Part shown: positions 1-64,000 of the stretch, in pieces | How positions within the stretch are numbered: the first letter of the stretch is position 1 | Layout: each line of letters opens with the position of its first letter | From: Bradyrhizobium sp. CB3481 | GTDB lineage: Bacteria > Pseudomonadota > Alphaproteobacteria > Rhizobiales > Xanthobacteraceae | Direction of reading: 5' to 3' | Assembly: GCF_029714305.1 (NCBI RefSeq) | Contig: NZ_CP121647.1 | Coordinates: 4,050,501-4,114,500, forward strand | Length of the DNA: 64,000 nucleotides | Notes under the pieces: generated by a model | The model's database searches: none | What the model was told of the DNA's origin: nothing | What the model saw: only the letters and a program-made list of their open reading frames with translations | Translations under genes and position numbers: made by a program

Positions 1-96
1 CCGGAAGACCTGCGCGCCGGTCCGTCGGAGCTGGATGACGACGCCTTTGATTGGGGCGACCGCTCGCGCCCGCATCCGCGTTACTGGGGCGTATAG
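1..96 (+). CDS. C-terminal end of an unidentified protein (partial)
   Basis: Frame 1 is open from the first base to a TAG stop at 94-96 and encodes 31 residues ending DRSRPHPRYWGV. The tail is acidic (ELDDDAFDWGD) and then aromatic and basic. The start lies outside the window. Too little is visible to assign a family. The next gene starts 128 bases further on, and I see no terminator between them. Confidence 0.5.
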   Translation, partial: PEDLRAGPSELDDDAFDWGDRSRPHPRYWGV

Positions 97-224
97 TACG
101 TCAGCGCGATTGCCGAAGGCGTGCTCGTGCTGGCGGCGAGAAAGAAAGTGACGGGTTGCTCTTCGGCAATCCGCACTACGTTTGCGGGCGTGAGCAGTAT
201 CAATAATCCGGATGGAGCGGACGA

Positions 225-596
225 ATGGACATTCGATCGACGCTGACGGAGCTATGTGAGGCCTTCAACGCGCACGATCTTGATCGCATCATGGCGTTCT
301 TCTCTGACGATTGCATCCTGGAGATGCCAAGGGGAAACAGGCCTTGGGGCGCTCGTTTCGAGGGCAAGCGGAACGTGCGAGAAGCGTTGGCGACACGCTT
401 CGAAGGCTTGCCTGATGTCCATTACGGCAACGGCGAACACTTCGTGGATTCGGCTGCCGATACCGGCATCTCGAGATGGACTCTCACCGGCACCACCCGC
501 GAGGGAGTGAGAAAGGAGGTCCAAGGGTGCGACTTCTATACGTTTCGCAACGGCAAGGTGATCCGCAAGGATTCATATTGGAAGATCGTGGAGTAA
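225..596 (+). CDS. SnoaL-like / NTF2-like superfamily protein
   Basis: A 123-residue protein of the size and pattern of SnoaL-like, NTF2-fold proteins, which are small cone-shaped barrels binding hydrophobic ligands or catalysing isomerase-type reactions. The N-terminus has the usual helix followed by HDLDRIMAFFSDDC. A mid-chain RFEGKRNVREAL segment and a C-terminal beta sheet ending DFYTFRNGKVIRKDSYWKIVE match the family, in which the FR.GKI..... segment is conserved. No signal peptide is visible. Start is the ATG at 225; the upstream sequence (gatggagcgga) gives a GGAG ribosome site. Substrate is unknown. Confidence 0.8.
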   Translation: MDIRSTLTELCEAFNAHDLDRIMAFFSDDCILEMPRGNRPWGARFEGKRNVREALATRFEGLPDVHYGNGEHFVDSAADTGISRWTLTGTTREGVRKEVQGCDFYTFRNGKVIRKDSYWKIVE

Positions 597-606
597 CAGA
601 ACCGCA

Positions 607-690
607 GGTGGGTAGAGCGAAGCGAAACCCATCATTATTCTTTACCTTGTGGCAAAGTTGATGGGTATCGCTTCGCTCCACCCATCCTAC
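607..690. repeat. dispersed intergenic palindrome (GGGTAGAGCGAAGCG family)
   Basis: Two inverted arms, ggtagagcgaagcgaaaccc and its near complement gggtatcgcttcgctccacc, flank about 30 bases. Related palindromes with the same GCGAAGCG core lie at 18754-18854 and 60495-60587. The element sits downstream of the SnoaL-like gene and of the convergent uvrA stop. This is the layout expected of a REP-like dispersed element. Confidence 0.65.
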
Positions 691-791
691 GCGCTGGGGT
701 GATCGGCGCCCCCGCGTTATTAGACGGTGTAGAGTTGCAGCGTCGGTAGGGGCTGTGGCCGCTGCTTCGAACAGGGAAGCTCAAAAGGCGT

Positions 792-3773
792 CTACTCCGC
801 CGCCTCACTAGCCCCCGCACTCTTCCGCGGCTTGCCATCCGCCTTCTTCAGCACCGGTGCCAAAAACTTCCCCGTATAGCTCCGCGGCGCTTTCACGATG
901 TCCTCGGGCGGCCCCCAAGCCACGATCTCTCCGCCGCCGTCGCCGCCTTCTGGGCCGAGGTCGATGACCCAGTCGGCGGTCTTGATGACTTCGAGGTTGT
1001 GCTCGATGACGACGACCGTGTTGCCTTGCGCGACCAGCTCGTGCAGCACCTCCAGGAGTTTGGCGACGTCGTGGAAGTGCAGGCCGGTGGTCGGCTCGTC
1101 CAGGATATAGAGCGTGCGGCCGGTGGCGCGCTTTGACAGTTCTTTCGCCAACTTGACGCGCTGGGCTTCGCCGCCGGACAGCGTCGTCGCCTGCTGGCCG
1201 ACATGGATATAGTCCAAGCCGACGCGGTGCAGCGTCTTGAAGGTCTCGCGCACGCGCGGGACGGCCTTGAAGAATTCGGCGGCTTCTTCCACCGTCATGT
1301 CGAGCACATCAGAGATCGACTTGCCCTTGAACAGGACTTCCAGGGTCTCGCGGTTGTAGCGCTTGCCCTTGCAGGTGTCACAGGTGACGTAGACGTCGGG
1401 CAGAAAGTGCATCTCGATCTTGATGACGCCGTCGCCCTGGCAAGCCTCGCAGCGGCCGCCCTTGACGTTGAAGGAGAAGCGGCCGGGCTCGTAACCGCGC
1501 GCCTTGGCTTCGGGCAGGCCGGCGAACCATTCGCGGATCGGCGTGAAGGCGCCAGTATAGGTCGCCGGGTTGGAGCGCGGGGTACGGCCGATCGGGGACT
1601 GGTCGATGTCGATGATCTTGTCGATATGCTCGAGACCCTCGATGCGGTCGTGCGGCGCGGCGCCCTCGCTGGCGTTGTTCAGCTTTCGCGCGATGGCGCG
1701 GTAGAGCGTGTCGATCAACAGCGTCGACTTGCCGCCGCCGGAGACGCCGGTGACGCAGGTGAAGAGTCCCAGCGGAATTTCCGCCGAGACATTTTTGAGG
1801 TTATTGCCGCGGGCGTTGACGACCTTGATGGTGCGCCGATGGTTCGGCGGCCGACGCTCGGGGATCGGCACCGATAACTCCCCCGTGAGATATTTGCCGG
1901 TCAGCGACTTCGGATTGCGCATGATGTCTGATGGCGTGCCCTGCGCCACGATGTGGCCGCCATGCATGCCGGCGCCGGGGCCGATGTCGAGCACGTAGTC
2001 GGCGAGGCGGATCGCGTCCTCATCATGCTCGACGACGATCACGGTATTGCCGAGGTCGCGCAGCCGCTTTAGCGTTTCCAACAGTCGCGCGTTGTCGCGC
2101 TGGTGCAGGCCAATCGAAGGCTCGTCCAGCACGTAGAGCACGCCTGTGAGCCCCGAGCCGATCTGCGATGCCAAACGGATGCGCTGGCTCTCGCCGCCGG
2201 ACAGCGTACCGGAGGAGCGGGAGAGCGTGAGATAGTTCAGCCCGACATCGAGCAGGAAGGACAGCCGCTCGCGGATCTCCTTCAGCACGCGTCCGGCGAT
2301 CTCGTTCTGCTGCGCGTTAAGCGCCTTCGGGACGCTTTCAAACCATTCGCCGGCGCGCTTCACCGAGAGTTCGGAGATCTCGCCGATATGCTTGCCGCCG
2401 ATCTTGACGCAGAGCGCCTCCGGCTTGAGGCGGTGGCCGTTGCAGCCCGCACAGGGGATGTCGGAGAAATACTTGGCCAGTTCCTCGCGCGCCCATTCGC
2501 TCTCGGTCTCGCGGTAGCGGCGCTCGAGATTGGTGATGACGCCCTCGAACGGTTTCTTGGTGTCGTAGGAGCGCACCCCGTCCTCATAGGAGAACTTGAT
2601 CTCGTCGTCGCCGGAGCCGTACAGCAGCGCGGCCTGCGTCTTCTTCGGCAGGTCCTTCCACTTGGTATCGAGCGTGAACTTGTAGAACTTGCCGAGCGCG
2701 GTCAGCGTCTGGATGTAATAGGGCGAGGAGGACTTGGCCCACGGCGCAATCGCGCCCTTGCGCAGGGTCAGCTCCTTGTCGGGGATGACGAGGTCTTCGT
2801 CGATATGCTGCTCGACGCCGAGGCCGCCGCAGGCTGGGCAGGCGCCATAGGGGTTGTTGAACGAGAACAGCCGCGGCTCGATCTCGGGGATCGTGAAGCC
2901 TGATACGGGGCAGGCGAATTTTTCCGAGAACAGGATGCGCTCGGGCCCGCTCTTGTCGTGGATCTTGGCGGTCTTCTTGTCGGACTTCTTCTCCTCGGTC
3001 GCCGCCGGCGCGTCGGCATATTCGATCACAGCCAAGCCTTCGGCGAGCTTGAGCGCAGTCTCAAAGCTCTCAGCGAGGCGCTGGCCGAGGTCGGGGCGCA
3101 CCACGATGCGGTCGACCACGACGTCGATGTCGTGCGGGAATTTCTTGTCGAGGGTAGGCGGGTCCGACAGTTCATAGAAGGTGCCGTCGATCTTGACGCG
3201 CTGAAAGCCCTTCTTGAGCCATTCGGAGAGCTCCTTCTTGTACTCGCCCTTGCGGCCGCGCACGACCGGCGCCAGCAGATAGAGGCGGATGCCCTCAGGC
3301 AGCGTCAGCACGCGGTCGACCATCTGCGAGACCACCTGGCTTTCAATCGGCAGTCCCGTGGCCGGCGAATAGGGCACGCCGACGCGCGCCCATAAGAGGC
3401 GCATGTAGTCGTAGATCTCCGTGACGGTGCCGACGGTCGAGCGGGGATTCTTGGACGTCGTCTTCTGCTCGATCGAGATCGCCGGCGACAGCCCGTCGAT
3501 CTGGTCGACATCCGGCTTCTGCATCATCTCCAGGAACTGGCGCGCATAGGCCGAGAGCGATTCGACGTAGCGGCGCTGACCCTCGGCATAGATGGTGTCG
3601 AAGGCGAGCGAGGATTTGCCGGAGCCGGAAAGGCCGGTGAACACGACGAGTTTGTCGCGGGGAATCTCGAGATCGACGTTCTTGAGATTATGCTCGCGCG
3701 CCCCGCGAATGGTGATCGCACGCGATGCGGAGCCGGCGGTCTGTTGGCGCTTCGCCCTTAGCACTTCATCCAT
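792..3773 (-). CDS. uvrA: excinuclease ABC subunit A
   Basis: UvrA is the damage-sensing ATPase of nucleotide excision repair; it dimerises, loads UvrB on lesions and acts in the cytoplasm. The 993-residue length is slightly longer than E. coli UvrA. Visible motifs are the first Walker [10 protein letters not shown] (about residue 47), two ABC signatures [12 protein letters not shown] and [15 protein letters not shown], the second Walker [11 protein letters not shown], and a complete C-terminal zinc module (CEAC...CDTC). The first zinc module reads CPVSG...CPAC, so one of its four cysteines is a serine. The C-terminus is a Lys/Ala-rich tail. A SOS box about 90 bases upstream of the ATG indicates LexA control. 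Confidence 0.97.
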
Positions 3774-3864
3774 ATCGGCATTTCCAGGCGCGCAGGTCGC
3801 GCACCGAGTTGGGCGCGCATGGCCAGGCGGGAAACCGGGATCAGGCGCCGATGATTGAAAGTCG

Positions 3865-3879
3865 GAACATAGGAAGAAC
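3865..3879 (-). promoter_or_regulatory. SOS box (LexA site) upstream of uvrA
   Basis: On the minus strand the sequence reads GTTCTTCCTATGTTC, an exact GTTC-N7-GTTC. This is the LexA-binding motif established for alphaproteobacteria. It lies 92 bases upstream of the uvrA start codon, on the gene's own strand. uvrA is a conserved SOS gene, so function is likely. Confidence 0.75.
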
Positions 3880-3983
3880 GGTAAGGAATTTCCAGTGCCG
3901 TGCGCGAATCATCAACGGATTGTTTTGCGCTATCAGTGTTTTGGCAGCAGCGGTCAGCAGGTGGATGCGGAATGGCGCAAAAG

Positions 3984-4016
3984 AAAAGCCTCCGTTCCGG
4001 ATGTGGAACGGAGGCT
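3984..4016 (-). terminator. rho-independent terminator of the 4093-4749 porin gene
   Basis: A 12-bp perfect stem (agcctccgttcc / ggaacggaggct) with a 6-base loop is followed on the minus strand by TTTTCTTTTG. It lies about 75 bases after the stop codon of the upstream minus-strand porin gene. Confidence 0.85.
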
Positions 4017-4092
4017 GTTTAGCAAGAAAGCTGAAGGCTCTTGTTTGAACGCGGTTCTTGAAGGAGCGGCGATAGCTTCTCCGGTCGCGCAC

Positions 4093-4749
4093 TTAGAAGT
4101 GGTAGTTCACACCAACTTGGACGCTGTGCAGGTTGAGTTCTCCGGTCGCCAAGCCCCCTGGAACGGCGGCGGTGAAGTAGTTCTGGCTCTCGAAGCTGCG
4201 ATAGAGGTACTCGGCCTTGACCGACCACTTCGGCGCGAACATCACCTCGACACCGGCACCAGCGGCCCATCCGGAGTGGATCTTGCTGTCCGATACGCTC
4301 GCGCCAAGCGCCGAGAGTGTCAGGCGATTGTCGGCCCAAGCATAGCCGGCGGTGCCGTAGACCAGTACTTGGTCGAAAGCGTAGCCGACGCGGCCACGCA
4401 CCGTGCCCATGTCGCGGATCCGGGTCTCGACCGCGGCGACAGCCGGGTTGCCCACCCTTGCGCCGATATCTGCCCAGGCGGCATCGGCCTCGATGCCGAG
4501 AACGACGTTGCCCATCTGCCAGTTGTAACCAGCAGTGCCGCCGGCGAAACCGCCGCTGATTGAGCCGATGCCATCGCCGTTTTCGCTGGCGTAGCCGCCC
4601 ATCGCGCCGAGGTAGAAGCCGGTCCAGTTGTTGATCGCAATCGCTGCGGCGGGCGCCTTGGTATAGGGTCTTGCACCAAGATCGGCGGCGATCGCGGGCG
4701 CCATCCCAAGCGCGATCAAGCCAGTGGTCGTCAGCAGAATCTTTTTCAC
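4093..4749 (-). CDS. outer-membrane beta-barrel protein (Omp25/RopB-like porin family)
   Basis: A 218-residue outer-membrane protein with a signal peptide (MKKILLTTTGLIALGMAPAIAA) followed by ADLGARPYTKAP, the hallmark N-terminus of the Omp25/RopB/Omp31 group of rhizobial and Brucella surface proteins. The mature part is alternating beta strands (NNWTGFYLGAMGGY) and ends in VNYHF, an aromatic C-terminus recognised by the BAM complex. A second member (4974-5735) lies directly upstream on the same strand, but a strong terminator separates them, so each probably has its own promoter. The protein is probably an abundant envelope-stabilising barrel; transport specificity cannot be read. Confidence 0.9.
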   Translation of the reverse strand: MKKILLTTTGLIALGMAPAIAADLGARPYTKAPAAAIAINNWTGFYLGAMGGYASENGDGIGSISGGFAGGTAGYNWQMGNVVLGIEADAAWADIGARVGNPAVAAVETRIRDMGTVRGRVGYAFDQVLVYGTAGYAWADNRLTLSALGASVSDSKIHSGWAAGAGVEVMFAPKWSVKAEYLYRSFESQNYFTAAVPGGLATGELNLHSVQVGVNYHF

Positions 4750-4914
4750 TTTTCTTTCCTTTCGCGGCTCTCGAACGCAACTCCCTCAGCCGTCAATTTG
4801 AGGTTGCTCCTGCGTATAGCCGAGGTGCCGCCGGATTCCTGTCTCCCGAAAACCACATCCGCGGCAAATGTAGGTAATATGCAACCGTCGCGAGTGGCAC
4901 GGTTCCAAAATACA

Positions 4915-4948
4915 ACCAAACAAAAAGGCCGGCGTAACGCCGGCCTTT
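4915..4948 (-). terminator. rho-independent terminator of the 4974-5735 porin gene
   Basis: An 11-bp perfect stem aaaggccggcg / cgccggccttt with a 3-base loop is followed on the minus strand by TTTTTGTTTGG. It begins 26 bases after the stop codon of the upstream porin gene and insulates the two porin genes. Confidence 0.9.
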
Positions 4949-4973
4949 CCGTATTCCCGTGTTGCAGCAGTGA

Positions 4974-5735
4974 TCAGTACTTTGCGATGACCGGGCCGCC
5001 CCAGCGATAGTTGACGCGAACGGTGACGAGATCGACGTCCTGGCGGATCCGATCGCTGCCGAAGGGGAGGGCCCCCACGGTGGTGACAAAGTTGTGGGTG
5101 CGGTCCTGCATGAACAGATGGTTGTATTCGACACCGGCCGACCAGTTGGGAGCAAAGCCGAATTCAAGGCCCGCACCGACCACGCCACCCCAGCGGGTGT
5201 CGTCACCGGTGGTAGCAACCACGGCGTTCGTCGCAGCATCACGGATGCGGAAGCGATCCGCCGTAACGGCCGCACCGCCCTTGACATAGAACAGAACGTT
5301 ATTGGCGGCCCAGCCGACCTGGCCCGTGATCAGGCCGAACGCATCGATGCGCGATTCGTTGCGGAGCGTCGCATCGAACAGGCTCACATTGCTGCCCCTG
5401 AAGTCGGCCCAGTTGCCCTGGCCTTCAAGGCCGAACACCCAGGTGCCGGTCTGCCAGCGATAACCGAGCTGACCGCCGGCGGTGCCGCCGGTTGCGTCGT
5501 GGCAGCCTTCGGGAAAGGCCGGAACGACAGGAGCCACGCCGTCATTGGTGAGATCCCAACACTTGTGGCTCGAACCCCAACCGCCGTTGGCGCCGATGTA
5601 GAAGCCGCTCCAGTCATACACAGCAGCGATCGGAGCAGGCGGCGCCTTGGTGTAGGGGCGCGCCGCAAGGTCGGCGGCCGCTGCAGGCGCGGCGAACGCG
5701 ATGAAAGCAACTGTACCCAATAGAACCTTCTTCAT
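4974..5735 (-). CDS. outer-membrane beta-barrel protein (Omp25/RopB-like porin family)
   Basis: A 253-residue paralogue of the downstream porin gene. Signal peptide MKKVLLGTVAFIAFAAPAAAA is followed by ADLAARPYTKAPP and YDWSGFYIGANGGWG, the family N-terminus. The interior has two cysteines (CWDLTN and EGCHDAT) that may form a loop disulfide. It lacks the usual terminal Phe, ending VNYRWGGPVIAKY. I chose the ATG at 5735 because the signal peptide begins there and GGAG lies 9-12 bases upstream; the frame stays open further upstream, but without coding character. Two such genes in tandem suggest surface-antigen duplication. Confidence 0.9.
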   Translation of the reverse strand: MKKVLLGTVAFIAFAAPAAAADLAARPYTKAPPAPIAAVYDWSGFYIGANGGWGSSHKCWDLTNDGVAPVVPAFPEGCHDATGGTAGGQLGYRWQTGTWVFGLEGQGNWADFRGSNVSLFDATLRNESRIDAFGLITGQVGWAANNVLFYVKGGAAVTADRFRIRDAATNAVVATTGDDTRWGGVVGAGLEFGFAPNWSAGVEYNHLFMQDRTHNFVTTVGALPFGSDRIRQDVDLVTVRVNYRWGGPVIAKY

Positions 5736-5923
5736 GGTGTCTATCTCCAGATATTGTCCGCTTCTGTGGTCCCCGAAGCGTCCGTGGTGACGCGAGCGCC
5801 GCGCCGCTGGATGTATTTGATATCGCGACTCGCCCAGAAATGGCGTCTCCAAAAAGCCACACCGAAAAACCAAGTGTGTGGAACCAAGCTAATGATTTGT
5901 TAGGGGAAAGTGGAACTTTGGCG

Positions 5924-5939
5924 GGAACCTTCGGGTTCC
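5924..5939 (+). other. small hairpin with UUCG tetraloop
   Basis: GGAACC-TTCG-GGTTCC forms a 6-bp stem closed by a cUUCGg tetraloop if transcribed on the plus strand. It lies in the porin/ssb intergenic region, about 190 bases upstream of the porin start on one side and 300 bases before ssb on the other. A role in mRNA stability or as a protein site is possible but not shown. Confidence 0.4.
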
Positions 5940-6019
5940 ATTCCGAGTTCATTGTGGTTTCCCGTGAGTTCCCGTGGTTCGCTCGGAGGTTGCGTCGTTA
6001 TGATCTGAGCGAGTAGATA

Positions 6020-6034
6020 GAACAAAGCTGGAAC
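6020..6034 (+). promoter_or_regulatory. SOS box (LexA site) upstream of ssb
   Basis: GAACAAAGCTGGAAC is an exact GAAC-N7-GAAC, the complement of the alphaproteobacterial GTTC-N7-GTTC motif. It lies 207 bases upstream of the ssb start, which is rather far, so the ssb promoter would need a long leader. Its match to the uvrA box makes LexA control of ssb plausible. Confidence 0.55.
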
Positions 6035-6241
6035 ATTGGGCGCCGCGATGCTATATGTGGATAACCGCTGGCTCGCGAAGGGATCGCGGGATCAGCGGGG
6101 CCTGCGAGCGTATAGGGTCGGTCCGGAAGGTCCGAAGAGCGGACACGAAAATTAGACAAGCGACAGGTCAAGAATTGAAACGGCTGCAGGAACGCGGCCG
6201 GAGCAGGGATTTTTGCCGGCGATATCGAGTGGAGAGCTGTG

Positions 6242-6730
6242 ATGGCGGGAAGCGTGAACAAAGTGATTCTGATCGGCAACCTCGGCAAGGATCCTGAAAT
6301 CCGGCGGACCCAGGACGGGCGGCCGATCGCCAATCTGAGCGTTGCGACGTCGGAGACCTGGCGCGACAAGGCGACCGGCGAGCGTAAGGAAAAGACCGAG
6401 TGGCACCGCGTCGTGATCTTCAACGAGGGTCTCTGCAAGGTCGCCGAGCAGTATCTGAAGAAGGGCGCCAAGGTTTACCTCGAGGGCGCGCTGCAGACGC
6501 GCAAATGGACCGACCAGAGCGGCGTCGAGAAGTACTCGACCGAGGTCGTGCTGCAGGGTTTTAACTCGACGCTGACCATGCTCGACGGTCGCGGTGGCGG
6601 TGGTGGCGGCGGCTTCGGCTCCGACGATGCCGGCGATTTCGGCTCCAGCGGCCCGGCTAGCTCCGCGCCGCGGCGCGCGGTGGCGGCGGGCAGCCGCAAC
6701 AGCGACATGGACGACGACATCCCGTTCTGA
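6242..6730 (+). CDS. ssb: single-stranded DNA-binding protein
   Basis: SSB coats single-stranded DNA during replication, repair and recombination. The 162-residue chain has the OB-fold N-terminus ([62 protein letters not shown]). A glycine-rich disordered linker follows (GGGGGGGFG near residue 120), and the chain ends with DMDDDIPF, the acidic tip through which partner proteins bind. I chose the ATG at 6242 rather than the in-frame GTG at 6239 because GGAG at 6231-6234 is well placed. In many alphaproteobacteria ssb lies next to uvrA; here two porin genes separate them. Confidence 0.97.
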
Positions 6731-6878
6731 GGCAAAACTATCCGCCATGCGCGTCGCAACGATTTCGCTCGCGAAGGCGGGCGGGTCCGTGCGGCCCGTC
6801 GTCGATTAATATTTACATGAGGTCTTTCCCCTAAGCTGCGCGCCGTCTCGAATGTCAACTTGAGATGGAGCGCCGAGC

Positions 6879-7277
6879 ATGAGCCTCGCACCGCTGTTGG
6901 AGGCCCCGGAAACGATCCCGCTGCACGCGTTTGCTGCCATCGCAGCGTTTGCCCTCGGCCTCGTGCAGTTCGCCGCGCCAAAGGGAACGCTGCCGCACCG
7001 GACCCTCGGCTGGATCTGGGTGGTGCTGATGGCGGCAGTTGCGATCAGTTCGCTCTGGATCCACGAGATCCGCCTGGTCGGGCCGTTCAGCCCGATCCAT
7101 ATCCTGTCGGTCTTCGTGCCGGTCATGCTGGTGCTCGCGGTGCTGCATGCGCGCCGGCACAATGTCCGCGGCCACAAGAAGGCGATGACGTCGATCTTCT
7201 TTGGCGCGCTGATTATCGCCGGCGTGTTCACCTTCCTGCCCGGACGGATCATGCATGCGGTGGTTTTCGGCCCCTGA
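6879..7277 (+). CDS. DUF2306 family membrane protein
   Basis: A 132-residue integral membrane protein with four hydrophobic segments: PLHAFAAIAAFALGLVQF, GWIWVVLMAAVAISSLWI, IHILSVFVPVMLVLAVLH and IFFGALIIAGVFTFLPGR. Family features are the HR/HKKAM basic loop (RRHNVRGHKKAM) and the GR.MH motif near the end, which match DUF2306. Function is unknown; conserved histidines could bind haem, but that is speculation. It sits between ssb and gyrA on the same strand with its own GGAG ribosome site. Confidence 0.75.
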   Translation: MSLAPLLEAPETIPLHAFAAIAAFALGLVQFAAPKGTLPHRTLGWIWVVLMAAVAISSLWIHEIRLVGPFSPIHILSVFVPVMLVLAVLHARRHNVRGHKKAMTSIFFGALIIAGVFTFLPGRIMHAVVFGP

Positions 7278-7481
7278 GGCGGTGGTAAGGAAGCACCGTT
7301 TTGGCGGTGTGTTTTCGGCCCGGAAATAGCCGTCCCGGCAGCCCCCGGAAAACCGCCTTGCGACGCGTTAAGTCCATGAAAAAACGAGCGGAAAAACAGC
7401 TCTGCCCGACGGCTTCGGGGTGGTGATCGGCCCCCTGATGCGCTATATGATTCTCCACTCAGAACTGACCTGGATCCCCCT

Positions 7482-10208
<2,727 letters not shown>

Positions 10209-10214
10209 GGCTGC

Positions 10215-10303
10215 CGTAGCCCGGTGAGCGCAGCGAGACCCGGGAAAGCTCATCCGCGGTAAGATTGTCACCGGATATCGCTTCGCCCATCGAGGCCACG
10301 CGC
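10215..10303. repeat. dispersed intergenic palindrome (GTAGCCCGG..GAGCGCAGCGA family)
   Basis: The left arm gtagcccggtgagcgcagcg and the right arm ccggatatcgcttcgcccat are degenerate complements separated by about 30 bases. This matches, from memory, a common Bradyrhizobium intergenic palindrome. A half copy (gctcggatgagcgcagcgac) lies at 56271-56297. It fills the gap between the gyrA stop and the convergent kinase stop. Confidence 0.5.
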
Positions 10304-10306
10304 TCA

Positions 10307-11809
10307 TCAGTCCCCAGCCGCCGCCAGCGGCGCTTCGCGGGGCATGACGATGCGGAATTTCGTTCCTGCGCCCTGCCTGGTTTCCAGATTGATCCGGCCG
10401 CCCAGGCGGTTGGTCACGATGTTATGGACGATGTGCAGCCCGAGGCCGGTGCTGCCCTGGTCGCGCCTGGTGGTGAAAAACGGATCGAAGACCTGGCGCC
10501 GGACCTCCGGGCTCATGCCACAGCCGTCGTCCGAAAACAGCACCTCGACATTGTGTTTTCCCGACGCCTGGGCCGCAATGTGGACGGAGCCGCGCGTGCC
10601 GTCCGGATAGGCGTGCACCGCGGAATTGATCACCAGATTGGTCAGCACCTGGCCGTAGGGGCCGGGATAGCTGTTCATGGCAAGATCAGGCTCGCATGCG
10701 ACGTTGACCACGAGGTTTCGGCGCAGCCCGAACCGCAACCCCTTCACGACCTGTTCGGTCACCTCTGCGAGATCGAAGCCGCGCCGGTCCGAAACGTTGC
10801 GATCGGTCGCAACCTGCTTGAACGACTGGATCAGGTCGATCGCGTGATTGAGGTTGATCATGACCTGCGACGCCGCCTCCCGGCTTGACGCAATGAACTC
10901 GGTCAGGCTCGAACGGCGCACGCCGCCGCTCGCGACATCGGCTTCGAACCGATCCGCCTTGTTGATGAAGGCGGAGGCGACCGTCAGGCTGGTGCCGACG
11001 GGGGTGTTGAGCTCGTGAGCGACGCCGGCCACCAGCCGTCCCAGCGCGGCGAGCTTCTCGGTTTGTATGAGACCGTCCTGAGCGGCGCGCAGATCGTCGA
11101 GCGATTGCGACAATTGCGTCGTGCGGGCCTGCAGCTCGGTGAACAGCCGTGTGTTCTCGATGGCAATCACCGCCTGGCCGGCAAAGGTTTTCAGAAGCTC
11201 GACCTGCGGCTTGGGAAACAGTTTCGGCTCGAGCCGCATCACCGCGATGGCGCCGATCGCGACGTCGTCGCGCAGCATCGGTACGACGAGGATGCTGCGA
11301 TAGCCTGATGCTCTCTGCAGCTCGCTGTACCCGCCGGAGACGAGCACATCCGGCTCGTGCACGACGCGGCGCTCGCGGATGGCGACCGAGATCAGGTTGC
11401 CGCTGGTGAGCGGAGCAGGGTAGGCCTTCTCCACCGCGGCGATCGATTCCGGGGAGAACTGGTCGTATGCGACCAGATGAACATGATCGCCGTCCCGGCG
11501 ATAGATGGCGCTGAGCACGCTGTGGCAAAGCCGGGCGGCGTTCTTGATGATCCTGTCGAACACCGGCTGGATGCCGGTCGGCGAGTCCGAGATCAGGCTC
11601 AAAACCTCGGCGGTTGCGGCCTGCCGCTCCCTGGCTTCCTGCAGTTCGAGCCTAAGCTGTTCGACCTCCGATATGCCGGACGTTTCGGCTCTTGCTCTTG
11701 CGGCCTTCTTTTTCGCAGGGCTGGAGGCGGTCGCGGCCCTTGGTGGACCGCGGCGCTTTGCCGTGGTCGCACGGCTTTTCGATCTCGTTGGTCTATCGCC
11801 AGCTTTCAT
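10307..11809 (-). CDS. GAF-domain sensor histidine kinase
   Basis: A 500-residue soluble histidine kinase with no membrane segment. Order: Lys/Ala/Arg-rich N-terminus (1-45), short coiled coil, GAF sensor domain (about 80-226), a connecting helix, H-box VAHELNTPV with the phospho-accepting His at about 265, then the ATPase domain with N-box NLVINSAVHAY, G1 DDGCGMSPEV and FFTTRRDQGSTGLGLHIV. It ends without a receiver domain. The basic N-terminus is unusual and may bind nucleic acid or membrane. ATG 11809 is preferred over TTG 11821 because GGGGCAGG lies just upstream. No response regulator is adjacent, so it is an orphan kinase here. Confidence 0.88.
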   Translation of the reverse strand: MKAGDRPTRSKSRATTAKRRGPPRAATASSPAKKKAARARAETSGISEVEQLRLELQEARERQAATAEVLSLISDSPTGIQPVFDRIIKNAARLCHSVLSAIYRRDGDHVHLVAYDQFSPESIAAVEKAYPAPLTSGNLISVAIRERRVVHEPDVLVSGGYSELQRASGYRSILVVPMLRDDVAIGAIAVMRLEPKLFPKPQVELLKTFAGQAVIAIENTRLFTELQARTTQLSQSLDDLRAAQDGLIQTEKLAALGRLVAGVAHELNTPVGTSLTVASAFINKADRFEADVASGGVRRSSLTEFIASSREAASQVMINLNHAIDLIQSFKQVATDRNVSDRRGFDLAEVTEQVVKGLRFGLRRNLVVNVACEPDLAMNSYPGPYGQVLTNLVINSAVHAYPDGTRGSVHIAAQASGKHNVEVLFSDDGCGMSPEVRRQVFDPFFTTRRDQGSTGLGLHIVHNIVTNRLGGRINLETRQGAGTKFRIVMPREAPLAAAGD

Positions 11810-11973
11810 CACCTGCCCCAACTCGCCAGATAAGCTATCGCATCGGCCTCAGCCAGCAACGGGAAAATGGCGTCCAATGGGCGGCGGCGCTGCGGTTTCG
11901 GGGCGTCGCGCGTGTTGAAGCCGGAATGGCGAAGCGAGAAGCCCGGGACGAGCGGCGATAACCTCTGTTTGAT

Positions 11974-13332
11974 TTACCGCTTGGCCTGACGGGCCAGCAC
12001 GCGGTCGACCATCTGCGCGGCCGTTCCGAGATAGTTGGATGGTTCGCACAAGGCGGCTAGCTGATCGCGCGGCAGGGCGGATGCGATGGTGGGACGGCGC
12101 AGCAACGCGTCCAGTAGGCCATCGCCGCGCTCGAAAGCGTCGCGGCAGGCGGCGTAGACCTCATCATGCGCGCTCTGGCGGCCGAGCGCGGGCGCGAGCC
12201 CCATCATGACGGCTTCGGCGACGATCAGGCCGCGCGTGGAATCGAGGTTTTTCTTCATCGCCGCCGGTTCGACGATCAGGCCCGAGAGCATGAACTGCGC
12301 CTGCGCCAGCGAGCCGGCGGTCAGCAGGCAGGCCTGGGGTAAAGAGAGCCATTCGCAATGCCAGGGTCCGGTAGCGCGCTCGAGATCCTGCACCATCGCA
12401 TCCAGCATCAGCGAAGCGGCGTCGCGCGAGGCCTTGGCGTTGGCCAGCAGGATTTCCGAGGAGATCGGATTACGCTTCTGCGGCATGGTCGAGGATGCGC
12501 CGCGATGCGAGGAGAACGGCTCGAACACCTCGCCAATCTCGGTCGCCATCAAAATCATGACATCGTAACCGATCTTGCCGAGCGCGCCGCAGATCACGGC
12601 CAGCGTCTGCACCATCTCGACCAGCCCGTCACGGGCGACGTGCCAGGTGATGTCGGGCTCATTCAGATCGAGCGCCCGCGCGTAAGCCGCGCGCACGTCC
12701 AGTCCGCGGTCGCCGAGCGAGGCCAGCGTGCCCGCGGCGCCGCCGAGCTGGGCCTGCAGCGCGCGGGGTTTGGCCTGCGCCAGCCGTTCGGCCGAACGTT
12801 GCAGCGCCGACAGCCAGATCGCCGCCTTGTGGCCGAAGGTAACAGGCAGCGCCTGCTGCAGATGGGTTCGCCCGGCCATCGGCGTATCGCGGTGGCGGCG
12901 GGCCAGACTGGCGAGCGTATCCATGACCTCGGCGAGTTGGGCCTCGATCAGGATCACCGCCTCGCGCAGTTGCAGCACGGTCGCGGTATCCATGATGTCC
13001 TGGGTGGTCGCGCCCCAGTGCAGATAGCGGCCGGGCTCGCCGAGCGCCTGCGACAGCTGACGGACCAGGCCGACGATGGGATAGCCGACATTCTCGGTGT
13101 CACGCTTCAATTGCGCATGATCGAGCACTACCGCCGGGGCCTGCCGCGCAATCGCCTCGGCCGCCTCGCGCGGAATGACGCCGGTTTCGCCCTGCGCCGT
13201 GGCAAGCGCCACTTCGGCCTGTACATAGGCCTTGAGCAGGGCATCGTCGGAAAACACCGCCCGCATGGCCGGCGTGGAGAAGACGTCGCGATAGAGGACG
13301 CTGTCGAACATGGTGCTGGCCACCGCGGTCAT
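11974..13332 (-). CDS. adenylosuccinate lyase / 3-carboxymuconate cycloisomerase family protein
   Basis: A 452-residue member of the fumarase/aspartase superfamily, enzymes that form fumarate-type products by beta-elimination or cyclise muconates. The superfamily signature SSTMPQKRNP is present (about residue 275), with HWGATTQDIMDTATV and AGRTHLQQALP as the other conserved blocks. Length and sequence resemble PcaB/PurB-like paralogues rather than the housekeeping PurB. Start at 13332: the ATG has AGGGAG 8 bases upstream, whereas the longer frame to 13386 has no ribosome site. No aromatic-degradation genes lie nearby, so the substrate is undecided. Confidence 0.85.
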   Translation of the reverse strand: MTAVASTMFDSVLYRDVFSTPAMRAVFSDDALLKAYVQAEVALATAQGETGVIPREAAEAIARQAPAVVLDHAQLKRDTENVGYPIVGLVRQLSQALGEPGRYLHWGATTQDIMDTATVLQLREAVILIEAQLAEVMDTLASLARRHRDTPMAGRTHLQQALPVTFGHKAAIWLSALQRSAERLAQAKPRALQAQLGGAAGTLASLGDRGLDVRAAYARALDLNEPDITWHVARDGLVEMVQTLAVICGALGKIGYDVMILMATEIGEVFEPFSSHRGASSTMPQKRNPISSEILLANAKASRDAASLMLDAMVQDLERATGPWHCEWLSLPQACLLTAGSLAQAQFMLSGLIVEPAAMKKNLDSTRGLIVAEAVMMGLAPALGRQSAHDEVYAACRDAFERGDGLLDALLRRPTIASALPRDQLAALCEPSNYLGTAAQMVDRVLARQAKR

Positions 13333-13473
13333 TTCACTCCCTGCTGGCTTCTGCGGCCATAGGATTGACGCGGTGGCATCTGTCAAGCGCGGGTGCGAGA
13401 GATCATCGGCCGGCGCGACCGGCAGGCCAGATTATGCGCCTAGATAGGCGCGCCGCCGCCCCAAAACGCCAGC

Positions 13474-13500
13474 GGCGAGCAGGGGGGCATCCCTGCTCGC
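13474..13500 (-). terminator. hairpin after the small secreted protein gene
   Basis: A 10-bp perfect stem gcgagcaggg / ccctgctcgc with a 7-base loop lies 46 bases after the stop of the minus-strand gene 13546-13803. No clear T-run follows, so a terminator or a stabilising 3' hairpin are both possible. Confidence 0.45.
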
Positions 13501-13545
13501 CACGATAGCGTTCCTTGGAGGAGTTGGAACGAAAATCCTTGCCGC

Positions 13546-13803
13546 TTACGGAGTGCGGTCGGCGGTCACCAGGCGGGCTTCCTTGACCACCGACTTGGAG
13601 CCGGCGGTACGCAGGCACGAGGCCTCAAAGTTCGGCCAAGCCTGCTGCGAGCAGTCCTTGCTGACGGTGCGGATATCCAAGCGGTCGCCCTTGGCCAGTG
13701 CCTGCGGCACGCTTGCTTCGACCTGAGGAGCAAAGCCGGGCAGTACGGTCAGCGCAGCGGCGATGAATGCGGCGGCAGCAACCGCGGTAAAAGCCTTGAT
13801 CAT
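13546..13803 (-). CDS. small secreted hypothetical protein
   Basis: An 85-residue protein with a clear Sec signal peptide (MIKAFTAVAAAAFIAAALTVLPGFA, cleavage near residue 30). The mature part of about 55 residues contains two cysteines (VSKDCSQQAWP and ASCLRTAGS), probably a disulfide in the periplasm. Similar short proteins are common as hypotheticals in Bradyrhizobium; no function is known to me. It has its own GGGGA ribosome site and a hairpin downstream. Confidence 0.75.
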   Translation of the reverse strand: MIKAFTAVAAAAFIAAALTVLPGFAPQVEASVPQALAKGDRLDIRTVSKDCSQQAWPNFEASCLRTAGSKSVVKEARLVTADRTP

Positions 13804-14067
13804 GACGGTCCCCTGAGATGGGCCTTGGCGGCCCGTCGTTTCGTTGGGGAGGTTGTAGTTAACGCAAGTTTCCGGCTGTCTTCGCGGCCGCGGAAAATGG
13901 TTTCGTCCCGGCCGAGTTTTGTTTCGTCGGGCTGGCTGCGACGAAACAATCGCCGGCAGCAGCGGCTTTTCGGGAATTCGGCCATTGGCCGATCCAATTC
14001 AGGCCAATGGGCCAGATGGGAACCCGCGTGGCTTGCCGGGCCGCCCGGGGCGCGGTAGACGGGGCCT

Positions 14068-14565
14068 ATGCCCCGTATCGCGCTCTATCCCGGTTCCTTT
14101 GACCCCATCACCAACGGCCATCTGGACGTGGTCCGGCACGCCGTGCCGCTGTGCGACCGCCTGATTGTGGCCATCGGTGTCCATTCCGGCAAGAAGCCGC
14201 TGTTTTCGACCGAGGAACGGCTCGAGATGGTTCGGGCGACCTGCGAGCCGATCGCGCAACAGGCCGGCTGCGCGTTCGACTGCACTACCTATGACAACCT
14301 CACCGTCACCGCGGCGCGGCAGGTCGGTGCGACCATCATGATTCGGGGCCTGCGCGACGGAACCGATATGGACTACGAAATGCAGCTTGCCGGCATGAAC
14401 GAGGTCATGGCACCCGAGGTGCATACCGTGTTCGTGCCGGCATCACCCGCGGTCCGCCCGATCACCGCGACGCTGGTGCGCCAGATCGCCGGCATGGGCG
14501 GCGACTTCTCCGCCTTCGTGCCGCCATCGGTTGCAGCCAGCCTGAAGAAGAAATTTGCGGGCTGA
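14068..14565 (+). CDS. coaD: phosphopantetheine adenylyltransferase
   Basis: CoaD makes dephospho-coenzyme A from 4'-phosphopantetheine and ATP, the penultimate step of CoA synthesis. The 165-residue length is normal. The N-terminal [18 protein letters not shown] carries the nucleotidyltransferase T/HxGH motif, and the second ATP motif is degenerate ([16 protein letters not shown] where ISST is usual). [14 protein letters not shown] is the conserved pantetheine-side motif. It starts a forward run with two cyclophilins and queA, an order I recall from related genomes. Confidence 0.96.
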
Positions 14566-14616
14566 CGCGCACCTGCGCGCCCCGACGCTTTCCTGTTTCA
14601 CATCAGCGGAGCTTTC

Positions 14617-15159
14617 ATGATCCGAATTCTCGCCGTTCTTGCCGCACTGTTCCTCGCCGCGCCCGCCGTCGCCCAGCAACTGCCCGCCGGTCTCGACAAG
14701 GCGAATGCGATCGTGATCGACACCACCAAGGGCCGCATCGTGATCAAGCTGCGCAACGACCTTGCGCCCCAGCATGCCGAGCGCATCAAGCTGCTCGCGC
14801 GCGAAGGTTACTACAACAACGTGCCTTTCCACCGCGTGATCGAAGGGTTCATGGCGCAAACCGGCGACGGCAAGAACTTCAACGGCACCGGCGGCTCGAA
14901 ATACCCGAACCTGCCGGCCGAGTTCTCCAACGTGCCCTACAAGCGCGGCATCGTCGGCATGGCGCGCACCAGCGATCCCAATTCGGCGAATTCGCAGTTC
15001 TTCATCATGTTCGCGGAAGGCGCCTCGCTGAACGGCAAGTACACCGTGATCGGCGAGGTGGTGTCCGGCATGGACGTCGTCGACAAGATCAAGCGCGGCG
15101 AACCGGTCGTCGATCCCGACAAGATGGTGAAGGTGCAGGTCGCATCCGACATCAAGTGA
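14617..15159 (+). CDS. periplasmic cyclophilin-type peptidyl-prolyl isomerase
   Basis: A 180-residue cyclophilin with an N-terminal signal peptide (MIRILAVLAALFLAAPAVAQ), so it acts on proline bonds of exported proteins. Core motifs are FHRVIEGFMAQTGD, NSANSQFFIMF and KYTVIGEVVSGMDVVDKI. The active-site Arg of FHRVI is present. A cytoplasmic paralogue without signal (15580-16044) follows two genes later. It is PpiA-like by location, though the symbol is not certain. Confidence 0.93.
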   Translation: MIRILAVLAALFLAAPAVAQQLPAGLDKANAIVIDTTKGRIVIKLRNDLAPQHAERIKLLAREGYYNNVPFHRVIEGFMAQTGDGKNFNGTGGSKYPNLPAEFSNVPYKRGIVGMARTSDPNSANSQFFIMFAEGASLNGKYTVIGEVVSGMDVVDKIKRGEPVVDPDKMVKVQVASDIK

Positions 15160-15163
15160 GGCA

Positions 15164-15604
15164 ATGAGGCCGGCGCGGCGCAGCTCTTCGTTCTGGATTG
15201 CTGCCGCGCTGGTGTGGCTTGTGTCGGATGTATCGGCTTCGGCGCAGCCACAGCAGCTCGACACGCTCAAGGATGTGTTCGCCAGATTGCATTCGTGCTG
15301 GCGGCCGCCGCCAGGCCCGGGCGTCAGCCCGCTCGATATTACCGTCGTCGTCAGTTTCAACCGCGAAGGGGCGATTCTTGGTCAACCCAGGATTACCTAT
15401 GAAACCGCAGGCGCCGGCGACAGTGACCGGATCGCGTACCGAATTGCGGTGATGGAAACATTGCAACGCTGTACGCCGTTGCCATTTACCGAGGGACTCG
15501 GCGGTGCGATTGCCGGCCGGCCTTTGGCGGTCACTTTCAGAACCCGTAAACGTCCACCCAAACCGGAAGAGAAAAGAGCATGGCTGATACAGAAAATACT
15601 TTGA
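15164..15604 (+). CDS. periplasmic protein, TonB/TolA C-terminal-like
   Basis: A 146-residue protein with a signal peptide (ends VSDVSASAQPQQ). The mature domain begins FARLHSCWRPPPGPG and continues LDITVVVSFNREGAILGQPRI and METLQRCTPLPF. This pattern (Cys-Trp-x-Pro-Pro, strand, R/K-x-G, final Cys-Pro-Phe) resembles the TolA/TonB C-terminal domain, with a likely disulfide between the two cysteines. It starts 5 bases after the periplasmic cyclophilin and overlaps the start of the next cyclophilin by 25 bases, so the three are probably cotranscribed. The assignment is by pattern only. Confidence 0.65.
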   Translation: MRPARRSSSFWIAAALVWLVSDVSASAQPQQLDTLKDVFARLHSCWRPPPGPGVSPLDITVVVSFNREGAILGQPRITYETAGAGDSDRIAYRIAVMETLQRCTPLPFTEGLGGAIAGRPLAVTFRTRKRPPKPEEKRAWLIQKIL

Positions 15605-16044
15605 TCCTTGAGACCACCCAAGGCCCGGTCACCATCGAGATGCGTCCCGACCTCGCGCCTGGCCACGTCGCCCAGATCAAGAAGCTGGTGCGCGACGGGT
15701 TTTACGACGGCATCGTGTTCCATCGCGTCATCGAAGGCTTCATGGCGCAGACCGGCTGCCCGCACGGCACCGGCACCGGCGGTTCCGGCAACAAGCTGAA
15801 GGCCGAGTTCAACAAGGAGCCGCACGTCCGCGGCACCGTGTCGATGGCCCGCGCGGCGAATCCGGATTCCGGCGACAGCCAGTTCTTCATCTGCTTCGAC
15901 GACGCCTCCTTCCTCAACGGCCAGTACACGGTCTGGGGCAAGGTCACCTCGGGCATGGAGAACGTCGACAAGATCAAGCGCGGCGAGCCGGTGCAGAACC
16001 CGGATAAGATCGTCAAGGCGCGGATGGCGCTGGACGCTGCTTAG
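15580..16044 (+). CDS. ppiB: cytoplasmic cyclophilin-type peptidyl-prolyl isomerase
   Basis: A 154-residue cyclophilin without signal peptide. FHRVIEGFMAQTGCPHGTGTGG, GDSQFFICF and GQYTVWGKVTSGMENVDKI are the catalytic and binding blocks of the family. It begins inside the end of the preceding gene (25-base overlap), suggesting translational coupling. A dispersed palindrome separates it from queA. The short length fits the bacterial PpiB type. Confidence 0.93.
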   Translation: MADTENTLILETTQGPVTIEMRPDLAPGHVAQIKKLVRDGFYDGIVFHRVIEGFMAQTGCPHGTGTGGSGNKLKAEFNKEPHVRGTVSMARAANPDSGDSQFFICFDDASFLNGQYTVWGKVTSGMENVDKIKRGEPVQNPDKIVKARMALDAA

Positions 16045-16065
16045 CTTTCACAACTCACTCTAATG

Positions 16066-16180
16066 TCATGCCCCGCGAAGGCGGGGCATCCAGTACTCGC
16101 CAGCGTTGGTAATAAGAGCGGTCTGTGAGTACTGGATCGCCCGCCCCAGTGCGCAATTGCGCACAAGGCGGGTGATGACG
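16066..16180. repeat. dispersed intergenic palindromes (two families in tandem)
   Basis: First part: gtcatgccccgcgaaggcgg with inverted copies of CCAGTACT around a central spacer (cagtactcg.../...gagtactgg). Second part: cgcccgccccagtgcgcaat containing the perfect 14-bp palindrome TGCGCAATTGCGCA and closing ggcgggtgatgac. The second part recurs at 31637-31682 and the first resembles 61141-61241. The reading frame of queA is open through the element, but coding begins after it. Confidence 0.7.
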
Positions 16181-16189
16181 GCTTGGGCC

Positions 16190-17266
16190 ATGCGCACCGA
16201 TCTCTTCGACTTCGAACTCCCCGCGACAAGCATCGCGCTGCGGCCCGCCAGTCCGCGCGATGCCGCGCGTATGCTGGTGGTGAAGGGCGACGGCGTGCTG
16301 CACGACCGCACGGTCGCCGAACTGCCGCGCTGGCTGGAGCCGGGCGATCAGCTCGTTGTCAACGACACCAAGGTGATCTCCGCCCAGCTCAAGGGCCGTC
16401 GCATCGGCCGCGAGACCGAGCCGAAGATCGAGGCGACCCTGATCAAGCGGCTGGACGGCTCGCGCTGGCGTGCGCTGGTGAAGCCCGCCAAGAAGCTAGC
16501 GCCCGGCGACACCGTGCGCTTCGGCAATGAGGGCAAGGTGTGCCTGCTCGGCCATCTCGATGCCGAGGTCGAGGCCAAGGGCGAGGAGGGCGAGATCACG
16601 CTGTCGTTCTCGTTCCACGGCCCGGCGCTGGACCAGGCCATCGCCGATCTCGGCACGCCGCCATTGCCGCCCTATATCGCCAGCAAGCGCACGCCCGACG
16701 ATCGCGACGCCGCCGACTACCAGACCATGTTTGCAGCCAATGAGGGCGCGGTCGCCGCGCCGACCGCAGGACTGCATTTCACGCCGGCGCTGGAAGCGGC
16801 GCTGTGCGAGCGGGGCGTCGCTCTGCACCGGCTGACGCTGCATGTCGGGGCCGGGACCTTCCTGCCGGTCAAGGTCGAGGAGACCTCCGAGCACAGGATG
16901 CATGCCGAGTGGGGTTCGATCTCATCGGATACAGCGGCGGCGCTGAACGATGCGCGCGCGCAAGGTGGACGCATCGTCGCGGTCGGCACCACCTCGCTGC
17001 GGCTGCTCGAAAGTGCCGCGCGCGAAGACGGTATCATCCAGCCGTTCGAGGGCGAGACCTCGATCTTCATCACGCCGGGCTACCGGTTTCGCGCGGTCGA
17101 TATTCTCCTGACCAATTTCCATCTGCCGCGCTCGACGCTGTTCATGCTGGTGTCGGCCTTCTCGGGCCTCGAAACGATGAAGCGGGCCTATGCCCACGCC
17201 ATCGCCGCCGGTTACCGCTTCTATTCCTATGGCGATGCCTGCCTGCTGTTTCGCGCGCGAAGCTGA
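16190..17266 (+). CDS. queA: S-adenosylmethionine:tRNA ribosyltransferase-isomerase
   Basis: QueA transfers and isomerises ribose from S-adenosylmethionine onto preQ1-tRNA to make epoxyqueuosine, the step after Tgt. The 358-residue chain begins [11 protein letters not shown], the conserved QueA start; earlier in-frame codons lie in an intergenic repeat. Other family blocks are [38 protein letters not shown] and [16 protein letters not shown]. Its usual partner tgt lies 7 kb away. A GC-rich hairpin (agcccgcc/ggcgggct, 17297-17317) follows the stop. Confidence 0.96.
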
Positions 17267-17447
17267 CACGGTCTTTCGGCCGCGGGTCAGGAAAAGAAGC
17301 CCGCCGAGGGCGGGCTAAAGGTTCAGGGAGGAAGCGCTCTGACAATCAAGCGCCACGGTTGTATGTCTTCGATTCGGCCGCTTCCGAAAAGATCGTAGTA
17401 CTACCGTCTCTCGGCGCATCGTGCCGCGTGACCAACAGGGGAACTGC

Positions 17448-18749
17448 ATGAGTTTTTCCAGTATTTTTGCGCGCTTGGTCGCGCTGGTCGGCGCTGGCGC
17501 ACTGTTTTGGCGTCGGATGCAGGGCGCGCAGCCGAAGGCGGCCTGGGGCAGCACCCCCGCAATTCCTACCGCCAGGCCGCAAGGCGCCATCCCGACGCTC
17601 AAGATGCCGACCGCGCAGGGCTGGAGCGAGGGACAGAAGCCGGCCGCGGCGCCCGGGCTCAAGGTCAACGCCTTTGCCAGGGATCTGGACCATCCGCGCT
17701 GGATCAACGTCATGCCCAATGGCGACGTCCTGATCGCCGAGGCGACGCAGATCGCCGGAAAGCCCAGAAGCGTATTTCACTATGCGATGCAGGCGACGAT
17801 GCGGCGTGCCGCGGCGCTCGGCGTCAGTGCCGACCGCATCACGCTATTGCGCGACCGCGATGGCGATGGCGTCGCCGAGGGGCGCGGGATCTTCATGGAC
17901 GGGCTGAGCCAGCCGTTCGGCATGGCGCTGGTCGGTGACACCTTCTACGTCGGCAACACCGATGGCGTGGTCGCCTTTCCCTATGTCGCAGGTAGCGACC
18001 GCATTACGGCCGAAGGACGCAAGCTCGTCACCTTCAAGCCCGGCGGGCACTGGACGCGCAGCCTGTTGCCGAGCCCCGATGGCACGAAGCTCTACGCCGG
18101 CGTCGGCTCGCTCAGCAACATCGCGGAGATGGGGATGGAGGTCGAGGAGGGCCGCGCCGCCGTCTATGAGCTCGATCTGGCAGGCGGCACCAGCCGCATC
18201 TTCGCCAGCGGCCTGCGCAACCCCGTGGGGCTCGCCTTTGAGCCCAACACTGGCGTGCTCTGGACCGTCGTCAACGAGCGCGACGGCCTCGGCGACGAGA
18301 CGCCGCCGGACTATCTGACCTCGGTGCGCGACGGCGGCTTCTACGGCTGGCCCTATTGCTATTGGGGCCAGACGGTCGACGACCGCGTGCCGCAGGACCC
18401 GGCGATGGTCGCGAAAGCCATCCAGCCGGATTACGCGCTCGGCGGCCACACCGCCTCGCTCGGCCTGTGCTGGATGCCGGCGGGCACGCTGCCGGGCTTT
18501 CCCGACGGCATGGTGATCGGCCAGCACGGCTCCTGGAATCGCAGCACGCTCAGCGGCTATGCCGTCGTCTTCGTTCCCTTCGAGAACGGCCGCCCCTCCG
18601 GCCCGGCGGGGGATATTTTGACGGGCTTTCTCGCGCCCGATGAGAAGGTCTCGTACGGGCGGCCAGTCGGCGTCACGCTCGGTCCCGATGGCTCGCTGCT
18701 GGTCGCCGACGACGTCGGCAATTGCATCTGGCGGGTGACGGGAGCGTAG
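17448..18749 (+). CDS. L-sorbosone dehydrogenase-like / PQQ-type beta-propeller protein
   Basis: A 433-residue protein of the glucose/sorbosone dehydrogenase beta-propeller family. An N-terminal hydrophobic segment (residues 4-22, IFARLVALVGAGALFW) anchors or exports it. Propeller blocks include ARDLDHPRWINVMPNGDVLIAE, LLRDRDGDGVAEGRGIF, GLRNPVGLAFEP, WTVVNERDGLGDETPPDYL and GSWNRSTLSGYAVVFVPF, all recognisable from the family. It would act in the periplasm, possibly with PQQ. The start at 17448 has an AGGGGAAC ribosome site; an earlier ATG at 17421 lacks one. The substrate is not determinable. Confidence 0.85.
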   Translation: MSFSSIFARLVALVGAGALFWRRMQGAQPKAAWGSTPAIPTARPQGAIPTLKMPTAQGWSEGQKPAAAPGLKVNAFARDLDHPRWINVMPNGDVLIAEATQIAGKPRSVFHYAMQATMRRAAALGVSADRITLLRDRDGDGVAEGRGIFMDGLSQPFGMALVGDTFYVGNTDGVVAFPYVAGSDRITAEGRKLVTFKPGGHWTRSLLPSPDGTKLYAGVGSLSNIAEMGMEVEEGRAAVYELDLAGGTSRIFASGLRNPVGLAFEPNTGVLWTVVNERDGLGDETPPDYLTSVRDGGFYGWPYCYWGQTVDDRVPQDPAMVAKAIQPDYALGGHTASLGLCWMPAGTLPGFPDGMVIGQHGSWNRSTLSGYAVVFVPFENGRPSGPAGDILTGFLAPDEKVSYGRPVGVTLGPDGSLLVADDVGNCIWRVTGA

Positions 18750-18753
18750 GTAC

Positions 18754-18854
18754 GTAGGGTGCGGTAGGTGGGCAAAGGCGCACTTGCGCCGTGCCCACCA
18801 TCGTGCCGCATCGTCAGTCTGAATGGTGGGCACGCTTCGCTTTGCCCACCCTAC
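18754..18854. repeat. dispersed palindrome (GTAGGGTGGGCAAAG family)
   Basis: Arms gtaggtgggcaaaggcgcac and atggtgggcacgcttcgctt-tgcccaccctac are inverted, separated by an 18-base spacer. A close copy lies at 60495-60587 and a more distant one at 607-690. It separates the convergent stops of the sorbosone dehydrogenase-like gene and asd. Confidence 0.8.
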
Positions 18855-18861
18855 AAGATCA

Positions 18862-19887
18862 TCACGCCATCGCGCGCTGCGGGAGCAACTCCGCGATCTG
18901 GATCGCATTCAGCGCCGCGCCCTTCAGTAGCTGATCGGCCGAGACGAACATCGAGATCGAGTGGCCGGAAGCGTCGCTGAGATCCTTGCGGATGCGGCCG
19001 ACGAGAACATCATCCTGGCCTGAGGCATCGATCGGCATCGGGAAGTAGTTCTTCGCGCGGTCGTCGACGATTTTCACGCCCGGCGCCTTCGACAGGATCG
19101 CGCGCACCTCGTCCTCGGTGATCGGCTTCTCGCATTCGAAGGTGATCGCCTCGCAATGGGCGCGCAGCACGGGCACGCGCACGCAGGTGACGCCGATGGC
19201 GATCTTCTCATCCTCGAAGATCTTGCGGGTCTCCTTGATTACCTTGGTCTCTTCGTCGTTGTAGCCGGTCTCCGGGTCGATCGCCGTGTTGTGGCTGAAG
19301 ACGTTGAAGGCGTAGGGCAGCGGGATCACCTTGGGCGTGAACGGCCGGCCATCGAGGTAGGCACGGGTCGATTCCACGAGCTCTTCCATGGCCGCGGCGC
19401 CGGCGCCGCTCGCTGCCTGGTAGGTCGAGACAATCATGCGCTTGATGCGGTTCTGCCGGTGGATCGGCCACAGCGGCACCAGTGCCGTGATCGCCGAACA
19501 GTTCGGATTGGCGATGATACCCTTATGATCCCTGATGCGGCCCGCATTGATCTCCGGGATTACCAGCGGCACGTTCGGATCCATGCGGAAGGCGGAGGAA
19601 TTGTCGACGACTACCGCGCCGGCCTTCACGGCAGCCGGTGCGAACTTGCGCGAGATGCTGCCGCCGGCCGAGAACAGCGCGATGTCGACGCCCTCGAACG
19701 ACTTCTCAGTGAGCTCCTCGATGACGATGCTCTGCCCGCGGAATTCGACGGCCTTGCCGGCCGAGCGGGCGCTGGCCAGCGCCTTGAGCTTGCGGACGGG
19801 AAAATTGCGCCGGTTCATCGTGGCGATGAATTCGGCGCCGACGGCGCCGGTCACGCCGGCAATGGCAACAACGGGTTCGTAGCTCAC
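18862..19887 (-). CDS. asd: aspartate-semialdehyde dehydrogenase
   Basis: Asd reduces aspartyl phosphate to aspartate semialdehyde, the branch point to lysine, diaminopimelate, threonine, isoleucine and methionine. The 341-residue chain shows the NADP-binding VVAIAGVTGAVGAEF, SSAFRM, the catalytic cysteine in NPNCSAITALVPLWP and STYQAASGAG. The GTG at 19887 is preferred because AGAGGA lies upstream and the family N-terminus starts there; the longer frame (ATG 19923) runs back into the terminator. The region just upstream carries a candidate attenuator: a leader peptide rich in Thr, Ile and Lys codons and a rho-independent terminator. Confidence 0.95.
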   Translation of the reverse strand: MSYEPVVAIAGVTGAVGAEFIATMNRRNFPVRKLKALASARSAGKAVEFRGQSIVIEELTEKSFEGVDIALFSAGGSISRKFAPAAVKAGAVVVDNSSAFRMDPNVPLVIPEINAGRIRDHKGIIANPNCSAITALVPLWPIHRQNRIKRMIVSTYQAASGAGAAAMEELVESTRAYLDGRPFTPKVIPLPYAFNVFSHNTAIDPETGYNDEETKVIKETRKIFEDEKIAIGVTCVRVPVLRAHCEAITFECEKPITEDEVRAILSKAPGVKIVDDRAKNYFPMPIDASGQDDVLVGRIRKDLSDASGHSISMFVSADQLLKGAALNAIQIAELLPQRAMA

Positions 19888-19921
19888 GGGTCTGTCCTCT
19901 CTGGGCATCAATGGTCTGGGC

Positions 19922-19956
19922 AATAAAAAAGCCCCGGTCCTTTTCAGGCGGGGCTT
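19922..19956 (-). terminator. rho-independent terminator / attenuator upstream of asd
   Basis: On the minus strand AAGCCCCG is paired with CGGGGCTT around a 12-base loop, followed by TTTTATTG. It ends 35 bases before the asd start, so it would stop transcription before asd. A segment inside the upstream leader ORF (GGGGGCTCGG) can instead pair with CCGAAGCCCC, the 5' arm, giving a rival antiterminator. The alternative is that it simply terminates the PepSY gene transcript. Confidence 0.75.
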
Positions 19957-19981
19957 CGGTTCGGATGTTGCGGTCGTTCGA

Positions 19982-20053
19982 CTACGCGCGCGCGGCTCCC
20001 GAGCCCCCGGAGGGTGCTTTGGTTTTCGCGGTGGTTTTGGTCGAGATCGTCAT
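19982..20053 (-). CDS. putative leader peptide of asd (Thr/Ile/Lys attenuator)
   Basis: A 23-residue ORF on the minus strand beginning MTISTKTTAKTKAP and ending TAG at 19982-19984. Of the 11 residues after Met, five are Thr, one is Ile and three are Lys, the amino acids derived from the aspartate pathway. It ends 26 bases before the terminator stem, and its 3' part contains GGGGGCTCGG, which can pair with the terminator's 5' arm. The ribosome site (aagtccacgcc) is weak. The call rests on the codon bias and position, as in the classic thr and ilv leaders, not on homology. Confidence 0.6.
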   Translation of the reverse strand: MTISTKTTAKTKAPSGGSGAARA

Positions 20054-20135
20054 GGCGTGGACTTATGCGGCAGCCTGGCGCCGCCGTCAATGGGTTTCAG
20101 CCGGCATCTGGCTGCAACGGGGCCTGAGGTGCCTG

Positions 20136-20738
20136 TCATCGCCGTCTTGCGACGGCAGGAGGCGCGAGGATCACCTCTTTCATGTCGCCGCCGCTGATGA
20201 CGACGATCGCGAAATTCAGCCGGTTGCGCTGGCGGATCAGGCCGCCGCTGATCGCCTTGCCGGATGCCGCGTATTCGGCGACGCGAACGGCATCCGCCAG
20301 CTGGTACCGGATCGTCTTGAGCGCGGCGAGATTGCTGCGGTCCTCGGCATCGAGCTCCTTCAGCGGCAGCGCGGCTTCGCCGCCGACGACCTCGCCGGTC
20401 GTGGCGTTGACGGCGTGGTGCCAGATGCGGTCATTGTGCAGGATCTTTACCCGGTAGACCGGCGCATCAGGCGCGCCGTCGAAGCTGACATCGGCAGTTG
20501 TCGCGCCGGCATGCAGGGCTTCGGCAATCGCCATCGCCTGGCTGAGCGAGACCGCCGTGCCCCGAAAGAGTTCGAGTTCGCGGCTGATCGCCTTCTGGTC
20601 GGACGCGGCGCCATCCTCGGCCTCGTTGTGGACCGCGGCCGGCTCATCGGTTGGCGAGGCGAGGGCATACACGGGGGCAGGGAGGATCATCGCCACCAGG
20701 GCGATCGCGAGCAATGGTCTCCAGCCGGACTTACGCAT
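20136..20738 (-). CDS. exported PepSY-domain protein
   Basis: A 200-residue exported protein with signal peptide (MRKSGWRPLLAIALVAMILPAP, cleaved near YALA) and two PepSY-like units. The first runs from about residue 60 (SQAMAIAEALHAGATTADVSF ... YRVKILHNDRIWHHAVNATTGEVV), the second from about 130 (YQLADAVRVAEYAASGKAISGG). PepSY domains bind or inhibit proteases or ligands in the envelope. ATG 20738 has GGAGG 9 bases upstream. A 21-bp palindromic operator lies about 215 bases upstream, matching one before the patatin gene, so it is probably controlled by the TetR protein encoded nearby. Confidence 0.85.
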   Translation of the reverse strand: MRKSGWRPLLAIALVAMILPAPVYALASPTDEPAAVHNEAEDGAASDQKAISRELELFRGTAVSLSQAMAIAEALHAGATTADVSFDGAPDAPVYRVKILHNDRIWHHAVNATTGEVVGGEAALPLKELDAEDRSNLAALKTIRYQLADAVRVAEYAASGKAISGGLIRQRNRLNFAIVVISGGDMKEVILAPPAVARRR

Positions 20739-20951
20739 CTTGCAGCCTCCATCCATGAGCCTGTCTATCCCGAGACTGCTCTGCCGGCGGAACCGCCGGA
20801 CCACCCTCGTACAACGCGCGGCCGACCCTTTGGGGGACATCGGGTCGGCCGCGGAGCGTCGCAAACGGAGCTGAATCGCCGTTTGCGGCGATGAAGCGGC
20901 GCAGGCTCCCGCCGGGGACCCGTTAGCAGGAACCTGCACTTCGCTTGTAAC

Positions 20952-20972
20952 AAAACCATACCGTATCGTTTT
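20952..20972. promoter_or_regulatory. TetR-type operator, site 1
   Basis: A 21-bp near-perfect palindrome: half-sites AAAACcATAC and GTATcGTTTT around one central base, with one mismatched pair. Its twin is at 23201-23221. It precedes the PepSY gene on the minus strand, downstream of the TetR gene stop. Confidence 0.7.
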
Positions 20973-21021
20973 ATTTTGGGCAATGAGGCTGGCGGGCCGT
21001 GAACGTGTTCTCACGGAATTG

Positions 21022-21801
21022 TCAGCGGGAAGCGCGCCGCCGGACGGTTCCCTTGGGGGTGGTGGGCTGAACGCGGCTCGGCGGCCCGAGCGCGCCGGCC
21101 AGGAACAGCCTGATCGCCGAGCGCATGCGCTTTTCGGCGGACTTCATCTCGAGCGGCGTTCCGAACGTCGCCATGCGGTGGGTGTGACCGACCACCACGT
21201 CGAGAAACACCTCGGCCGCAATGCCGGTATCCTCGACGTCCATCGCGCCTTGCGCGACCAGATGATCGAAGAAGCGCGCGGTCGTCGAAACCGCCTTCAG
21301 CCAGCCCTCTTCCTTGCCGAGCTTGGCGATATCGGGAAAGTTGATGGCCTGCGATGTCATCATCCGGCTGAACGCGACGGCGTCGGGCCCGCAGGTGAAC
21401 ATCAGCATCTCGCGCCCGACCTCGATCAGGCGCTGCTCGACCGAGATGTCCGAGGGACGCGTAAGCTGCACCTCCGCGGCTTCGGCAAGCGGCGCCAGCC
21501 AGCGGTCGATTTCGCGCCTCAGCACTTCCGCGAACAGGCCGCGCTTGTCGCCGTAGCGCGCATAGACGGTGGGCTTGCTGACGCGGGCTGCCTCGGCAAC
21601 CGCATCAAGCGAGGTTGCATCATAGCCCCGGTCTAGGAAAAGACGGGTGGCAACCTCGATCAGGCGCTGATCGCGCTCGATGGCGGCGCTTTTCGTCGGC
21701 CGCCCGCCGCGCGACTTCGGGATGTTCCGTTTCGCCGGCCTGGCCTTGGTCGCAGTCAATCCCATGCCCAATGATTCCTGCGCGGTCCTGATAACAGTCA
21801 T
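21022..21801 (-). CDS. TetR/AcrR family transcriptional regulator
   Basis: A 259-residue regulator. The N-terminal helix-turn-helix is clear: IEVATRLFLDRGYDATSLDAV, AARVSKPTVYARYGDKRGLF (residues about 45-90). A basic extension of about 40 residues (KARPAKRNIPKSRGGRPTK) precedes it, and the C-terminal part is an all-helical ligand domain. Start: ATG 21801 is the first in a plausible frame, but ATG 21765 (MGLTATKARP) is possible; neither has a strong ribosome site. It lies 145 bases downstream of the patatin-like gene on the same strand, so cotranscription is possible, and two identical-type palindromes flank this set. Confidence 0.9.
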   Translation of the reverse strand: MTVIRTAQESLGMGLTATKARPAKRNIPKSRGGRPTKSAAIERDQRLIEVATRLFLDRGYDATSLDAVAEAARVSKPTVYARYGDKRGLFAEVLRREIDRWLAPLAEAAEVQLTRPSDISVEQRLIEVGREMLMFTCGPDAVAFSRMMTSQAINFPDIAKLGKEEGWLKAVSTTARFFDHLVAQGAMDVEDTGIAAEVFLDVVVGHTHRMATFGTPLEMKSAEKRMRSAIRLFLAGALGPPSRVQPTTPKGTVRRRASR

Positions 21802-21946
21802 TGCTCTATAACGTGCAGCAAGAGGGGCGTCATGGCGAATCTGGCCCAAACCGCTCTCCGTTCCCCGCATGCTGCGCAACGCGCCGCCCCTTGGCGGCGT
21901 GGTGCGCTGCTGATCCGGGGCCACGGTCCTCGTTCCCCGGCCTGGC

Positions 21947-23125
21947 TCATGGCACCGTCGAGGTCCAGGCGTGGCCCGACGCTGCTTTCTCATACCCATA
22001 CTGATAGAGCACGCGCATATAGCCGGTGTCGAATCCCTCCTTGGGCGAGGCGGGATAGTCGCGCTCGATATAGGACAGATGAAAACCCCAGCGGTTGCGC
22101 TTGGCGAAATCATAGGTCGAGAAGATCACCGAGCGGGTCTGGGATTGGGTGATTGACGACAGGCTGCGTGAGGCGACATCGAGCGTGCTGTTGGACACCA
22201 GCTCAAAGGTCCGTTCGAGCTTCTTGTTGACGAGAATGTAGATGTTCATCCGGCTGTTGGCCGGCAGGCGGCCCTGCAGGATCAGCGCGTCCGGCAGTGT
22301 CAGAACCGGCGCGGTGACGCCGCCGTCGACATGCATCTCCTGAAAACGTCGGCCCTGGCCCTCGGCCTCGATCAGGATCGGCGGGAAGACCAGCGGGATA
22401 CTGGCCGAAGCCGCCATCACGTCGCGAAACAGATGCAGCGCCTCGGGCGAGCCGACCGCGGCGATTTTCCCCATGTCCCAAACCGCAGTGCGCTGGGTGT
22501 CGAGATCGGTCGTCACCACGAGCAGCTTGCGGCCCTTGGCGTCCTCGCGCGCCACGGCCGCCAGGATTTCCGGCCCGACGTAGCGGGCCACGAGCTCGCG
22601 CAATCGCTTGTTGCCAAATAGGCCGGATCCGAACAGCACGCGGATGATGCTGGGATCGTCGAGCAGGCTTTCCGCGATGCCGCTGGTGTAGACCTCCCGC
22701 AGCGTGTCGTCATATTGGGGCCCGAGAAACGCGAAGGGCGCAATCAGGCCGCCGGTGCTGACGCCCGAAACCACCGAGAAGGCCGGGCGGGTGCCGGCCG
22801 CGGTCCAGCCGTTCAATACGCCCACGCCGTAGGCGCCATCGGCGCCGCCGCCGGAGAGCGCGAGATAGGTCCTGGTCGAAGAGGGGGCCTCTTTCTCGAA
22901 ACGGAATTTGGTGACGGGCTCGTCGGTGTAGCGCCGCAGACCGTCGAGATCGAGCACGCGGGCGGTGCTCGCATCCGCGGCGCTGTAAGGCGTCCGTGGC
23001 AGCGACGTGCAGGCGGCCAGGGCCAGGTAGCACGCCAGAGCGGCCGAGCCGAGCAGGCGTGAGCCCTTTCTCCAGATCCGAAGGTCGGAACGGATTGATT
23101 CAGTCAGGAAATGGGGGGAGGGCAT
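21947..23125 (-). CDS. patatin-like phospholipase lipoprotein
   Basis: A 392-residue patatin-fold protein with a lipoprotein signal (LALAACTS lipobox at about residue 39). Catalytic elements are intact: the oxyanion motif SGGGADGAYG (about 93-102), nucleophile serine in GVSTG (about 122) and the Asp of VDGGV (about 262). These Ser-Asp dyad enzymes hydrolyse acyl lipids; the lipid anchor places it at the envelope. It starts 75 bases from a 21-bp palindromic operator shared with the PepSY gene. No strong ribosome site precedes ATG 23125, but no better start exists before the signal. Confidence 0.9.
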   Translation of the reverse strand: MPSPHFLTESIRSDLRIWRKGSRLLGSAALACYLALAACTSLPRTPYSAADASTARVLDLDGLRRYTDEPVTKFRFEKEAPSSTRTYLALSGGGADGAYGVGVLNGWTAAGTRPAFSVVSGVSTGGLIAPFAFLGPQYDDTLREVYTSGIAESLLDDPSIIRVLFGSGLFGNKRLRELVARYVGPEILAAVAREDAKGRKLLVVTTDLDTQRTAVWDMGKIAAVGSPEALHLFRDVMAASASIPLVFPPILIEAEGQGRRFQEMHVDGGVTAPVLTLPDALILQGRLPANSRMNIYILVNKKLERTFELVSNSTLDVASRSLSSITQSQTRSVIFSTYDFAKRNRWGFHLSYIERDYPASPKEGFDTGYMRVLYQYGYEKAASGHAWTSTVP

Positions 23126-23200
23126 TCGCGGTCAGTCACCGTACATGTACTTGCCGCCATAGCCCTCATCGGCCGCAGCGCCCCGTCCTGCCCATCCATA

Positions 23201-23221
23201 AAACTATACGGTATCGTTTTA
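23201..23221. promoter_or_regulatory. TetR-type operator, site 2
   Basis: A second 21-bp palindrome with half-sites AAAACtATAC and GTATcGTTTT around one base, identical in pattern to the site at 20952-20972. It lies 76 bases upstream of the patatin-like gene on the minus strand, in the promoter position. Confidence 0.75.
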
Positions 23222-23286
23222 TTTAACAAGCCGAAAGCTGGGTGGATCGACCGTCGGGCGGTGTCGCCCGACGGTCACAGGGACAA

Positions 23287-24022
23287 TCAGATCTGCGCGA
23301 AGCCGCCGTCCACAAAGACCTCGCTCCCGGTCATGAAACTGCTGTCGCCGGACGCCAGGAAGGCGGCCGCCGCAGCCGTTTCAGTCGGATCTCCGAGACG
23401 GCCGAGCGGCGTGCCCGCGCCCATCCCGTTCATGCCCGCTGCGCCGACGACCTCCATAGCCAGCTCCGTCCGCGTCGGTCCCGGCGAGAGTACGTTGACG
23501 CGAATGCCGGTACCTCTCAGGTCCAGCGCCCAACTGCGCGCGAAGTTGCGGATCGCCGCCTTGGTTGCGCTGTAGACGCTGAAACTAGGCGTTCCCATGA
23601 CCCCGGTGCTCGAACCGGTCAGGATGATCGACGCCCCGGCTGCCATCAGCGGCAGGCCCTTCTGCACAGTGAAGAGCGTACCTTTGACGTTGGTGTCGAA
23701 GGTCTGGTCGTAATGCTCGGGCGTGATCTCGCCGAGCGGCACCAACTCCCCGGGTCCCCGCATTGGCAAACAGGATGTCGACGTGGCCTCGCTCCACCTT
23801 CACGGTCCCGAATAGCCGGTCGAGATCGGCGAGATCGCTGACCGAGCCCCTCACGGCGCGCGCATTCGACCCAAGCTGCACCAGTGCGGCATCGAGCGCA
23901 GCCTGTCGCCGCCCGAAGATGTAGACGAACGCGCCTTCCGCGACGAAGCGCTTGGCGGTCGCGAGCCCGATACCGCTTCCGCCTCCCGTTACCACCGCCG
24001 TCTTGCCTTTTAGCCTGTTCAT
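23287..24022 (-). pseudogene. short-chain dehydrogenase/reductase, frameshifted
   Basis: The N-terminal half (from ATG 24022) is a normal SDR: TAVVTGGGSGIGLATAKRF (cofactor site) and DILFANAG. It then shifts frame, and the C-terminal half continues in the other frame as GELVPLGEIT, ILTGSSTG, the YxxxK pair YSATKAAIRNF and VDGGF. One extra base in the GGG run at about 23752-23754 explains it: removal gives NAGTGELVPLGE. The catalytic Ser, Tyr and Lys all survive in the second half. It may be a real pseudogene or a sequencing error. It is divergent from the HxlR regulator with a shared operator. Confidence 0.85.
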
Positions 24023-24060
24023 ATCGTGCCTCCATTTTCAGGTGGCACTTAGCTGGCAGG

Positions 24061-24086
24061 GTACATACCTATCGACAAGTATGCAC
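24061..24086. promoter_or_regulatory. inverted-repeat operator between SDR gene and HxlR regulator
   Basis: GTACATACCT-6-AAGTATGCAC is an inverted repeat with 8 of 10 matching positions per arm, and a third GGTAAGTAT half-site follows at 24092. It overlaps the divergent promoters of the SDR gene and the HxlR gene, the usual place for an autoregulating HxlR protein. Confidence 0.55.
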
Positions 24087-24106
24087 CTTTTGGTAAGTAT
24101 AAAAAT

Positions 24107-24484
24107 ATGATCTCGACACCTGACCCCATCGCCAATTTCACCTGCGGGCTCGACGCCACGCTGCGCGTGATCTCCGGCAAGTGGAAGCCATTGGTCCTGT
24201 ACTTCCTGCTTCAGGGACCGAACCGCTATGGCGAGCTCAAACGAGCGGTTCGCGGCGTCAGCGACAAGGTGTTGATCCAGCAACTGAAGGAGCTTGAGGC
24301 CGATGGCATTCTGAGGCGCACCGACTACAAGGAAGTGCCGCCGCGGGTGGATTATTCGCTCACGCCCTTGGGACACAGCCTCGCTCAAGCCCTCGCGCCG
24401 CTATGCACGTGGGGAACGGAAAACATGGCCGAGGTGGCCCGCGTCCTTGCCCAGCGCGAAGCCTGGAGCGCCGGAAAGGGCTGA
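24107..24484 (+). CDS. HxlR-family transcriptional regulator
   Basis: A 125-residue winged-helix regulator. Typical family features are [24 protein letters not shown] (Cys in the N-terminal arm), [30 protein letters not shown] (recognition helix) and [14 protein letters not shown] (wing). HxlR proteins commonly sense aldehydes or redox stress through that cysteine and control an adjacent oxidoreductase. Here the divergent SDR gene carries the disrupting frameshift, so the target may be non-functional. Start ATG 24107 follows the operator closely, so the leader is short. Confidence 0.92.
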
Positions 24485-24543
24485 GCCTGGACCGCCGCAC
24501 GGGGCGGTTGATCGGCCGTTCCCGGCACGCAATAAGCAGCGCC

Positions 24544-25692
24544 ATGAATCTTCCCGCCAATCTTCCCAATCATTTCGAGTTGCTCGCCACCGACGGCACC
24601 GCCCGGACCGGCCGCCTCACCACACCCCACGGCGTCGTCCGGACACCCGCCTTCATGCCGGTCGGCACCGCGGGCGCCATGAAGGGCATGCACTGGCGCG
24701 AGGTGCGCGATGCCGGCGCCGATATCGTGCTCGGCAATACCTATCATCTGATGCTGCGGCCAGGCGCCGAGCGGATCGCTGCGCTCGGAGGCCTGCAGAC
24801 CTTCACCGGGTGGAACGGGCCGATGCTGACCGACTCCGGCGGCTTCCAGGTGATGTCGCTGTCCGACCTGCGCAAGGTGAGCGAGAAGGCGGTGACCTTC
24901 CGCTCGCATATCGATGGCGCCAAGGTCGAATTGTCGCCGGAACGCTCGATCGAGGTGCAGCGGCTGCTCGGCTCCGACATCGCCATGCAGATGGATGAGT
25001 GCGTGCGGCTGCCGGCGACGCGCGACGACATTGAGCGCGCGATGCGGCTGTCGCTGCGCTGGGCCGAGCGAAGCAAGCAGGCGTTCGAGAGCGCCCCTGA
25101 GGGCTATATGCTGTTCGGCATCGTGCAGGGTGGCGATGTCCCCGAACTGCGCCGAACAAGTGCGCGCGAACTCGTCGACATCGGTTTCCACGGTTATGCG
25201 ATCGGCGGGCTCGCGGTCGGCGAGCCGCAGGCGGTGATGCTGGCGATGATCGAGGAAGCCGCACCGCTGCTGCCGGCGGACCGCCCGCGCTACCTGATGG
25301 GCGTCGGCACGCCGGAAGATTTGCTGGAAGCGGTGGCGCGCGGCATCGACATGTTCGATTGCGTGCTGCCGACCCGCAACGGCCGCCACGGCATGGCGTT
25401 CACCCGCTTCGGACAGATCAATCTGCGCAACGCGCGCCACGCCGACGATCCGCGCCCGCTGGATGAAGAAAGTGATTGGCCTTCGGCGCACAACATCTCG
25501 CGCGCCTATCTGCATCATCTGGTGCGGTCGGGCGAAACGCTCGGCGCGATGCTGCTGTCGGAAATCAACGTGGCCTATTTCCAGCACTTGATGCAGGGCA
25601 TGCGCGACGCGATTGCACAGGGTTCGTTTGCCGACTTCCGCGAACGCACGCGCGCCGGATGGGCGAAGGGCGATATACCGCCACGGATGTGA
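24544..25692 (+). CDS. tgt: queuine tRNA-ribosyltransferase (TGT), zinc-ligand-free
   Basis: Tgt exchanges guanine 34 for preQ1 in Asp, Asn, His and Tyr tRNAs. The 382-residue protein begins [11 protein letters not shown]. Catalytic blocks are intact: [35 protein letters not shown] and [15 protein letters not shown]. The zinc site is not: where the family reads C-x-C-x2-C...H, this chain reads SDWPSAHN, and the downstream histidine is replaced (SEINVAYF), so no ligand remains. The GCGCC-ATG context has no strong ribosome site; the longer frame upstream is GC-rich non-coding. queA lies 7 kb upstream. Confidence 0.93.
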
Positions 25693-25694
25693 CT

Positions 25695-26354
25695 TCAGAG
25701 GTAGATGACGCACCCGTTGGCTTCCAGCTCCGAAAACCATCGCGGCGGTTCCAAAGTGGTGATCCAGCGAAGGTCAAGCTTCTCAAGACGCGGCAGCGCG
25801 ATCAGGCCCTCAGGCAGGCTGGTGACGGGATTTCCGCGCAGGTCGATCTGGCGCAGCTCGCGCATCACACGGACGGAGTCCGGCAGCGTCGCAAGCTGAT
25901 TGTTACGCAGGTGAAGCTCCCGCAGGTTCGTCAGCTGCGAGATCGACGGCGGAAGCTCCGTCAGGCGATTGTCCGTAACGCGCAGTTCAATGAGACCCAC
26001 CATGGTCGTGACGATCTCGGGGAAAACTTCGAACGCGTTCCCGCTGATGTTGAGGTACCGCAAGCGCCGGAGGCGGCCGAGCGAGTCCGGAAGCTGCGTC
26101 AGCCGGTTATCGTGCAAATAGAGGAAGTCGCGCAGCTCTTCGAGACGGCCGAGACCGGCCGGCAGCTCAGACAGTCTGTTATGGCCGAGGTCGAGCATCC
26201 GAAGCTGGCGGAGATCCCCCACGCGTTCCGAAATCTCGGTCAAATCGTTGTCGGCCAGAACGAGCGCCTGCAGGTCGGTCCTGCGCCATATCTCATCCGG
26301 TACGGCGCCCAGCCTCTGCTTCCAGAGGGAAAGATGTGGTTTCAACTCGCCCAT
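25695..26354 (-). CDS. leucine-rich repeat protein
   Basis: A 219-residue protein made almost entirely of leucine-rich repeats of about 23 residues. Units read LxxLxLxxNxLxxLPxxLGxL, for example LRMLDLGHNRLSELPAGLG and LIELRVTDNRLTELPPSIS, about eight in all from residue 5 to 200. No signal peptide or membrane segment is visible, so it is probably cytoplasmic or exported by another route. Such proteins are protein-binding scaffolds; some are type III effectors in plant-associated bacteria, but no secretion signal is evident. It is convergent with tgt, with stops 2 bases apart. Confidence 0.85.
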   Translation of the reverse strand: MGELKPHLSLWKQRLGAVPDEIWRRTDLQALVLADNDLTEISERVGDLRQLRMLDLGHNRLSELPAGLGRLEELRDFLYLHDNRLTQLPDSLGRLRRLRYLNISGNAFEVFPEIVTTMVGLIELRVTDNRLTELPPSISQLTNLRELHLRNNQLATLPDSVRVMRELRQIDLRGNPVTSLPEGLIALPRLEKLDLRWITTLEPPRWFSELEANGCVIYL

Positions 26355-26471
26355 CGCCGGATCGCATATAACGCCGAAGCCAACTCCCTCTCTCGCGCGC
26401 CGGTCAACTAGCGCAAATTCATTTGCAGAGACGGCGTGCGATGCGGAATGGTTAGAATTTTAGGGATCAAA

Positions 26472-26499
26472 AACAAACGCGCGCCGGATGGGCGCGCGT
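26472..26499 (-). terminator. rho-independent terminator of the zinc-ribbon gene
   Basis: Perfect 9-bp stem acgcgcgcc / ggcgcgcgt with a 5-base loop, followed on the minus strand by TTTGTTTTTG. It begins 28 bases after the stop of the zinc-ribbon gene at 26527-26742. Confidence 0.8.
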
Positions 26500-26526
26500 G
26501 ACCTTGCTAGCGATGGAGCTTACATG

Positions 26527-26742
26527 TCAGTTGCAGGCGAACCTCTTGACCGAATGCTTGGTCACGAATCCGTAACCGCAGGTGTCGCAGGTCCAGAGAT
26601 AGCTGATCACGTTGTCGTTGAGGTAGGCGGAGGCTTCCGCTGCCACCATGGTATCGGCACACACAGGGCACGTCGGCAAATCAGATCCACGCGGATCGGG
26701 CCTAAACGCTACGGTCGACCGGACTTCAGCAAACGCTGCCAT
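26527..26742 (-). CDS. small zinc-ribbon protein
   Basis: A 71-residue protein with two CxxC knuckles, CPVC (residue 25 area) and CDTC (residue 52 area), 27 residues apart: LPTCPVCADTM ... LWTCDTCGYGFVTKH. It should bind one zinc. It starts at 26742 with AAGGAGATCACG as ribosome site, which fixes the start over the longer frame. Its knuckle spacing resembles the amplified zinc-ribbon genes at 40262, 40913 and 41344. Possible nucleic-acid or protein-binding role, not shown. Confidence 0.75.
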   Translation of the reverse strand: MAAFAEVRSTVAFRPDPRGSDLPTCPVCADTMVAAEASAYLNDNVISYLWTCDTCGYGFVTKHSVKRFACN

Positions 26743-26976
26743 CGTGATCTCCTTCGCGGTCCGAGCCCGAAGGCTCAGCTCACTACGAAAGTATACACCA
26801 AAATCTTTGACGATGTCGCAACACAAATGCGTTGATTTCGCGATATTTAGTCACGTTCTTGTTTTGCAATGCAGCGAATTCTTCGCGCCTGCAATTCCGC
26901 CTTGCGCAGCGCGGCGACAGACTTCTAAGTAGGATAGCGCCAATTTTCCCGACATCAACGTCGACAGGAGTGCGAG

Positions 26977-27954
<978 letters not shown>

Positions 27955-27956
27955 TG

Positions 27957-28196
27957 ATGGCAGACCAGCCCCGCCGGCCGCGAACCCTGAACGACGCACG
28001 CACCGAGGCCGAGGCCGCCTTCAAGCGGGCCACCGCCAAGGTCGCGGAAGCGCCGCCAAAGACGGTCACCGTGCCCGGCGTTCGCGAGCAGGTCACGCTG
28101 CGCATCGACCAGGATGTGCTGGAATGGTTTCAGGAGGGCGGGCCGGGTTGGCAGGACCGCATCAACGAAGCGCTGCGGAAGGCGGCCGGCAAATAG
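27957..28196 (+). CDS. BrnA antitoxin-like protein
   Basis: A 79-residue protein. The N-terminal half is Ala/Arg/Lys-rich; the C-terminal half PGVREQVTLRIDQDVLEWFQEGGPGWQDRINEALRKAAGK contains the TLRID.DVLEWF pattern of BrnA-type antitoxins (ribbon-helix-helix C-terminus). No BrnT toxin gene is adjacent: the preceding gene is cysK and the next is a terminator. It starts 2 bases after the cysK stop. It could be a stand-alone DNA-binding protein or an orphan antitoxin. The call rests on one motif. Confidence 0.65.
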   Translation: MADQPRRPRTLNDARTEAEAAFKRATAKVAEAPPKTVTVPGVREQVTLRIDQDVLEWFQEGGPGWQDRINEALRKAAGK

Positions 28197-28247
28197 CACG
28201 CTGCGATCGAAATCGATTTCGGATACGCAAAAGAGATGCGCAAAAGA

Positions 28248-28276
28248 AAAGGCCCGGGATCGCCCCGGGCCTTTTT
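28248..28276. terminator. bidirectional rho-independent terminator
   Basis: Stem GGCCCGGG / CCCGGGCC with a 5-base loop. T-runs follow on both strands (CTTTTTG on plus; CTTTTCTTTTG on minus), so it ends both the cysK-brnA transcript and the convergent caspase gene (stop 28294). Confidence 0.88.
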
Positions 28277-28293
28277 GCTGGCTCTGCTGGCCG

Positions 28294-29724
28294 TCAGCGC
28301 AGCATGCCGCCGACGACGCCGCCGATAAACCGACCGGCGCCAGCGGGGTCGGGACCGGGAGCGGGAGCGCTATATTGGCGCTGCGGCGGGGCCTGCTGCG
28401 GCTGCGGTTGGGCCTGGACGGTGCTCGGGGCGGCGCGGCGCGGCTTCGGCTTTTCCTCCTCGGAAACCGCCGGCGCCGCGGCGACGATCTCGGTCAACAG
28501 CGCCTTGTGCTGCAGCCTGTTGAGATAGCCGCTCTTGGGATAGCCGCGTGCGGCCTGCCAGCGCGTGATCACCGCACGGGTCGGCGCGTCGAACTGGCCG
28601 GTGGCCTTGGTATCGAAGCCGAGTCCGGTCAGGCGGCGCTGCACGTCGCGGCGCTGGCCCTTGTCGAGCCCGATCTGGTCCTCGGTGGTCTGGTTCGCTT
28701 CCTCCTTGAAGGTCGCGGGATCGATGCCGGTGGTCAGGTTGCGGGTCGCGTCCTTTTCCTTCGCGCCGCTTTCCAGCGAAGCGATCCGCGACAGCGCCAG
28801 CGAGCGGAACTGACCGTTGGGATAATTGGTCAGGTAGGCATTGTACTCTTCCGGCTTGGTCGAATCCTTGATCGAGCGCCAGAACTCCAGTTCGACGTCC
28901 GAGCCTGCCTTGGCGCCTGCGGCCGGCGCTGCCGCCGCCACCGCGCCCGGCGCGGGCGCGCCGTTCAGATAGACCGCGCCGATCAGGTTGGTGTGGCCCC
29001 AGGGGAGCTGGCCCTTGTTGGTCTCCTCATTGACCTGGGCGCGGACCTTGGTCATCGCCTGCTGGATCTCGACGCCGGGCTGGGTGAGGTTGGCGAGCAG
29101 GGCGCGGGTGAACGGGCTGTTGCCGCCTTCCTGGCCGTCGAGCGCGGTCTGGCCCGGGCCGGTCGCGAACGCGATCAGGGTGCCCTCGCCGGACTTCATC
29201 TCGGCAAGGCCGGTCTGCACGTTGACGCTGCGGGTCGCTGAGTTCGACTTGATCTTGGCGGCGAACGGATTGTCGCGGCAGGCATCTAGGAACACGAGCT
29301 TGACCTTGGCATCGCCCATGGTCTGCTCGAGGGTGAGGTCGATATTGATGGCCGCGCCGAGCTTCACATCCATTTCCGATTTGATGTCGGCGTCGATCGG
29401 TAACAGATAGTTCGTGCCCGAGATGGCGATGCCGTGACCGGCATAGAAGAACAGCGCGACATCGGCGCCTTGCGCCTTCTTGCCGAAATCGAGCAGCCGT
29501 TCCGTCATCTTGTCGCGGGTGAGATTGGAGCCCTCGACCACGTCGAAGCCGACATTGCGCAGCGCGGAGGCCATCGCCTTGGCGTCGACGGTCGGGTTTG
29601 GAAGCGGCGCGACGTTCTTATAGGTGCCGTTACCGACGACGAACGCCACACGCTTTTCAGCGCTGGCGGTACCCGCCGCAAAGATCATGCAAACAGCGGA
29701 CAAAATGAGGGTTTTAAAACGCAT
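28294..29724 (-). CDS. caspase-family (peptidase C14) exported protein with peptidoglycan-binding-like domain
   Basis: A 476-residue exported protein with signal peptide (MRFKTLILSAVCMIFAAGTASA). A caspase-like domain follows (about 24-250): the catalytic His in FFYAGHGIAI and the catalytic Cys in FLDACRDNPF, both canonical. A proline/alanine linker precedes a central helical segment, then a peptidoglycan-binding-like domain near 350-410 (VQRRLTGLGFDTKATGQFDAPTR..I). The tail is Gln/Pro-rich. Bacterial C14 proteases cleave after Arg/Lys or Asp and often act in envelope processing or stress. A CRP/FNR-like palindrome lies about 140 bases upstream of the start. Confidence 0.88.
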   Translation of the reverse strand: MRFKTLILSAVCMIFAAGTASAEKRVAFVVGNGTYKNVAPLPNPTVDAKAMASALRNVGFDVVEGSNLTRDKMTERLLDFGKKAQGADVALFFYAGHGIAISGTNYLLPIDADIKSEMDVKLGAAINIDLTLEQTMGDAKVKLVFLDACRDNPFAAKIKSNSATRSVNVQTGLAEMKSGEGTLIAFATGPGQTALDGQEGGNSPFTRALLANLTQPGVEIQQAMTKVRAQVNEETNKGQLPWGHTNLIGAVYLNGAPAPGAVAAAAPAAGAKAGSDVELEFWRSIKDSTKPEEYNAYLTNYPNGQFRSLALSRIASLESGAKEKDATRNLTTGIDPATFKEEANQTTEDQIGLDKGQRRDVQRRLTGLGFDTKATGQFDAPTRAVITRWQAARGYPKSGYLNRLQHKALLTEIVAAAPAVSEEEKPKPRRAAPSTVQAQPQPQQAPPQRQYSAPAPGPDPAGAGRFIGGVVGGMLR

Positions 29725-29779
29725 AGGAATCCCCCTGCAGAATCGAAAAGATTTGGCAGCAACGCTGGCGGGACATTAC

Positions 29780-29816
29780 AAAAAACCGCCTGCTTCGCAC
29801 CACAAAAAAGCAGGCG
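29780..29816 (-). terminator. terminator of the EamA transporter gene
   Basis: Stem CGCCTGCT / AGCAGGCG with a 14-base loop, followed on the minus strand by GGTTTTTTGTAATG. It lies 115 bases after the stop of the transporter gene and upstream of the caspase start. Confidence 0.6.
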
Positions 29817-29865
29817 AAAAACCAAATCCGGAGCCATCCGTTACCTTCTCGACACGCTTCCTTAC

Positions 29866-29879
29866 GTGATCTAGATCAC
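29866..29879. promoter_or_regulatory. CRP/FNR-family-like palindromic site
   Basis: GTGATCTAGATCAC is a perfect 14-bp palindrome with the CRP half-site GTGA and a 4-base centre; a FixK/FNR site would read TTGAT at the ends. It is 142 bases upstream of the caspase gene start and downstream of the transporter stop. The bound factor and target are inferred only from the sequence. Confidence 0.45.
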
Positions 29880-29931
29880 AGCGCGGGAAATAAAATCCAG
29901 CCTTGGCAGATTCCCTTGGCGATTCCCTGCG

Positions 29932-30807
29932 TCACTTTTGGACGCGCGCCGGCGAGGCGTTAGGCTTCAGGTTCAACAGATTGCCGGTGAGGATCAGCAC
30001 GGCGCCGGTCACGGTGAACAGATCGAGCCGCTCCGAGTAGATCAGCCAGCCGGCGGCGGCGCTCAGGGGAACCCGCAGAAAATCCATCGGGATCACCACG
30101 GTCGCGTCTGCATGCAGCATCGCGCGCGCCATGCAGTAGTGCGAGAACGTGCCGCAAAAAGCGATCACGACCACCCAGAACCAGAGATGGGCAGCGGGCC
30201 ACTGCCAGACATAGAGCGCGGGAAACAGGCCCGCGGCCGACTGCACCACCAGCATCCAGAACATGATCGCGAGCGGCTGCTCGGTACGCGTCAGCGATTT
30301 CACCATCGCGACCGAAACGCCGAACCCGAGGGCGGCGCCAAGCGCAATCAACTGCCCGGGATTGATTTCGCTGGTGGCCGGACGAACGATCACGACCACG
30401 CCGACGAGGCCGAGTACGATCGCCGCGATCTTCCAGACCGTCATGCGCTCGCCGAGAAACGTCGCGGCGAGAAGCGCGGTCCAGATCGGCATGGTGAATT
30501 CAATGGCCACCACCTGGCCGATCGGGATCAGCGTCAGCGCAAAGAACCAGCCAAGCTGTGCGCCATAATGGATGATATTGCGCGCCACGTGCTGCGGCAG
30601 GCGCGTCGTTTTCATCGCCGCCAAGCCACCGCTCGCGTGGATCAGCGGATACAGCATCAGGAAGCCAATGATCGAGCGCATCTCCATGAGCTGGAACACG
30701 TTGATCTCGCGCGCGGCCTCGCGTCCGGCGATCGCGATCACCAGCATCAAGGTGAGCCAGCCGGCCATCCACAGCGCGGCCAGGGGTTTCGAAGGTGTGC
30801 GATCCAT
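29932..30807 (-). CDS. EamA/DMT-family transporter
   Basis: A 291-residue inner-membrane protein with about ten hydrophobic segments in two repeated halves, the EamA arrangement. Signs are GWLTLMLVIAIAGREA, MLYPLIHASGG, GQVVAIEFTMPIWTALLAATFLGERMT (typical 'FLGE' motif) and SLTRTEQPLAIMFWMLVVQ, then a second-half FLRVPLSAAAGWLIYSERLD. The substrate is unknown (amino acids or metabolites in the family). Start 30807 gives normal length; the upstream extension is GC-rich non-coding. A terminator lies downstream. Confidence 0.88.
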   Translation of the reverse strand: MDRTPSKPLAALWMAGWLTLMLVIAIAGREAAREINVFQLMEMRSIIGFLMLYPLIHASGGLAAMKTTRLPQHVARNIIHYGAQLGWFFALTLIPIGQVVAIEFTMPIWTALLAATFLGERMTVWKIAAIVLGLVGVVVIVRPATSEINPGQLIALGAALGFGVSVAMVKSLTRTEQPLAIMFWMLVVQSAAGLFPALYVWQWPAAHLWFWVVVIAFCGTFSHYCMARAMLHADATVVIPMDFLRVPLSAAAGWLIYSERLDLFTVTGAVLILTGNLLNLKPNASPARVQK

Positions 30808-30974
30808 GTGTGAGGCGAGGGGTTGGGCAGGCGGGTAGCGGCGAACCCGCCACAACCCGCCACAATTAGCAACGTGCAAATGCGCGGGGGCAGCGATGCG
30901 CCGCGCCGCAAATTCGCTGTGGGAGCAACCGGCGGTCAATGCTAAGAGCGCGGGTCTTCAGGGAGGACTTACGC

Positions 30975-31373
30975 ATGCGCATCTTGCAACCGGCCGAATG
31001 GTCGAAACCCCGCGGCTTCTCGCACGGCGTCGAATTCGGCGCTTCGGGCAAATGGATCGTGCTGGCCGGCCAGACCGGCGGCGACGAGAAGGGCGAGTAC
31101 GCCCCTGACATGGCCGCGCAGGTCGGCACCGCGCTGCGGCGCATCGTCAAGCTGCTCGGCGAAGCCGGGGCAGGACCCGAGCACATTGTGCGCCTGACCT
31201 GGTATTTGACCAGCCGCAGCGAGTACGAAGCGGCAGGGCCCGGTATCGGCGCGGCCTGGAAGGAAACGCTGGGGCGCAATTTCCCGCCTTCGACGCTGCT
31301 CTATATCGAAGGGCTGGTCGACTACCGGGCGAAAGTCGAAATCGAAGTCACGGCCTTCGTGCCCACGGCCTGA
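30975..31373 (+). CDS. RidA/YjgF-family protein
   Basis: A 132-residue RidA-type protein; RidA deaminases remove reactive enamines and imines. Blocks are RILQPAEWSKPRGFSHGVEF, LAGQTGGDEKGEYAPDMAAQ, RIVKLLGEAGAGPEHIVRLTWYLTSRSEY and TLLYIEGLVDYRAKVEIEVTAF. In classic RidA an Arg near the C-terminal strand sits just before the E.E; here DYRAKVEIE keeps a basic residue, but whether it is the catalytic Arg is unclear. ATG 30975 has GGGAGG upstream. A divergent gap with the EamA gene gives room for two promoters. Confidence 0.85.
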   Translation: MRILQPAEWSKPRGFSHGVEFGASGKWIVLAGQTGGDEKGEYAPDMAAQVGTALRRIVKLLGEAGAGPEHIVRLTWYLTSRSEYEAAGPGIGAAWKETLGRNFPPSTLLYIEGLVDYRAKVEIEVTAFVPTA

Positions 31374-31417
31374 AGGCCCACGAAGACCTGCCATTGCTAC
31401 AAGGGAAAATTCCGACC

Positions 31418-31621
31418 ATGACCATCTCCCGACCGACCACCGCTGACTTCGTGACTGCCTTCGCGACCGGCTGGCCCGAACAGCAGCCCCACATCATGGT
31501 GCTGTCGTTGACGACGCATAAGGGCGTGCAGGATTTTGCTTTCAACAAGGAGCAGGCCTTGCTGATCGCCAAGACGATCAAGGAGACCGCGGCGAAGCTC
31601 GAGAAGCCGAAGACGAGCTGA
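31418..31621 (+). CDS. small hypothetical protein
   Basis: A 67-residue protein starting MTISRPTTADFV with an AGGGAA ribosome site. Features: a beta-type core (PHIMVLSLTTHKGVQDFAFN) and a C-terminal helix (EQALLIAKTIKETAAKLEK). No cysteines, no signal, no membrane segment. It follows the RidA gene by 44 bases on the same strand and may be cotranscribed. No family recognised. Confidence 0.6.
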   Translation: MTISRPTTADFVTAFATGWPEQQPHIMVLSLTTHKGVQDFAFNKEQALLIAKTIKETAAKLEKPKTS

Positions 31622-31636
31622 GGAAAATTCCGGCTG

Positions 31637-31682
31637 TCGTCGCCCGCCCCAGTGCGCAATTGCGCACAAGGCGGGCGACGAC
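31637..31682. repeat. dispersed palindrome (CGCCCGCCCCAGTGCGCAATT family)
   Basis: Outer arms gtcgtcgcccgcc / ggcgggcgacgac enclose the 14-bp perfect palindrome TGCGCAATTGCGCA. The core recurs at about 16137-16180. It lies between the hypothetical gene and the convergent secreted protein gene. Confidence 0.8.
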
Positions 31683-31698
31683 AATCATTGTGGCCTAC

Positions 31699-32253
31699 CT
31701 ACTTCGACAGCGAAATATTCGCGGCGCGGAACTGGCTGTCGGCGCGCAGTGCGATGTGCTGCTTGTTGCCGGTGGTCTTCAGCGAGATGTTGGCGGCAAA
31801 GCCGGCCGCCTGGGCGACGACCTGGAAGCTGCCGCCGGCGCCGCGGCCCTGAATGGTGCCGCCGACATTGCGGCTGGATTCAGTCCAGGTGCCGCTGACT
31901 TCACCGCCGGCTGCAACGACCGCTGCCGAGAGGTTGAACTTATAGGCGTCGCTGGCGCAGGTGAGGGCCATCTCCATGCTTGGTCCGGCTACCTTGTAAA
32001 TTGCGCGGCAACGAATCCGCTCGCTCGAACCGTCGTCGAGGGTCACAGTGCCGCCGCCGGACCACGAGCCGGCCATGCCCGCGAAGGCGCTCGATTGCGC
32101 CTGGCTCGGCGAGGCCGCGGACGCGGCCATAAAAAACGCGACGGCTGCAAATGTCAGCCGCCGCGCTTGGACGAAAGATTGTGAGGTCTGGCTTGCCTTA
32201 CTGACGGGACGCTTCCCATCGACCGCTGCACGCGACACCAGCTGAAGCCCCAT
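31699..32253 (-). CDS. exported hypothetical protein
   Basis: A 184-residue protein with a delayed signal segment (RRLTFAAVAFFMAASAASPSQA, residues 31-52) and a mature part beginning SAFAGMAGSWSGGGTVTLDDG, a beta-rich domain with two cysteines. It starts at 32253 (ribosome site GGGGAAATGGA), overlapping the preceding gene by 56 bases. The pair looks like an operon of two small exported beta-rich proteins; the long n-region is unusual, and a later start would lose the signal. Confidence 0.7.
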   Translation of the reverse strand: MGLQLVSRAAVDGKRPVSKASQTSQSFVQARRLTFAAVAFFMAASAASPSQAQSSAFAGMAGSWSGGGTVTLDDGSSERIRCRAIYKVAGPSMEMALTCASDAYKFNLSAAVVAAGGEVSGTWTESSRNVGGTIQGRGAGGSFQVVAQAAGFAANISLKTTGNKQHIALRADSQFRAANISLSK

Positions 32254-32551
32254 TCCATTTCCCCGATCCGGAGTTGCCACTGAGTTGACCGTTCGCATAT
32301 GCACCATTGATCGAGACTCGCACAAGTCCCCCGCTGCCGACCGTGCCGGAGACCGGGCCGCCGGAAATCTTGCCGTCGGCGACATTCACCGACGCGGTAG
32401 TCTGCGCATCGCAACTGCCCGTTTTTGTGACGACGGTAACCTGCCACAGGCCGTCATAGGGGCTCTGGGCGGAGGCGGGAGCGGTGGCAAGGGTGGCGGC
32501 GGACGCAAGAAACGAAACAAGCAACAGGTTGCGGATGCGGTTGGAGCGCAT
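32198..32551 (-). CDS. exported hypothetical protein
   Basis: A 117-residue protein with signal peptide (MRSNRIRNLLLVSFLASAATLATAPASA) and a small beta-rich mature domain starting SPYDGLWQVTVVTKTGSCD. Two cysteines (GSCDAQ and GVACSGRW) could form a disulfide. It lies upstream of and overlaps the next exported protein gene (31699-32253). Both share a GLW/GSW beginning after the cleavage site. No family is recognised. Confidence 0.75.
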   Translation of the reverse strand: MRSNRIRNLLLVSFLASAATLATAPASAQSPYDGLWQVTVVTKTGSCDAQTTASVNVADGKISGGPVSGTVGSGGLVRVSINGAYANGQLSGNSGSGKWNGASAGVACSGRWEASRQ

Positions 32552-32755
32552 GGGTCAGATCCCCGAATTGTGTGTGATGGAGCGCCTTATCTTGTCACAA
32601 TGTGTTCAAACTTGGGTGCGACGCAGCACTGAGGAAAGTTCCCGGGATTTCAAACACATCAAGGTGAATCCGGTTCCGGGCGGGGAACGAAAAATTCGCC
32701 GATTCCGCCCAATTTGACCGCGATTCGAGAACCCCTTACGGTATTATGGTGGGGA

Positions 32756-33355
32756 TCAGTGTTTGGCGTCCGAAAGGCTCGGCGCCTGGGTGGCGAACTC
32801 CTCCTCCTGCGGTGTGGCCGGGAGGTTGTTGTGGGTCTTGGCGTGAAAAATGACGTCAGTCAGCAACTTCTGACCTAGCGGCGCCAGCGCGCGCTCCCAG
32901 AGTTCGCGGGCCGTCTCGCCCTTCCTGACGAAGACCCATTCCTGCGCGGCGATGGCGCCCGCATCCATTCGGTCGGCGAGATGGTAGACGGTGCCGCCGG
33001 CGATGGGATCGCCCTCCTTGATCGTCCATTCGACCGCAGCGATGCCGCGATGGCGGGGCAGCAGCGAGGGGTGGTAGCCGATGCCGCCGAGTTTAGAAGC
33101 CGCCAGCGCTTCCCGGGTGACACGGGCATGGCTGTGCGCGGTCACGATCAGGTCGGTATTGGGGGCAATTTCCGAGGCTGCGACCCGTTTCGGATCGGCC
33201 TGTACGATGAGATCGACCCCCGCGGCCCGCGCGGCGGCGGCAAGCCGGTCCTCGCCATCGTGAACGACGACGCGGACGATATCGACCCCTTGTTCGCGCA
33301 GCGTGTTGAATGTTGTCACGCCAAAATGGCGGGAACCGACCAGGGTAATCCGCAT
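32756..33355 (-). CDS. formyltransferase-family protein
   Basis: A 199-residue protein with the formyltransferase N-domain fold (as in methionyl-tRNA and UDP-4-amino-arabinose formyltransferases). Motifs are MRITLVGSRHFGVTTFNTL, the catalytic-type YHPSLLPRHRGIAAVEWTI (HxSLLP..RG) and GGTVYHLADRMDAGAI (D as catalytic residue). It lacks the C-terminal OB domain that Fmt uses for tRNA, so it is a short family member, probably acting on a small molecule. No helper genes surround it. Confidence 0.85.
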   Translation of the reverse strand: MRITLVGSRHFGVTTFNTLREQGVDIVRVVVHDGEDRLAAAARAAGVDLIVQADPKRVAASEIAPNTDLIVTAHSHARVTREALAASKLGGIGYHPSLLPRHRGIAAVEWTIKEGDPIAGGTVYHLADRMDAGAIAAQEWVFVRKGETARELWERALAPLGQKLLTDVIFHAKTHNNLPATPQEEEFATQAPSLSDAKH

Positions 33356-33501
33356 ACGTTCCGTCCGTCGTTAATCAGGCCGACATGCCCTAGCACACCC
33401 TGGCGGGCTGTTTCGATGCCGCCCCAACGGCTTTTGGGTTATCAACAAGGCGCGGCGGCCGACCAGCCCCTTGATAGCGCGGCGTCGCCTGCGAAGCCTG
33501 G

Positions 33502-33747
33502 TCACCACGAGAGGATTCGCAGCGTGGGCTTGGAATAAGCGGGGATCGGCGGCGCGGCCGGTTCGGACCGTTGCTCGGCCGCCATTTGCAGGCACGCCCG
33601 CAGGTCGGCGCTGCATTGCTTCATCTGGTTGCGCAGCTCGCGCCGGGAGAAGGTGGTGAGCGAGGAATCGCCAAGCTGCTGCCAGGCATCGCGCAGCCAT
33701 TGCTGCAGGGCGCGGATATCGGCTTCGAGGACCTCAGGCTGGTTCAT
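33502..33747 (-). CDS. small helical hypothetical protein
   Basis: An 81-residue protein starting MNQPEVLEADIRALQQWLRDAWQQL, strongly helical and amphipathic; one RNQMKQCSADLRACLQ segment carries two cysteines. The C-terminal third is Pro-rich. The start is not certain: the ribosome site upstream of 33747 is poor and the frame extends to 33834. No family recognised; a coiled-coil protein-protein role is conceivable. Confidence 0.5.
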   Translation of the reverse strand: MNQPEVLEADIRALQQWLRDAWQQLGDSSLTTFSRRELRNQMKQCSADLRACLQMAAEQRSEPAAPPIPAYSKPTLRILSW

Positions 33748-33899
33748 GCCGGGCAGGATCTCAGACGTGATCGCGCCATGATTAGGTCTGATTCTCACAG
33801 CGCCGCCTACTCCGTAACAAGGCGGAGAGCGCAAAAAGCCGCGCTGGAGGCGAGGGAACGCCCGCCTTACATGACGGTTGGTGCTCCCTGGAGAGTTCG

Positions 33900-34307
33900 A
33901 TGACCCGCCATCCGGCGCTTGTTCTCATCGTCGCGCTTGCGCTGATCGCCCCCGCAAAGGCATTCGCGCAGCTGACGCCGCCGGCTGGCTCGGCCGGCGC
34001 GGGTAATTCGCCGATCTCGGGCGTGCCGTTCGGCCCGGCCAATCCGAGCGCGCTTTCCGACCCGAGCGGGATTGGTAATGCCGCAAGGATTCCGCCGCTC
34101 CAGCCCAATCCTCGGCCTCCGCCGCTGCCGCCGGTATTGTCCAACCGTACGGTTGATACGCCGTCGCCGCGCGCGCGTCCGGTGACGCCGCCCGGCGCGT
34201 CGCAGCGGATCTACAGCGCGCGTCAGGCCTATCCGCGCAAGCCGCCGGTTCGGCAGCGGGGCCGCCCCCAAGTGAGCACATTCACCGGCATCTGCCGTGG
34301 CTGCTAG
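33900..34307 (+). CDS. proline-rich exported hypothetical protein
   Basis: A 135-residue exported protein with signal peptide (MTRHPALVLIVALALIAPAKAFAQ) followed by a Pro/Gly/Ser/Arg-rich disordered chain (PPLQPNPRPPPLPP) and a C-terminal QVSTFTGICRGC. The terminal two cysteines (C-RG-C) may form a disulfide. GGAGAG is the ribosome site. No family recognised; I would not assign a function. Confidence 0.75.
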   Translation: MTRHPALVLIVALALIAPAKAFAQLTPPAGSAGAGNSPISGVPFGPANPSALSDPSGIGNAARIPPLQPNPRPPPLPPVLSNRTVDTPSPRARPVTPPGASQRIYSARQAYPRKPPVRQRGRPQVSTFTGICRGC

Positions 34308-34444
34308 CGGCCGGCGCGATCGCGACAGGAACGATTTTCTCCCGGCGGACTTATCCGAAGTTAAAGCGCAACACTCATGCGTGCTGGTTCCTGCATGGCT
34401 GATGCCGCGTATTGCAAATTGCCCTTGCGGCAGGGATGACAGGC

Positions 34445-36781
34445 ATGAACCTCCAGCAGCGGACGGCCAAGACACTTCCCCAAAAGGGCCTGTCTGACAC
34501 CTCAGAGCTTGCCCGCATGCCCCATGAAGAATGGCTGGGCGCGCGTGAAGACAAGCTTGCCGTTACCTTTGAACATGTCGGGGTCGGGATCGTCGAGATC
34601 GATCAGGCCGGGCGGCTGCTGCGCGTCAACCAGAAGGTCTGCGATCTCATGGGCTATGAGGCAGCCGATCTGCTCGGCCGCTCCGTCTTCAACGAAACTT
34701 CGCCCCCCGACGTCGCGCAGGACCTTGCACTATTCAGGCGGCAGATCGCCGGGGAGATCGATCGCTACACGATCGAAAAGCGTCTCGTCCGCAAGGACGG
34801 TTCATGCATCTGGGTGGAAGTAACATCCTCAAGCGTCCGCGATGCATCGGGGAATTTCCTTTACGCGGTGCGCGTTCAGCACGACATCAGCGCCCGCAAG
34901 CAAACCGAACAGGCGCTGGCGCGCCGCAGCGAGGAGCAGGCGGCGCTGTTCCACTTTTCCGAAAGGCTGCAATACGCCACGTCGCTGCCCGACGTTTACA
35001 ACGCCGCCCTTGATGCCATCCTGGCGGCGCTCGCCTGCCAGCGCGCTTCCATCCTCTTGTTCGACGACAGCGACGTGATGCGTTTCATCGGATGGCGCGG
35101 CCTGTCGGACGGTTACCGGCGGGCGGTCGAAGGCCATTCGCCGTGGAGCAGGGATGAGGGCAATCCGCGGCCGGTCTATTTCGAGGACGTCGGCAAATCG
35201 GATATTTCTGACGCGCTGAAAGAAGCGATTGCGCAAGAACGCATCGCGGCCGTTGCCTTCATTCCGATCCTGATCAGCGGCCGGCTCGCCGGCAAGTTCA
35301 TGGCCTATTACGACCGGCCGCATCCCTTCGAGGAACCGGAGCTGGACGTCGCGTTGACGCTGGCGCGGCAACTTGGCTTCGGCATCGCGAGGCTGCGCGC
35401 GGAAGAGGCGAGACGTGCCGCAGAGGAGCAAGCGCAGCAGCTTGCCTCGATCGTGGAATCCTCCGACGATGCCATCGTCAGCAAGGATCTGAACGGCATC
35501 ATCCGCACCTGGAATTCAGGCGCCGAGCGGCTGTTCGGCTACAGCGCTGGCGAGGTCATCGACAAGCCCGTGACCATTCTGTTCCCGCCAGGGCGCGAAG
35601 ATGAGGAGCCCGGCATTCTCGCGCGCATCCGGAACGGCGAGCGCATCCATCATTACGAGACGGTTCGCCGGCGCAAGGACGGCACCCTGCTGGACATTTC
35701 GCTGACTGTCTCGCCGGTGCGCAACGGCAGCGGGAGCATTGTCGGCGCATCGAAGATCGCCCGCGACATCACTGATCGCAAGGCGGCCGAACGCAAGCTG
35801 CGCGAGAGCGAGCAGCGTCTTTCGGAGTTGCTGGCAGCAATACCGGCGGCGGTCTACACCACCGACGCGCAGGGCAAGATCACCTACTTCAACCCGGCGG
35901 CAGTCGAATTCTCAGGGCGCACGCCGGAGCTCGGCAGCGACGAATGGTGCGTGACATGGAAATTGTTCATGCCTGACGGCACGCCGCTTCCGCATGACCA
36001 GTGTCCGATGGCGGTGGCGCTGAAGGAAGGGCGCGCGGTGCGGGGCGCCGAGGCGGTCGCCGAGCGGCCGGACGGCACGCGGGTGCCCTTCATTCCGTTC
36101 CCGACGCCGCTGCGGGATTCATCCGGCAACGTCGTCGGCGCCATCAATATGCTGGTCGACATCAGCGAGCGGCGGCAGGCGGAAACCCAGCAGCGGCTTT
36201 TGCTCGACGAGCTCAACCATCGCACCAAGAACAACATGCAGATGCTGCAATCGCTGCTGTTCGCGGCGGCCAGGACCGCGCATAGCGACGAGGCGCGAAA
36301 GGTCTTGAACGAAGCCAGCGCGCGGATCGCGGCCATGGCGGCGGCCCAGCGCGTGCTGTACGGCCGAAGCGATGCGAGCCGGTTCGCGGCGGAAGAATTC
36401 TTGCCGGCGGTCTGCGAAACCATCCGTCAGTTGCTGCCCTCTGGTGCGCGCATCGACTGCGGCGCGGCGCGCGGCGTGCTTTCCAACGATGTGGCGATGC
36501 CGCTCGCGCTGATATTGAACGAGCTCCTGACCAACGCCGTAAAGCACGGCGTCAAGGACGATGCGTCACGGGCCGTTCGCGTCAACCTGGCTGGCGGCGA
36601 GGGCGGGCGGCTGGTGCTCTGCGTCGAGGACGATGGCGAAGGGTTTGACCTCGAGGCGGTGCGCCGGACCTCATCCGGGCTTCAGCTCGTGCTCGGCCTT
36701 GCGCGCCAGCTGCGCGGAACGTTGTCCGTCACGAAAAATCCTTCGCGAGCGTGCGTCGATTTTCCCGCCGCGAAAATCTAG
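34445..36781 (+). CDS. PAS/GAF sensor histidine kinase of the HWE/HisKA_2 type
   Basis: A 778-residue soluble kinase. Domain order: PAS (about 40-155, LAVTFEHVGVGIVEID), GAF (about 175-330, FHFSERLQYATSLPDVYNAA), PAS (about 340-460), PAS (about 465-590), then the kinase core: phospho-acceptor helix LDELNHRTKNNMQMLQSLL (HisKA_2 type, 'NHRxKN') and HATPase with ILNELLTNAVKHGV and VEDDGEGF. Starts at 34445 because AGGGA sits 9 bases upstream; an in-frame TTG lies at 34412. It is followed 12 bases later by a single-domain response regulator, so it is a two-component pair. Confidence 0.9.
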   Translation: MNLQQRTAKTLPQKGLSDTSELARMPHEEWLGAREDKLAVTFEHVGVGIVEIDQAGRLLRVNQKVCDLMGYEAADLLGRSVFNETSPPDVAQDLALFRRQIAGEIDRYTIEKRLVRKDGSCIWVEVTSSSVRDASGNFLYAVRVQHDISARKQTEQALARRSEEQAALFHFSERLQYATSLPDVYNAALDAILAALACQRASILLFDDSDVMRFIGWRGLSDGYRRAVEGHSPWSRDEGNPRPVYFEDVGKSDISDALKEAIAQERIAAVAFIPILISGRLAGKFMAYYDRPHPFEEPELDVALTLARQLGFGIARLRAEEARRAAEEQAQQLASIVESSDDAIVSKDLNGIIRTWNSGAERLFGYSAGEVIDKPVTILFPPGREDEEPGILARIRNGERIHHYETVRRRKDGTLLDISLTVSPVRNGSGSIVGASKIARDITDRKAAERKLRESEQRLSELLAAIPAAVYTTDAQGKITYFNPAAVEFSGRTPELGSDEWCVTWKLFMPDGTPLPHDQCPMAVALKEGRAVRGAEAVAERPDGTRVPFIPFPTPLRDSSGNVVGAINMLVDISERRQAETQQRLLLDELNHRTKNNMQMLQSLLFAAARTAHSDEARKVLNEASARIAAMAAAQRVLYGRSDASRFAAEEFLPAVCETIRQLLPSGARIDCGAARGVLSNDVAMPLALILNELLTNAVKHGVKDDASRAVRVNLAGGEGGRLVLCVEDDGEGFDLEAVRRTSSGLQLVLGLARQLRGTLSVTKNPSRACVDFPAAKI

Positions 36782-36792
36782 AGCTGTAACCG

Positions 36793-37269
36793 ATGCCGCA
36801 GCATAATGCAGGGCACCTGGTGTCGCCATCTGAGCAGGACCGCACTGCGCCGCCGCCTGCCGAAGAAGCGCGACAGATGCAGGACAGGCAGGGGCCGGTC
36901 CGCGTCCTCATCGTCGAGGACGATTTCTTGATCGCCATGCAAACCGAAGTCGCGCTGACCGCGGCCGGCTTCGCCGTGGTCGGTCCGGCCACTACTGCCG
37001 AGGAGGCGGTCGAGCTGGCCCGCGAAGCACAGCCCTGGCTCGCCGTGATGGATATCCGCCTTGCCAGCCATCGCGATGGCATCGATGCCGCGCGGGAATT
37101 GTACGAGGACCTCGCCATCCGCTGCATCTTCGCCACCGCGCATGACGATGCACATACCCGTGGACGGGCGGAGCCCTATGCCCCGCTCGGATGGCTGCCC
37201 AAGCCCTACACCATGGCCTCGCTGGTCACCGTGGTCGCCGAGGCCGTCGCGCTGTTGAAGCGGCCGTAG
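36793..37269 (+). CDS. single-domain response regulator (receiver)
   Basis: A 158-residue receiver protein without an output domain. Pattern: VRVLIVEDDFLIAMQTEVAL (acidic pair), AVMDIRLAS with the phosphorylated Asp, CIFATAHDD (Thr/Ser) and GWLPKPYTMASL (Lys). A 34-residue Pro/Gln-rich N-terminal extension precedes it. Genes are 11 bases apart from the kinase, so kinase and receiver are an operon. Receivers of this kind often relay to PhyR/NepR-like or general stress systems, but none is adjacent. Confidence 0.9.
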   Translation: MPQHNAGHLVSPSEQDRTAPPPAEEARQMQDRQGPVRVLIVEDDFLIAMQTEVALTAAGFAVVGPATTAEEAVELAREAQPWLAVMDIRLASHRDGIDAARELYEDLAIRCIFATAHDDAHTRGRAEPYAPLGWLPKPYTMASLVTVVAEAVALLKRP

Positions 37270-37373
37270 CGTATCTCCGTCGGTTGCGCCCGAGTTTGGC
37301 GGGCCATCGCGCCCAGGTTTGGAACTTCCCGATTTTTCCCGAATTTGGTCCGGAGCATGACGAGAGGATGCCA

Positions 37374-37613
37374 ATGGCCAAGCGCTGGAGTGCCGAAGAC
37401 ATCGACGAACTCAGGAAGCTGTCCCAAGAATATTCAGTTCAAGCGATTGCCGAAAAAATGGATCGCACTGTCGGCGGCGTGGCGTTCAAGGCCCATCAAT
37501 TGGGCGTGCCGCTCAAGTCGCGCGCGCAGGCAGCCGATCCGAGCTATCCGGATTTAGATTGGGCTAATTCCGGCGAGAACAAATCTGTGCCTGACGAGAT
37601 CCAGTCGGGCTGA
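37374..37613 (+). CDS. small helix-turn-helix (SANT/Myb-like) protein
   Basis: A 79-residue protein: MAKRWSAEDIDELRKLSQEY...VQAIAEKMDRTVGGVAFKAHQLGVPLK. The pattern W..... L..L .... I A..M.RT...V..KA..L is that of a SANT/Myb-like or GcrA-like helix-turn-helix. The ATG at 37374 has GAGAGG 7 bases upstream, while the ATG at 37368 lies inside that site. It probably binds DNA. It follows the response regulator by about 100 bases with no terminator seen. Confidence 0.6.
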   Translation: MAKRWSAEDIDELRKLSQEYSVQAIAEKMDRTVGGVAFKAHQLGVPLKSRAQAADPSYPDLDWANSGENKSVPDEIQSG

Positions 37614-37656
37614 ACCACTGCGGGCTTTGCCTCAGGCGAAGTTCTCGCCGGCAAAA

Positions 37657-37743
37657 TCAGGCATCGGTGCGATAGGCATCCAGCGCGTGCGCGGCGAAGA
37701 TGCCGACGCTGACGAGTGCGAGAATCGCTGAGAGTTCGATCAT
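37657..37743 (-). CDS. 28-residue single-span membrane protein
   Basis: MIELSAILALVSVGIFAAHALDAYRTDA: one hydrophobic helix (about residues 4-20) with a polar tail. A good ribosome site (GGAGATGGAGCA) precedes the ATG at 37743. It is below the usual ORF cut-off. Small membrane proteins of this type are common in Bradyrhizobium. Function unknown. Confidence 0.6.
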   Translation of the reverse strand: MIELSAILALVSVGIFAAHALDAYRTDA

Positions 37744-38250
37744 TGCTCCATCTCCCGCGTGCTCATGGCAGCGAGGAATCTGCCGCGTGACTGGTTCCAG
37801 ATGAAATCGAAGATGAGTTGCATGTTGGCGTCCCTGTTTTCCTGACAACGAGGGACACGGCAGTTTGTTTCAGGTGCCGGTTGAGGCCAACGCTGAATGC
37901 GGCGTCGGCGCGGCGAAAGCTAGACCGAAAACGGCAGGACGTTCGGCCAGCGTTTCTTCATGCCCGCCGCAACCTGGAAGGCGAGGCGATTTTCCGTCCG
38001 GACGGCCAAGACCGGCTTGGCTTGCATCCGACGGTCAGCCGCCCGCTGCCGACCGCGCTGGCGCCTGACATATCGTTTGGATCGCGTATGCATCGGCATC
38101 GTTCCGGATATTTATGATCCTCTCACCGAGATTGCGGCTCGGCCATCAGGCCGGCTTTTTGCGGTGAGAGTGCGGCGCACAAACGGTTTTGCTTTGGCCT
38201 CACGCGAATCTGAGCGAAGCTTGGGTAGCGGCATGTCATTGGGGATGACC

Positions 38251-38343
38251 ATGGACGTTGTCGAGCTTGTGATTTACGGCTTGCTGGCAGTGTGGGGACC
38301 GCCTCTGTTGTTCGCGGCATATCTGTTGCGGCCGCTCAAATAA
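38251..38343 (+). CDS. 30-residue single-span membrane protein
   Basis: MDVVELVIYGLLAVWGPPLL... with a hydrophobic span over residues 5-25 and a final LRPLK. A GGGGATG ribosome site precedes ATG 38251. A double hairpin (38451-38488) follows at a suitable distance for a transcript end. Function unknown. Confidence 0.55.
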   Translation: MDVVELVIYGLLAVWGPPLLFAAYLLRPLK

Positions 38344-38450
38344 GCTGCCTTGCAATCCAGACGAAGCAACCGGCCGGCCATCGCGATCACGACGGCGATC
38401 AGGTAACGCACGTTCAGCCATACAGGACACGCTGCACTTCCTTGAGAAGA

Positions 38451-38488
38451 CAAGGCCGCCAGGCGATGCTGATCGCCAGACGGCCTTG
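38451..38488 (+). terminator. composite hairpin after the small membrane gene
   Basis: Outer stem CAAGGCCG/CGGCCTTG encloses inner stem GGCGAT-GCTG-ATCGCC. It lies about 108 bases after the stop at 38343. No T-run follows, so it may be a stabilising structure or part of a small RNA. Confidence 0.4.
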
Positions 38489-38824
38489 CTGGTGTGGGCC
38501 CGGACGCTTGGGGAACGTCCGGTGCTTGATCACTAGGCAAGCGCGCCGAGCGCGGCAACCGAACTCGCAACTTAACCTAACCGGTCAACGTTACTGCGCC
38601 CCCGTTCGGACCGGTTCAGCACCGGCTCATTGGGCCGCGCCGGCATGCTCCGACAATCTTTCCGCTCTGTTCACTTATGGACAGACGCTGCAGCTTTTTC
38701 CCGAGTTAATGCGGCTTTCCACGTCAATTCGTATTTGCCCGTCGTCCGGCGGTCGCCAATGACCGCCGGACTATTTGCAATCGGGGAGGGAAGCCTGCCG
38801 TCGTTTCACGCGGCCCGCCAAAAC

Positions 38825-39169
38825 CTACGCCAGAACCAATTGGCTCCGGCTGTGCTTGGTGAGCTCGTCGCAAAGCGCGGCAATCGTTGCCCGCAGATTG
38901 TCCCGCCGCGTCATCAGGGCGCGTGCCGCCATCGGAAATGCGAAGTGGTCCGGATCGCGCGTCGGGCTGCCCTGCAATTCGGCCTCGATGCTCTGATCGA
39001 GCAGGATCGCGGCATTCTTCAAATCCTGCACCACGGCTTCGGTCTGCTGCCGGTTCCGCTGAAGCGCGTCGATCATGGCGAGCCGCTTGCGTTCCTCGAT
39101 GGCACGCTTTTTCGCCTGTGCGGGGGTCTGTTGCTCAATGCCTGTCTCAAGATGGTACTGCCGGGTCAT
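38825..39169 (-). CDS. small coiled-coil hypothetical protein
   Basis: A 114-residue protein rich in Gln, Glu, Arg, Lys and Ala: MTRQYHLETGIEQQTPAQAKKRAIEERKRLA, then a long helix with LDQSIEAELQ and RDNLRATIAALCDEL. It should form a coiled coil. A GGAG ribosome site precedes ATG 39169. It is the largest plausible gene between 37.7 and 39.4 kb. No family recognised. Confidence 0.65.
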   Translation of the reverse strand: MTRQYHLETGIEQQTPAQAKKRAIEERKRLAMIDALQRNRQQTEAVVQDLKNAAILLDQSIEAELQGSPTRDPDHFAFPMAARALMTRRDNLRATIAALCDELTKHSRSQLVLA

Positions 39170-39239
39170 CTGTCACTCCGCGATGGCACAAGGCCGGATG
39201 GCTTGCGTATTGCTGTGATGCAAGAGCAAGAGGTCTGCC

Positions 39240-39275
39240 AATCCCGACGAAACAGCCGCCCAAAGGCGGTCTATC
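39240..39275. repeat. short hairpin (gccgcc..ggcggt) of the accessory-region hairpin family
   Basis: GAAACAGCCGCCCAAAGGCGGTCT contains CCGCC-CAAA-GGCGG and belongs to the same pattern as hairpins at 43230-43256 and 44119-44155 (see that family finding). It lies upstream of the minus-strand coiled-coil gene and is degenerate. Confidence 0.4.
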
Positions 39276-39404
39276 CGTATTCATGCGGGGTGAGGGGCTG
39301 CGTGGCGGGGGGGCGGGTTTGCCGTGGGCAACTAACACAAGCGGACAGGAGTCACCTGGCAGCGATCCCAGCGACCGGTCACGGCCAGCCGAATGTAGCT
39401 GTGG

Positions 39405-39545
39405 CTACTCCGCTAGGGGATAGCCGCGATTGCGCTCGTATTTGCGACGATGCTTTGCAGAGATCAAAGCGCGGGACAAATACCCGGCGCCAAATCCGAT
39501 GGCAAACACTGCTGCCACCAGCAACACGGAGGATTCGATATCCAT
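39405..39545 (-). CDS. 46-residue single-span membrane protein
   Basis: MDIESSVLLVAAVFAIGFGA... : a helix over residues 6-21, then a basic tail (RALISAKHRRKYERNRGYPLAE) on the cytoplasmic side, so an N-out or signal-anchor topology. The TAG stop is at 39405-39407. The ribosome site is not clear. Small, but charge distribution and GC position pattern look coding. Function unknown. Confidence 0.5.
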   Translation of the reverse strand: MDIESSVLLVAAVFAIGFGAGYLSRALISAKHRRKYERNRGYPLAE

Positions 39546-39712
39546 GGCGTCTCACTCGTTGCCTGCCCAGTTCGACCCTGGACGACGTCAATTGCGCTGC
39601 CCCCAGTTCTGTTCCTGATTTTCCCGAAAGAGCTTCGCCTTCAGGGAAAACGGCGGCCAACTACGATTTCCGCGATCGAATGACGGTTGATCGTTTGCCG
39701 TTGCTCACGGGG

Positions 39713-39958
39713 TCAGCGGGCGTAGTCACGCGCTTCCCGCGCCCTTCCGGCCGTATTCGCCGGGATGCCATCATGCTCGGCTTTGAAGTCCTCCGTCTCT
39801 TCAGCGGCGGGATGCCTGGTGTCGTCGATATGGCCGTGCAGAGAGGCGGGATCTGCTTCGACCTCCGTACGCCGCGTCAACGCAAGGCCGACAAAGCCTG
39901 CGAGCACAAGAACGATCCCGCCTATCATCATCCAATGCGGTAAGCCCAAGGCTGCCAT
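39713..39958 (-). CDS. small membrane protein
   Basis: An 81-residue protein with one hydrophobic segment (LPHWMMIGGIVLVLAGFVGLALT, residues 6-28) and an acidic tail (RTEVEADPASLHGHIDDTRHPAAEETED). It has a clear AGGAG ribosome site. The tail is probably cytoplasmic. No family recognised. Confidence 0.65.
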   Translation of the reverse strand: MAALGLPHWMMIGGIVLVLAGFVGLALTRRTEVEADPASLHGHIDDTRHPAAEETEDFKAEHDGIPANTAGRAREARDYAR

Positions 39959-40261
39959 CGCTCGCTCCTGACAAGGGAGTGAAAGCCTTTCGCGACGTTT
40001 CGTCCGTCCGCCATTCGACTTAGGAACCGGAAGCGGCAGCGGCGCAGACGCAGGCGGGAGTACTGCGGATCCCCCCTCTCCCGGGGCTTCAGCGGGAATT
40101 CTCCAACGCGCCGCCGCGGCGCGTTGCGTATGGCCGGGGGCTGCTGGAGTCGGAGCCTTCGCGCGTCGAAAATCCGCGCAGGCGCTGCGCCGAGGAGCTA
40201 TGATCGCTGACGGAGTGCTGACGGCGGATCTGGCGCTATGGATGCAGTCCCGGCCTACTTT
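39959..40261. other. intergenic region with remnant of a zinc-ribbon gene
   Basis: About 300 bases without an intact gene. The segment 40105-40200 (cggcgcgttgcgtatggccg ... gtcgaaaatccgcgcag) resembles the tail of the degenerate zinc-ribbon gene at 42190-42402 (cggcgcgttgcgtatttgcc ... gctgaaaatccggtcgca). It is therefore probably a decayed copy of the same family downstream of the intact copy at 40262-40510. Confidence 0.4.
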
Positions 40262-40510
40262 TCATCCACTCGTTGCCTCCGGCACAGGGCGCCGCATCCT
40301 GCCGGAATCGCCTCTGACCTCGGCACCGCGATGGCCGCAAACCGTGCAGACGAACAGGGTTTTCAGATCGGACAGCCGCAGGCTCTGGGGCCAGCAGCTA
40401 GTGTCGATCACGACCGAATGCGTGCAAATGTCGTCGCCGCAGAACACATGTAGCCGTCGAGAGCCGGACCGCCGCATGTCGCCAAGGGTAATTATCTGCT
40501 CGCGTGACAT
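40262..40510 (-). CDS. small zinc-ribbon protein (amplified family, copy 1)
   Basis: An 82-residue protein beginning MSREQIITLGDMRRSGSRRL, with cysteines in HVFCGDDICTHS (C-x4-C) and LFVCTVCGHRGAEV (CxxC), a zinc-ribbon arrangement. The centre DTSCWPQSLRLSDLKTLF is almost identical to the copy at 41344. The start is inferred at 40510; the ribosome site is weak. The frame extends upstream without coding character. Function unknown; possibly DNA- or RNA-binding. Confidence 0.65.
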   Translation of the reverse strand: MSREQIITLGDMRRSGSRRLHVFCGDDICTHSVVIDTSCWPQSLRLSDLKTLFVCTVCGHRGAEVRGDSGRMRRPVPEATSG

Positions 40511-40636
40511 GCGTGCGATTTTGCCAAGAGCAACATGCAGCCGGAATATGCCAAACGGTATAGATTGACCGAGTGGCGAGGCCGGGCGCTTTGTCTTTCG
40601 CAAGCTGGACCTGGGCAAGGAGAGGCTTGCAAGAAG

Positions 40637-40800
40637 GGGGCGGGGCCGCTTCGAGGGCAACTTGAAGCGGCCCCTGGTTCGCGCAGGACGTACGTGGGGG
40701 GTAGGCCAATCTGCGCGACTTGCCGTCACGCTAGACCTCTCTTTGGACCGGCCGCAACGAGACTTGACGGTTAAGCTTGGCAGTTAAGCTTGATACGGCG
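40637..40800. repeat. dispersed repeat A, copy 1
   Basis: Begins with the hairpin ggggccgcttc / gaagcggcccc and contains ccaatctgcgcgacttgccg, gtcacgcta, ggccgcaac and ttaagcttga in the same order as 45379-45530. Both copies are in the same orientation. The sequence identity is patchy. It lies upstream of the minus-strand zinc-ribbon gene 40262-40510. Confidence 0.5.
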
Positions 40801-40912
40801 TGCGCGGGTTAATATTGGAACCGGCCAGCGACTGTGAGCGGATCAAGAACCGATCCGGCAGCTAAGAAGGGTGGCGGTAGCCCGGAAGCTTGTCGAGCGT
40901 CGACGAGGACGA

Positions 40913-41137
40913 TCAGGCGGCGAGATTGATCGGTGCAGAGAGCTTGTCCGGCGGGACCACCACTACCTCAATTTGAGAGGTCGTTTTATCGAGCCGTCCA
41001 CAGTTCGTGCAATGAAACAAATGGCTGATCAAATCCCTCGCCTCCAGGGTGGACCGAGTCCATTTCATGTCGATGTGACATGACGGGCAAATTGGAGGCT
41101 CCAATGCTTCGAATGCTCGTCTGATTCTATCCACCAT
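40913..41137 (-). CDS. small zinc-ribbon protein
   Basis: A 74-residue protein: CPSC at about residue 17 and CTNC at about residue 44 (PPICPSCHIDMKWTR ... LFHCTNCGRLDK), two CxxC knuckles about 25 residues apart as in 26527-26742. The remainder is helical at the N-terminus and beta at the C-terminus. It is related in shape, not clearly in sequence, to copies 1 and 2. The ribosome site is weak; the start is uncertain. Confidence 0.55.
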   Translation of the reverse strand: MVDRIRRAFEALEPPICPSCHIDMKWTRSTLEARDLISHLFHCTNCGRLDKTTSQIEVVVVPPDKLSAPINLAA

Positions 41138-41343
41138 CGCGCCGCGTGCCCGATTTCGTCATTCCGTCCTTGACGACGGCGCAGATTATCTCGGCCGCCA
41201 GCGCCGGTCGGCATTGTAATTAACAGAAGAGCGGAATTGTCCAGTGACATCCAATACCCGCCTTTGGCATCGGACAGCCATGAATATTTCAGGCGGGACC
41301 GGGGAGCCGTGACCTTTGACGGGACGATGATGACCGCGCGACG

Positions 41344-41604
41344 TTATGGATGGCGGTCGGCGTTCTCACCGCCAGCCTGCTCGCGGGATAGGTCCGCCAG
41401 GTCCGCCTGAACCCCGGCGCCGTGATGGCCGCAAACCTGGCAGACGAATAGGCGTTCCACATCGGATAGCCGCAGGCTTTGCGGCCAACAGTCGGCGTCG
41501 ACCACGATCGAATGCCCGCATTTGCGGTCGCCGCAGACCACATGAAACAGGCGGTGGCCTGATCGCTGCACGTGCCCGAGGGTGATATTCTGATTGTGCA
41601 TCAT
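41344..41604 (-). CDS. small zinc-ribbon protein (amplified family, copy 2)
   Basis: An 86-residue paralogue of 40262-40510: MMHNQNITLGHVQRSGHRLFHVVCGDRKCGHS, DADCWPQSLRLSDVERLFVCQVCGHHGAGV. Cysteine positions are conserved: C-x4-C near residue 25 and CxxC near residue 60. The C-terminal tail (DLADLSREQAGGENADRHP) differs. Two start methionines (41604, 41601) are equally possible. A broken third copy lies upstream at 41703-41762. Confidence 0.65.
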   Translation of the reverse strand: MMHNQNITLGHVQRSGHRLFHVVCGDRKCGHSIVVDADCWPQSLRLSDVERLFVCQVCGHHGAGVQADLADLSREQAGGENADRHP

Positions 41605-41702
41605 GCACCGGAGACTGCCAGCAATCCCACCGCCACCTGAATATGCCATCTGGTATAGATGGGAGCTGGCGGCCAGCGTCGGCGGCCAGGGTGGTGGCGT
41701 GG

Positions 41703-41762
41703 CTACAGGGGTAGACGCCGGGCTCCAGCATCGCTCATGGTAATTTTCTCTTCGCGCGGCAT
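41703..41762 (-). pseudogene. fragment of the amplified zinc-ribbon family
   Basis: A 19-codon remnant MPREEKITMSDAGARRLPL ending at a stop. It aligns with the N-terminus of copy 1 (MSREQIITLGDMRRSGSRRL), with the preceding residues GRIGR/GKIAR also shared upstream. The rest of the gene is missing. It sits just upstream of the intact copy at 41344-41604 on the same strand, consistent with tandem duplication and decay. Confidence 0.5.
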
Positions 41763-42189
41763 GCGCCCAATTCTGCCAAGAATCGGCCGCAGCCTGAAAG
41801 AGCCATTCCGGAGGTGACCGGCTGTGGCACTGGCCCGGCGCGTGTCGTCCGGAAGCGTCGTGCGTCGGGCCGCCCGCTCACACGGATTTGCCGTCTTGTC
41901 CCGGCATAGTGATTCGGCGCTCGAAAGAGCGCGCCTTGAGAGACGGCTCTGGCGCATTAGCCCCCAGCCCCGCGCCAGAGCCGTTTGTCTTGCCGCGACA
42001 TTTAATTCGATACTGGTGACCCGGCTTGTCGACCTCGGCAGAGATCGCAACTGTCGCGCTTGTGTATAGCCGGCGCTGACTCAAGCCAGCGGCGGCATCT
42101 CTGTGCTTGCGGGGCCATGAGGTCTTTGTCGGTAGCCGGACAGACGCGGTCGCGCGGGCGGGGTATTCTTGGATTGCTGGCCTCGCCCC
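41763..42189. other. non-coding stretch with strong hairpins, candidate small RNA
   Basis: No plausible protein gene. A GAAA tetraloop hairpin GCGCTC-GAAA-GAGCGC lies at 41917-41932, followed at 41943-41984 by a 13-bp perfect stem acggctctggcgc / gcgccagagccgt and then TTTGTCTT, a good plus-strand terminator. No upstream gene on the plus strand needs that terminator. This is the arrangement of a small RNA gene ending at about 41993. Confidence 0.45.
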
Positions 42190-42402
42190 CTAGCCAGCGA
42201 CTCCTCCGACGGGTAGCGGCCTCGGCGCGTTGCGTATTTGCCGGGGCCGCACCACCTGGGCCCGCTTTCCACGCTGAAAATCCGGTCGCACATCGGCATG
42301 ACATGCGACGGCCTGACATGATCTGCCTAGCGGGCGGCATGCAGGACGGCTTGAGTGGCCGCAATGGTGGTCACTGCAAACGAAATGCTGCTTGATATCC
42401 AA
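42190..42402 (-). pseudogene. degenerate zinc-ribbon ORF
   Basis: A 70-residue frame reads FVCSDHHCGHSSRPACRPLG ... ACHADVRPDFQRGKRA. Its C-x4-C start (CSDHHCGHS) and ADVRPDF tail look like the start and end of a zinc-ribbon gene of the local family, but the middle, where the CWPQSLRLSDL.. core is expected, is missing. So it is probably a frameshifted or deleted copy. Confidence is low. Confidence 0.35.
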
Positions 42403-42639
42403 GAACCTTGCGTGATCCGGCGAGCAGGGCAGTCGAGTGGCTGCAGCGAGGCCGACAAATTTAATTTAAGCGACAGAAACTCGCCTAATTTAGCGGCCAA
42501 GAGCGCCGTCAGCGGGCGCCTGATGCAACACGGAACCATCCTGCGGAGTGGAATAATACCGATCATCCAGGTCGATGGCTCTTGCGTATTGGACTCCTGC
42601 AACTTTGCAATGTTTTGGTTTAATCGCGAGAGGATGGAA

Positions 42640-42843
42640 ATGATTAAGCGAGGAGATCGGGTAAAACTCACGGCGCGCGTCGCAGCCGCTTTCAATAACA
42701 ACAAGCGTCCGGGTAGGTTTGATTGGACCGCTCGACGAGGCGTGGTCGAGCGCATCTCCGCGAACAAAGTACATGCCTTTGTCCTTTGGGAAGGTCGGAA
42801 AACACCCGACGAGTTGCCGATCAATGGCATTGAGCCAGGATAG
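42640..42843 (+). CDS. small beta-barrel-like hypothetical protein
   Basis: A 67-residue protein: MIKRGDRVKLTARVAAAFNN ... RRGVVERISANKVHAFVLWEG. The GDRVKLT....G.V..I....V.VLWEG pattern is that of a small SH3/KOW-like barrel. ATG 42640 has AGAGGATGGAA upstream. It is convergent with the H-NS-like gene, with stops 14 bases apart. Function unknown. Confidence 0.6.
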   Translation: MIKRGDRVKLTARVAAAFNNNKRPGRFDWTARRGVVERISANKVHAFVLWEGRKTPDELPINGIEPG

Positions 42844-42856
42844 AATAGAGCGTGGT

Positions 42857-43168
42857 TTATTGAATCCGAAGCTCGTCTAGGTTTGCTCCAGTTGCCAGCA
42901 GTTCGACGACCCACCGCGGCGTCTTTCCGCGTCCTGACCAAGTCTCCAATGGGTTTGTCGGGTTGCGATATTTCGGTTCAACTTTGGGGTAGGGGCGACG
43001 TTGCGGAATGTCCTTCGGAGATCCGCCGAACTTACGACCAAGCTCATCTAGTTGGCTTTGGAGCTTTTGCTTTTCGCTCTCCAGCCTGCGATCAAGGACA
43101 TCAAGGATTTCCTGATGCAGGTCCCATAGATCATCGAGGTGCATCTTTTCCAGGTCGAGTCTTTGCAT
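42857..43168 (-). CDS. H-NS family DNA-binding protein
   Basis: A 103-residue protein. The N-terminal half is a helical oligomerisation region (LDLEKMHLDDLWDLHQEILDVLDRRLESEKQKL), the C-terminus is the H-NS DNA-binding motif KYRNPTNPLETWSGRGKTPRWV (the loop TWSGRGK). H-NS proteins silence AT-rich or horizontally acquired DNA and are typical in mobile regions. Start 43168 has GGGGGATGGGG as ribosome site. This is the only known-type DNA-silencing protein in the window and lies in the accessory stretch. Confidence 0.9.
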   Translation of the reverse strand: MQRLDLEKMHLDDLWDLHQEILDVLDRRLESEKQKLQSQLDELGRKFGGSPKDIPQRRPYPKVEPKYRNPTNPLETWSGRGKTPRWVVELLATGANLDELRIQ

Positions 43169-43229
43169 TCCCCATCCCCCAAAGCAGGGAAGGCTTATTG
43201 ATTCGCGTTGCTGGGAAGTAAATGGCCAA

Positions 43230-43256
43230 CAAACGACCGCCCGAAGCGGTCTTTGT
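43230..43256. terminator. hairpin, upstream of the H-NS gene
   Basis: gaccgc-ccgaa-gcggtc stem with TTTG following on the plus strand and TTTG on the minus strand. It belongs to a recurring local hairpin family (see also 44119-44155 and 39240-39275), possibly a weak terminator. Confidence 0.4.
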
Positions 43257-43286
43257 ATCAAGCCGGCCGACACAATCGAAGGGATG

Positions 43287-43421
43287 ATGGCAAAAATCCG
43301 ATACGCTCAGCTCTGGGGATATCGTGGTGAGCTTGGAAGCATCACCGGCGGCTGCGAGGCGGCAATGGCGCTATCGATCTTCAGCGACATCGAGCGCTTG
43401 GCAGCGAAAGCATCCTCCTGA
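43287..43421 (+). CDS. 44-residue hypothetical protein
   Basis: MAKIRYAQLWGYRGELGSIT ... IFSDIERLAAKASS, a short frame with a GAAGGG ribosome site, followed by a 9-10-bp hairpin (aggcccgcc/ggcgggcct, 43429-43457). It may be a real small gene, but nothing independent supports it. Confidence 0.3.
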   Translation: MAKIRYAQLWGYRGELGSITGGCEAAMALSIFSDIERLAAKASS

Positions 43422-43568
43422 TATTTCTAGGCCCGCCGGTTGCTCGGGCGGGCCTCTCGCGAGGGGAAAGTGTCATGCCTAGAGAGTGTGGCACTCCAGC
43501 TTGTCGTGATGCGCGCTTTATGCTCGACTGTCGGCGCGTCTTTTTTCCAAGTTTAGGGAGAGCTGAGC

Positions 43569-43784
43569 ATGAAGAAAACAATTCTTGTCGGTGTTGCGAT
43601 CCTCGCTGTCTCCACTTCCGGCGCTTTGGCAGCCAAGAAAATGGCGAAGCCGAAGCCAGCACCTGCCGCCGCCACGGCCACGACCACGGCTGCCGCACCT
43701 CCGCCCATGTTGGGCCAGGTTAGTGCCGCTGACCGCGCGCTATATGAGAAAAGTCAACGCGAGTCCGGCATGAAGAAGAAGTAG
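43569..43784 (+). CDS. small exported hypothetical protein
   Basis: A 71-residue protein with a signal peptide (MKKTILVGVAILAVSTSGALA) and a Lys/Ala/Pro-rich linker (KKMAKPKPAPAAATATTTAA), ending MKKK. AGGGAGAGC is the ribosome site. The mature peptide is about 50 residues, disordered and basic. Such short exported peptides are common in this group; no family recognised. Confidence 0.7.
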   Translation: MKKTILVGVAILAVSTSGALAAKKMAKPKPAPAAATATTTAAAPPPMLGQVSAADRALYEKSQRESGMKKK

Positions 43785-43852
43785 AGGGACAAGCTGCTCC
43801 AGCGCGCGCTGGATGGCTAGATGAGTGAGGCCGCCTCAGTTGGCGGCCTCTT

Positions 43853-43942
43853 TCATTCCAGAACCTCGTACTCAAAGGCCGCGCCTTTGGGATCGTTTTC
43901 CTCGAACCATTTTTCAGCGGCGTCCACAGTGGCGAACACCAC
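43853..43942 (-). CDS. 29-residue conserved-type protein ending EYEVLE
   Basis: Frame VVFATVDAAEKWFEENDPKG ... FEYEVLE with a TGA stop. The sequence pattern (VFATVDAAEKWFEENDP) resembles a small protein family I know from Bradyrhizobium genomes, in which the end reads EYEVLE. A start is not obvious: GTG at 43942 follows AGGA, and the frame stays open further without an ATG. It may be an N-terminally truncated gene. Confidence 0.4.
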   Translation of the reverse strand: MVFATVDAAEKWFEENDPKGAAFEYEVLE

Positions 43943-44118
43943 ACTTCCTAGCCCTCGATGCGTAGGTAATTTGGCGGGCTTCTCCAGACACGCCAGATGG
44001 TGTGATGTTGCTCTAAATTTGGGCAGACCGCGCTTTCTCGGGCCGCCAACCTTCCGCCAGATGTGACAGCTAGATAAAACTGGGTTTGGAAAAACGGGAG
44101 CCTGCCGGGAGGTGAACG

Positions 44119-44155
44119 GCCAACAAAGAAAGACCGCCCGAAGGCGGTCTCTGTA
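44119..44155 (-). terminator. terminator after the PEP-CTERM gene
   Basis: Stem agaccgcc-cgaa-ggcggtct, followed on the minus strand by TTTCTTTGTTG. It lies about 20 bases after the PEP-CTERM gene stop and is part of the gaccgcc..ggcggtc hairpin family. Confidence 0.7.
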
Positions 44156-44170
44156 AGTGGATCTAAGGTC

Positions 44171-44797
44171 TTATGAGATCGCGGAGGCGGTTGTCTGATT
44201 GCGTCGACGATAGGCGAGATATCCAACGCCGGCAAAACCGAGGATCATCATTGCCCAGGTCGAGGACTCGGGCACTGGTGCGACGGCCGTAATAGTGCCA
44301 GTAAGATTTACGCCATTATCCTGGGTCTTCACGGTCAGGCCGTTGATATGCACATCAAAAGATCCACCGGCAAATAGGTAGGATTCGGTCGAATCGCTAA
44401 ACGTTATGACCACCTGACCGTTTGATCCTGTCGTGGCCGTACCCTGCAACACTGCTGTAAAAACATTGTCGGAGCCCGGTCCGTTTGAGACCGATGCAGG
44501 GGCGGTGAACGTAATTGCAAGATTAAGAACGTCGTTGTCGTAATTGTCGAAATTGGTCCCCCGGTTCAAGTCGAGGTTGCCGAAATTCGTGACGTTGAGA
44601 ACACCGCCCGAGGTGGTTCCACTAAAGCTTCCGCCGGTAAAGACTAGATTCTCGTCCGAGGTGTTGGACAGGAAAGTGTTGCAACCTGAGCCAAAACACG
44701 CCGCCGTCGTTCCGGTAAAAACTACTTCAGCTTGAGCGGCGCCCGATGAAATGGTGAATGCGAGTCCAAGGATGCCGAATAGATGTGAAATTCTCAT
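44171..44797 (-). CDS. PEPxxWA-CTERM sorting-domain protein
   Basis: A 208-residue exported protein. Signal peptide ends SSGAAQA; the mature part is a Thr/Ser/Gly/Asn-rich beta domain (FTGGSFSGTTSGGVLNVTNF). The C-terminus PESSTWAMMILGFAGVGYLA-YRRR is a PEP-CTERM sorting signal of the PEPxxWA type, for an exosortase that trims and transfers. No exosortase gene lies in this window. Surface or extracellular-matrix role likely. Terminator at 44119. Confidence 0.85.
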   Translation of the reverse strand: MRISHLFGILGLAFTISSGAAQAEVVFTGTTAACFGSGCNTFLSNTSDENLVFTGGSFSGTTSGGVLNVTNFGNLDLNRGTNFDNYDNDVLNLAITFTAPASVSNGPGSDNVFTAVLQGTATTGSNGQVVITFSDSTESYLFAGGSFDVHINGLTVKTQDNGVNLTGTITAVAPVPESSTWAMMILGFAGVGYLAYRRRNQTTASAIS

Positions 44798-45171
44798 GAG
44801 ATCCCCATTAAGATAGAATCAATAAACTGCGTGACTACTCTCATAGATTCGCACTGCCCCAAACAATTGCAGGTAGTTTGAGCCGATTTCGGCAGTTGAG
44901 CCGTATTCTTACGGGCTGCATCTCCCCAGCTTGTGACCATGCCAGCCAGCAAACGCGAACAGTCGAAGCAAATCCGAATAATTCGCCCATGCTCACTCCT
45001 CCGCTCTTCCGAGGCGTGCGCCCATGACATGCTTTGAGAGTTTCCCCGCGAAGGTTTAGTCAGCGAATCAAGGTGGTGGATATACGCCCTTCAGCCTTTG
45101 ACGTGCCGCGATTCAGGCGAGCTATCGATCGCCAAGGAACGGTCTTTTAAGCCTGGCCGCTGCGGAGGCTC
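44798..45171. other. promoter region of the PEP-CTERM gene, mostly non-coding
   Basis: No convincing gene. A 49-codon minus-strand frame at 44841-44990 (MGELFGFASTVRVCWLAWSQ) has a strong GGAGGAGTGAGC ribosome site and could be a leader or small protein, but has no other support. AT-rich sequence upstream of 44797 is a plausible promoter for the PEP-CTERM gene. Confidence 0.35.
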
Positions 45172-45348
45172 CTATTTCGAAGTAGGCCGGGTGGGCTGCG
45201 GTTTGGCAACGCTGTCCAGGAAACTGAGTGCTATCTCGATCTTGGTCAACTCGCTCTCGATCTGCTCACGTTGTTCTTCGCTCAGGCCTTGTGTCAGGTG
45301 CTGCTCGAGTTGCCGCTTTCGTGTGCGGAGGTTGTTCAACGTCGTCAC
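45172..45348 (-). CDS. 58-residue coiled-coil protein
   Basis: Frame MTTLNNLRTRKRQLEQHLTQ ... FLDSVAKPQPTRPTSK from GTG 45348 to TAG 45172. The heptad-rich segment LRTRKRQLEQHLTQGLSEEQ and IESELTKIEIALSFL predicts a coiled coil. GGGAG 9 bases upstream supports the GTG start. It is too short to be called by usual cut-offs. Repeat A copy 2 lies upstream (45379-45530). Confidence 0.55.
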   Translation of the reverse strand: MTTLNNLRTRKRQLEQHLTQGLSEEQREQIESELTKIEIALSFLDSVAKPQPTRPTSK

Positions 45349-45378
45349 GTTGCCAGTCTCCCGGTTGCCAGCGAAAGG

Positions 45379-45530
45379 GGCGGGGCCGCTGCGAGGGCGT
45401 CGAAGCGGCCCCTAATCGCGCAGTACGCGGCAGTAACGGGGGCCATCTGCGCGACTAGCAGTCACGCTATGCCTATGCAGAGCGGCCGCAACTTAACTCA
45501 GTTGTTAAGCTTGATCTTCGAGTTGCGAGT
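45379..45530. repeat. dispersed repeat A, copy 2
   Basis: Homologous to 40637-40800: ggggccgct / agcggcccc hairpin, ccatctgcgcgactagcag, gtcacgcta, ggccgcaac and ttaagcttga in the same order and orientation. The two copies are about 4.7 kb apart and flank the zinc-ribbon and H-NS part of the accessory stretch. Confidence 0.5.
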
Positions 45531-45615
45531 TAAAACTGGAACTGCAGCAAGGGGGCGGCAGCGACTGTCTTGCGCAGCGATCGGATGGCGACTGGCGGCG
45601 CCATCGGCAGGCAAG

Positions 45616-45936
45616 TCACCGGAGCATTCTGCCGATCACAGCGACGGGCCGTTCTAAGGATAGGATTGCCCATGCCCACGCGAGCCGATCGGTGATCTGT
45701 GTCGAGAGCCCAATGATCCGAAGAGCCACTGTCTCTCCGTATTCTACTCGATAACGTGAGAAAGAGCCGTTCCATGCTAACTCGTGGACGATGTACGAGA
45801 GGAACGAGGCGATGGCCGCGATACCGGCTGTATGGCCGGCCGTCGTGATGTGTCCTGTGGTCCAGAAAGAAATCGCAAAAATCTCGGCGGTTCCGATCAG
45901 CCGCCACGTCACCGCCTTCGCAATCGTCTTGCGCAT
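45616..45936 (-). CDS. DUF2061 membrane protein
   Basis: A 106-residue protein beginning MRKTIAKAVTWRLIGTAEIFAISFWTTG, a DUF2061 pattern (KAVTWR..GT ... HE.AW), with IAAIASFLSYIVHELAW as the second block and a C-terminal helix. Two hydrophobic segments are visible. Family members are membrane proteins of unknown function. It is the third recognisable protein family in the accessory region. Confidence 0.75.
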   Translation of the reverse strand: MRKTIAKAVTWRLIGTAEIFAISFWTTGHITTAGHTAGIAAIASFLSYIVHELAWNGSFSRYRVEYGETVALRIIGLSTQITDRLAWAWAILSLERPVAVIGRMLR

Positions 45937-46006
45937 TGGGATGCTCTGCTGAATTTCGGGGAGATTTTAGAGGGTCCATGGACCGCTCAACTGCTGATCA
46001 TCCTAA

Positions 46007-46024
46007 TCGATAAAACTTTATCGA
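46007..46024. other. perfect 18-bp palindrome
   Basis: TCGATAAA-AC-TTTATCGA lies between the DUF2061 gene (start 45936) and the truncated ORF at 46052. A second palindrome, GGTCCATGGACC, lies at 45973-45984. They may be operator sites for the DUF2061 promoter, or recombination-type sites at the island border. No factor is known. Confidence 0.4.
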
Positions 46025-46051
46025 CAATCGAAAGCAATTGTTAAGGTTACC

Positions 46052-46390
46052 GCCGGCGGACGAGCGGCTGAGCGCGACCCGATCTTTGCGGCCATCGAAG
46101 CCCACAAGGCAGCTGCCGCCGCAACGGAGGCCGTCCAACGTCGGATGGCCGCCCTTGAAGATGAATTGCAAGCCACGGGACGGCTCCAGACCGAAAGGCG
46201 CCTGGAGGACGAGCGCCAGCGCGGGGAGGAGATCCAGGAGGCGTTAAACGAGGCGTGGCATGTCGAACAGGACGCCCCTTACGAACTGCTGAACATCGAT
46301 CCGACGACCGCGGCGGGTGTTATTGCACTGCTGACTTATGCCACGGACTTCGACGATGCGATGTACGGCATGGGTTGGCCTGCGACATAA
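46052..46390 (+). pseudogene. N-terminally truncated hypothetical gene
   Basis: Coding-like frame with DPIFAAIEAHKAAAAATEAVQ, EEIQEALNEAWHVEQDAPYE and IDPTTAAGVIALLTYATDFD. The DPI.AAIE.H and PTT.AGV.ALL motifs match a hypothetical family I associate with mobile elements in Rhizobiales. Coding-like sequence extends upstream of the first ATG (46145) with no start codon, so the 5' end is lost. It lies next to tRNA-Lys, where such elements often insert. Confidence 0.45.
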
Positions 46391-46665
46391 GCGGAGAGGA
46401 CTGGAAGGGCTCTCGAACCTGGCAGCATTGTGCGCTCGCCAATCTCGTCGAGGTCCTGCCGAAGCTTATGCCGCTGTCGCCGTGTTTGCTGATCTGGCTC
46501 GGCTTTGCGGATCGCCAAGGCGTGTGCATCGTCGATTCCTGAGCTTCAGGTCAGCGTAGGTTGCCTACCCGGGGCGAGCGGTTCGCGGACTTGGAGCGGA
46601 CACGAAAAATAGATCGCCAAAGAGCGGCTCGCTATGTTTGTAGACCATTGATAATACTGGAGAAT

Positions 46666-46741
46666 TGGTGAGCGCGGAGGGACTCGAACCCTCGACCCCA
46701 TGATTAAAAGTCACGTGCTCTACCGCCTGAGCTACGCGCTC
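46666..46741 (-). tRNA. tRNA-Lys (anticodon UUU)
   Basis: On the minus strand GAGCGCG opens the acceptor stem, with TAGCTCAGGCGGTAGAGCA as D arm, the anticodon loop CTTTTAA (anticodon TTT), GGTTCGAGTCC as T arm and CGCGCTC closing, discriminator A and encoded CCA (46666-46668). The cloverleaf pairs fully. Its 3' end faces the accessory region 37.6-46.6 kb, a common integration target. Confidence 0.96.
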
Positions 46742-46907
46742 ACTTGCCGCGCTGTGTAGGGGGCGGGCCCTTACGGGTCAATAGCGGCGGCGTGGCAAAT
46801 TCGTGGTTTGCTCCAAGGACAATTCCCTTTGGATAGCTAACGCTTAAGTCAGCTTCTTCAACCGTCCGCCACCCTCCATCCACTGCGGTTAATTGCCCTC
46901 CGGAGCG

Positions 46908-49766
46908 CTAATTGGCCTCCCGGCGGACTTCCGAGGCGACCGGCTGCGACTGGGGGGTGACCGTCGGCAGGCTGACCGGGCGCAGCCCGATCAGTTCCGC
47001 GGTCCGCACTGCGCTGTTGCGCCAGAAGGCGAAGGAATTGGCGCGGGAATTTTCCAAAAGCGCGATCGCCACGGCCGACAGGAACGGCAGGCTCTGCAGC
47101 ACCAGCACGCCGGCGAAGATGTAGATCTCGCGCACCTGCTTGAAGCCGTTGGTGACGACCAGCACGGCGGCGCCGATCAGGAGCAGCACGCCGATCACGG
47201 CTTCCCAGAACGCCTGGAATTCGATCGACATCCGCGACAGGCCGCCCTTGGAGGTGCGGGCGAAGGCGATGTGCTCGGTGATCAGGCCCTGCGCCACGGC
47301 GCGCGAGACGGTCCACTGCACGCTCATCGCCGCGATCATGGCGCCGAGCATCTGGCCCGCCTTGATGTTCACGCGCAGGCGGTAGAGCGACAGGAAATGC
47401 GCCAGCGAGACGACAAAGGAGGCGATGATCGGCAGCGTCAGGATCTTGTCGGGGATGGCGATGTCGGCAAAGGCGACGATCGGCACCCAGATCAGGTTGA
47501 GGATCGCGACCACCACGCCGAGGCTCTCGGCACCCAGCCAGTTTAGCCAGCCCAGCGAGAATTCGCGGCGCTGATCCGGCGTCAGCCGGCTCGCGCCGGG
47601 CAGGAACCGCCGCCAATGCTTCTTGACGATCTGCAGCCCGCCATAGGCCCAGCGGTGGCGCTGCTTCTTGAAGGCTTCATAGGTGTCGGGCAGGAGGCCC
47701 TCGCCGTAGCGCACATTGGTGTAGTGCGTCAGCCAGCCCTGTTCCTGGATGGTCAGGCCGAGATCGGTGTCCTCGCAGATGGTGTCGCTCGACCAGCCGC
47801 CGGCCATGTCCATCGCCGAGCGGCGCACCAGGCACATCGTGCCGTGCACGATGATGGCGTTGTGCTCGTTGCGCTGGACCATGCCGATGTCGAAGAAGCC
47901 GGCATATTCGCCGTTCATGATGTAGTGCATCAGCGACAGGTCGCCGTCGCGATGCTCCTGCGGCGCCTGCACCAGGCCGACGCGCGGGTCGGCAAAGGCC
48001 GGGACGAGGTCCTTCAGCCAGTCCGGATGCACCACATAGTCGGCGTCGATGATGCCGATGATCTCGGCGTCGGCAGCCGTGCGTTCCATGGCGATGCGCA
48101 GTGCGCCGGCCTTAAAACCTTTCACCTTCTCGGCGTTGATGAACTTGAAGCGTTCGCCGAGCGTGCGGCAGTGGTCCTGGATCGGCCGCCAGAATTCCGG
48201 ATCGGGCGTGTTGTTGATGATGCAGACGCACTCGAAATTCGGATAATCGAGCCGCGACACCGCATCCAGCGTCTGCTTCAGCATCTCGACCGGCTCGAAA
48301 TAGGCGGGAATGTGGATCGACACTTTCGGGAAGGCGACGTTCTCGCCGATGGTGGCGGGCGCCAGCGGCGCGCTGTTGGCGATCAGCCGGCGCGGGCCGT
48401 GGCCGAAGGCGACCGCCGCGATTTCGTCGATGCGCGCCATCGCGATCAGGATCAGCGGCACCAGCAGGATCAGGCCAAGCGTCAGCGCGAAGGCCGAACC
48501 CAGCACGAAGTAATGCCCGTCCCAGTAAGCGAACACGGTGGCGGCCCAGGCGCCGACGCCGTTGGCTGCGGCGGAGAGAACCACGGCCTGCATCACCGTG
48601 GGCCGGTCGAGGCGCAGGATCGGCAACGACAACAGAATGCCGACCAGCACCGCGATCAGCGCCAGCTTCCAGTAATTCGGGTTTACGATCGGACCAGTCC
48701 AGTTGAATTTCGCGTCGCGCGAGGTGTCCAGGATACCCCAATAGGGACCGACGCCGCCTTCGTTGAACTTCCAGGGCTTATCGATCGCTTCGACGATGTT
48801 GTAGTCCATGCCGATGGCCTCGGCGCGCCCAACGAAATTGCGCAACACCGCGGCCTGTTCGAACCTGCCAGGCTCGGCGTTGCGCAAATTATAACCGGCG
48901 CTCGGCCAGCCGAATTCGGCAATCACGACCCGTTTCCCGGGAAACTGGTCGCGGAGCAGCTGATACATGGCGACGGACTGATCGACCGCCTGCTTGTCGG
49001 TGAAGTGTTCCCAATAGGGCAATACGTGCGCGGCAATGAAATCAGCGGAGTTGGCAAGCTGGGGATGGTCGCGCCAGATGTGCCAGATCTCACCTGTCGT
49101 TACCGGGACGTTGACGGACTTCTTGATCCGCTGGATCAGGCGTCCCAGACGATAGACGTTGTTTTCTGCAATCGCCCAGTCCACGGCCAGCGCGCGCTTG
49201 TCGTCGGGCTGCGCCCGGGCTTCCCGAAGTCGCTGCTCTTCTTCGTTGAGGATGCGCGAGCTTTCTTCGGTATCGAGTCCGGTGATACGAGCGCTTTCCG
49301 CGGGGTCGCCTCCGGATTTGGGAATCGGTCCCAGGTTCTCAAGCGGGACTGCATCGCCGCGGTATACCGTTTCGTTGCCGACGACGACGCCAATGACATT
49401 GCTGTTGCGCCGAGCCAGTTCGATTACGGCCTCGATCTCACGTTTGTTGCGGTCCTTGTCTTTGCCGATCCAGGCGCCGACCGTGACCTTGAGGCCGAAC
49501 TCCGCAGCAATCGGCGGCACCAGCTCGTTACCTTCCGTCGATCCGTAGAGACGAATCGCCCGCGACAGCGTCGCAAGTTTCTTCAAGTCGGCGCGAATCT
49601 TCTCCGCATCGCCCTCGGCGGTGATGTGGTCCGGTTCGAACGGCGTGTAGGAAAGGCTGGGCAGGATGCCGCGGAAATCAGGCGCCGGCTGCTTTTCCTG
49701 GAACAGGCCCCACAGCCCAGCGTGAGCTGCAGTTACAAACAGCAGAACGGCTACGACGGCACGCAT
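46908..49766 (-). CDS. ndvB: cyclic beta-glucan synthase NdvB-like (GH17-like + GT2)
   Basis: A 952-residue membrane protein. The N-terminal half is a GH17-like domain (FAYTPF-type start GILPSLSYTPFEP, YGSTEGNELVPPIAAEFGLKV, VVVGNETVYRGDA, VPVTTGEIWHIWRDH, VVIAEFGWPSAG). The C-terminal half is a processive GT2 synthase: IHIPAYFEPVEML, IIDADYVV (acceptor D), CEDTDLGLTIQEQGW and QRHRWAYGG (QxxRW). Several membrane spans surround the catalytic core. This is the architecture I recall for Bradyrhizobium NdvB, which makes the beta-1,3 backbone of cyclic beta-1,3/1,6-glucan, needed for symbiosis and osmoadaptation. ndvC lies just beyond. Confidence 0.88.
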   Translation of the reverse strand: MRAVVAVLLFVTAAHAGLWGLFQEKQPAPDFRGILPSLSYTPFEPDHITAEGDAEKIRADLKKLATLSRAIRLYGSTEGNELVPPIAAEFGLKVTVGAWIGKDKDRNKREIEAVIELARRNSNVIGVVVGNETVYRGDAVPLENLGPIPKSGGDPAESARITGLDTEESSRILNEEEQRLREARAQPDDKRALAVDWAIAENNVYRLGRLIQRIKKSVNVPVTTGEIWHIWRDHPQLANSADFIAAHVLPYWEHFTDKQAVDQSVAMYQLLRDQFPGKRVVIAEFGWPSAGYNLRNAEPGRFEQAAVLRNFVGRAEAIGMDYNIVEAIDKPWKFNEGGVGPYWGILDTSRDAKFNWTGPIVNPNYWKLALIAVLVGILLSLPILRLDRPTVMQAVVLSAAANGVGAWAATVFAYWDGHYFVLGSAFALTLGLILLVPLILIAMARIDEIAAVAFGHGPRRLIANSAPLAPATIGENVAFPKVSIHIPAYFEPVEMLKQTLDAVSRLDYPNFECVCIINNTPDPEFWRPIQDHCRTLGERFKFINAEKVKGFKAGALRIAMERTAADAEIIGIIDADYVVHPDWLKDLVPAFADPRVGLVQAPQEHRDGDLSLMHYIMNGEYAGFFDIGMVQRNEHNAIIVHGTMCLVRRSAMDMAGGWSSDTICEDTDLGLTIQEQGWLTHYTNVRYGEGLLPDTYEAFKKQRHRWAYGGLQIVKKHWRRFLPGASRLTPDQRREFSLGWLNWLGAESLGVVVAILNLIWVPIVAFADIAIPDKILTLPIIASFVVSLAHFLSLYRLRVNIKAGQMLGAMIAAMSVQWTVSRAVAQGLITEHIAFARTSKGGLSRMSIEFQAFWEAVIGVLLLIGAAVLVVTNGFKQVREIYIFAGVLVLQSLPFLSAVAIALLENSRANSFAFWRNSAVRTAELIGLRPVSLPTVTPQSQPVASEVRREAN

Positions 49767-49981
49767 CGGAGACTAAACCATACGGGGCTGCGATTTATGG
49801 GAAGCGAACCTGTCCCCTAGGTTCGACCGGCACGGCGGCGTCATAAGGATAGTCCTGCCCTGCGTTTTCACAACTGGTATGACGCCATGACTTTTTTAAG
49901 GACGGCGTTTCAGGTGCGCGACTGGTCCAAACGTCGGACAAATAGGATCGTTCCGGTGAACGTATCCTGAATGGCGGACGT

Positions 49982-50560
49982 CTATTTTGCCGGCGGAGCA
50001 GGGGCTGCGCTGGGGGTCGGCGAGGGCGACGCTGAGGGGGCCGGCGTCGCATTGCCGGCGGTCGCGGGTGCAGCCGGCGCAGGGCTGGCGGCGGCCGTCT
50101 GGGGCTGGGCGCCCGGATTGATCCAGCAGGCGTGGACCTTGTCGTCCAGGCTCCGCGGCACCTTGTCGTCGATCTGTCCGCCAAACCGGGTCAGGCAGCG
50201 GAAGGTCGCCTGGACATGGCCGCCGGGGCAGCCGAACCGATCGTAGAGGTCGAGGTGACGGAACGCGGTGTCGAGGTCGTCGCGCCACATCAGGCGCACG
50301 ACCCGCCGGCCGAGCCAGACGCATTCCGGGTTTCCGCCCGGCCCGTTGATGGCCTGGGCGGCCTCGACGAATTCGTCGGTTTTCCGCTGATTCTCCTTGG
50401 CGGGATCGGCCTGGTTGCCGGCCGCGGGTTTGCCTTGATCCTGGGGGGCGGGGGTGCCGCTCTGGGCAAGCGTGCCCGCCGATCCGATCAGGAGCGCCAG
50501 GCCGGCAGCGGCAAAGCGCGTCAAAATCGCAACTCTTGGATCAAGCACCCGTCGACGCAT
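49982..50560 (-). CDS. exported protein between ndvB and ndvC (NdvD candidate)
   Basis: A 192-residue exported protein: signal peptide (ends SAGTLAQ), a helical region (NQADPAKENQRKTDEFVEAAQAI), then four cysteines (ECVWLG, FGCPGG, FRCLTRFGG, VHACWIN) and a Pro/Ala-rich tail. ATG 50560 has GGGGA upstream; the longer TTG frame is less likely. In B. japonicum a third gene, ndvD, was reported between ndvB and ndvC; I recall a predicted product of about 26 kDa, larger than this 20-kDa chain, so identity is unproven. It is on the ndvB strand, 215 bases from its start. Confidence 0.55.
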   Translation of the reverse strand: MRRRVLDPRVAILTRFAAAGLALLIGSAGTLAQSGTPAPQDQGKPAAGNQADPAKENQRKTDEFVEAAQAINGPGGNPECVWLGRRVVRLMWRDDLDTAFRHLDLYDRFGCPGGHVQATFRCLTRFGGQIDDKVPRSLDDKVHACWINPGAQPQTAAASPAPAAPATAGNATPAPSASPSPTPSAAPAPPAK

Positions 50561-50811
50561 ACATTCCCCGATCAAAGTTTCCGGCCGCGCCAGCGGCCGG
50601 GTGGTGGTTAGGCTTGTTGCCGCCCAAATTGGTCCCCATTGCGGCGGAGACGTTGTCGATTCACATGCCGGGTATTTCAGATTTTGTCCAGCAAAGTCAC
50701 AACTTTATCGCAGCGGCGGCTAAACTGCCGCAGCCGAGGCGGCGCAATAGGGACATCGTACATCTTGGCAGAACGCCGTTGAACGGGTAATCGACGGGCC
50801 CCGCCCGGAGG

Positions 50812-52437
50812 ATGGAACCGATTTCTCTTCGTACGCCGCTGGCGCTTCTCCTTTCGTCACTCGCTATGATCGCGGCCCTGTGGTGGTGGCTCGCCACGCC
50901 GATCACGCTTGCGCGCGCGCCGATCGACCCTACGGCCAAGCTGCAATGTGTGTCCTATGCGCCGTTCCGCAACGGCCAGACGCCGCTGATCCCGACCACG
51001 CAAATCCTGCCGGAACAGATCGCGCAGGACCTGGCGCAACTCGCCAAGATCACCGACTGCGTGCGGACCTATTCGATCGAGAACGGGCTCGACCAGGTGC
51101 CGGCGCTGGCGGCCAAGGTCGGGCTGAAGGTGATCCAGGGCATCTGGCTCTCGAGCAACCGCACCAAGAACCTCGCGCAGATTGCCGTCGCGATCGAGCT
51201 GACCAAGGAACATCCTGACGTCATCACGGCGCTGGTTGTCGGCAACGAGGTGCTGCTGCGCGGCGAGATGACGACGTCCGACCTTGCCGCCCACATCCGC
51301 TCGGTGAAGTCCCGCGTCAGCGTGCCCGTTACCTATGCCGATGTCTGGGAATTCTGGCTGCGCAACCGCGAGATCTACGACGCCGTCGACTTCGTCACCA
51401 TTCACATCCTGCCGTACTGGGAAGACATGCCGGTGCGCGCGAAATTCGCCGCCTCTCATGTCGACGACATCCGCAAGCGGATGGCGGCGGCGTTTCCGAA
51501 CAAGGAAATTTTGATCGGCGAGACCGGCTGGCCGAGCGCAGGGCGGATGCGCGATGGCGCGCTGCCCTCGCGCACCAACCAGGCGCGCGTCGTCTCCGAA
51601 ATCCTCGACCTCGCCAAGCGCGAGAAATTCCGCGTCAATTTGATCGAAGCCTATGACCAGCCGTGGAAGCGGCAGCTCGAAGGCACCGTCGGCGGCTATT
51701 GGGGCATGATCGACGACGCGCAGCGGGCGGTGAAATATCCGCCGGGCGAACCGATCAGCAATTATCCGTTCTGGAAGATCCAGATGGGATGCGGCATGGC
51801 GCTCAGTGCCCTGGTGTTTTTGGCCGGCTGGCTGACGCTGCGGCGGCGGCCGTGGAAGCCGGGGGTTGCGGCGTGGATCGCGGTCGGCACCTCGGCGACG
51901 ACAGCCGGCATGCTGCTCGGCGTCGCCGCGGACAAGATGTGGTTCGAGAGCTACGGCTTCGGCGGCTGGCTGCAATGGGGCGCGCTGCTCGCCGCCGCGA
52001 TCGCCTCACCGATGCTGTGCGCCAACGCGGCGATGTCGGGACGGCCGCTGCCGACCTTCCTCGAGCTGATCGGACCGCGCAACTTCCGCGCCAAATCGGT
52101 GCTGCCGGCGCTGCTCGGTCTCGTGCTGGTCGTGACCTCCCTGATTGCGGCGGCAACCGCCCTCGGCTTTGCGTTCGATCCGCGCTACCGCGACTTTCCG
52201 TTCGCCGCGCTGACCATGGCGGTGGTGCCGTTCGCGGCCTTGATGCTGCTCAACCGGCCGAAAGAGGGCACGCGGCCGATCGCCGAAGCCTCGTTTGCCG
52301 GCCTCCTGGCCGCCTCCGCGCTGTTCATGGCCTTCAACGAGGGCGGCCAGAACTGGCAGTCGATGTGGACCTGCGCGATCTATTTGCTGCTGGCGCTCAC
52401 GCTGTGGCGGGCGCGGGCCGTGCAAAGCCCAGAATGA
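50812..52437 (+). CDS. ndvC: cyclic beta-glucan protein NdvC-like (GH17 domain)
   Basis: A 541-residue membrane protein. Its N-terminal hydrophobic segment (SLAMIAALWWWLATPI) is followed by a GH17-like domain (about 45-340: QCVSYAPFRNGQ, TYSIENGLDQVPALAAKVGLKV, VVGNEVLLRGEM, VTIHILPYWED, IGETGWPSAG) and then several C-terminal spans. B. japonicum ndvC encodes a 62-kDa protein needed for beta-1,6 branches of cyclic glucan; size and domain content fit. It is divergent from ndvB and the NdvD candidate. GGAGG sits directly against the ATG, which is too close, so the start may be slightly different. Confidence 0.85.
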   Translation: MEPISLRTPLALLLSSLAMIAALWWWLATPITLARAPIDPTAKLQCVSYAPFRNGQTPLIPTTQILPEQIAQDLAQLAKITDCVRTYSIENGLDQVPALAAKVGLKVIQGIWLSSNRTKNLAQIAVAIELTKEHPDVITALVVGNEVLLRGEMTTSDLAAHIRSVKSRVSVPVTYADVWEFWLRNREIYDAVDFVTIHILPYWEDMPVRAKFAASHVDDIRKRMAAAFPNKEILIGETGWPSAGRMRDGALPSRTNQARVVSEILDLAKREKFRVNLIEAYDQPWKRQLEGTVGGYWGMIDDAQRAVKYPPGEPISNYPFWKIQMGCGMALSALVFLAGWLTLRRRPWKPGVAAWIAVGTSATTAGMLLGVAADKMWFESYGFGGWLQWGALLAAAIASPMLCANAAMSGRPLPTFLELIGPRNFRAKSVLPALLGLVLVVTSLIAAATALGFAFDPRYRDFPFAALTMAVVPFAALMLLNRPKEGTRPIAEASFAGLLAASALFMAFNEGGQNWQSMWTCAIYLLLALTLWRARAVQSPE

Positions 52438-52777
52438 GTAGCCCGATCGCAATTCCCGACAGCTGGATATTATAGAGCACGATGCCGAAGCCGGCCGCGA
52501 TCAGTCCGCCGGTGAGCAGCACGATCGACGGCCGCATCACGTGAAGCGTCGCGATGACCAGCGCGGTGATGCCAAACACCGAATTCTTGAACAGATAGGT
52601 GGCGAGCGACCGCGCCTTGCACAGCATGCTCTGCAGCCCGGCGTCGCAGGCCAGCGCGACCGTCGAGAGTTCGACGGCGAGATAGCGCAGATAGAGGGCG
52701 TAGCCGACGGTGACGAATCCGACCACCAGCAGAAATTGCACTTGATACGGCGTGAGCCGGAACGGGGCTTTTTTCAT
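52397..52777 (-). CDS. small membrane hypothetical protein
   Basis: A 126-residue protein with four hydrophobic segments (YQVQFLLVVGFVTVGYALYL, FKNSVFGITALVIATLHVM, IVLLTGGLIAAGFGIVLYNIQLSGIAIGLLIL). MKKAPFRLTPYQ is the N-terminus. Two cysteines sit in the loop between spans 1 and 2 (ALACDAG, SMLCKA). It is convergent with ndvC, overlapping its end by 41 bases. No family recognised; it is adjacent to the glucan genes but not clearly part of them. Confidence 0.65.
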   Translation of the reverse strand: MKKAPFRLTPYQVQFLLVVGFVTVGYALYLRYLAVELSTVALACDAGLQSMLCKARSLATYLFKNSVFGITALVIATLHVMRPSIVLLTGGLIAAGFGIVLYNIQLSGIAIGLLILGFARPAPATA

Positions 52778-52886
52778 GCGCGCAATATGGTCGGGATTGG
52801 CTGATAGCACAACCGCAAGAACAGCTGCGTGCCTGCGCCGACAATGCAGGTCGGAAATGCCCGGTAACGTGATGGTGGCAAAAGGT

Positions 52887-54116
52887 TTATTGCTGGTTCT
52901 TCTTGTTGAAGATGGACGACAAGGTCGGTTGCGGTGAAGGCGGCGGCGGCGCTTCCGGTTTCTTTGCGACCTCCTCGATAGCAGCCACTGCGGCGGCCGC
53001 TCGCTTGGCGGTGACGCGTCGCCGCGCCGGCGGCTTGGCCGCCGCCGGCGGATCATCCATCGACAGCCGCTGGCCGTCGAAGATCGTGGTCTCGCAGGGA
53101 CGGTTGTTCTCGGCCATGACGGCGCAGATCTTGGCGGCGGCACCGGCGTCGTGCAGCGGGCCGGCAACCAGGCGAAGCTGCATGCCGAGCCCGGTCGTGC
53201 TTTCCTTGATCACGATGATCGGACGCAGCGCCGCCAGCGCCGCGTTCGACCGCGATTTCAATAGCCCGCGCCACAACGCGCGCAGACCGTTGACCGAATT
53301 GGCGGTGCCGAGATCGACGCCGAATTCGGTCCGCTGCAGCACGACCTTCGGCGCGTCATCCGCTTCCGCATCTCCCGACGCCGACGCCACGACATCGGGG
53401 ATCGGGCCCGCAATGACCGCGCCCGGCGTCTTGCCGGGCTCGACCAGCCTGCCGGCTGCCGGATCAGGCGGCGCCATCATCGACGGGGCGGCCATCAGCG
53501 GCGTGGCGGGCAATGGTTTTGCCGGCTCCGCCGGGTCGGCTTTTGCAGCATCCGATTTGGCCGTACCGGTCTTGGCGGCGTCCTTGGCGACGGCGGAGGC
53601 GGTCGGCGGCTCGCTGGCAGCGGGCGCGGGCGCGGCAGCCGGGGCGGTGGCGACCGGCGCGACGGGCGGGGAAGGCGGCTGATTTTGCGCGGCGGGCGGT
53701 TCCGCGCGGGCAGCCGGCGCCGGGGCGGAACCCTGCCTGGCGATGGCGCCGGTGACGGACTCGAGCCCCTGTTCCAGGCCGGTGACGCGGGCATATAGCC
53801 GGTCGCGGTCGGTATTGAGCGTCTCGATCGCCGCCGCCAGCCGTCGCGCCTCGTTGTGGGTTTCCTTGGCCACCGTCTGGATCTGCTGCGCCTGCCGCGC
53901 AAGGTCGGCGGCGGCGACCTGCTCGCGCCGTATCCCGAGCGAGGACTGGTTGGCCATCACGGCCAGGATCACCGCAGCCGTAGCGCCAACGCCCCAGGAC
54001 GCGACCCGCCACAGCGTGCGGCGGTCGAGTTCGTTTTCCTCGGCCAGCAAACCGCCCAGCACCCCGCCGGCGTCATCCGCCCCGAGATCCCCAAGATGGT
54101 CGGATTTTTTGGCCAA
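52887..54116 (-). CDS. membrane-anchored coiled-coil protein with SPOR-like C-terminus
   Basis: A 409-residue protein: short basic N-terminus with an LGGLLAEENELDRRTLWR helix, a transmembrane segment (RVASWGVGATAAVILAVMANQ), a coiled coil (AADLARQAQQIQTVAKETHN...RLAAAIETLNTDRDRLYARV), a long Pro/Ala-rich linker (about 120-250), then a compact domain near 290-370 with LRPIIVIKESTTGLGMQLRLVAGPL, resembling SPOR. The start TTG 54116 has a strong AGGGGC site. It is upstream of the membrane gene and may bind peptidoglycan or divisome components, but that is inferred. Confidence 0.65.
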   Translation of the reverse strand: MAKKSDHLGDLGADDAGGVLGGLLAEENELDRRTLWRVASWGVGATAAVILAVMANQSSLGIRREQVAAADLARQAQQIQTVAKETHNEARRLAAAIETLNTDRDRLYARVTGLEQGLESVTGAIARQGSAPAPAARAEPPAAQNQPPSPPVAPVATAPAAAPAPAASEPPTASAVAKDAAKTGTAKSDAAKADPAEPAKPLPATPLMAAPSMMAPPDPAAGRLVEPGKTPGAVIAGPIPDVVASASGDAEADDAPKVVLQRTEFGVDLGTANSVNGLRALWRGLLKSRSNAALAALRPIIVIKESTTGLGMQLRLVAGPLHDAGAAAKICAVMAENNRPCETTIFDGQRLSMDDPPAAAKPPARRRVTAKRAAAAVAAIEEVAKKPEAPPPPSPQPTLSSIFNKKNQQ

Positions 54117-54280
54117 GCGCCCCTGGCCCTCCTCAAGGCCTGCCGAATCACAGGCCAAAGATTAACAGGAAAAGCGCCGGCCACTTGAATCCAGACCTTT
54201 TCGGGGCGGCGAATCGGTTTGATCTCCACGGGAAAACAATTAAAGACGCCCGGCAAACCAGCTCGCCTGATACTTTCCGT

Positions 54281-54398
54281 CATGGCCGGGCTAAAGCGCG
54301 AAGCGCGTTTTCGCGCTAGATGTCCCGGCCATCCACGCCTCCCTTGCTCGATGAGGAAAAGACGTGGATGCCCGGCACAAGGCCGGGCATGACGAGGC
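54281..54398. repeat. dispersed intergenic repeat with internal palindromes
   Basis: gtcatggccgggctaaagcg, then a small hairpin gcgcgttttcgcgc, tcccggccat and after a spacer gatgcccggcacaaggccgg-gcatgacgag. Several inverted arms (ggccggg/cccggcc, ccgggc/gcccgg). It fills the gap between the SPOR-like gene and glmU, with no gene. Confidence 0.65.
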
Positions 54399-54419
54399 AA
54401 TGAGACTCTGAGGAACCGA

Positions 54420-55778
54420 ATGACTGCTCGATCCAGCCTGACTGTCGTTCTTGCGGCCGGCGAGGGCACGCGCATGCGCTCGTCCAAGCCGAAAGTGCTG
54501 CACGAGGTCGCCGGCCAGTCGCTGCTGGCAAACGTGCTGAACGCCGCCCCGCACGGACCGGGCTCGGCGCTGGCGGTCGTGATCGGGCCCGACCATAAGG
54601 CTGTCGCCGAGGAGGCGAGGCGCGTGCGGTCCGATGTCGCCACCTTCGTCCAGGCCGAACGGCTCGGCACCGCCCATGCCGTGCTTGCCGCCCGCGAGGC
54701 GATCGCGCACGGCGCCGACGATCTGCTGGTGGCGTTCGGCGACACCCCCTTGATCTCGGCCGAGACGTTCGAACGGCTGCGCGCGCCGCTGGCCAAGGGC
54801 GCGGCGCTGGCCGTTCTCGGCTTCCGCGCCGCCGATCCGACCGGCTATGGCCGGCTGCTGCTCGAGAACGGCCGCCTGGTCGCGATCCGCGAACATGCCG
54901 ACGCGAGCGATGAGGAGCGCAAAGTCACGCTGTGCAATGCCGGCGTGATGGCCTTCGCGGGTGCCCGCGCGCTGGAAATCCTGGACCGCATCGGCAATGC
55001 CAACAGCAAGGGCGAATATTATCTGGTCGATGCCGTCGAAATCGTCAGGGAAATGGGATTGGAGGCCGTCGTGATCGAAACCAGCGAGGATGAAGTGCGC
55101 GGCATCAACAACAAGGCGCAGCTCGCTGAGGCCGAAGCCGTGATGCAGGCGCGGCTGCGCCAGGCCGCGCTCGACGCCGGCGTGACCCTGATCGCCCCTG
55201 AGACGGTCTATCTCGCCGCCGACACCACCTTCGGCAGCGACGTCACCATCGAGCCCTTCGTGGTGATCGGCCCCGGCGTGACCATCGCCGATGGCGCGGT
55301 GATCCATTCCTTCTCGCACATCGTGCAGACCTCGATCGGCAAGAAGGCCTCCATCGGCCCCTATGCGCGCCTACGCCCTGGCACCGCGCTCGGCGAGGGC
55401 GTTAAGATCGGCAACTTCGTCGAGACCAAGGCCGCGACGATCGACGCGGGCGCCAAGGTCAACCATCTATCTTATGTCGGCGACGCCCATGTCGGCGCCA
55501 ATTCCAACCTCGGCGCCGGCACCATCACCTGCAACTATGACGGCTTCTTCAAGCACAAGACCACGATCGGCGAGGGCGCCTTCGTCGGCACCAACTCCTC
55601 ACTGGTCGCCCCGGTGAAAATCGGCAACGGCGCCTATATTGGCTCGGGCTCCGTCATCACCAAGGACGTGCCTGACGATGCGATGGCCGTCGAGCGCAGC
55701 CCGCAAAGCAACCGCGAGGGCGGGGCGGCACGGTATCGCGAGATGAAGCTGCGGGCGAAGGAAGGGAAGAAGGGGTAG
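54420..55778 (+). CDS. glmU: bifunctional GlcNAc-1-phosphate uridyltransferase / glucosamine-1-phosphate acetyltransferase
   Basis: GlmU makes UDP-N-acetylglucosamine, the precursor of peptidoglycan and lipid A. The 452-residue protein has the uridyltransferase N-domain ([41 protein letters not shown]) and the C-terminal left-handed beta-helix acetyltransferase (hexapeptide repeats, [20 protein letters not shown]). The ATG at 54420 follows the repeat at 54281-54398. The partner glmS is 5.6 kb downstream. Confidence 0.97.
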
Positions 55779-55813
55779 GCTGGTGAGCTCTACGCTTGAG
55801 ATTGAGGGGCAAG

Positions 55814-56242
55814 ATGAGGCGCCTATTTCTCGTTCTCGGTGCGTTGGCTTGCCTCCTCATACCCGCTCTCGGCTTTTACGCTGTCCTGCGACTTGAAACG
55901 GCTCCTGTTTCGGAAGCCGAAACAATTGGCGTCTACGAGGTGGCAAACTGGGCGATTACCGACTGGGGAGACGGGGCAACGCTGACGCTCAACAAAGACA
56001 ATAGGTACGTACAGTCAATTCGGTTGAAGAACGGCAAAAGCCGCGATTCATCCGGCACCTACGCGATCGTCCGCGTAGGTGCGGATTTGTCAGTGCGGTT
56101 CTTCAATTTTGAGCTCATTCCCTCATTTGGGTTCGGCGCGCGTACTGACCACTGGGCGACCCAGGTGTGGCGCAACTGGCGCGGCCGCGTGCAGTTCTGC
56201 TACGATTCTGATGTGGGCTACTGCTACGTCAGGAAAGATTGA
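55814..56242 (+). CDS. membrane-anchored hypothetical protein
   Basis: A 142-residue protein: MRRLFLVLGALACLLIPALGFYAVL (signal or anchor helix), then a mostly beta domain (TIGVYEVANWAITDWGDGAT, SGTYAIVRVGADLSVRFFNF, TDHWATQVWRNWRGRVQFCY). Aromatic-rich strands suggest a small lipocalin- or barrel-like fold, with two cysteines near the end. ATG 55814 has a GAGGGGCAAG site. No family recognised. It follows glmU by 35 bases and may be cotranscribed. Confidence 0.6.
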   Translation: MRRLFLVLGALACLLIPALGFYAVLRLETAPVSEAETIGVYEVANWAITDWGDGATLTLNKDNRYVQSIRLKNGKSRDSSGTYAIVRVGADLSVRFFNFELIPSFGFGARTDHWATQVWRNWRGRVQFCYDSDVGYCYVRKD

Positions 56243-56977
56243 TTCCACGCCAGCAAGTTTAGTAAGCGTCGCTCGGATGAGCGCAGCGACATCCGGAATT
56301 ACGACTTATCCCGCACATCACTGTGCTCATCGGGCTCGCGGTGAACAGCCATGATCGGGGGCGCTGCGTTCGTGCTGTGAAGCATAGCCTCTTGTCAGCT
56401 ATAGCGCGCCCAGACGTCTCAGATTCCAAACGGCCAATTCGTTGCTCGATTTCTTCTGAAACGACGGAACAAGTGCTTTCCTAAAGCGTTTGATCGCTCG
56501 GTTGATCGATTGGTTTCTCGCACCATCCCGCGCCAACCGTGACGAGTGCCGATAAAGACCGATGCCACGGGTGACAGGCGTCCGACGGGACCGACGTCTC
56601 AAGGCTAGCGGTCCGAAGGCCAGGGTCCAAGCGGCCAGTGCAAAGCGAGGATCAACCCTGCGGCAGCCGCCAGTCTGTCCGCAGCTAAACTGGCAATGTA
56701 ATGCGAGGCGAAAGCAAAGGGCCACCGGTCGCTCCGGTGGTCTTTTTCGTGGGTTGCTGCCGAGCCGCTGTCTCGAATGCCGAAGGGCGGTTTATCCGCG
56801 CATGCTTTCCTCGGCATCGGACGCTTCTGAGCTATCTCGTGAATGGCGCTGATTGCGCACACCCTTCACAACACTGTTATTGCGACGCGTCGCACTCTTC
56901 GTCTCCCTCAACTGGGCGTCCGGCGCCTGTTGTTGTACCCTTCGCAGAGCAATCGCATGATCGCCCGGAGGATTTCC
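56243..56977. other. long intergenic region with half-palindrome and orphan terminator
   Basis: About 735 bases without a convincing gene. Contents: a half palindrome gctcggatgagcgcagcgac at 56271-56297 (family of 10215-10303), then about 400 bases of low-coding sequence, then an orphan terminator at 56719-56747. The region may encode a small RNA or hold decayed DNA. Confidence 0.5.
56719..56747 (+). terminator. orphan rho-independent terminator, possible small-RNA 3' end
   Basis: GCCACCGG-TCGCT-CCGGTGGT then CTTTTTCG on the plus strand: an 8-bp perfect stem plus T5. No plus-strand gene lies in the preceding 475 bases, and the next gene begins 230 bases later. The transcript it ends is unknown. 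Confidence 0.65.
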
Positions 56978-57463
56978 ATGACCGCCGTCCTACTCAACCG
57001 CCGGAACCTCCTCGCTGCCGGCGGCTCCATCCTCGCTACCGGTGTCTCCGGGCTGCTGCCCGCCCGAGCGGAAGGCCTCGCACCGACTCTTTCGATGTCC
57101 GGCGGAGCCAACAACTACATCAAGGGCGCGGCGATCGTGGATCGGATCGGCAAGGGGGGCTTCTGGATGAGCGGCACGGTGCGCCGGGCAGGCGACGGGG
57201 CGCCGCTGGCCGGGCAGCGCATCCAGATCTGGGCGCACACGACCGAAGGGCGGGAGCACGAGCCGCAGAGTCATGGTGCCACGCTCACCGACAAGAACGG
57301 GGCGTTCCGCCTGGAGATACCGCAGATCATTCCGGTCTTTGGCCAACCGCATGGTCACCTCGCCTATGACAGCGGTGAATTCAAAACCGTCTTCCTGCGT
57401 CCCGTGATGCGGAGCGCAAAGGATACCAGCCTGGAGGCGCACTTCGTCCTTCAGCCGGCCTGA
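56978..57463 (+). CDS. Tat-exported protein of the intradiol-dioxygenase fold
   Basis: A 161-residue protein. The N-terminus LNRRNLLAAGGSILATGVSG is a twin-arginine signal with RR-N-L-L, so it is exported folded, normally with a cofactor. The mature domain resembles an intradiol dioxygenase core: SGTVRRAGDGAPLAGQRIQIW, GATLTDKNGAFRLEIP and GQPHGHLAYD. HxH (PHGH) matches the histidine ligands, but the two tyrosine ligands appear replaced (GAFR and PVFG). ATG 56978 has GGAGG 7 bases upstream. It is followed 20 bases later by a haem-type ferric reductase-like membrane gene. Confidence 0.75.
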   Translation: MTAVLLNRRNLLAAGGSILATGVSGLLPARAEGLAPTLSMSGGANNYIKGAAIVDRIGKGGFWMSGTVRRAGDGAPLAGQRIQIWAHTTEGREHEPQSHGATLTDKNGAFRLEIPQIIPVFGQPHGHLAYDSGEFKTVFLRPVMRSAKDTSLEAHFVLQPA

Positions 57464-57482
57464 CCGAATTGGGAATACAGGA

Positions 57483-58112
57483 ATGAGATTGGCAAAGGTG
57501 ACCCTGATCTGGGCCGCCCTTGCAGCCGCCATTGGCGTACCGATCGCCGCTGCAGCAGTGAGCCCGCTGCTCGCATGGCGCGACTGGGTCTACATACTGG
57601 CCAGCTTCGCTGGGATTGTCGCTCTTAGCCTTGTGCTCGTTCAGCCTTTGCTGATTGGCGGATACCTACCGGGACTGTCAGCTTATCGTGGACGGCGCAC
57701 ACATCACTGGATCGGCGGCGCGCTGGTCATGGCGGTGGTGATCCACGTCGGGGGCCTTTGGATCACCAGTCCCCCTGATATGATTGACGCCCTTCTGTTC
57801 TCATCGCCGACGCCGTTTTCCCCCTGGGGCGTGGTCGCCATGTGGGCCATCTTCACCGTCGCGATGGTAGCTGCACTCCGCCGGCGATTGGGACTGCGAG
57901 CGCGGACCTGGCGTATCGTCCATATGCCCCTCGCTATTGTCATCGTCGTAGGAGGTGCGGTCCATGCCATACTGATCGAGGGGACGATGGAGACGGTCTC
58001 GAAGGCGGTGCTTTGCGCGCTGGTCCTCGCGGCGACCGCAAAGGTCATGGTTGATCTACGCGTGTGGAGAAGGCGAAAGACGTTGCGCGGAGAGAGCGTG
58101 GCGCGACAGTAA
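57483..58112 (+). CDS. ferric-reductase-like transmembrane protein
   Basis: A 209-residue inner-membrane protein with about five to six spans. Histidines lie within the spans: RTHHWIGGALVMAVVIHVGGLW and RTWRIVHMPLAIVIVVGGAVHAI, the pattern of two b-type haems in ferric reductase/NOX-like (FRD) domains. The loop is short and there is no flavin domain. The gene is 20 bases after the Tat-exported gene, as MsrQ (haem) follows MsrP (Tat, molybdenum) in other bacteria. Likely role: delivers electrons to the exported partner. Confidence 0.85.
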   Translation: MRLAKVTLIWAALAAAIGVPIAAAAVSPLLAWRDWVYILASFAGIVALSLVLVQPLLIGGYLPGLSAYRGRRTHHWIGGALVMAVVIHVGGLWITSPPDMIDALLFSSPTPFSPWGVVAMWAIFTVAMVAALRRRLGLRARTWRIVHMPLAIVIVVGGAVHAILIEGTMETVSKAVLCALVLAATAKVMVDLRVWRRRKTLRGESVARQ

Positions 58113-58178
58113 ACCGAGCGGAGCTGATGGGGGCAATGACGGACGTGGCACCATGTCGTTACTGTGTCGGTAGGCGCC

Positions 58179-60350
58179 TCATTTAAGCCCTCGGGCAATC
58201 TTGCCTTTGATCTTCTCCGCATCCGCTGGGTCCGGCTTGAGCGATAACGCCAGCTCCCAGGATTTACGCGCCTCGTCCTGGCGGCTCGTCCGCCAGTACG
58301 CATCGCCAAGATGGTCTCTGGTTTCGCTGCTGTTTGGCTCGAGCGCGGCCGCGCGCTCCATGAGCTTGATCGCCTCCTGATAGTCGCCGCGACGGTAGTA
58401 CGCCCAGCCGAGGCTATCGAGAATGTTGCCGTCATCCGGCTTGAGCTTGGCGGCCTTCTCGAGCAGCGCCAGGCCTTCCTTCAGCTTGATATTCCGGTCG
58501 ATCCAGTTGAAGCCGAGCTGATTGAGAACCGAGGGCTGATCTGGATCGAGCTCCATCGCCTTGAGAAAATCCGCCTCGGCCTGGGGCCATTTGCCGAGCC
58601 GCTCATAGCTCACGCCGCGAAGCTGCCAGTAGAGCCAGTGCGCCTTCTCCGGCTTGCCGGCCAGCTCGATCGCCTTGCTGTAATCTTTCACGGCGCGTTC
58701 GAAATCGCTTTTGCCGCGGTAGGCATCGGCGCGAAGGCCATAGGCGCGCGCATTTTTCGGATCGAGGCGGATCGCCTCGCTGAAATCCCGGATGGCGCTG
58801 ATATTGTCGCCCTTGTCCTGGTAGGCATGGCCGCGATTGAAATAGGCCGCCACATGTTTCGGGTCGAGCCGGATGGCCTGGTCGAAATCCCTGATGGCAC
58901 GGTCGCTATCGCCCTTGCTGGAATAAGCGCTGCCGCGGTTGTAATACGCCTTCGCATCTTTCGGATCGAGCTGGATCGTCTCGTCGAACTGCCGGATGGC
59001 GCGATCGTAATCGCCCATGAAGAAGTAAACCGACCCGCGGTTGAAATGGGCCGCGACATGTTTCGGGGCGAGGCGGATCACCTCGCCGTAATCCTCGACC
59101 GCACGGGCGTTGTCGCCCTTGTCCTTGTAGGCATTGCCGCGATTGTAATACGCGACCACATATTTCGGATCGAGCCGGATCGCCTCGTCGTAATCCTTGA
59201 TGGCGCGGTCGTTATCGCCCTTGTGGGCGTAGGCGGTGCCGCGGCTGTAATGGACCATCGCATCCTTGGGATCGAGCCGGATCGCCGCGTCGAATTCCCC
59301 GATGGCGCGGTCGCGATCGCCCTTGTGGGCGTAGGCAACGCCGCGATTGTAATAGGCAGCCGCATATTTCGGGTCGAGGCGGATCGCCTCGCTGTAATCC
59401 TTGATGGCGCGGTCGTTGTCGCCTTTCCCCTTGTAGGCATTACCGCGATCGAAATAAGCCGCCACATATTTCGGATCGAGCCGGATGGCCTCGTCGAAAT
59501 CCTTCCTGGCCCGCGCGGCGTCTCCCTTGTCTTGATAGGTCCGCCCGCGAATCTCGTAGGCCAGCGCATATTTCGGATCGAGCCGGATCGCCTCGTCGTA
59601 GTCCCTGATGGCGCGGTCGTAGTCGCCCTTGAAGAAGTAGGCGCCGCCACGATGCAAATGGGTGCTGGCATTCTTGGGATCGAGGCGGAGCGCCTCGCTG
59701 TAATCGCTGATGGCGCGGTCGTGATCGCGCTTGCCGGTGTAGGCAAGCCCGCGATTGAAATAGGCCTTGGCAAAATTCGGGTCGAGGCGGATCGCCTCAT
59801 TATGATCGGCGATAGCGCGGTCGCTGTCGCCCTTGCCGGCGTAGGCATTGCCGCGATTGCTGTAGGCATCCGCAAATTTCGGATTGAGGCGGATCGCCTC
59901 GCCGAAATCCTTGATGGCGCGGTCATAGTCACCCTTGCTGTGGTAGACCTTGCCGCGACCTTCGTAAGCGAGCGCGTATTGCGGATTGATATGGATGGCC
60001 TCGTCGAGATCCGCGATGGCGCGATCGTAATCGCCCTTCGCGTGGTGCGCGCGGCCGCGCGCGTTATAGGCGCGTATAATTTTGGGATCGATGCGGATCG
60101 CCTCGTCGTAATCCTTGATGGCGCGGTCGTAATCGCGCCTGGAGTAGGCATAGCCGCGGTTGACATAGGCGTTGGCGCGGCTCGTCTCGCTCTCCGCCGT
60201 GCCGCGCGCCAGCACAGCCGTGCATCCGGCGATCTTGCGATCCTCGTCGCCGATTTGCCCGCAATCCTCCCACGCCCTGTCCGCGGCGCGGGTCGGCGGC
60301 GCCAGCACGGTCAGGAACGTCACAGCCAGGAAAAGGCAACGCCAGGACAT
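58179..60350 (-). CDS. exported tetratricopeptide-repeat protein
   Basis: A 723-residue exported protein: signal peptide ends PPTRAA, a short Cys-containing region (WEDCGQIG, IAGCTAVLA), then about 15 near-identical 34-residue TPR units in tandem (residues about 70-570; for example AYYNRGNAYKDKGDNARAVE) and about four divergent C-terminal units (RRGDYQEAIKLMERAAALEP). The DNA has a 102-bp period. ATG 60350 has GAGGATGAA as ribosome site; an in-frame ATG lies at 60365. Probably a scaffold for envelope complexes; no partner can be named. Confidence 0.88.
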   Translation of the reverse strand: MSWRCLFLAVTFLTVLAPPTRAADRAWEDCGQIGDEDRKIAGCTAVLARGTAESETSRANAYVNRGYAYSRRDYDRAIKDYDEAIRIDPKIIRAYNARGRAHHAKGDYDRAIADLDEAIHINPQYALAYEGRGKVYHSKGDYDRAIKDFGEAIRLNPKFADAYSNRGNAYAGKGDSDRAIADHNEAIRLDPNFAKAYFNRGLAYTGKRDHDRAISDYSEALRLDPKNASTHLHRGGAYFFKGDYDRAIRDYDEAIRLDPKYALAYEIRGRTYQDKGDAARARKDFDEAIRLDPKYVAAYFDRGNAYKGKGDNDRAIKDYSEAIRLDPKYAAAYYNRGVAYAHKGDRDRAIGEFDAAIRLDPKDAMVHYSRGTAYAHKGDNDRAIKDYDEAIRLDPKYVVAYYNRGNAYKDKGDNARAVEDYGEVIRLAPKHVAAHFNRGSVYFFMGDYDRAIRQFDETIQLDPKDAKAYYNRGSAYSSKGDSDRAIRDFDQAIRLDPKHVAAYFNRGHAYQDKGDNISAIRDFSEAIRLDPKNARAYGLRADAYRGKSDFERAVKDYSKAIELAGKPEKAHWLYWQLRGVSYERLGKWPQAEADFLKAMELDPDQPSVLNQLGFNWIDRNIKLKEGLALLEKAAKLKPDDGNILDSLGWAYYRRGDYQEAIKLMERAAALEPNSSETRDHLGDAYWRTSRQDEARKSWELALSLKPDPADAEKIKGKIARGLK

Positions 60351-60494
60351 TTCATCCTCATTCAAAGCGCCCAGGCGAGGGCATCTCGATATCCGCTTTG
60401 GGCTAAACCCGTAAGTCGCTACGACGCGCTACCGGGTTCAAATTGGTCGGTGCTCCGGGCTTGGCGTCGATCGGGGTCCCAGGTTGGGGAATCC

Positions 60495-60587
60495 GTAGGG
60501 TGGGCAAAGGAGCGTAAGCGACGTGCCCACCATCGATCACCGAGTGTGTTGCTCGATGGTGGGCACGCTTCGCTTTGTCCACCCTAC
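60495..60587. repeat. dispersed palindrome (GTAGGGTGGGCAAAG family)
   Basis: gtagggtgggcaaaggagcg and gcttcgctttgtccaccctac are inverted; the centre holds gtgcccaccatcgatc/cgatggtgggcac. The closest relative in the window is 18754-18854. It lies downstream of the TPR gene start region. Confidence 0.8.
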
Positions 60588-60699
60588 GGCACCGTCAATG
60601 TGACTGCCCGACGGGCAAATCAGTTCCGATTTTCGGAAATAAACGTCAAGCGAACAGTTTCCGATAATCAGAAATATTTCGCTTCCGTTTTCACCCAAA

Positions 60700-61105
60700 T
60701 CGGCGGCATAACTGCGCCCGTCTCACCGCGAGATGAGGGGCGTTGGCCATCGTCACCGACGCGCGGGGAGATGCGATGGACGCCGATGCCATGACGGACG
60801 AGTGTGGCTAACGCGTACGGTGAAGTCGTGTGGTTCTGGCGCCGTGGTGCTGGCGTTAAGCCCGAAGGTAGCGAAAGCCGCTCGCGGGCGACGGAGGCAA
60901 AAGAGCCGTTCTCCGGGAAGAGCGCGAAGTAAGCCGTAAAGCCATTGCGCAGGGAAGGCCGGGATGCTCCCGCCGAACCTGTATGCTCGTGTGCATGCTT
61001 TTTTTGCGCATAACCGCACACGAGACCGCGGGTGCGGCGTGCACCCGGTCTTCCCTGCGCCCTCATTTTCGATGGGGGCAACAGAAGATGCAAACCTCGG
61101 GCAAT
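60700..61105. repeat. dispersed high-copy-type repeat, non-coding
   Basis: About 400 bases with short direct and inverted motifs and no convincing gene; frames on both strands give low-complexity, Arg/Pro/Ser-rich products. From memory this sequence type recurs in Bradyrhizobium genomes and is often mis-annotated as spurious ORFs. A hairpin gcgggtgcggcgtgcacccg sits at about 61030-61050. It may be a non-coding RNA or repeat. It can only be confirmed by a genome-wide search. Confidence 0.5.
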
Positions 61106-61140
61106 CCATGTCGCGAGAATGCTGCCTCATACTCAGTTGT

Positions 61141-61241
61141 CGTCACCCGCGCACGCGGGTGACCCAGTATTCCAGAGACAGCAGTGATTGAACCGAGAAA
61201 CCGCGGCATACTGGATCCCCCGCCTGCGCGGGGGATGACAG
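61141..61241. repeat. dispersed intergenic palindrome (CACCCGCG..CGCGGGTG family)
   Basis: Hairpin cacccgcgcacgcgggtg, an inverted pair ccagtatt and atactgg over about 50 bases, and hairpin atcccccgcctgcgcggggg-at. It is related in layout to the first part of 16066-16180. It lies just upstream of glmS. Confidence 0.7.
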
Positions 61242-61416
61242 GCGTGTGTTGGGTCGCTGTCTCCGGGGCGTTTCGAAGGAACAGGGCCCTCCGTTAAGCT
61301 TTCCGCTTAAGACTGTCTCAATACGCAACAATTATTGAGTACCGGTCGGCCTGCCATTGCCGCTAAGAGAGACGCGGGTTGCGACGCGTTCCGTCGATTT
61401 GGGGAAATTGAACCGC

Positions 61417-63243
61417 ATGTGCGGCATTGTCGGCATTCTTGGAAAAGCTCCGGTCGCGGAGCTCCTGGTGGATTCACTCAAGCGGCTTGAATATCGCGGC
61501 TATGATTCGGCCGGCGTCGCCACGCTGGAAGGCGATCATCTTGAACGCCGCCGCGCCGAAGGCAAGCTGAAGAACCTGGAAAAGCGGCTCGACGCCGAAC
61601 CGCTGCAGGGCCACACCGGCATCGGCCACACACGCTGGGCGACCCACGGCAAGCCGACCGAGAACAACGCGCATCCGCACGCGACCGAGCGCGTGGCGGT
61701 GGTCCACAACGGCATCATCGAGAATTTCCGCGAGCTGCGTGAGGCGCTGGAGAAGAACGGCGCGGTCTTCAAGACCGAAACCGATACCGAGATCGTGCTT
61801 CATCTCGTCGACAGTTTTCTGCAGAAGGGCATCAAGCCGGTCGAGGCGGTGAGGGCGGCGCTGTCGGAGCTGCGCGGCGCGTTCGCGCTCGGCTTCATCT
61901 TTGCCGGCAATGACGATTTGATGATCGGCGCGCGCAATGGCCCGCCGCTCGCGGTCGGCCATGGCGACGGCGAAATGTATCTGGGATCGGACGCGATCGC
62001 GCTCGGGCCGTTCACCGATATGATCAGCTATCTCGAGGACGGCGACTGGGTGGTGCTGACGCGCATGGGCGCCACCGTCTACGACAAGAACAATGCGATC
62101 GTGCAGCGCGAGGCGGTCAAGCACAGCGCCGCGACCTCGCTGGTCGACAAGGCCAACTACCGCCACTTCATGGCCAAGGAGATCCACGAGCAGCCCGAAG
62201 TGGTCGGGCATACGCTGGCGCGCTATGTCGACATGGCGAGCGAGCGGGTGATGCTGCCGGTCAAGCTGCCGTTCGACTTCAAGGACATCCAGCGCATTTC
62301 GATCACGGCCTGCGGCACCGCGAACCTTGCCGGCTACGTCGCCAAATACTGGTTCGAGCGGCTGGCGCGCCTGCCGGTCGAAATCGATATCGCCTCCGAA
62401 TTCCGCTACCGCGAGGCGCCGCTCCGCAAGGGCGATCTTGCGATCTTCATTTCGCAGTCCGGCGAGACCGCCGACACGCTGGCCGCGCTGCGCTACGCCA
62501 AGGCCGAGGGCGCTCACACCCTGTCTGTCGTGAACGTGCCGACCTCGACGATCGCGCGCGAAAGCGAAACCGTACTGCAGACGCTCGCCGGTCCCGAGAT
62601 CGGCGTCGCCTCGACCAAAGCCTTCACCTGCCAGTTAATGGTGCTGGCCTCGCTCGCGGTCGCCGCCGGCAAGGCGCGCGGCGAATTGTCCGATGAGGAC
62701 GAGGCCAAGCTCGTCCACGGCCTCGTCGAGATCCCGCGCCTGATGACGGCGGCGCTGACCATCGAACCGCAGATCGAGAAGCTGGCGCGCGACCTCTCGA
62801 AATCGAAGGACGTGCTCTATCTCGGCCGCGGCACCAGCTATCCGCTGGCACTGGAGGGCGCGCTGAAGCTGAAGGAAATCTCCTACATTCACGCCGAGGG
62901 TTATGCCGCCGGCGAGCTCAAGCACGGGCCGATCGCGCTGATCGACGAAAATATGCCGGTCGTGGTGATCGCGCCCTATGACCGTGTGTTCGAGAAGACC
63001 GTCTCCAACATGCAGGAAGTCGCGGCCCGCGGCGGCAACATCATTTTGATGACCGACGCCAAGGGCGCGGCGGAGGCCACCGTCGACAGCCTGGTCACCA
63101 TCGTGCTGCCGGACATGGCGGCGACGTTCAGCCCGATGGTCTATGCCGTCCCGGTGCAGCTGCTGGCCTATCATACCGCCGTGGTGATGGGCACCGACGT
63201 CGACCAGCCGCGAAATCTCGCGAAATCGGTAACGGTCGAATAG
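61417..63243 (+). CDS. glmS: glutamine--fructose-6-phosphate aminotransferase (isomerising)
   Basis: GlmS makes glucosamine-6-phosphate from fructose-6-phosphate and glutamine, the first step to UDP-GlcNAc. The 608-residue protein begins MCGIVGILG, so Cys1 (after Met removal) is the glutaminase nucleophile; GHTRWATHG and the glutaminase loop are present. Two SIS domains follow (SITACGTANLAGYVAKYW, FISQSGETADT, YLGRGTSYPLALEGALKLKE), ending in KSVTVE. Start 61417 is the conserved MCGI; the longer frame is upstream non-coding. No ribozyme-type leader is visible; the gene is not adjacent to glmU. Confidence 0.97.
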   Translation: MCGIVGILGKAPVAELLVDSLKRLEYRGYDSAGVATLEGDHLERRRAEGKLKNLEKRLDAEPLQGHTGIGHTRWATHGKPTENNAHPHATERVAVVHNGIIENFRELREALEKNGAVFKTETDTEIVLHLVDSFLQKGIKPVEAVRAALSELRGAFALGFIFAGNDDLMIGARNGPPLAVGHGDGEMYLGSDAIALGPFTDMISYLEDGDWVVLTRMGATVYDKNNAIVQREAVKHSAATSLVDKANYRHFMAKEIHEQPEVVGHTLARYVDMASERVMLPVKLPFDFKDIQRISITACGTANLAGYVAKYWFERLARLPVEIDIASEFRYREAPLRKGDLAIFISQSGETADTLAALRYAKAEGAHTLSVVNVPTSTIARESETVLQTLAGPEIGVASTKAFTCQLMVLASLAVAAGKARGELSDEDEAKLVHGLVEIPRLMTAALTIEPQIEKLARDLSKSKDVLYLGRGTSYPLALEGALKLKEISYIHAEGYAAGELKHGPIALIDENMPVVVIAPYDRVFEKTVSNMQEVAARGGNIILMTDAKGAAEATVDSLVTIVLPDMAATFSPMVYAVPVQLLAYHTAVVMGTDVDQPRNLAKSVTVE

Positions 63244-63335
63244 TCAAGTGACAATTGGCTGTCACGCCGGCTCTTCAAAAACCTGCTAGGATGGCTTAGC
63301 TGCATCAAGCCGGCTGCTCTGACCTGGAACCACGG

Positions 63336-64000
63336 ATGAACCGCGAAGAACTGCCCCCGACGACGCCTCCGGACGCCCCCTTGCCGGAGGAAGCGCACCC
63401 GCCGGGGCTGATGGCCCGTTTCCGGAACTATTTTCTGACCGGACTGATTGTCGCAGGGCCGGTCGCGATCACCCTCTATCTGACCTGGTGGTTCGTGAAC
63501 TGGGTGGACAGCATTGTCCGTCCATTCGTGCCGACGGTCTACCGTCCCGAAACCTACCTGCCGTTCGGTCTGCCCGGCTCCGGGCTGATCGTTGCCGTGG
63601 TCGCGCTGACGCTGCTCGGCTTCCTCACTGCCAATCTGATCGGCCGGACGCTGGTCGACCTCGGCGAGCGGTTGCTCGGCCGGATGCCGGTGGTGCGCGC
63701 GATCTATCGCGGCCTCAAGCAGGTGTTCGAGACGCTGTTCTCCGGCAAGGGATCGAGCTTTCGCCGGGTCGGCCTGGTCGAATTTCCTTCGCCCGGCATG
63801 TGGTCGATCGTCCTGATCTCGCAGGCGCCGAGCGCCAATGTCGCCAGCCAATTGCCCGGCGAGGAGGAGCATATCTCGGTGTTCCTGCCCTGCGCGCCGA
63901 ACCCGACCACGGGCTTCTTCTTCTACGTGCCACGCAGCAAGATCATCGAAGTCGACATGACGACCGAGGACGCCGCGACACTGATCATGTCCGCCGGCGT
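63336..64000 (+). CDS. DUF502 membrane protein (partial)
   Basis: The frame from ATG 63336 is open to the window end (about 221 residues visible). N-terminal Pro/Glu-rich tail (MNREELPPTTPPDAPLPEEA), then two membrane segments (FLTGLIVAGPVAITLYLTWW; LIVAVVALTLLGFLTANLIG) and DLGERLLGRMPVVRAIYRGLKQV, typical of DUF502. KGSSFRRVGLVEFPSPGMWS and FVPCAPNPTTGFFFYVPR-type motifs follow. Members are inner-membrane proteins of unknown function. The gene runs off the window. Confidence 0.85.
   Translation, partial: MNREELPPTTPPDAPLPEEAHPPGLMARFRNYFLTGLIVAGPVAITLYLTWWFVNWVDSIVRPFVPTVYRPETYLPFGLPGSGLIVAVVALTLLGFLTANLIGRTLVDLGERLLGRMPVVRAIYRGLKQVFETLFSGKGSSFRRVGLVEFPSPGMWSIVLISQAPSANVASQLPGEEEHISVFLPCAPNPTTGFFFYVPRSKIIEVDMTTEDAATLIMSAG

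What the first reader, a model, noticed from the sequence alone, without database searches (positions are those of the whole stretch)
19922..20053. Putative transcription attenuator of asd with a Thr/Ile/Lys-rich leader peptide
Upstream of asd on the minus strand sits a 23-codon ORF whose first 12 residues are Met plus 9 of 11 Thr/Ile/Lys. A rho-independent terminator (CCCCG stem, T-run) follows, then asd 35 bases later. The leader's GGGGGCTCGG segment can pair with CCGAAGCCCC of the terminator's 5' arm (9 bp, one bulged A), while it also forms an internal hairpin (GGCTC-GG-GAGCC). That gives three alternative structures as in classic amino-acid attenuators: ribosome stalled in the Thr codons leaves the antiterminator free, whereas a ribosome at the TAG covers it. 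Asd serves Lys, Thr, Ile and Met synthesis. I know of no described attenuator of asd in Bradyrhizobium. Alternative: the terminator merely ends the PepSY gene transcript.
Basis: partly seen in the sequence, partly recalled or inferred. Interest (0 to 1): 0.78.

Follow-up and report, generated by a model that had tools for sequence, protein, structure and literature searches.

The report
Amino-acid-starvation RNA switch for asd
A short Thr- and Lys-rich leader peptide gene and a transcription terminator sit in front of a second copy of the biosynthetic gene asd in nearly all Bradyrhizobium examined, and together they look like a switch that turns the gene on when threonine or lysine runs short.

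Summary

The 23-codon leader, its promoter, pairing segments and terminator are conserved across Bradyrhizobium: of 100 distinct sequences 96 have exactly 23 codons; 80 of 80 named loci carry leader and terminator. Lys is AAA at the regulatory positions, against 19% in window genes.

With a simulated stalled ribosome the antiterminator forms in 93 of 93 sequences when the A site is at codons 4-12, and in 0 of 93 at codons 15-22. E. coli thrL shows the same transition.

Corrections: the controlled gene is a second asd (asd2), 46% identical to the housekeeping copy, which lacks the leader. The -10 ends 8 nt before the ATG, so the leader mRNA is probably leaderless. The competing structure involves codons 4-14, not a GGCTC-GG-GAGCC hairpin.

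Extensions: a dapA-like gene in these genomes has a conserved Lys-only leader (50 of 50 loci). Thr/Lys-rich leaders also precede the single-copy asd in 19 of 36 sampled Hyphomicrobiales families, mostly without an intrinsic terminator. One published hint exists (S. meliloti SEP5). New member of a known kind.

The parts
20062..20090 (-). Promoter: TTGACG (20090-20085), 17 nt, CATAAG (20067-20062); predicted transcript start about 20055-20053, so the leader mRNA is nearly or fully leaderless
   Evidence: 1 match in window, 0 in 100 shuffles; 79 of 80 named loci have TTGAC[GT]-17-CATAAG 7-8 nt before ATG; TTGAC in 100 of 100 distinct sequences, the hexamer 17 nt later being CATAAG 91, TATGGT 7, CATAAA 1, TATGTT 1. 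Transcript start is inferred.
19982..20053 (-). Leader peptide ORF, 23 codons plus TAG: MTISTKTTAKTKAPSGGSGAARA
   Evidence: 96 of 100 distinct sequences have exactly 23 codons; T5 93, K6 95, T8 91, K10 93, T11 95 of 96; pN/pS 0.53 for codons 5-12 against about 1.4 in the other two frames (68 distinct leaders)
20018..20050 (-). Regulatory Thr/Lys codons (codons 2-12); every Lys codon at positions 6, 10 and 12 is AAA in the 96 leaders
   Evidence: background AAA 19% of Lys codons in 19 window genes
20012..20017 (-). Region 1 core (codons 13-14), which pairs with region 2; in free RNA the anti-antiterminator extends upstream into codons 4-12
   Evidence: free RNA favours this hairpin over 2:3 in 62 of 93
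19999..20007 (-). Region 2, GGGGCUCGG (codons 16-19), antiterminator 5' strand
19950..19959 (-). Region 3, CCGAAGCCCC: antiterminator 3' strand and terminator 5' arm
19925..19957 (-). Intrinsic terminator: GAAGCCCCGCCU-GAAA-AGG-AC-CGGGGCUUU stem, T6 ending at 19925
   Evidence: -18.6 kcal/mol; GCCCCG..CGGGGC-T present in 80 of 80 named loci
18862..19887 (-). asd2: aspartate-semialdehyde dehydrogenase paralog, GTG start; the next gene downstream is a + strand ORF (17421-18749), so probably monocistronic
   Evidence: NCBIfam TIGR01296 411.8 bits (cut-off 324.2); 46% identical to the housekeeping-type asd of the same genome; ORFs

Best explanation
This is a ribosome-mediated transcription attenuator, of the E. 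coli thrL type, that controls a second aspartate-semialdehyde dehydrogenase (asd2). The transcript starts at or next to the leader AUG. When Thr-tRNA and Lys-tRNA are charged, the ribosome runs through codons 2-12, covers region 2 and then lets it pair with the preceding leader RNA. Region 3 is then free to form the terminator, and transcription stops before asd2. When Thr or Lys is short, the ribosome stalls in codons 4-12, disrupts the upstream hairpin, and region 2 captures region 3 before region 4 is made; RNA polymerase reads into asd2. Shown by sequence and comparison: promoter-like sequence, leader, regulatory codons, pairing segments, terminator, paralogy. Shown by computation only: competing structures and switch position. 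Inferred: leaderless initiation, stalling, kinetics and the physiological response.
For: Leader, promoter and terminator conserved across the genus: 109 of 111 examined upstream regions (by my count 101 genomes, one of them, G314, from a neighbouring genus); the two misses are one genome, G164, with a 1-nt frameshift. 80 of 80 named loci. Regulatory codons are the constrained ones. Lys is AAA in 95 of 95, 93 of 93 and 41 of 41 Lys codons at positions 6, 10 and 12, but AAG in 24 of 26 at position 13, where the codon belongs to the hairpin; background AAA is 19%. Reading-frame constraint in codons 5-12 and RNA-type constraint, pN/pS 1.74, in codons 13-23. Antiterminator at least 4 expected bp in 93 of 93 with the A site at codons 4-12 and 0 of 93 at codons 15-22. 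Native antiterminator 9.3 bp against 5.96 (sd 3.24) after synonymous recoding; at least 7 bp in 99% against 46%. Positive control E. coli thrL: full antiterminator (8 bp) up to codon 15, 1.8 bp at codon 16, the last Thr codon. The leader does not depend on the PepSY gene: 11 of 79 named loci have no PepSY match within 1.5 kb upstream yet keep it. A second leader in the same genomes, before a dapA-like gene, gives the antiterminator in 50 of 50 with the A site at its Lys codons and 0 of 50 from five codons on.
Against: No expression, start-site or read-through data; the leader is not shown to be translated in Bradyrhizobium. At equilibrium on the full-length RNA the terminator still wins for the window's own sequence with a stalled ribosome (2.9 against 6.0 expected bp at codon 10; over the set 51 of 93 keep at least 4 bp of 2:3), so antitermination must be kinetic. 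In free RNA, 36 of 93 sequences still form at least 4 bp of 2:3, and 23 of 93 do so with a ribosome at the stop codon, so basal termination may be incomplete; thrL also forms it in free RNA. Recoded controls pair fairly often because the region is GC-rich (15.6% reach their native value). The swap test for coevolution of regions 2 and 3 gave only a small difference (-17.37 against -16.71 kcal/mol). The 93 sequences are related, not independent. Genome G164 has lost the leader reading frame.
Confidence: 0.85

Rival explanations
1. The terminator merely ends the upstream PepSY gene's transcript and asd2 has its own promoter after it; the leader ORF is incidental.
For: A PepSY gene lies upstream on the same strand in 68 of 79 named loci. 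TTGCC just after the T-run is fairly conserved and could be part of a -35, though no conserved -10 follows it.
Against: A conserved TTGACG-17-CATAAG promoter-like sequence lies between PepSY and the terminator. 11 of 79 loci lack a PepSY match within 1.5 kb yet keep leader and terminator. Beyond TTGCC and the ribosome-binding region, the stretch between T-run and asd2 varies in length and sequence. The leader codons are under coding constraint.
Confidence: 0.05
2. The leader acts mainly in trans: the terminated RNA is a small RNA, or the peptide is a regulator, as described for rnTrpL/peTrpL in Sinorhizobium meliloti.
For: S. meliloti trpL attenuation yields a leaderless dual-function RNA (PMC7298713 passages). 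The predicted terminated RNA here would have the same form, starting at or near AUG and ending in a U-run.
Against: Codons 13-23 are conserved at nucleotide rather than amino-acid level (pN/pS 1.74). The constraint seen fits a cis switch. The two roles are not exclusive.
Confidence: 0.06
3. Constitutive partial terminator: the leader only sets a low basal level of asd2 and does not respond to amino acids.
For: Equilibrium folding of the full RNA favours the terminator in the window's own sequence at each of the seven ribosome positions tested.
Against: Does not explain the conservation of Thr/Lys identity, AAA codon choice, 23-codon length or the match between switch point and codon cluster; the same logic recurs at a dapA-like gene with Lys codons.
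Confidence: 0.04

Closest known systems
E. coli thrL attenuator of the thrABC operon (Rfam family Thr_leader, name recalled)
   Same: Thr-rich leader, region 2 inside the leader ORF, region 3 shared by antiterminator and terminator, same switch behaviour in the same simulation.
   Different: Senses Thr and Lys, not Thr and Ile; probably leaderless; controls an asd paralog; no Rfam match.
Sinorhizobium meliloti SEP5 (PMC10117765, passages read)
   Same: Small ORF with six Thr and three Lys codons in the 5'-UTR of a gene the paper calls 'aspartate dehydrogenase'; translation shown there by Ribo-seq and Western blot; proposed as a leader peptide.
   Different: Reported as conserved only in Sinorhizobium; no structure or mechanism in the passages seen. 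The Thr/Lys leaders found here ahead of single-copy asd in family f22, likely Rhizobiaceae, fit it, but have the Thr/Lys cluster at the 3' end and, in the three inspected, no T-run. Identity with SEP5 was not proven.
Alphaproteobacterial trpL attenuator (S. meliloti rnTrpL/peTrpL; a trpL leader peptide is also named for Bradyrhizobium japonicum)
   Same: S. meliloti trpL is a leaderless leader ORF of a transcription attenuator (PMC7298713 passages; PMC10117765 passages).
   Different: Senses Trp, controls trp genes.
Proteobacterial amino-acid attenuators of Vitreschak et al. 2004 (recalled; seen only as a citation)
   Same: Comparative catalogue of leader-peptide attenuators.
   Different: I recall Thr attenuators there only in gammaproteobacteria and none for asd; the paper was not read.

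Membership tests
Ribosome-mediated transcription attenuator (thrL/trpL type) | Promoter directly upstream of a short leader ORF | tested here: met
   By sequence only: TTGAC-17-hexamer (91 CATAAG) 8-10 nt before the ATG in 100 distinct sequences; 79 of 80 named loci; activity not measured
Ribosome-mediated transcription attenuator (thrL/trpL type) | Leader rich in codons of an end product of the controlled pathway | tested here: met
   Thr/Lys codons conserved; asd makes the common precursor of Lys, Thr, Met and Ile (established biochemistry); asd2 passes TIGR01296
Ribosome-mediated transcription attenuator (thrL/trpL type) | Intrinsic terminator between leader and gene | tested here: met
   80 of 80 named loci; -18.6 kcal/mol in the window
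Ribosome-mediated transcription attenuator (thrL/trpL type) | Antiterminator mutually exclusive with terminator, controlled by ribosome position at the regulatory codons | tested here: met
   Computation only, on transcripts ending at region 3: 93 of 93 with A site at codons 4-12, 0 of 93 at codons 15-22; on full-length RNA at equilibrium only 51 of 93 keep it at codon 10; positive control
Ribosome-mediated transcription attenuator (thrL/trpL type) | Leader is translated | not testable with these tools
   Only reading-frame constraint seen
Ribosome-mediated transcription attenuator (thrL/trpL type) | Read-through rises when the cognate amino acid is limiting | not testable with these tools
   No expression data available here
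Rfam amino-acid leader families (Thr_leader and others) | Covariance-model match | tested here: not met
   No leader family among matches at E up to 1 (window 17000-23000) or (four loci)
Known riboswitch or small-RNA family in the asd leader (Rfam) | Covariance-model match in the asd leader | tested here: not met
   only a sub-threshold suhB hit at 17283-17360, far from the leader

The most novel reading that the evidence does not exclude
Thr/Lys-rich leader peptides ahead of asd are an essentially undescribed, order-wide amino-acid sensor of Hyphomicrobiales that has been coupled to at least two expression platforms. In many families it sits before the single-copy asd, with C-terminal Thr/Lys runs and a CUCUCCC/GGGAGAG switch near the ribosome-binding site and no intrinsic terminator. 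In Bradyrhizobium the sensor is absent from the housekeeping asd and instead drives a dedicated paralog, asd2, through a leaderless thrL-like attenuator. A dapA-like paralog carries a Lys-only leader of the same build, so that a Thr/Lys starvation regulon of spare aspartate-pathway enzymes exists.
Probability: 0.5. Interest if true: 0.75.

Novelty: new member of a known kind. Interest (0 to 1): 0.6.

Why it matters
asd is the branch point to Lys (and diaminopimelate for the cell wall), Thr, Met and Ile, and my paper searches turned up no mechanism for its control in rhizobia beyond the SEP5 suggestion. A genus-wide attenuator on a spare asd, and a matching Lys attenuator on a dapA-like gene, would give Bradyrhizobium a concrete, testable amino-acid starvation regulon, relevant to soil survival and perhaps to the nodule, where amino-acid supply changes. 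It would also supply a Lys-sensing leader-peptide attenuator, a type I do not recall being described, and could explain the SEP5 observation in S. meliloti.

Tried and rejected
Column-wise covariation of the antiterminator was not pursued as a formal test (count of structure pairs was not used): regions 2 and 3 pair in shifted registers in different clades, so one structure string does not fit. I used register-free pairing probabilities and a synonymous-recoding control instead. The RNAalifold consensus recovers the terminator and only weak upstream pairs.

Swap test for region 2/region 3 coevolution: only a small effect. A few individual changes look compensating: TGG at codon 18 with CCGCAG (L010, L014), TTC at codon 18 with an inserted GC (L032, L041). 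They are anecdotal.

Ile as a sensed amino acid was not supported. Of the 12 other model matches in the own genome I inspected 7: one is the dapA-like leader, the other six look like ordinary terminators without a leader of interest. No Thr/Lys-rich small ORF was seen in the 330 nt ahead of the main dapA. For homoserine dehydrogenase the stretch examined showed none, but it probably stops short of the last 70 nt or so before the start codon, so this is not a clean negative. lysC, thrB and thrC were not examined.

Two genomes (G657, G518) were entered twice in the order-wide count (37 of 63 rows); removes them (36 of 61). The dapA-like leaders were picked by their SKK motif; all 50 loci matched, so none was dropped.

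Absence in print rests on these searches: (open-access PMC only), plus term look-ups in PMC2965389, PMC1273637 and PMC4842269. Supplementary tables, including the Bradyrhizobium start-site lists of PMC4842269, could not be read.

Full report
WHAT IS THERE. On the minus strand the 23-codon ORF MTISTKTTAKTKAPSGGSGAARA* (20053-19982) is followed by an intrinsic terminator (stem about 19957-19928, T6 at 19930-19925) and by an asd gene with a GTG start at 19887. A promoter-like TTGACG-17 nt-CATAAG ends 8 nt before the leader ATG. The pattern occurs once in the 64-kb window and in none of 100 shuffles. The built-in scanner found neither promoter nor terminator; its consensus rules are narrower than these sites.

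CONSERVATION. A 441-nt probe matched 231 of 242 genomes of the genus, own included. I took the 30 loci given there, 60 more chosen down the listing, and loci. Of 111 asd2 upstream regions examined (by my count 101 genomes, ten loci being repeats; one genome, G314, is of a neighbouring genus), 109 have the leader; the two without are one genome (G164, loci L067 and L080) with a 1-nt deletion that shifts the leader frame. The 109 give 100 distinct sequences, of which 96 have exactly 23 codons, 2 have 22 and 2 have 24. A scan of named genomes returned the best 80 of at least 547 loci, 76 of them titled Bradyrhizobium; 80 of 80 carry leader and terminator (79 of 23 codons, one of 22) and 79 of 80 the same promoter. 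These overlap the unnamed set in part. Of the 11 genomes with no DNA match, 8 encode only the housekeeping-type asd, one has an asd2 fragment at a contig edge, one only other fragments and one nothing. Two genomes with weak DNA matches (G091, G219) also showed no asd2 protein there.

CODONS. Among the 96 leaders of 23 codons, T5 (93), K6 (95), T8 (91), K10 (93) and T11 (95) are nearly fixed and codon 12 is T or K in 90. At positions 6, 10 and 12 every Lys codon is AAA, against 19% AAA in 19 window genes. At position 13, part of the competing hairpin, Lys is AAG in 24 of 26. On 68 distinct leaders pN/pS is 0.68 for codons 2-12 and 0.53 for codons 5-12, against about 1.4 in the two other frames. 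For codons 13-23 it is 1.74, which points to conservation of the RNA rather than the peptide there.

SWITCH. I masked a ribosome footprint (15 nt on either side of the first P-site nucleotide) and computed pairing of region 2 (codons 15-20) with region 3 in the transcript up to region 3, for 93 distinct sequences. At least 4 expected base pairs formed in 77 and 81 of 93 for A-site codons 2 and 3, in 93 of 93 for codons 4 to 12, in 77 at codon 13, 50 at codon 14, 0 at codons 15-22, 15 at codon 23, 23 at the stop codon and 36 in free RNA. In free RNA the hairpin between codons 4-14 and the following segment outweighs 2:3 in 62 of 93. So the switch point coincides with the end of the Thr/Lys cluster. 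E. coli thrL in the same procedure gives a full antiterminator (8 bp) up to codon 15 and 1.8 bp at codon 16, its last Thr codon; it partly returns at codons 18-19 (3.1 bp) and is full in free RNA (7.8 bp). Controls: synonymous recoding of codons 13-23, 12 times per sequence, lowers the antiterminator from 9.3 to 5.96 expected bp (at least 7 bp in 99% against 46%; 15.6% of recoded sequences reach the native value). The swap test was weak. On full-length RNA at equilibrium the terminator wins for the window sequence even with a stalled ribosome, and 51 of 93 keep at least 4 bp of 2:3 at codon 10, so antitermination has to be kinetic.

THE GENE. asd2 passes the TIGR01296 cut-off (411.8 against 324.2 bits), but the genome holds a second asd at G000:C1:360108-361100, 46% identical. 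All 17 Bradyrhizobium genomes in the family draw have two matches; most genomes of other genera have one, at about 45-47% in the rows listed. The housekeeping asd of seven Bradyrhizobium genomes examined has no Thr/Lys-rich upstream ORF by the criterion used; a looser criterion gave three short weak hits at other housekeeping-type loci. G314, of another genus, has asd2 with a divergent leader and the same terminator. The switch therefore controls a genus-typical paralog, not the only asd.

THE PepSY RIVAL. 68 of 79 named loci with 1.5 kb upstream have the PepSY gene; the 11 without still have leader and terminator. Between the T-run and asd2 only TTGCC next to the T-run and the ribosome-binding region are conserved, so no complete alternative promoter is evident.

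SECOND LEADER IN THE SAME GENOME. A covariance model of the leader run on the own genome found, among weak hits, a leader MITRSCAASSSKKGPHPGTRDRRAR* ahead of a DHDPS-family gene at G000:C1:7172862 (E 0.66; TIGR00674 204.7 bits, just under its 206.15 cut-off). The region matches in 114 of 117 genomes. All 50 loci fetched (30 best, 20 picked down the list) have the SKK leader, Lys codons AAAAAA in 49 of 50, and the terminator in 50 of 50. TTGACA-17-CATCAT lies 6 nt before ATG in 41 of 50. In simulation the antiterminator (at least 4 bp) forms in 44-47 of 50 with the A site 2-4 codons before the first Lys, in 50 of 50 from one codon before it to the second Lys, then in 35, 21 and 8 of 50 at the next three codons, in 0 of 50 from five codons after it, and in 2 of 50 in free RNA. 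This looks like a Lys attenuator.

OTHER FAMILIES. I searched 199 genomes of the order with the housekeeping asd (195 matched) and looked upstream in 61 distinct loci outside Bradyrhizobium: the 23 best-scoring plus others picked by family label before seeing their upstream sequence (7 of them in family f22, where I looked for Sinorhizobium). 36 of 61 loci, in 19 of 36 families, have an upstream ORF with at least 5 Thr/Lys in 9 residues near its end; the reverse strand gives 2 of 61 and shuffles a mean of 0.8, maximum 3 (one search gave 37 of 63 with two genomes entered twice). In 27 of those that I inspected, only 2 have a T-run before asd; many have CUCUCCC and a matching GGGAGAG shortly upstream of the start codon. 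The sensor thus seems shared and the output stage different; that output stage is inferred from sequence alone.

WHAT IS KNOWN. The nearest statement in print that I found is in PMC10117765 (passages read): SEP5, a translated small ORF with six Thr and three Lys codons in the 5'-UTR of an 'aspartate dehydrogenase' gene, conserved only in Sinorhizobium and possibly a leader peptide. PMC7298713 (passages) describes the leaderless trpL of S. meliloti and names a trpL leader peptide for Bradyrhizobium japonicum. PMC4842269 (passages) maps Bradyrhizobium start sites, reports 320 starts 0-10 nt before start codons as leaderless, and has no hit for 'asd' or 'aspartate' in its main text. PMC1183508 (passages) notes eight ACC codons in the E. 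coli thr leader and explains codon choice by selective tRNA charging. Rfam has no matching family.

VERDICT. A real, genus-wide, thrL-like attenuator of a second asd, responding by design to Thr and Lys. Mechanism inferred at 0.85; a new member of a known kind, with a wider, essentially undescribed family around it.

Noticed in passing
G000:C1:7172862-7172991 (locus L226 about 1501-1630), outside the window: Conserved Lys-only leader (SSKKGPHPG) with terminator and competing hairpin ahead of a dapA-like gene; DNA match in 114 of 117 Bradyrhizobium genomes; antiterminator simulated in 50 of 50 loci with the ribosome at the Lys codons.
   Followed up: partly
L236-L278 and L340-L359, upstream of single-copy asd in other Hyphomicrobiales families: Thr/Lys-rich leader ORFs in 36 of 61 distinct loci and 19 of 36 families; 25 of the 27 inspected have no T-run before asd.
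   Followed up: partly
L260, L254, L278 and others, leader stop to asd start: Recurrent CUCUCCC segment that can pair with a nearby GGGGAGA or with GGGAGAG close to the asd ribosome-binding site: a possible translational switch.
   Followed up: no
L067 / L080 (genome G164): A 1-nt deletion in region 2 shifts the leader frame although the Thr/Lys codons are intact; a natural test case for the switch.
   Followed up: no
window 17283-17360, minus strand: Sub-threshold suhB/mmgR small-RNA match (26.8 bits, gathering score 41).
   Followed up: no
L210 (record JAUEPE010000002.1): A record titled Frankia sp. RB7 carries asd2 (85% identical) with the Bradyrhizobium-type leader, so the organism label is probably wrong.
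   Followed up: no
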